DNA of 12,449 nt from Bacillota bacterium (lineage in GTDB: Bacteria; Bacillota; Dehalobacteriia; UBA4068): assembly GCA_017439615.1 (NCBI GenBank), contig JAFSIU010000128.1:1-12449 (forward strand), read 5' to 3'. Position numbers and translations under genes: made by a program. Shown here one piece after another: positions 1-12,449 of the stretch. The notes under the pieces were generated by a model. The model searched no databases. It was given only the letters and a program-made list of their open reading frames with translations, and was not told the DNA's origin. Position 1 is the first letter of the stretch; the number at the start of each line of letters is the position of its first letter.

Positions 1-683
1 ACTGACTGCATATCATTAATTGTCATTCTGGCAATATTCATAGGTAAAACTGTTATTCCATATTCTGTCTGAAGCTCTTCAGCAAGAGAAATTACTGAAT
101 CAGCATGCGGATTTAATGAATTTAGTATCATCAAAAACGGTTTTCCTAATTCCTTCATTTCTGCAACGACTCTTTGCTCTGCCTCCACATATGAAGATCG
201 TTCAATATCAGTAACAGTGCCATCTGTGCTTATCATTATCCCAATTGTTGAATGCTCGCAAATTACTTTTTTAGTACCTATTTCAGCTGCTTCAGTAAAT
301 GGTATTGCTTCTTCAAACCATGGTGTATGAACCATTCTTGGGCTTTCGTCTTCTTCAAAGCCGAGTGCACCATCAATGCAATAACCAACACAATCTATCA
401 TACGTAATTTTGCTGATACTCCATCACAAACATTGATCTCTACTGCTTCGGAAGGAATGAACTTAGGCTCTGTGGTCATAACGGTTTTTCCACCACCGCT
501 TTGCGGTAATTCATCCAATGCTCGTTCCTGCGCATATTTGTCATCAATTTCGGGTATAACCAATTCTTCCATAAATTTTTTGATAAAGGTTGATTTTCCT
601 GTTCTTACAGGGCCCACAATTCCCAAATAAATGTCTCCGCCAGTTCTTTCGGCTATGTCTTTGATAACATTGAATTTTTCCAC
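1..683 (-). CDS. spoIVA: Stage IV sporulation protein A (SpoIVA), N-terminal 227 codons, cut by the window edge
   Basis: SpoIVA is the ATPase that polymerises on the outer forespore membrane to form the basement layer of the spore coat; it is made in the mother cell. The visible part gives MEKFNVIKDIAERTGGDIYL, then a Walker A motif GPVRTGKST at residues 24-32, LPQSGGGKT (59-67), MTTEPKF (69-75) and DCVG (97-100), a pattern I recognise as diagnostic of this family. The B. subtilis protein is about 490 residues, so a little under half is present and the 3' part lies outside the window. The start is GTG at 683-681, placed 7 nt after an AAGGAGG ribosome binding site (697-691). An ATG overlapping it by one base (685-683) is out of frame. 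The gene follows an intrinsic terminator, so it should have its own, probably sigma-E-type, promoter. The match runs without a break over all 227 residues. Confidence 0.96.
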   Translation of the reverse strand, partial: MEKFNVIKDIAERTGGDIYLGIVGPVRTGKSTFIKKFMEELVIPEIDDKYAQERALDELPQSGGGKTVMTTEPKFIPSEAVEINVCDGVSAKLRMIDCVGYCIDGALGFEEDESPRMVHTPWFEEAIPFTEAAEIGTKKVICEHSTIGIMISTDGTVTDIERSSYVEAEQRVVAEMKELGKPFLMILNSLNPHADSVISLAEELQTEYGITVLPMNIARMTINDMQS

Positions 684-702
684 ATTATAACCTCCTTTAA
701 TC

Positions 703-746
703 TAAAAAAATAAAAAGTATGGAAACTAGTTTTCCATACTTTTTAT
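703..746 (-). terminator. Intrinsic terminator ending the aromatic operon
   Basis: A perfect 16-bp stem pairs 746-731 with 725-710 around a 5-nt loop (730-726). On the minus strand it is followed by six T residues (709-704), then A. It lies between the ACT-protein stop codon (784-782) and the spoIVA ribosome binding site, so it ends the six-gene operon. The stem is AT-rich but long, and A-runs on the other side could make it weakly bidirectional. Confidence 0.85.
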
Positions 747-768
747 GCTTGTATTGACTAAATTATAC
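740..768 (-). promoter_or_regulatory. Possible sigma-E-like promoter of spoIVA
   Basis: GTATAAT (768-762), a 14-nt spacer and CATAAAAA (747-740) partly match the sigma-E pattern (about KMATATT, 14-15 nt, CATACAHT) expected for a mother-cell gene. Two positions differ in each element, so the call is weak. Transcription from here would begin near 734, inside the 5' arm of the upstream terminator hairpin, so the spoIVA transcript would not carry the intact hairpin. Confidence 0.3.
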
Positions 769-781
769 TAAAAAAAGGAAT

Positions 782-1231
782 TTATTCTGCAGAGTACTGA
801 CACACATCACAGGTGTTCAATACGATAATACCATTAGCTTTCAAAAGCTCCTCTGCTTTCTCATTTTCTTCAACTTCTTCAATGCGCAGAATAATATATG
901 CATTTTCCTGATTATGAGTGATAAACGCATACACATATTCAAGGCCATAGCCGTTGTCGGCAAGAATTTTCAGCACATTTTCCAAAGTTCCTGGACGGTC
1001 AGGAAGAGCTACACCGAGCACCTCATTGATTGTAACTATGCATTTTTCTGCTTCGAGTAATTTCTGCGCTCTGAAAGGATCATCACAAATTAAGCGCAAA
1101 ACGCCAAAATCTGCAGTATCTGCAATGGACATTGCGCGCAAATTGATATTATTGGATGCCAATAAGGACATGATCTCCTGCAATGTACCCACTCTGTTTT
1201 CAACAAAAACGGAAACCTGTTTGATAGTCAT
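782..1231 (-). CDS. Tandem ACT-domain protein, probable amino acid-binding regulator of the operon
   Basis: A small cytosolic protein of 149 residues made of two ACT domains and little else. The first spans roughly residues 3-65 with the loop ENRVGTLQEI (11-20). The second spans roughly 72-140 with PDRPGTLENV (77-86), where the D/N-x-x-G-x-L signature of the ligand-binding loop is repeated. ACT domains bind amino acids, often at dimer interfaces. Stand-alone tandem-ACT proteins of this kind are commonly found beside paaK and iorAB in anaerobes, but their precise role is not established to my knowledge. There is no DNA-binding or catalytic domain. The ATG at 1231 follows AAGGAGGGG, which overlaps the paaK stop codon TAA (1249-1247), so the two genes are probably translationally coupled. 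It is the last gene before the terminator. By inference it senses Phe/Tyr or an aryl intermediate and tunes an enzyme in the operon. Confidence 0.88.
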   Translation of the reverse strand: MTIKQVSVFVENRVGTLQEIMSLLASNNINLRAMSIADTADFGVLRLICDDPFRAQKLLEAEKCIVTINEVLGVALPDRPGTLENVLKILADNGYGLEYVYAFITHNQENAYIILRIEEVEENEKAEELLKANGIIVLNTCDVCQYSAE

Positions 1232-1246
1232 AGTGATTTCCCCTCC

Positions 1247-2545
1247 TTAAATCTTTCTCTTGTCAATAATTCTGACTGCTTTACCTTCGCTTCTTGCAAT
1301 GGTTTTAGGCGCAACGAGAGTTACTTTAGCAGAAAGCCCAAGCATATTCTTCAATGCGGCAACAAGCTCTTTTTCTTTGGCAGAAATATGCTTAACCGTA
1401 TCAGAGAAAATTTCAGGTGTCATTTCTACTACTACTTCAAGTGTATCAGAGAAATTGACTCTGTCAACAATAATTTGATAATTTGCTTCATATCCGTTAT
1501 TAAGCAAAACTGTTTCGATCTGAGATGGGAATACATTGACGCCTCTGATGATGAGCATGTCGTCGCTTCTGCCCATGGGCTTTGCCATTTTGATAAGAGT
1601 TCTGCCGCAGGAGCATTTTTCTCTCTTCAAAACGCAAATATCTCTTGTGCGATAGCGAATGAGCGGGAATGCTTCCTTGCTGATGCAGGTGAAGACCAAT
1701 TCGCCTTTCTCACCCTCCGGCAAAACTTCACCGGTATTCGGATTGATGATTTCGGCAATGAAATTGTCTTCATTGATATGCATACCTGTTTGCGCACTGC
1801 ATTCAAAGGAAACGCCGGGGCCGCAAATCTCGGTAAGTCCATAAATATCATATGCCTTTATGCCAAGCTTTTGTTCTATATCATGGCGCATTTCTTCGCT
1901 CCATGCTTCAGCGCCAAAGATGCCGGCTTTCAGTTTGATATCATCACGTCTTCCATGCTCATTAATACTTTCAGCAAGATATTCGGCATAAGAAGGTGTG
2001 CAGCACAAAATGGTAGATCCCAAATCGCACATTAATTGAATCTGCCTGTCAGTATTACCCGAGGAAGTTGGCACTGTTAAAGAGCCCAGCTTATGAGAGC
2101 CGCCGTTTAAGCCGGGGCCGCCTGTGAACAAGCCATAGCCATAGCTGACCTGAACTACATCGTCCTTTGTACCGCCTGCAGCAACGATTGCTCTGGCGCA
2201 GCAGGTATCCCACATATCAATATCGTTTTGAGTATAAAAAGCAATAACTCTCTTGCCTGTGGTGCCGCTGGTAGACTGAATACGAACACAGTCACTTAAA
2301 GGTGCGGCCAAAAGACCATAGGGATAGGCCTCACGCAAATCGTCTTTTGTAACAAAGGGCAGTTTGTGCAGATCATCAACAGATTTGATATCTTCCGGAG
2401 TTATGCCTGAGGCTTCCATTTTAGCACGATAATAGGGCACATTTTCATAAACTCTTTTGACGGTTTTGACCAATCTTTCGTTTTGGATTTCTTTTAATAC
2501 TGAAGGATCGGCACATTCGATTTCAGGGTTGAAATATCTTTCCAT
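1247..2545 (-). CDS. paaK: Phenylacetate-CoA ligase (PaaK family)
   Basis: Activates phenylacetate or a related aryl acid with ATP and CoA to the aryl-CoA thioester and AMP plus diphosphate. This 432-residue cytosolic enzyme is full length for the compact PaaK branch of the ANL superfamily. The phosphate-binding loop STSGTTGK is at residues 91-98, YGLTE at 234-238, RYRTRD at 296-301, a cysteine cluster (C303 and CSCGR 310-314) seen in many anaerobe PaaKs, and the hinge region GRSDD...RGVNVFP at 324-339. I chose the ATG at 2545-2543 because AGGAAGG (2560-2554) sits 8 nt upstream. An in-frame GTG at 2554-2552 overlaps that site and is rejected. It lies 35 bp after iorB and just before the ACT gene. 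Together with iorAB it interconverts arylacetate and arylpyruvate. The exact aryl substrate cannot be read from the sequence. Confidence 0.93.
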   Translation of the reverse strand: MERYFNPEIECADPSVLKEIQNERLVKTVKRVYENVPYYRAKMEASGITPEDIKSVDDLHKLPFVTKDDLREAYPYGLLAAPLSDCVRIQSTSGTTGKRVIAFYTQNDIDMWDTCCARAIVAAGGTKDDVVQVSYGYGLFTGGPGLNGGSHKLGSLTVPTSSGNTDRQIQLMCDLGSTILCCTPSYAEYLAESINEHGRRDDIKLKAGIFGAEAWSEEMRHDIEQKLGIKAYDIYGLTEICGPGVSFECSAQTGMHINEDNFIAEIINPNTGEVLPEGEKGELVFTCISKEAFPLIRYRTRDICVLKREKCSCGRTLIKMAKPMGRSDDMLIIRGVNVFPSQIETVLLNNGYEANYQIIVDRVNFSDTLEVVVEMTPEIFSDTVKHISAKEKELVAALKNMLGLSAKVTLVAPKTIARSEGKAVRIIDKRKI

Positions 2546-2580
2546 TTTAATCACCTTCCTAAAATATAATTTGAAAATTC

Positions 2581-3153
2581 TTATGAATTTTTACCCAAAT
2601 CAAAAGCTTTTCTGTTAAGCTCCAAAAACTTTGTAGGCACGCATTGTGTCAATGCCTCCTGCCATGCTTCATCAGAAATACCCAAATAGTTTGCAAAGCG
2701 GCCCATAAGAACTATATTTACCGCCTTTGGTGAACCTGCCTCGCAAGCCAGAGAAAGTGCATCGAGGGCATCTACCTTTGCTCCTGCTGCTTCCATTTTT
2801 TGCGGCAAATTCTCGGGATAAGAGGCATTGCCGGTAATGACAGGCATAGGATCGATTTGCTGAGTGTTGACAACAACAATGCCATCTTTTTTAAGGTATT
2901 CGAGATTTCTTGCTGCTTCAAGCATTTCGAAGGAAATAATGAAATCAGCCTCTCCCTTGTCGATAATCGGGGAATAAACCTTGTCGCCATAGCGAACATA
3001 TGTCACAACTGAACCGCCGCGCTGACTCATGCCATGCACCTCGGAAACCTTAACATCATATCCCTGGTTCAGCAGTAATCTGCCTAAAAGCTTGGAGGCA
3101 AGAAGTGAGCCCTGACCGCCTACGCCGACGATCATAATATTCTTCGTTTCCAT
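2581..3153 (-). CDS. iorB: Indolepyruvate ferredoxin oxidoreductase, beta subunit (IorB)
   Basis: The 190-residue small subunit of the IorAB 2-oxoacid:ferredoxin oxidoreductase. It corresponds to the gamma domain of pyruvate:ferredoxin oxidoreductase, which in that family helps bind CoA and assemble the complex. The motif GVGGQG is at residues 10-15 and EVHGMSQRGGSV at 38-49, both typical of the family, and the length is normal. The complex catalyses arylpyruvate + CoA + oxidised ferredoxin = arylacetyl-CoA + CO2 + reduced ferredoxin, reversibly in principle. The ATG at 3153 is preceded by GGAGGAGG (3168-3161), which lies inside the last codons of iorA. Only 2 nt separate the genes, so translation is coupled and the subunits should be made in equal amounts. 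No iron-sulfur cysteines are expected in this subunit and none in ferredoxin arrangement are seen. Confidence 0.95.
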   Translation of the reverse strand: METKNIMIVGVGGQGSLLASKLLGRLLLNQGYDVKVSEVHGMSQRGGSVVTYVRYGDKVYSPIIDKGEADFIISFEMLEAARNLEYLKKDGIVVVNTQQIDPMPVITGNASYPENLPQKMEAAGAKVDALDALSLACEAGSPKAVNIVLMGRFANYLGISDEAWQEALTQCVPTKFLELNRKAFDLGKNS

Positions 3154-3155
3154 TT

Positions 3156-4889
3156 TTATACCTCCTCCTGATAGCCTTGCAATGCATCAAATGCGCATAA
3201 CTGAGTACAAATGCCGCAGCCTACACAAAGTGTTGCATCAACTGAAGCCTTATCATTCTTAATGCTGATTGCAGGACAACCGATTCTCATGCACAGCTTG
3301 CAGCCCTTGCAGGCATCAACATCAACAGTTAATGCAGGCTTGGGTTTTACAGTTTTAAGCAAAGCACAAGGACGGCGGGAAATTATCACAGAGGGCTCAT
3401 CAATATTGACCTCCTCTTTTATAACCTCTGCGTTTTGAGCAAGATTATATGGGTCAACAACTCTCACTCTGTTGATGCCTATAGCCTTGCATAAGGCCTC
3501 AAGATCAATTCTACCTGCCGGATCGCCCTTGATATTCAATCCTGTGGTAGGATTTTGCTGATGTCCGGTCATGCCTGTGATGGAGTTATCCAAAATGATA
3601 ACAGTTGAAGCAGAGCCGTTATAAGCAATATCTGCCAATCCGGTCATGCCTGAATGCATAAAGGTCGAATCACCGATAACTGCGACAGCTTTTTTACCTG
3701 TATCCGCGTGATTGAAGCCATGAAGAGCAGAAATAGAAGCACCCATGCAGAGCGTCATATCCATTGCAGAAAGCGGAGCAACAGCGCCGAGAGTATAGCA
3801 GCCGATATCACCCAGGACAGTCAGCTTTTGCTTCATAAGAGTATAGAAAAGACCTCTGTGCGGGCAGCCTGCACACATAACAGGCGGACGATTGGGAATT
3901 TCCTGCTCAAGTTTTTCACAGCCTGCCGAAATTGATCTGCCGAATTTCTCTGCCAGCAGATTTTGAGAAAATTCGCCTATGAGAGAGAAAATCTCTTTAC
4001 CTTCAACCTTTAGCCCCAATGCTCTGCATTGATTTTCAATCACAGGGTCGAGCTCCTCAATGACAACAAGTCTGTCAACGGCAGCGGCAAAGTCGCAAAT
4101 CGTTTTGTCGGGCAAGGGATAGACCATGCCAAGCTTCAATATGCTGGCTTCATCACCAAATACCTCTTTGGCATATTGATACGAAGTGCCGGAGGTGATG
4201 ATGCCGATAGACCTGCTTCCCCACTCAATACGGTTTAAGCTGTTGGTTTCAGCATATTCCTGCAAGTCCTTTATTCTCTTTTCAACAATCGGATGCTTTA
4301 GCTTGGCATAGGCAGGCATCATAACATATTTTGCTGCATCTTTGGTATAGGGTTTGCCGATTTCGATTCTCTCACCTATTTCAGTTATTGATTGCGAATG
4401 TGCGATTCTGGTGCAAAGACGAAGCAGAACAGGGGTATCAAATTCTTCGGATATTGCATATGCGAGCTTGGCATATTCAAGGCAATCTGAGGAATCGGCA
4501 GGCTCCAGCATAGGGATTTTAGCCGCAATCGCATAGTGACGGGAATCCTGCTCATTTTGCGAGGAATGCATGGCAGGGTCATCAGCAACAGCAATCACCA
4601 TGCCTGCGTTGACGCCTGTATAAGAAATGGTGAATAAAGGATCTGCAGCAACATTCAGACCTACATGCTTCATGCCGCAAAAGCTGCGTTTGCCGCCTAA
4701 AGCTGCGCCGAAGGCGACCTCCATAGCAACCTTTTCATTAGGTGCCCATTCAGAGAAAATGTCATCATATTTGGCAAGTGCTTCCGTGATTTCAGTACTT
4801 GGTGTGCCGGGATAAGAAGAAGCAACCGCACATCCGGCCTCATAAAGGCCTCGTGCTACTGCATCATTACCGAGTAATAATTTTTTCAA
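3156..4889 (-). CDS. iorA: Indolepyruvate ferredoxin oxidoreductase, alpha subunit (IorA)
   Basis: The catalytic 577-residue subunit, which carries thiamine diphosphate and iron-sulfur clusters and works on aromatic 2-oxoacids (indole-, phenyl- and hydroxyphenylpyruvate). Domains in order: N-terminal pyrimidine-binding domain with YPGTPSTEIT (26-35); a middle transketolase-C-like domain (about 220-310); a TPP-binding domain with CAGCPHRG (339-346), GDIGCYTLG (360-368), GDST (406-409) and DNS (434-436); and a C-terminal two-cluster ferredoxin domain. Cluster motifs are C527/C530/C533/C538-Pro and C555/C558/C561/C565. In the second the usual Pro after the last Cys is Ala566. The start is TTG at 4889-4887, 9 nt after GAAAGGGG. 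No in-frame ATG or GTG is better placed, and the protein begins exactly at the family's usual KKLLLGNDA start. It follows the MFS gene by 24 bp and is coupled to iorB. Ferredoxin itself is not encoded here. Confidence 0.96.
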   Translation of the reverse strand: MKKLLLGNDAVARGLYEAGCAVASSYPGTPSTEITEALAKYDDIFSEWAPNEKVAMEVAFGAALGGKRSFCGMKHVGLNVAADPLFTISYTGVNAGMVIAVADDPAMHSSQNEQDSRHYAIAAKIPMLEPADSSDCLEYAKLAYAISEEFDTPVLLRLCTRIAHSQSITEIGERIEIGKPYTKDAAKYVMMPAYAKLKHPIVEKRIKDLQEYAETNSLNRIEWGSRSIGIITSGTSYQYAKEVFGDEASILKLGMVYPLPDKTICDFAAAVDRLVVIEELDPVIENQCRALGLKVEGKEIFSLIGEFSQNLLAEKFGRSISAGCEKLEQEIPNRPPVMCAGCPHRGLFYTLMKQKLTVLGDIGCYTLGAVAPLSAMDMTLCMGASISALHGFNHADTGKKAVAVIGDSTFMHSGMTGLADIAYNGSASTVIILDNSITGMTGHQQNPTTGLNIKGDPAGRIDLEALCKAIGINRVRVVDPYNLAQNAEVIKEEVNIDEPSVIISRRPCALLKTVKPKPALTVDVDACKGCKLCMRIGCPAISIKNDKASVDATLCVGCGICTQLCAFDALQGYQEEV

Positions 4890-4913
4890 GTATATTATCC
4901 CCTTTCGAAAAAT

Positions 4914-6128
4914 TTAAGGTCTCTTGATACTCATATTAATTAATAAGCCGAGAAGTGAAAAACCTGTTAAAGCTGCAAATATAATTGTAAACGAGCCGAA
5001 TTGAGTCAGGATTGCACCTGCAAGCGTCGCACTAAAAGATGCCGGGAATAATTGCAGATTGATAAGACTGAGGTTCAGCGCAAAATTCTTGCTGCCATAG
5101 AAGCCTGCAATCATGGAGGCCGACATGGTCGGAGCAAAGCCATAAGAAAGCCCGCAGAGGCACAAGCCAATAACACCGAGCAGCAGATTGGTAAGAGCTA
5201 CACCTGCAAGCGTAATAGCGGAGGCAGAAATTACTATTGTGCTCATTAGAATCTGAGCAAATTTCATGCCGTATTTATCAAATACAAAGCCCGAAACCAC
5301 CCTACCCAAGCCATTGAAAACGGAAAGCAGGCCAACGATAGTAACTGCCAGAGACTCCCCTGCACCGACCTCCAAGGAGATTTCCTTGGCAAAGCTGATG
5401 GCAGTTGAACCAACAGCACATAATAGAATGAAGAAAATGAACATCTTGATAAAGGTTGGCCTCTTCACCATTTCAATACCGGTGATATCTATTGCTTCAA
5501 AGGCTTGCTTTGCGTTTGCCTTGGATTTGCCCTGTGGAAAAACTGCATCTCTGGGTGGCATTTTCAGCAGCAAGGCTGCAACTAAAAGTACTGCACCAAT
5601 CGCAATGCCCAGGGCAAGAAATGTATTTCTCCAACCGAAATCGGGAGTATCAATCAGATTACCTGCAACTTTGCCAAGTACCAGGGTACTGAAGCCAAAG
5701 GCCATAAACAGCACTCCGGAGCAAAGACCTTTGTTATCAGGAAACCATGCTGCTGTAGCAGCGGTTATCGCATTATATACTATACCAATGCCTAGACCTG
5801 CTAATATCGCATAACCAAGCAAAAGCGGAATAATGCTCTCGCCTGAAAGCTGTGAGGTGATGAAAAAGCCAGCAAAAACCATTATTGCACCAGCTAAGGT
5901 TCTGATATTTGCCGAGAGCTTTTTGGATAAAATGCCGGAAATCATACCGCCGATACAGAACATGGAAATTGTCAAAGAATAATTCAACCCAAGCTGTGAG
6001 GAGGTCCAGCCGAATTCCGTGGAAAGGGGCGCTTTAAGAATAGACCAAGCATAAATAATGCCTGCGAATAATAAAGCAACACTGCCGACTATCAAGCGAA
6101 AAATTCGTGATTGATTTGTAACCTGCAT
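4914..6128 (-). CDS. MFS transporter of the oxalate/formate antiporter-like (OFA) type; candidate aryl acid transporter
   Basis: A 404-residue inner-membrane protein with about 12 hydrophobic segments in the usual 6+6 layout. The first is residues 11-30, and a cytoplasmic loop (about 190-225) contains basic and acidic residues. The sequence FAGIIYAWSILKAPLSTEFG (21-40), the glycine-rich GLGIGIVYNAI (111-121) and GWRNTF (165-170) resemble OFA-family carriers, which move small organic acids. The ATG at 6128 is preceded by AAGGGGGA at a 7-nt spacing. It sits 17 bp after the first CoA ligase and 24 bp before iorA, so it belongs to the pathway. A natural substrate would be phenylacetate, 4-hydroxyphenylacetate or indoleacetate: imported if the pathway is reductive, exported if it is oxidative. 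The family assignment is fairly secure; the substrate is inference only. Confidence 0.85.
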   Translation of the reverse strand: MQVTNQSRIFRLIVGSVALLFAGIIYAWSILKAPLSTEFGWTSSQLGLNYSLTISMFCIGGMISGILSKKLSANIRTLAGAIMVFAGFFITSQLSGESIIPLLLGYAILAGLGIGIVYNAITAATAAWFPDNKGLCSGVLFMAFGFSTLVLGKVAGNLIDTPDFGWRNTFLALGIAIGAVLLVAALLLKMPPRDAVFPQGKSKANAKQAFEAIDITGIEMVKRPTFIKMFIFFILLCAVGSTAISFAKEISLEVGAGESLAVTIVGLLSVFNGLGRVVSGFVFDKYGMKFAQILMSTIVISASAITLAGVALTNLLLGVIGLCLCGLSYGFAPTMSASMIAGFYGSKNFALNLSLINLQLFPASFSATLAGAILTQFGSFTIIFAALTGFSLLGLLINMSIKRP

Positions 6129-6145
6129 AAAGCATCCCCCTTAAA

Positions 6146-7780
6146 TCAACCGTTATTTTGTGCTGCTACCAGCGCTTCGCCGCCAAAAATCTTACGCAGC
6201 TTCGGCTTTTCAATTTTTCCAGTTGGGTTTCTAGGGACATCTGCAAAAATGATTTTGCGCGGGCGTTTATAGCGCGGCAGTTGTTGACAGAATTTTTCAA
6301 TTTCTTCTTCTGTGCAGGTATATCCTTTTTTGATTTCTATAATAGCAGCGGATATCTCGCCCAATCTCTTATCCGGAAGACCGATTACGGCTACATCATT
6401 GATTGCGGGATATGCGCTCAGGAAGTTCTCGACCTGAACAGGATAGATATTTTCGCCGCCGCTGATAATAACATCCTTCTTACGATCAACCAGGAAAATA
6501 AAGCCATCTTCATCCCGCATAGCCATATCGCCTGTATAAAGCCAGCCGTTCCTCAGAATTGCTGCTGTTGCAGCTTCATCATTATAATAGCATTTCATAA
6601 CGCCGGGGCCTTTGACGCAAAGCTCACCAACTTCGCTGCCTTGAACAAGCTCGTCATTTTCATTGACGATTTTGACCTCCCAGCCATATCCGGGAACACC
6701 GATTGCGCCAACCTTATGTATATTTTCAACACCGAGATGTACACAGCCCGGTCCGATAGATTCGCTTAAGCCGTAATTTGTATCATAATCATGCTTCGGG
6801 AAAATCTCTTTCCAATGCTTGATAAGACTTTGAGGAACAGGCTGCGCACCGATATGCATCAAGCGCCATTGTGCGAGCTGATAATCGACAGCTTTCAGCT
6901 CTCCGCTATCAAGCGCATTCAGGATATCCTGCGCCCAAGGAACCAGCAGCCATACAATGGTGCAGTGCTCATTGGAAACAGCCTCCAAAATGCTTTTGGG
7001 CGTGGCGCCCTTGAGCAAAACTGATTTTGCGCCCACAAGGAAGCTGCCGAACCAATGCATTTTGGCGCCTGTATGATAAAGCGGCGGTATGCAAAGGAAA
7101 ACATCGTCCTTGGTTTGTCCGTGGTGTGCTTGTTCTACCTTGCAAGAATGCATAAGGCTTTCGTGATCGTGCAAAATTGCTTTAGGAAAGCCGGTCGTGC
7201 CGGAGGAAAAATATATGGCAGCATCATCTTTATCAGTCAACTTAATATCGGGAGAATTGCTGCCGCAATTTGCAGTCAGCTCGGCATAGGAATCGGCAAA
7301 GGCGGGACAAGTTTCATTGCCGACATATATAAGCTGTCTGTTTACTTCGATTTCCTCTGCAATTTCCTCAATACGACCAATGAATTCGAAGCCGAAAACA
7401 AGCACATCGACTTCCGCCAGATCAAGGCAATATTTGATTTCATCGGAAGTGTATCGGAAATTAAGCGGCACAGCTAAAGCGCCTGTTTTGAGAATACCGA
7501 AATAAATAGGCAGCCATTCCAGGCAATTCATTAAAAGAATGGCGACCTTATCTCCTTTTTTGATTCCGCGTGATAAAAGCAGATTTGCAAAGCGGTTTGC
7601 TTTTTCATTGAAAACATTCCATGTAATTTCTCTGCGAAAGTAGGCGGATGCCGTAGATTCAATGAGATCAAATTCACGCCAGGTACGACGTTTTTCACTG
7701 CGTTCGGGATTGATTTCGACAAGTGCGGTATCATTACCGAACATTTGACAGTTTTTCTCCAAAATCTCTGTGATTGGCAT
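6146..7780 (-). CDS. ANL-superfamily acyl/aryl-CoA ligase (class I AMP-forming)
   Basis: The first structural gene of the attenuated operon, a 544-residue cytosolic AMP-forming CoA ligase. All core motifs are present: P-loop SSGTTGFPK (192-200), NYGLSE, WLYTGDMA, the hinge RKKDVIISGGENIYP, and NPTGKIEKPK near the C-terminus with the probable adenylation lysine K522. It is a different subfamily from the PaaK gene downstream, closer to fatty acid and benzoate-type ligases. The N-terminus has two similar elements, RRTWREFD (31-38) and RREITWNVFN (49-58), either an internal duplication or a subfamily trait. I chose the ATG at 7780-7778, 8 nt after AGGAGG (7794-7789). A TTG extension to 7837 is rejected because it would translate the terminator hairpin. 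From context the substrate is probably an aryl acid such as 4-hydroxyphenylacetate, but the sequence alone does not show this. Confidence 0.9.
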   Translation of the reverse strand: MPITEILEKNCQMFGNDTALVEINPERSEKRRTWREFDLIESTASAYFRREITWNVFNEKANRFANLLLSRGIKKGDKVAILLMNCLEWLPIYFGILKTGALAVPLNFRYTSDEIKYCLDLAEVDVLVFGFEFIGRIEEIAEEIEVNRQLIYVGNETCPAFADSYAELTANCGSNSPDIKLTDKDDAAIYFSSGTTGFPKAILHDHESLMHSCKVEQAHHGQTKDDVFLCIPPLYHTGAKMHWFGSFLVGAKSVLLKGATPKSILEAVSNEHCTIVWLLVPWAQDILNALDSGELKAVDYQLAQWRLMHIGAQPVPQSLIKHWKEIFPKHDYDTNYGLSESIGPGCVHLGVENIHKVGAIGVPGYGWEVKIVNENDELVQGSEVGELCVKGPGVMKCYYNDEAATAAILRNGWLYTGDMAMRDEDGFIFLVDRKKDVIISGGENIYPVQVENFLSAYPAINDVAVIGLPDKRLGEISAAIIEIKKGYTCTEEEIEKFCQQLPRYKRPRKIIFADVPRNPTGKIEKPKLRKIFGGEALVAAQNNG

Positions 7781-7794
7781 ACAAATTTCCTCCT

Positions 7795-7827
7795 GATAAA
7801 AAATAAAGCCGCAGCAATGGCTGCGGC
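7795..7827 (-). terminator. Attenuator terminator (3:4 hairpin) ahead of the CoA ligase gene
   Basis: GCCGCAGC (7827-7820) pairs perfectly with GCTGCGGC (7815-7808) around the 4-nt loop CATT, followed by TTTATTTTTT (7807-7798). This is a strong GC-rich 8-bp stem with a U-tract, lying just before the ribosome binding site of the ligase gene and downstream of the leader peptide. Its position inside its own operon marks it as a regulated terminator and not an operon end. Confidence 0.92.
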
Positions 7828-7925
7828 ATAAAAGCAAAAAAACTATGCTAATAACACATAAACAGCCATTACTAAAAACCTGCGCTTTTAAAATAAGCGT
7901 AGGTGCTAAAGTAAAAATAGCTGTT
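7808..7925 (-). promoter_or_regulatory. Attenuator RNA with mutually exclusive stems 1:2, 2:3 (antiterminator) and 3:4 (terminator)
   Basis: Region 1 (AACAGCTATT, 7925-7916, inside leader codons 7-10) pairs with region 2 (AATGGCTGTT, 7870-7861) over 10 bp with one G-U. A nested hairpin, CCTACGCTT (7903-7895) with AAGCGCAGG (7887-7879), has one mismatch. Region 2, extended to 7874-7862, pairs with 7824-7812 over 13 continuous bp (10 Watson-Crick and 3 G-U). That uses the 5' arm, the loop and part of the 3' arm of the terminator, so antiterminator and terminator cannot coexist. The leader stop codon TAG is the first three bases of extended region 2. The arrangement matches the enteric phe/trp attenuators: a ribosome stalled in region 1 frees region 2 to form 2:3 and transcription continues; a ribosome reaching the stop covers region 2 and 3:4 terminates. 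All pairings were read directly; no folding energy was computed. Confidence 0.88.
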
Positions 7926-7943
7926 GTAATATGCTTTTATCAT
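7872..7943 (-). CDS. Aromatic-rich leader peptide (23 aa) of a Tyr/Phe attenuator
   Basis: A short ORF with ATG at 7943-7941, TAG stop at 7874-7872 and an AGGAG site (7955-7951) 7 nt before the start. Residues 5-18 read YYNSYFYFSTYAYF and the last residue is F23. In total 6 Tyr and 4 Phe make up 10 of 23 residues, with no Trp or His. The start is about 21 nt after the predicted transcription start. The peptide itself probably has no function; its translation reports tRNA-Tyr and tRNA-Phe charging. Codons 7-10 are region 1 of the attenuator and the stop codon lies in region 2, so ribosome position directly sets which RNA stem forms. A second stop, TAA, follows immediately. It is analogous in design to enteric pheL, with which it shares no obvious sequence. 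I know of no named family for it. Confidence 0.9.
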   Translation of the reverse strand: MIKAYYNSYFYFSTYAYFKSAGF

Positions 7944-7970
7944 AGCTAAACTCCTGAAATTAATGTAATA

Positions 7971-7999
7971 ATAATACAAAAGCATAGATAATTTGTCAA
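7971..7999 (-). promoter_or_regulatory. Sigma-A promoter of the leader and aromatic operon
   Basis: A perfect -35 box TTGACA (7999-7994), a 17-bp spacer and -10 TATTAT (7976-7971; one mismatch from TATAAT). Transcription should begin at about 7966-7964, giving a leader of roughly 185 nt before the CoA ligase ATG. It is the best promoter match in the window, as expected for an attenuated operon with constitutive initiation. One arm of a 10-bp inverted repeat lies in the spacer. Confidence 0.88.
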
Positions 8000-8023
8000 G
8001 AAAAATATAAAGCCTATGCTTTT
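7978..8023 (-). repeat. 10-bp perfect inverted repeat around the -35 box: operator or weak gpsA terminator
   Basis: The + strand reads AAAAGCATAG at 7978-7987 and CTATGCTTTT at 8014-8023, separated by 26 bp that hold the -35 box. The right arm touches the gpsA stop codon. In gpsA mRNA the arms could form a 10-bp AU-rich stem followed by UUUGUAUUAUU, a weak terminator. As DNA they could be an operator. There is no evidence here to choose. Confidence 0.55.
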
Positions 8024-9015
8024 TATTCTTCTTCACCACGAAGATCAGACTTCATCAGATTATCGAATGCCGTTCTCGGTTTTTTTCCGTTTTCGATAAT
8101 ATTATATAACTGTGTCGTTATCGGCATGTAAATATCATATTTCTGTGCCAAGGCATATGTGCAATATACAGCATTTATACCTTCAACGACCATTCCCATA
8201 TCGGATAAAACTTTCTTTACGGGTATACCTTTTCCAATGGCGATACCGGCTCTTCGATTACGGCTGTGTATACTTCCGCAAGTAACCTGCAAATCGCCAA
8301 CACCGGAAAGCCCGAAAAATGTCTCTCTTTTGCCGCCCATCTTTATCCCCAGTCTGGTTATTTCCGCTAAACCTCTGGCGATGAGTGCTGCCTTGGCATT
8401 ATCTCCAAAGCCAAGACCTTCGGAAATGCCTGCGGCAAGTGCAATAACATTTTTGACAGCTCCGCCGATTTCAACTCCACACAGATCACCAGATGTATAA
8501 ACACGGAAATACTTGTTAGAGAATATTGATTGTATAAACATATTGGCATTGCTGTCACAACCTGCAGCTGTGACAAAAGTTGGCATTTCGGCAACTACCT
8601 CTTCTGCATGAGAAGGGCCTGATAAAACAACAAAGGGATTCTGCGGGAAGTATTCATTTACAACTTCTGATAAACGACGCGAAGTACCTACTTCAAATCC
8701 TTTTGCTGTATTGACGAGTATAGCATCCTTAGAAATATATGGCTTAATTTTTGCACAAACTTCACCTGTTGCATGTGATGGCACAGAGAGAATAATTACA
8801 TTGCAGTTTGATAAAAAAGAAAGCTTATCAGTAAATTTAATCGATTCAGGTAAGCGCACATCATGAATAAATGCCTCATTATGATGAGTATGATTTATGA
8901 TCTCTATCTGTGCAGGATCCCAGGACCAAACGGTAACTTTATGTTTGTTTTTATTCAGCAGCATTGCCAATGCCGTGCCCCAGCTGCCCGCACCAATAAT
9001 TCCTATTCGATTCAT
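8023..9015 (-). CDS. gpsA: NAD(P)-dependent glycerol-3-phosphate dehydrogenase
   Basis: Reduces dihydroxyacetone phosphate to sn-glycerol-3-phosphate, the backbone for phospholipids and the substrate of PlsY, in the cytosol. The protein has 330 residues, a normal length. The N-terminal Rossmann fold has GAGSWG at residues 8-13, then SVPSHATGEV, NTAKGFEVGTSR, SGPSHAEE (132-139), GGAVKNV with the catalytic lysine at K188, GLGFGDNAKAALIARG, and GLSGVGDLQVTC in the C-terminal domain. Two adjacent ATGs exist at 9018 and 9015. AAGGTG (9026-9021) is only 2 nt from the first and 5 nt from the second, so I use 9015; the difference is one residue. The start overlaps the TGA of plsY, so the two lipid genes are translationally coupled. 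It is the last gene of the DUF512-der-plsY-gpsA run, and no strong terminator follows it. Confidence 0.97.
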   Translation of the reverse strand: MNRIGIIGAGSWGTALAMLLNKNKHKVTVWSWDPAQIEIINHTHHNEAFIHDVRLPESIKFTDKLSFLSNCNVIILSVPSHATGEVCAKIKPYISKDAILVNTAKGFEVGTSRRLSEVVNEYFPQNPFVVLSGPSHAEEVVAEMPTFVTAAGCDSNANMFIQSIFSNKYFRVYTSGDLCGVEIGGAVKNVIALAAGISEGLGFGDNAKAALIARGLAEITRLGIKMGGKRETFFGLSGVGDLQVTCGSIHSRNRRAGIAIGKGIPVKKVLSDMGMVVEGINAVYCTYALAQKYDIYMPITTQLYNIIENGKKPRTAFDNLMKSDLRGEEE

Positions 9016-9623
9016 CATTTCACCTTACGATCAAATTTATATTCTGTGCCATTGAGTAATCTTTTGATATTATCCTTATGACGATAAATTACAAGAATTG
9101 AAGCCAAAAGCACAGGAATTGAATAATGAGCATCATAATGTAATATCAAAACTGCAAGATCCAACATACACGCTGCAACAATGGTTGACAAAGAAACTAT
9201 TCTTGTGAAATATAGCGATATCAGCCAAGCAGCAATTGTTATAACAGCGGACAACGGAGATGCTATTATCATTACACCGATGGCAGTTGCAGCACCTTTA
9301 CCACCATTGAATCTGAGCCAGACAGGAAAAGTATGTCCTAAAATAGCAAGAACGCCGCAAATGATAGCAAAATACTGGCCTGCAATAATTTGTCCTAAAA
9401 TTGCAGCTAAAGCACCCTTAAGCAAATCGCATACTAAGACAATAGCGCCGCCGCATTTTCCCAATACACGCAAAGTGTTGGTCGCACCGATATTTCCGCT
9501 ACCATAGTTTCTTATATCATTTCCGGTCCTGAACTTGACGAGCAGATAACCCGTAGGAACTGAACCTAATAAATAGCTGAATATCGCTGCAGCAATAATC
9601 TGTGCTATATCCGCAAAACTCAT
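9015..9623 (-). CDS. plsY: Acyl-phosphate:glycerol-3-phosphate acyltransferase
   Basis: Integral membrane enzyme that transfers an acyl group from acyl-phosphate to glycerol-3-phosphate, the first acylation in phospholipid synthesis of most Gram-positives. The protein has 202 residues with several hydrophobic segments (first about 5-29) and the three family motifs: GSVPTGYLLVKF (20-31) running into GSGNIGATN (41-49), DLLKGALA (66-73), and HTFPVWLRFNGGKG (97-110). The ATG at 9623 follows an AGAGGTG-type site, and the gene starts 10 bp after der. Its product uses the glycerol-3-phosphate made by the next gene, gpsA, whose start overlaps the plsY stop. The usual length and intact motifs suggest a fully active enzyme. 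Confidence 0.97.
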   Translation of the reverse strand: MSFADIAQIIAAAIFSYLLGSVPTGYLLVKFRTGNDIRNYGSGNIGATNTLRVLGKCGGAIVLVCDLLKGALAAILGQIIAGQYFAIICGVLAILGHTFPVWLRFNGGKGAATAIGVMIIASPLSAVITIAAWLISLYFTRIVSLSTIVAACMLDLAVLILHYDAHYSIPVLLASILVIYRHKDNIKRLLNGTEYKFDRKVK

Positions 9624-9633
9624 ATTTCACCTC

Positions 9634-10953
9634 TCACTCTTTATCACGCTTACGGAACAAGATTTTGATCGATGTTCCGGCAAATCCAAAGCTCTCTCTG
9701 AACTTGTTTTCAAGATATCTTGCATAGGAGAAATGCATTAATTCAGGATCATTCAGAAAAATAACAAATTTAGGCGGTTTGACACCAACCTGAGTTGCAT
9801 AAAGAATTTTCAAACGCTTGCCTTTATCAGTAGGAGGAGGATTCAAAAGAACTGCCTCACGAACAACTTCATTAAGGCGTGCAGTTGCAACACGATGATT
9901 CTGCTGCTGAGAAATGAAATCGCACAGAGGAAGTATCTCACTTACCCTCTGCCCTGTTTTTGCAGAAACAAACAAAGTAAGTGCATATTCTGCGAAAGGG
10001 AGTTCTTCCTTGATCTTATCTTCAAATTTTTTCATTGTTTTGCTGTCTTTTACTGGCAAATCCCATTTATTGACAACAATCAGAAGACCTTTTCCCTGCT
10101 CATGCGCCATGCCTGCAATTCGTTTATCCTGATCAGTAACACCACTTTCAGCATCAAGAACAAGAACTGCAACATCGCAACGGTCAATAGCCTTCATACC
10201 ACGTTCAACACTATAACGCTCAGTAGGCTCATTGATCCTCGCCTTGCGGCGCATACCCGCAGTATCAATGATGACATATTCTTTTCCGTCTTTTTTTAAT
10301 ATTGTGTCAATCGCATCTCTGGTTGTTCCTGCAATGTCAGATACAATAACTCTGTCAGCTCCTACCAAAGCATTTGTCAAAGACGATTTTCCCACATTGG
10401 GTCTGCCGATAAGTGCTATTGAAACTCTGTCACCATCTATTTCCTCTTCATTTTGCTCCGGGAAATGCTCAATAACAGCATCAAGCAGATCGCCAATATT
10501 CATACCATGCAAAGATGATACCGGAATAGGTTCACCCAAACCGAGATTATAGAATTCATATATCGGAGACAAATCACGGAAATTATCAATTTTATTAACA
10601 CAAAGAATAACAGGTTTTTCGGTTTTGCGTAAAATTGCCGCAACCTCCATATCATCACCTGTTATGCCCGTGCGGGAATCAACAACAAAAATAATAACAT
10701 CAGATTCTTCCATCGCGAGCTCTGCTTGCTCTTTGATTTTTGCAGGTATAATGCCTTCTTGTTTGTTGAATTCAATACCGCCTGTATCAATAAGCAGAAA
10801 CTGATGATTAAGCCATTCAGCATCACGGTATAATCTATCTCTTGTCATTCCGGGCTGATCGGCAACAATTGCATGTCTGCCTTCGGTTATTCTGTTAAAA
10901 AGCGTGGATTTGCCTACATTGGCGCGTCCAACAATTGCAACTACAGGTTTCAT
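9634..10953 (-). CDS. der: Ribosome-assembly GTPase Der (EngA)
   Basis: Essential GTPase with two tandem G domains that acts late in 50S ribosomal subunit assembly. The protein has 439 residues. G domain 1 has GRANVGKS (9-16), DTGG (56-59) and NKID (120-123). An acidic linker (about 165-175) follows. G domain 2 has GRPNVGKS (183-190), DTAGMRRK (230-237) and NKWD (295-298). The C-terminal KH-like RNA-binding domain ends in [10 protein letters not shown]. The ATG at 10953 directly abuts the TAA of the DUF512 gene, and its ribosome binding site GAGGAG (10966-10961) lies inside that gene, so translation is coupled. Placement before plsY and gpsA is a recurring order in Bacillota. Nothing unusual is seen in the sequence. 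Confidence 0.98.
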
Positions 10954-12276
10954 TTAAATCTCCTCATATAAAAATTCTGCACCCAAGGCTTCTAGAATGC
11001 CTTGAACCCCATTGGCTACGACCTGAATATCAGCATCAAGCTTTTCTGCCAATTCATCAACTGTCATATCATCAAGAAAAACAGGGGCATCAAATTTCAG
11101 CATTACATCAGGAATAATGATTTTTGGTTTTTGTGTTTGCTGTCGTCTCCATTCTGCTAACCCTTTAAGTATGCAGCTTCCCGTAACAAGCCCTGTTACT
11201 GTAACACTTTCACCAAAAAAACTGTTTTTAACAGGGAAAATATTTACCTTCAGGTTTTCTATCTTGTTTAAATCATCAATTATAGGCTGCAATACAGCTG
11301 CACCGCTGATGCCCGTGATGAAATTTAATTCAAGAGGCTCATTGAAATTTTTAGGCAATTCATTGATAACACAATTCCATTCATCATAAAGTGCTGCAGT
11401 CATACCAACGCCGTTTTCAATCTGGCTAAACTCCTTATAATGCTCTGCTTCAGGCATTTTCTGTCCTGCTATGAGATAAAATTCATCAGCAACATATATG
11501 AAATTATCTTCACCTAGTTTTCCTTGATATTCTTGTGCAATCCTGATTACTTCAGCAGCTTCATCGGGCTGATAAAGTTTAATTTCAGGATACTTGCAGA
11601 ATTCCGTAAGTCCGACAGGTACAAGTGCAAGTGAAAAAAGTTGAGGTGTATATTCCATCAGGTCTTCGATTGTTTTTATCAATTCCTCACCATCATTTAT
11701 ACCGGGGCAAAGTACCAGCTGACCATTGATATATATATCATTATCCTTCAGTCTTGTCAAAAGCTCCTTGATATTTGCAGCGGCAGGATTCTTTAAAAGC
11801 TGCACACGCAATTCCGGATTGGTGGTATGTATGGAAATATAAAGCGGTGATAATCTCATACGGAAGATTCGCTCATAATCCTCTTCTGAGAGATTAGTAC
11901 CTGTGATGTAGCTGCCTTCCATAAAAGACATTCTATAGTCATCATCTTTGAGATACATTGTTTTTCGGCAGCCTTCGGGAAGCTGAGAAACAAAGCAAAA
12001 AGAGCAGTTGTTCCTGCAGGAACGAATCCCATCAAAAACATTGTCCGTAAACTCTATACCAATATCTTCATAAGGGTAATGAGATATATCAAAGCAAATT
12101 TTCTCACCACTCTTTTTACGAACAAGCATTGTGAATTCTTCATCTGCGGTATGATAATTGAAATCAATAAGATCATTTATTTCATATCCATTGATAGCAA
12201 CGACCTCATCGCCTGCTTCAAGTTCTAACTCCTCCGCAATGCTGTCTTCTAAAATATCAGCTATAATTCCGGTCAT
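10954..12276 (-). CDS. PDZ / radical-SAM / DUF512 family protein
   Basis: A conserved 440-residue cytosolic protein of unknown biochemical role. The N-terminus (about 1-60) is a PDZ-like domain with the typical LEAGDEVVAINGYEI stretch (19-33). Next is a radical SAM core with the cluster motif C87-x3-C91-x2-C94, which should bind a [4Fe-4S] cluster and S-adenosylmethionine. The C-terminal part from about residue 270 is DUF512, with GVGM (about 290), GESVTVTGLVTG and DDMTVDELAEKL near the end. The ATG at 12276 is 7 nt after AAGGAG (12289-12284). The gene is the first of the tight run ending with gpsA and abuts der with no gap. The substrate is unknown; the link to der only hints at ribosome or RNA work. 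The family assignment is confident, the function is not. Confidence 0.9.
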   Translation of the reverse strand: MTGIIADILEDSIAEELELEAGDEVVAINGYEINDLIDFNYHTADEEFTMLVRKKSGEKICFDISHYPYEDIGIEFTDNVFDGIRSCRNNCSFCFVSQLPEGCRKTMYLKDDDYRMSFMEGSYITGTNLSEEDYERIFRMRLSPLYISIHTTNPELRVQLLKNPAAANIKELLTRLKDNDIYINGQLVLCPGINDGEELIKTIEDLMEYTPQLFSLALVPVGLTEFCKYPEIKLYQPDEAAEVIRIAQEYQGKLGEDNFIYVADEFYLIAGQKMPEAEHYKEFSQIENGVGMTAALYDEWNCVINELPKNFNEPLELNFITGISGAAVLQPIIDDLNKIENLKVNIFPVKNSFFGESVTVTGLVTGSCILKGLAEWRRQQTQKPKIIIPDVMLKFDAPVFLDDMTVDELAEKLDADIQVVANGVQGILEALGAEFLYEEI

Positions 12277-12308
12277 TTATCAGCTCCTTACAAGAAATCA
12301 TTTATATT

Positions 12309-12337
12309 ATTTTCCCATATAAATGCGATTTAGTCAA
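12309..12337 (-). promoter_or_regulatory. Possible promoter of the DUF512-der-plsY-gpsA operon
   Basis: TTGACT (12337-12332) is a good -35 match. At 17 bp downstream the -10 would be GAAAAT (12314-12309), which is weak; AT-rich alternatives lie a few bases further on. It falls in the only gap before the DUF512 gene (12277-12343). No terminator is seen in that gap, so read-through from the upstream gene is also possible. Confidence 0.35.
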
Positions 12338-12343
12338 TAAATA

Positions 12344-12448
12344 TCATTTTGCGGCAGCCCAAAAAATCTGCACTTTGTCCAAAAAAGAAAGAAATAAACG
12401 GTCATCATCAAAAGAAAAGTATTTTGCCCGCTCACATTCCCGATACTC
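12344..12448 (-). CDS. Possible C-terminal end of an unidentified protein (34 codons), cut by the window edge
   Basis: One minus-strand frame is open from the window edge to TGA at 12346-12344. It ends with SFLDKVQIFWAAAK and is preceded by a charged and aromatic stretch. The length is too short to name a family, and an open frame of 34 codons can occur by chance. It is plausible because the strand matches its neighbours and it stops 67 bp before the DUF512 start, close to the candidate promoter. Confidence 0.4.
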   Translation of the reverse strand, partial: EYRECERAKYFSFDDDRLFLSFLDKVQIFWAAAK

Positions 12449-12449
12449 A

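Follow-up and report, generated by a model that had tools for sequence, protein, structure and literature searches.

What switches on an operon that joins an aryl-CoA ligase to an indolepyruvate:ferredoxin oxidoreductase (IOR), and does the sign of that switch indicate whether the operon makes aromatic amino acids or breaks them down? The question is raised by the minus strand of the window, which is the whole stretch of 12,449 nucleotides analysed here, from the genome of an uncultured anaerobe of the Bacillota (assembly GCA_017439615.1, contig JAFSIU010000128.1; 1.26 Mb, 74% complete) denoted G000. Other G-codes stand for genomes, L-codes for loci or MAGs, and C199 for a contig of G000. The best explanation overall is a Tyr-sensing attenuator on an operon that would make Tyr and Phe from aryl acids, a reading to which we give a probability of about three in four.

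The operon has the order ligase-MFS-iorA-iorB-paaK-ACT (Table 1), and the curated models for the alpha (TIGR03336) and beta (NF005325) subunits of IOR both score over their cut-offs. No NCBIfam model reached its cut-off for the first ligase among the 25 listed of 108 matched. By its score the second, PaaK-like ligase is not a TIGR02155 equivalog, and it may work in the manner of PaaK.

Between gpsA, which ends at 8023, and the ligase, which starts at 7780, positions 7999-7798 of the minus strand carry a promoter, a Shine-Dalgarno (SD) sequence, a short reading frame and a terminator, in that order. The preliminary description of this DNA had proposed a promoter, a leader ORF with its own ribosome-binding site, a pause stem, an antiterminator and a terminator in succession; all of these were located base by base, the pause stem as a candidate 1:2 pairing, and the 23-residue leader with six Tyr and four Phe residues is present as described. 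Leaders as short as 23 codons are under the usual limits of gene callers. Within the leader RNA, the 1:2 and 2:3 pairings can compete with each other, and the 3:4 pairing would form the terminator. Only 27 bases separate the terminator stem from the ATG of the ligase, so that the terminator lies in the path of every transcript started at the 7999 promoter, and a promoter scan of the region revealed no promoter that could serve the operon without crossing it.

The sensed signal would be charged tRNA-Tyr and probably charged tRNA-Phe as well. With sufficient Tyr, the ribosome would reach the leader stop codon and cover region 2, and the 3:4 terminator would stop transcription before the ligase. 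With Tyr in short supply, the ribosome would stall in the Tyr codons and cover region 1, region 2 would pair with region 3, and the ligase-MFS-iorAB-paaK-ACT genes would be transcribed.

Table 1. Elements of the putative attenuator and genes of the operon, in positions of the window
Feature	Position	Strand	Details
Sigma-70-type promoter TTGACA/TATTAT	7971..7999 (TTGACA 7999-7994, TATTAT 7976-7971)	-	17-nt spacer, 11/12 consensus matches
Shine-Dalgarno CAGGAG of leader ORF	7951..7956	-	7 nt 5′ of ATG
Leader ORF MIKAYYNSYFYFSTYAYFKSAGF, 23 codons, 6 Tyr + 4 Phe	7872..7943	-	Stop TAG 7874-7872
Region 1 AACAGCUAUU, within Tyr codons, partner of region 2	7916..7925	-	10-bp 1:2 duplex, -10.7 kcal/mol
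Region 2 AAUGGCUGUU, antiterminator arm, GCUG core	7861..7870	-	2:3 duplex, -13.0 kcal/mol
Region 3 GCCGCAGCCAUU, terminator 5′ arm and antiterminator partner	7816..7827	-	Promoter/terminator scan, duplex energy
Region 4 GCUGCGGC (7815-7808) and U-run UUUAUUUUUU (7807-7798), 3′ part of intrinsic terminator	7798..7815	-	
AMP-forming acyl/aryl-CoA ligase, first operon gene	6146..7780	-	SD AGGAGG 7794-7789
OFA-type MFS monocarboxylate transporter	4914..6128	-	Best match NF049980, 223 bits, cut-off 320
iorA, indolepyruvate:ferredoxin oxidoreductase alpha	3156..4889	-	TIGR03336, 725.4 bits, cut-off 650.9
iorB, IOR beta	2581..3153	-	NF005325, 280.4 bits, cut-off 230
PaaK-like arylacetate-CoA ligase	1247..2554	-	TIGR02155, 501.2 bits, below cut-off 646.3; PF14535
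ACT-domain pair protein	782..1231	-	PF19571

The hairpin might serve only as the terminator of gpsA, downstream of which it lies, with the Tyr-rich ORF a by-product of AT-rich sequence. The 242-nt intergenic region, at 30% G+C, does favour Tyr and Phe codons, and the promoter motif alone is not above chance (two promoter-like sites in the region versus 1.4 expected), its match being weak evidence by itself. When the region was dinucleotide-shuffled 20,000 times, 21 shuffles held an SD-preceded ORF with at least six Tyr codons and none held one that also had at least ten Tyr plus Phe codons within 25 codons or fewer, so that the leader ORF is not accounted for by base composition. A similar leader at the ligase of the related genome G014, where the upstream gene is not gpsA, and the want of a promoter that would let the operon avoid the terminator also speak against a hairpin that serves gpsA alone, and we hold that account to be very improbable. 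Terminator-like sites number two in the region versus 0.3 expected, and the leader RNA folds with a z of -7.1, none of 200 shuffles being equally stable. An antiterminator run that matches the strength of 2:3 is moderately unlikely by chance (33 of 2,000 shuffles; 14 of 1,000 in a separate run). In a looser duplex test that allowed bulges, the window was not significant (79 of 500 shuffles as good), and across eight leaders 27 to 201 of 500 shuffles did as well.

Folding of the RNA at successive ribosome positions reproduces the expected switch in part. All bases 5′ of the leading edge of the ribosome, placed 15 nt from the start of the A-site codon, were masked, and the remainder was folded at equilibrium. 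In this crude model of the window leader, the terminator has a probability (P) of 1.00 with the ribosome at codons 21-24, of 0.08-0.43 at codons 7-10, 14 and 16-19, while 2:3 forms, and, with 1:2 formed, of 0.97-1.00 at codons 1-3. Read-through is favoured with the ribosome at Tyr codons 9 and 17 and Phe codons 10 and 18, neither outcome at Tyr codon 15 (P 0.49), and the terminator at Tyr codons 5, 6 and 11 (P 0.60-0.82). For the ligase leader of G014, P is 0.07-0.24 at codons 6-10, 0.09-0.12 at codons 17-19 and 0.94-1.00 from codon 21, with Tyr codons 10, 18 and 19 favouring read-through (0.08-0.12) and Tyr codons 12, 13 and 16 termination (0.75-0.99). The model is not clean, because some Tyr codons in both leaders favour the terminator. 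For a pheA leader of G000 and the aroF leaders of G014, G013, G016 and G018, which are taken up below, P is 0.99-1.00 at every ribosome position. Equilibrium folding thus yields partial switching in the two ligase leaders and none in the five aroF/pheA leaders that were modelled.

The comparison set comprised 20 genomes of the G000 family and 43 of its class, which is probably Dehalobacteriia. A ligase match at E ≤ 1e-200 is present in ten family genomes out of 20; these ten sequences are full-length, and G019, G010 and G004 each have a further, partial ligase that is cut off by a contig end. A Tyr leader precedes two of the ten, those of G000 and G014, and among the best 80 ligase loci listed a leader with a terminator occurs, under the thresholds applied, at one, L028, which is the G014 contig. 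The G014 leader peptide, MFNPATINAYSYYFSYAYYSVVSSLMAV, sits before an orthologous ligase in a different gene neighbourhood; the ligase stands single on this 7.5-kb contig, which carries neither gpsA nor iorAB. The fold of the G014 leader is ordinary (z -1.64, with 14 of 200 shuffles as stable). BLAST of the window leader DNA against the 20 family genomes did not recover it; one other match fell below 0.001, of 26 bases in a T-rich stretch of G019 (E 3.6e-4), and the rest were at 0.006 or worse. An initial leader detector, set to at least 30% aromatic residues, did not pick up G014 and returned one other, weak match at L064. A degenerate pattern, built from the G000 and G014 leaders themselves, matches only these two among the 43 class genomes, and in a sample of 398 genomes from the phylum it occurs in five, G000 and four more, a reversed control pattern occurring in three.

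Other ligases of the family are preceded by a Tyr T-box with the specifier GAA-UAC. Three of the ten have one, in G001 (101.5 bits), G018 (108.3 bits) and G009 (87.3 bits, under the Rfam cut-off of 93), and in G009 a transporter gene lies between the T-box and the ligase. The ligase of L036 has another (7679-7936, GAA-UAC, 121.2 bits), the one T-box revealed by motif scan among the best 80 ligase loci listed. The ligase T-box loci with a Tyr (UAC) specifier are L185, L183, L191 and L036. As a check on specifier reading, the T-box before trpE in G003 reads GAA-UGG, for Trp (91.1 bits, cut-off 93). Given T-boxes at the orthologous ligase in G001, G018, G009 and L036, the leader RNA of the window might itself be a T-box or a riboswitch with an incidental ORF. 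Against this, the window has no Rfam match at gathering score, the T-box family (RF00230) included, and a Tyr-rich reading frame is found in both G000 and G014, which leaves a structured RNA of this kind with a very small chance of being the explanation.

L036 and G009 have, next to the ligase and in the same direction, a transporter gene that was assigned to the SSS type by eye from its sequence. At L009, whose ligase lies near that of G014 on the ligase tree, a promoter-like sequence is followed by a short leader hairpin (CACAACC...GGTTGTG, with a T-run) about 70 nt upstream of the ligase, and no Tyr-rich ORF follows the promoter-like sequence.

The remaining five family ligases, in G003, G015, G008, G016 and G005 (the least alike), are preceded by another structured leader. 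In the five loci (L090, L091, L092, L093 and L087) it lies some 150 nt upstream of the ligase and consists of GUAGGUUU..., GGACGGNAAnnCGGUAG... and then a terminator. No matching Rfam family was found, and the consensus fold is the terminator stem only, with two-sided changes at two of nine pairs. Possibly this leader is an undescribed attenuator or riboswitch.

Leader peptides of the kind seen at the ligase occur on the de novo pathway, too. On contig C199 of G000 (L211, 3904-3685, minus strand), pheA-aroB-aroC is preceded by a promoter with 12/12 matches, the leader MYFNYYRFYYCNTDFLSASCS and a terminator, and the leader fold has a z of -4.7. The promoter/terminator scan, with a loop limit that this terminator exceeds, reported in its place a weaker site within the leader ORF. 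Tyr/Phe leaders with terminators precede aroF-tyrA-aroB-aroA-aroC-pheA in G001 (L223), G013 (L221), G008 (L225), G016 (L224; MKNISFLFTAYYYYFYFTKHKIRVVFAAN) and G018 (L226), and further ones precede aroF in G014 (L247) and pheA in G003 (L227) and G015 (L228). The leaders of G018, G003 and G015 and the aroF leader of G014 were spotted by visual inspection of upstream sequence or ORF lists, not by the detector. In all, nine of the 20 family genomes, G000 included, have a Tyr/Phe leader on an aroF or pheA operon, a count that leaves out G005, in which the operon start is off the contig, and G004, G006, G007, G009 and G010. The upstream pieces of G012 and G019 hold no leader, and G011, G017 and G002 have CGCAG-type terminators and no convincing Tyr/Phe ORF. 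The aroF gene of G000 itself follows another gene and has no leader. At gathering score, Rfam gave no match in eight aro/phe/trpE loci, the trpE T-box of G003 included.

Leader-peptide attenuation had been called uncommon in this setting. Nine of the 20 family genomes have such a leader on an aromatic biosynthesis operon, so that the leader of the window is not a one-off, and the statement holds to the extent that T-boxes are also used in the family; genome-wide, they are present in 19 of the 20 genomes at E ≤ 0.001 and over the Rfam cut-off in 12.

Covarying bases in related genomes had been named as a check on the attenuator, and a GCUG:CAG core with covarying flanks is indeed present in eight of the 11 leaders (two ligase, six aroF). 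In these eight, GCUG lies 77-81 nt after the ATG (96 nt in G018), a CAG in the 5′ arm of the terminator pairs with it, and the flanks of the core covary, with G-C, C-G and U-A at one position. Of 48 variable cells 39 are paired, a level equalled in 12 of 40,320 permutations; when each lineage is represented once, 30 of 36 are paired and three of 720 permutations do as well, figures that are supportive and do not amount to a blind test, because the register was chosen after inspection. The first version of the test, with seven leaders and five variable pairs, gave 16 of 5,040 permutations, and four of 120 for five lineages. G018 was anchored on its last GCTG and G008 on the first of two. The pheA leaders of G000, G003 and G015, with terminators that lack the CGCAG core and no antiterminator found, are outside the test. 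Antiterminator runs stand out individually in only three of the 11 leaders, those of the window, G014 aroF (15 of 2,000) and G016 (47 of 1,000), and the leader peptides align loosely, with 19-36% identity to that of the window. The anatomy, the chance controls, the G014 leader, the aro/phe leaders of the same family and the Tyr T-boxes on orthologous ligases together support the attenuator proposed at the outset, and a ribosome-mediated attenuator before the ligase is, on this evidence, highly probable.

The operon itself also occurs outside the G000 family. Sporobacter termitidis (L002) and the MAG L004 have ligase-MFS-iorA-iorB-paaK-ACT, the MAG L019 has the same operon with about 1.7 kb more between the ligase and the MFS gene, and the MAG L046 has it without the MFS gene. 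The preliminary description had taken relatives with the same operon and no leader as evidence against the attenuator, and such relatives do exist: a leader is absent upstream of the ligase in all four (225 bases upstream in the case of L046). These are Oscillospiraceae-type, of other families than G000, and we therefore read the missing leader as different regulation in other families rather than as a refutation; the ligase leader was found in the G000 family only. Among the four, a terminator-like hairpin is found upstream only in L019, where it overlaps a promoter-like TTGACA. In a tree of 94 ligase sequences, three of them partial, the window ligase clusters with L002, L004, L019, L046 and L006 (support 0.93), followed by G014, G019, L009 and L036 (0.93), and the remaining family ligases are far away; given this grouping, transfer of the ligase or its operon between lineages is probable. 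By eye, repeats like TTTAAAGCG / GCGCTAAAG lie around the ligase promoter in L002, L004, L006, L019 and L003 (Oscillospiraceae/Lachnospiraceae), where a repressor operator perhaps takes the place of the leader.

Leader-peptide attenuators and T-boxes both switch genes on when the cognate tRNA is uncharged. A catabolic operon is not expected to need such a switch, and the sign of the switch fits synthesis better than catabolism; taken with the pheA leader in the same genome, the simplest reading is that the operon would make Tyr and Phe from aryl acids. An arylacetate operon in the sense of degradation, as the preliminary description had it, is therefore disfavoured, and from the sign of regulation we infer that the operon probably serves Tyr/Phe biosynthesis. 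In the route envisaged, aryl acids would be taken up and converted to aryl-CoA, IOR would form arylpyruvate by reductive carboxylation, and transamination would yield Tyr and Phe. Formation of Phe from phenylacetate has been described in the rumen (Allison 1965, cited in PMC7356843), and Methanococcus maripaludis has a second route to aromatic amino acids that starts from aryl acids (Porat et al., cited in PMC4162585). Because G000 keeps chorismate synthase (aroC) and prephenate dehydratase (pheA), the aryl-acid route would be supplementary and not the only possible source, and the idea that it is essential was dropped on the same ground.

The attenuator could be real and the chemistry run the other way. 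The operon would then ferment aromatic amino acids or keto acids, with IOR working oxidatively and the ligases recovering ATP/CoA or acting on other acids, and uptake or redox needs would lie behind the control by Tyr starvation. IOR has been described as oxidative (PMC5817080), and the Dehalobacteriia, found in rumen, gut and digester samples among others, are inferred to be amino-acid users (PMC10327494), so that catabolism by IOR would be allowed. The leader and the T-box, however, turn on when the amino acid is missing, which is the wrong sign for catabolism, leaders of this type also stand before pheA and aroF operons of the family, G000 included, and Tyr T-boxes stand on orthologous ligases. 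We consider fermentation unlikely and prefer synthesis of Tyr and Phe from aryl acids.

Homologues of iorA (E ≤ 1e-80) are present in 18 of the 20 family genomes. A trpE-type (chorismate-binding) match was found in one of the 20, many of which are incomplete, and since 19 are without such a match, Trp is probably salvaged, perhaps from indole or indole acids. In G012, a T-box (L162:1201-1443; 84.5 bits, below the cut-off) lies directly upstream of another iorA homologue, with a specifier that is ambiguous, AUG or UGG by register.

A wider proposal, which we rate at somewhat better than even odds, is that a route from arylacetate to Tyr/Phe, with a dedicated CoA ligase and IOR, belongs to the Tyr-starvation regulon of the G000 family, where leader peptides like those found before aro/phe genes, Tyr T-boxes and perhaps an undescribed leader RNA as a third means would each tie the same ligase to that signal. 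If this is true, a route that has been known from the biochemistry of rumen anaerobes since 1965 gains its genes and its control. The switch provides regulatory evidence for the direction of an IOR operon, beyond what sequence annotation alone gives. With named genes it becomes testable how anaerobes of gut and rumen form aromatic amino acids from acids of the phenylacetate type, an old question, and the Bacillota gain a lineage that uses both leader-peptide attenuation and T-boxes, the one replacing the other at the same gene. The preliminary description knew of no attenuator at an iorAB-paaK operon, and in the titles and abstract beginnings of the open-licence papers listed no report of attenuation or T-boxes at an iorAB/arylacetate-ligase operon was found. 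The main text of a T-box survey (PMC2494555) is likewise without indolepyruvate, phenylacetate or CoA ligase.

Leader-peptide attenuators of the pheA, trp and his type are known from Proteobacteria. The window leader resembles them in the order of its parts, in the 1:2, 2:3 and 3:4 pairings and in the regulatory codons of the leader, and differs in its Bacillota host, in Tyr as the main codon and in an IOR/aryl-CoA ligase operon as the target. Closer to its host lineage, his leader peptides precede the hisZ/hisS paralogue of bacilli as regular leader peptides of Firmicutes, where attenuation replaces T-boxes and sensing systems are exchanged at the same gene (PMC2965389), as at the ligase; the amino acid and the genes are others, and the likeness is one of description. 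The ilv-leu operon of S. aureus, with a Leu-rich attenuator supported by mutants (PMC5794164), is likewise an amino acid operon of a low-G+C Gram-positive under leader-peptide control, there for leucine and a branched-chain operon. T-box leaders (RF00230) share with the window leader the signal, uncharged tRNA-Tyr, and in G001, G018, G009 and L036 the same ligase gene, but read the tRNA directly and have no leader peptide. The aryl-acid route of the archaeon M. maripaludis resembles the proposed one in its use of iorAB and in making aromatic amino acids from aryl acids (PMC4162585), a likeness that concerns the route. Exchange of T-boxes and leader peptides as such is already known in Firmicutes (PMC2965389, PMC5794164). 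The mechanism as such is classical, and what is new is the operon targeted, the control that this operon shares with de novo synthesis, and the exchange of leader peptide and T-box at the ligase.
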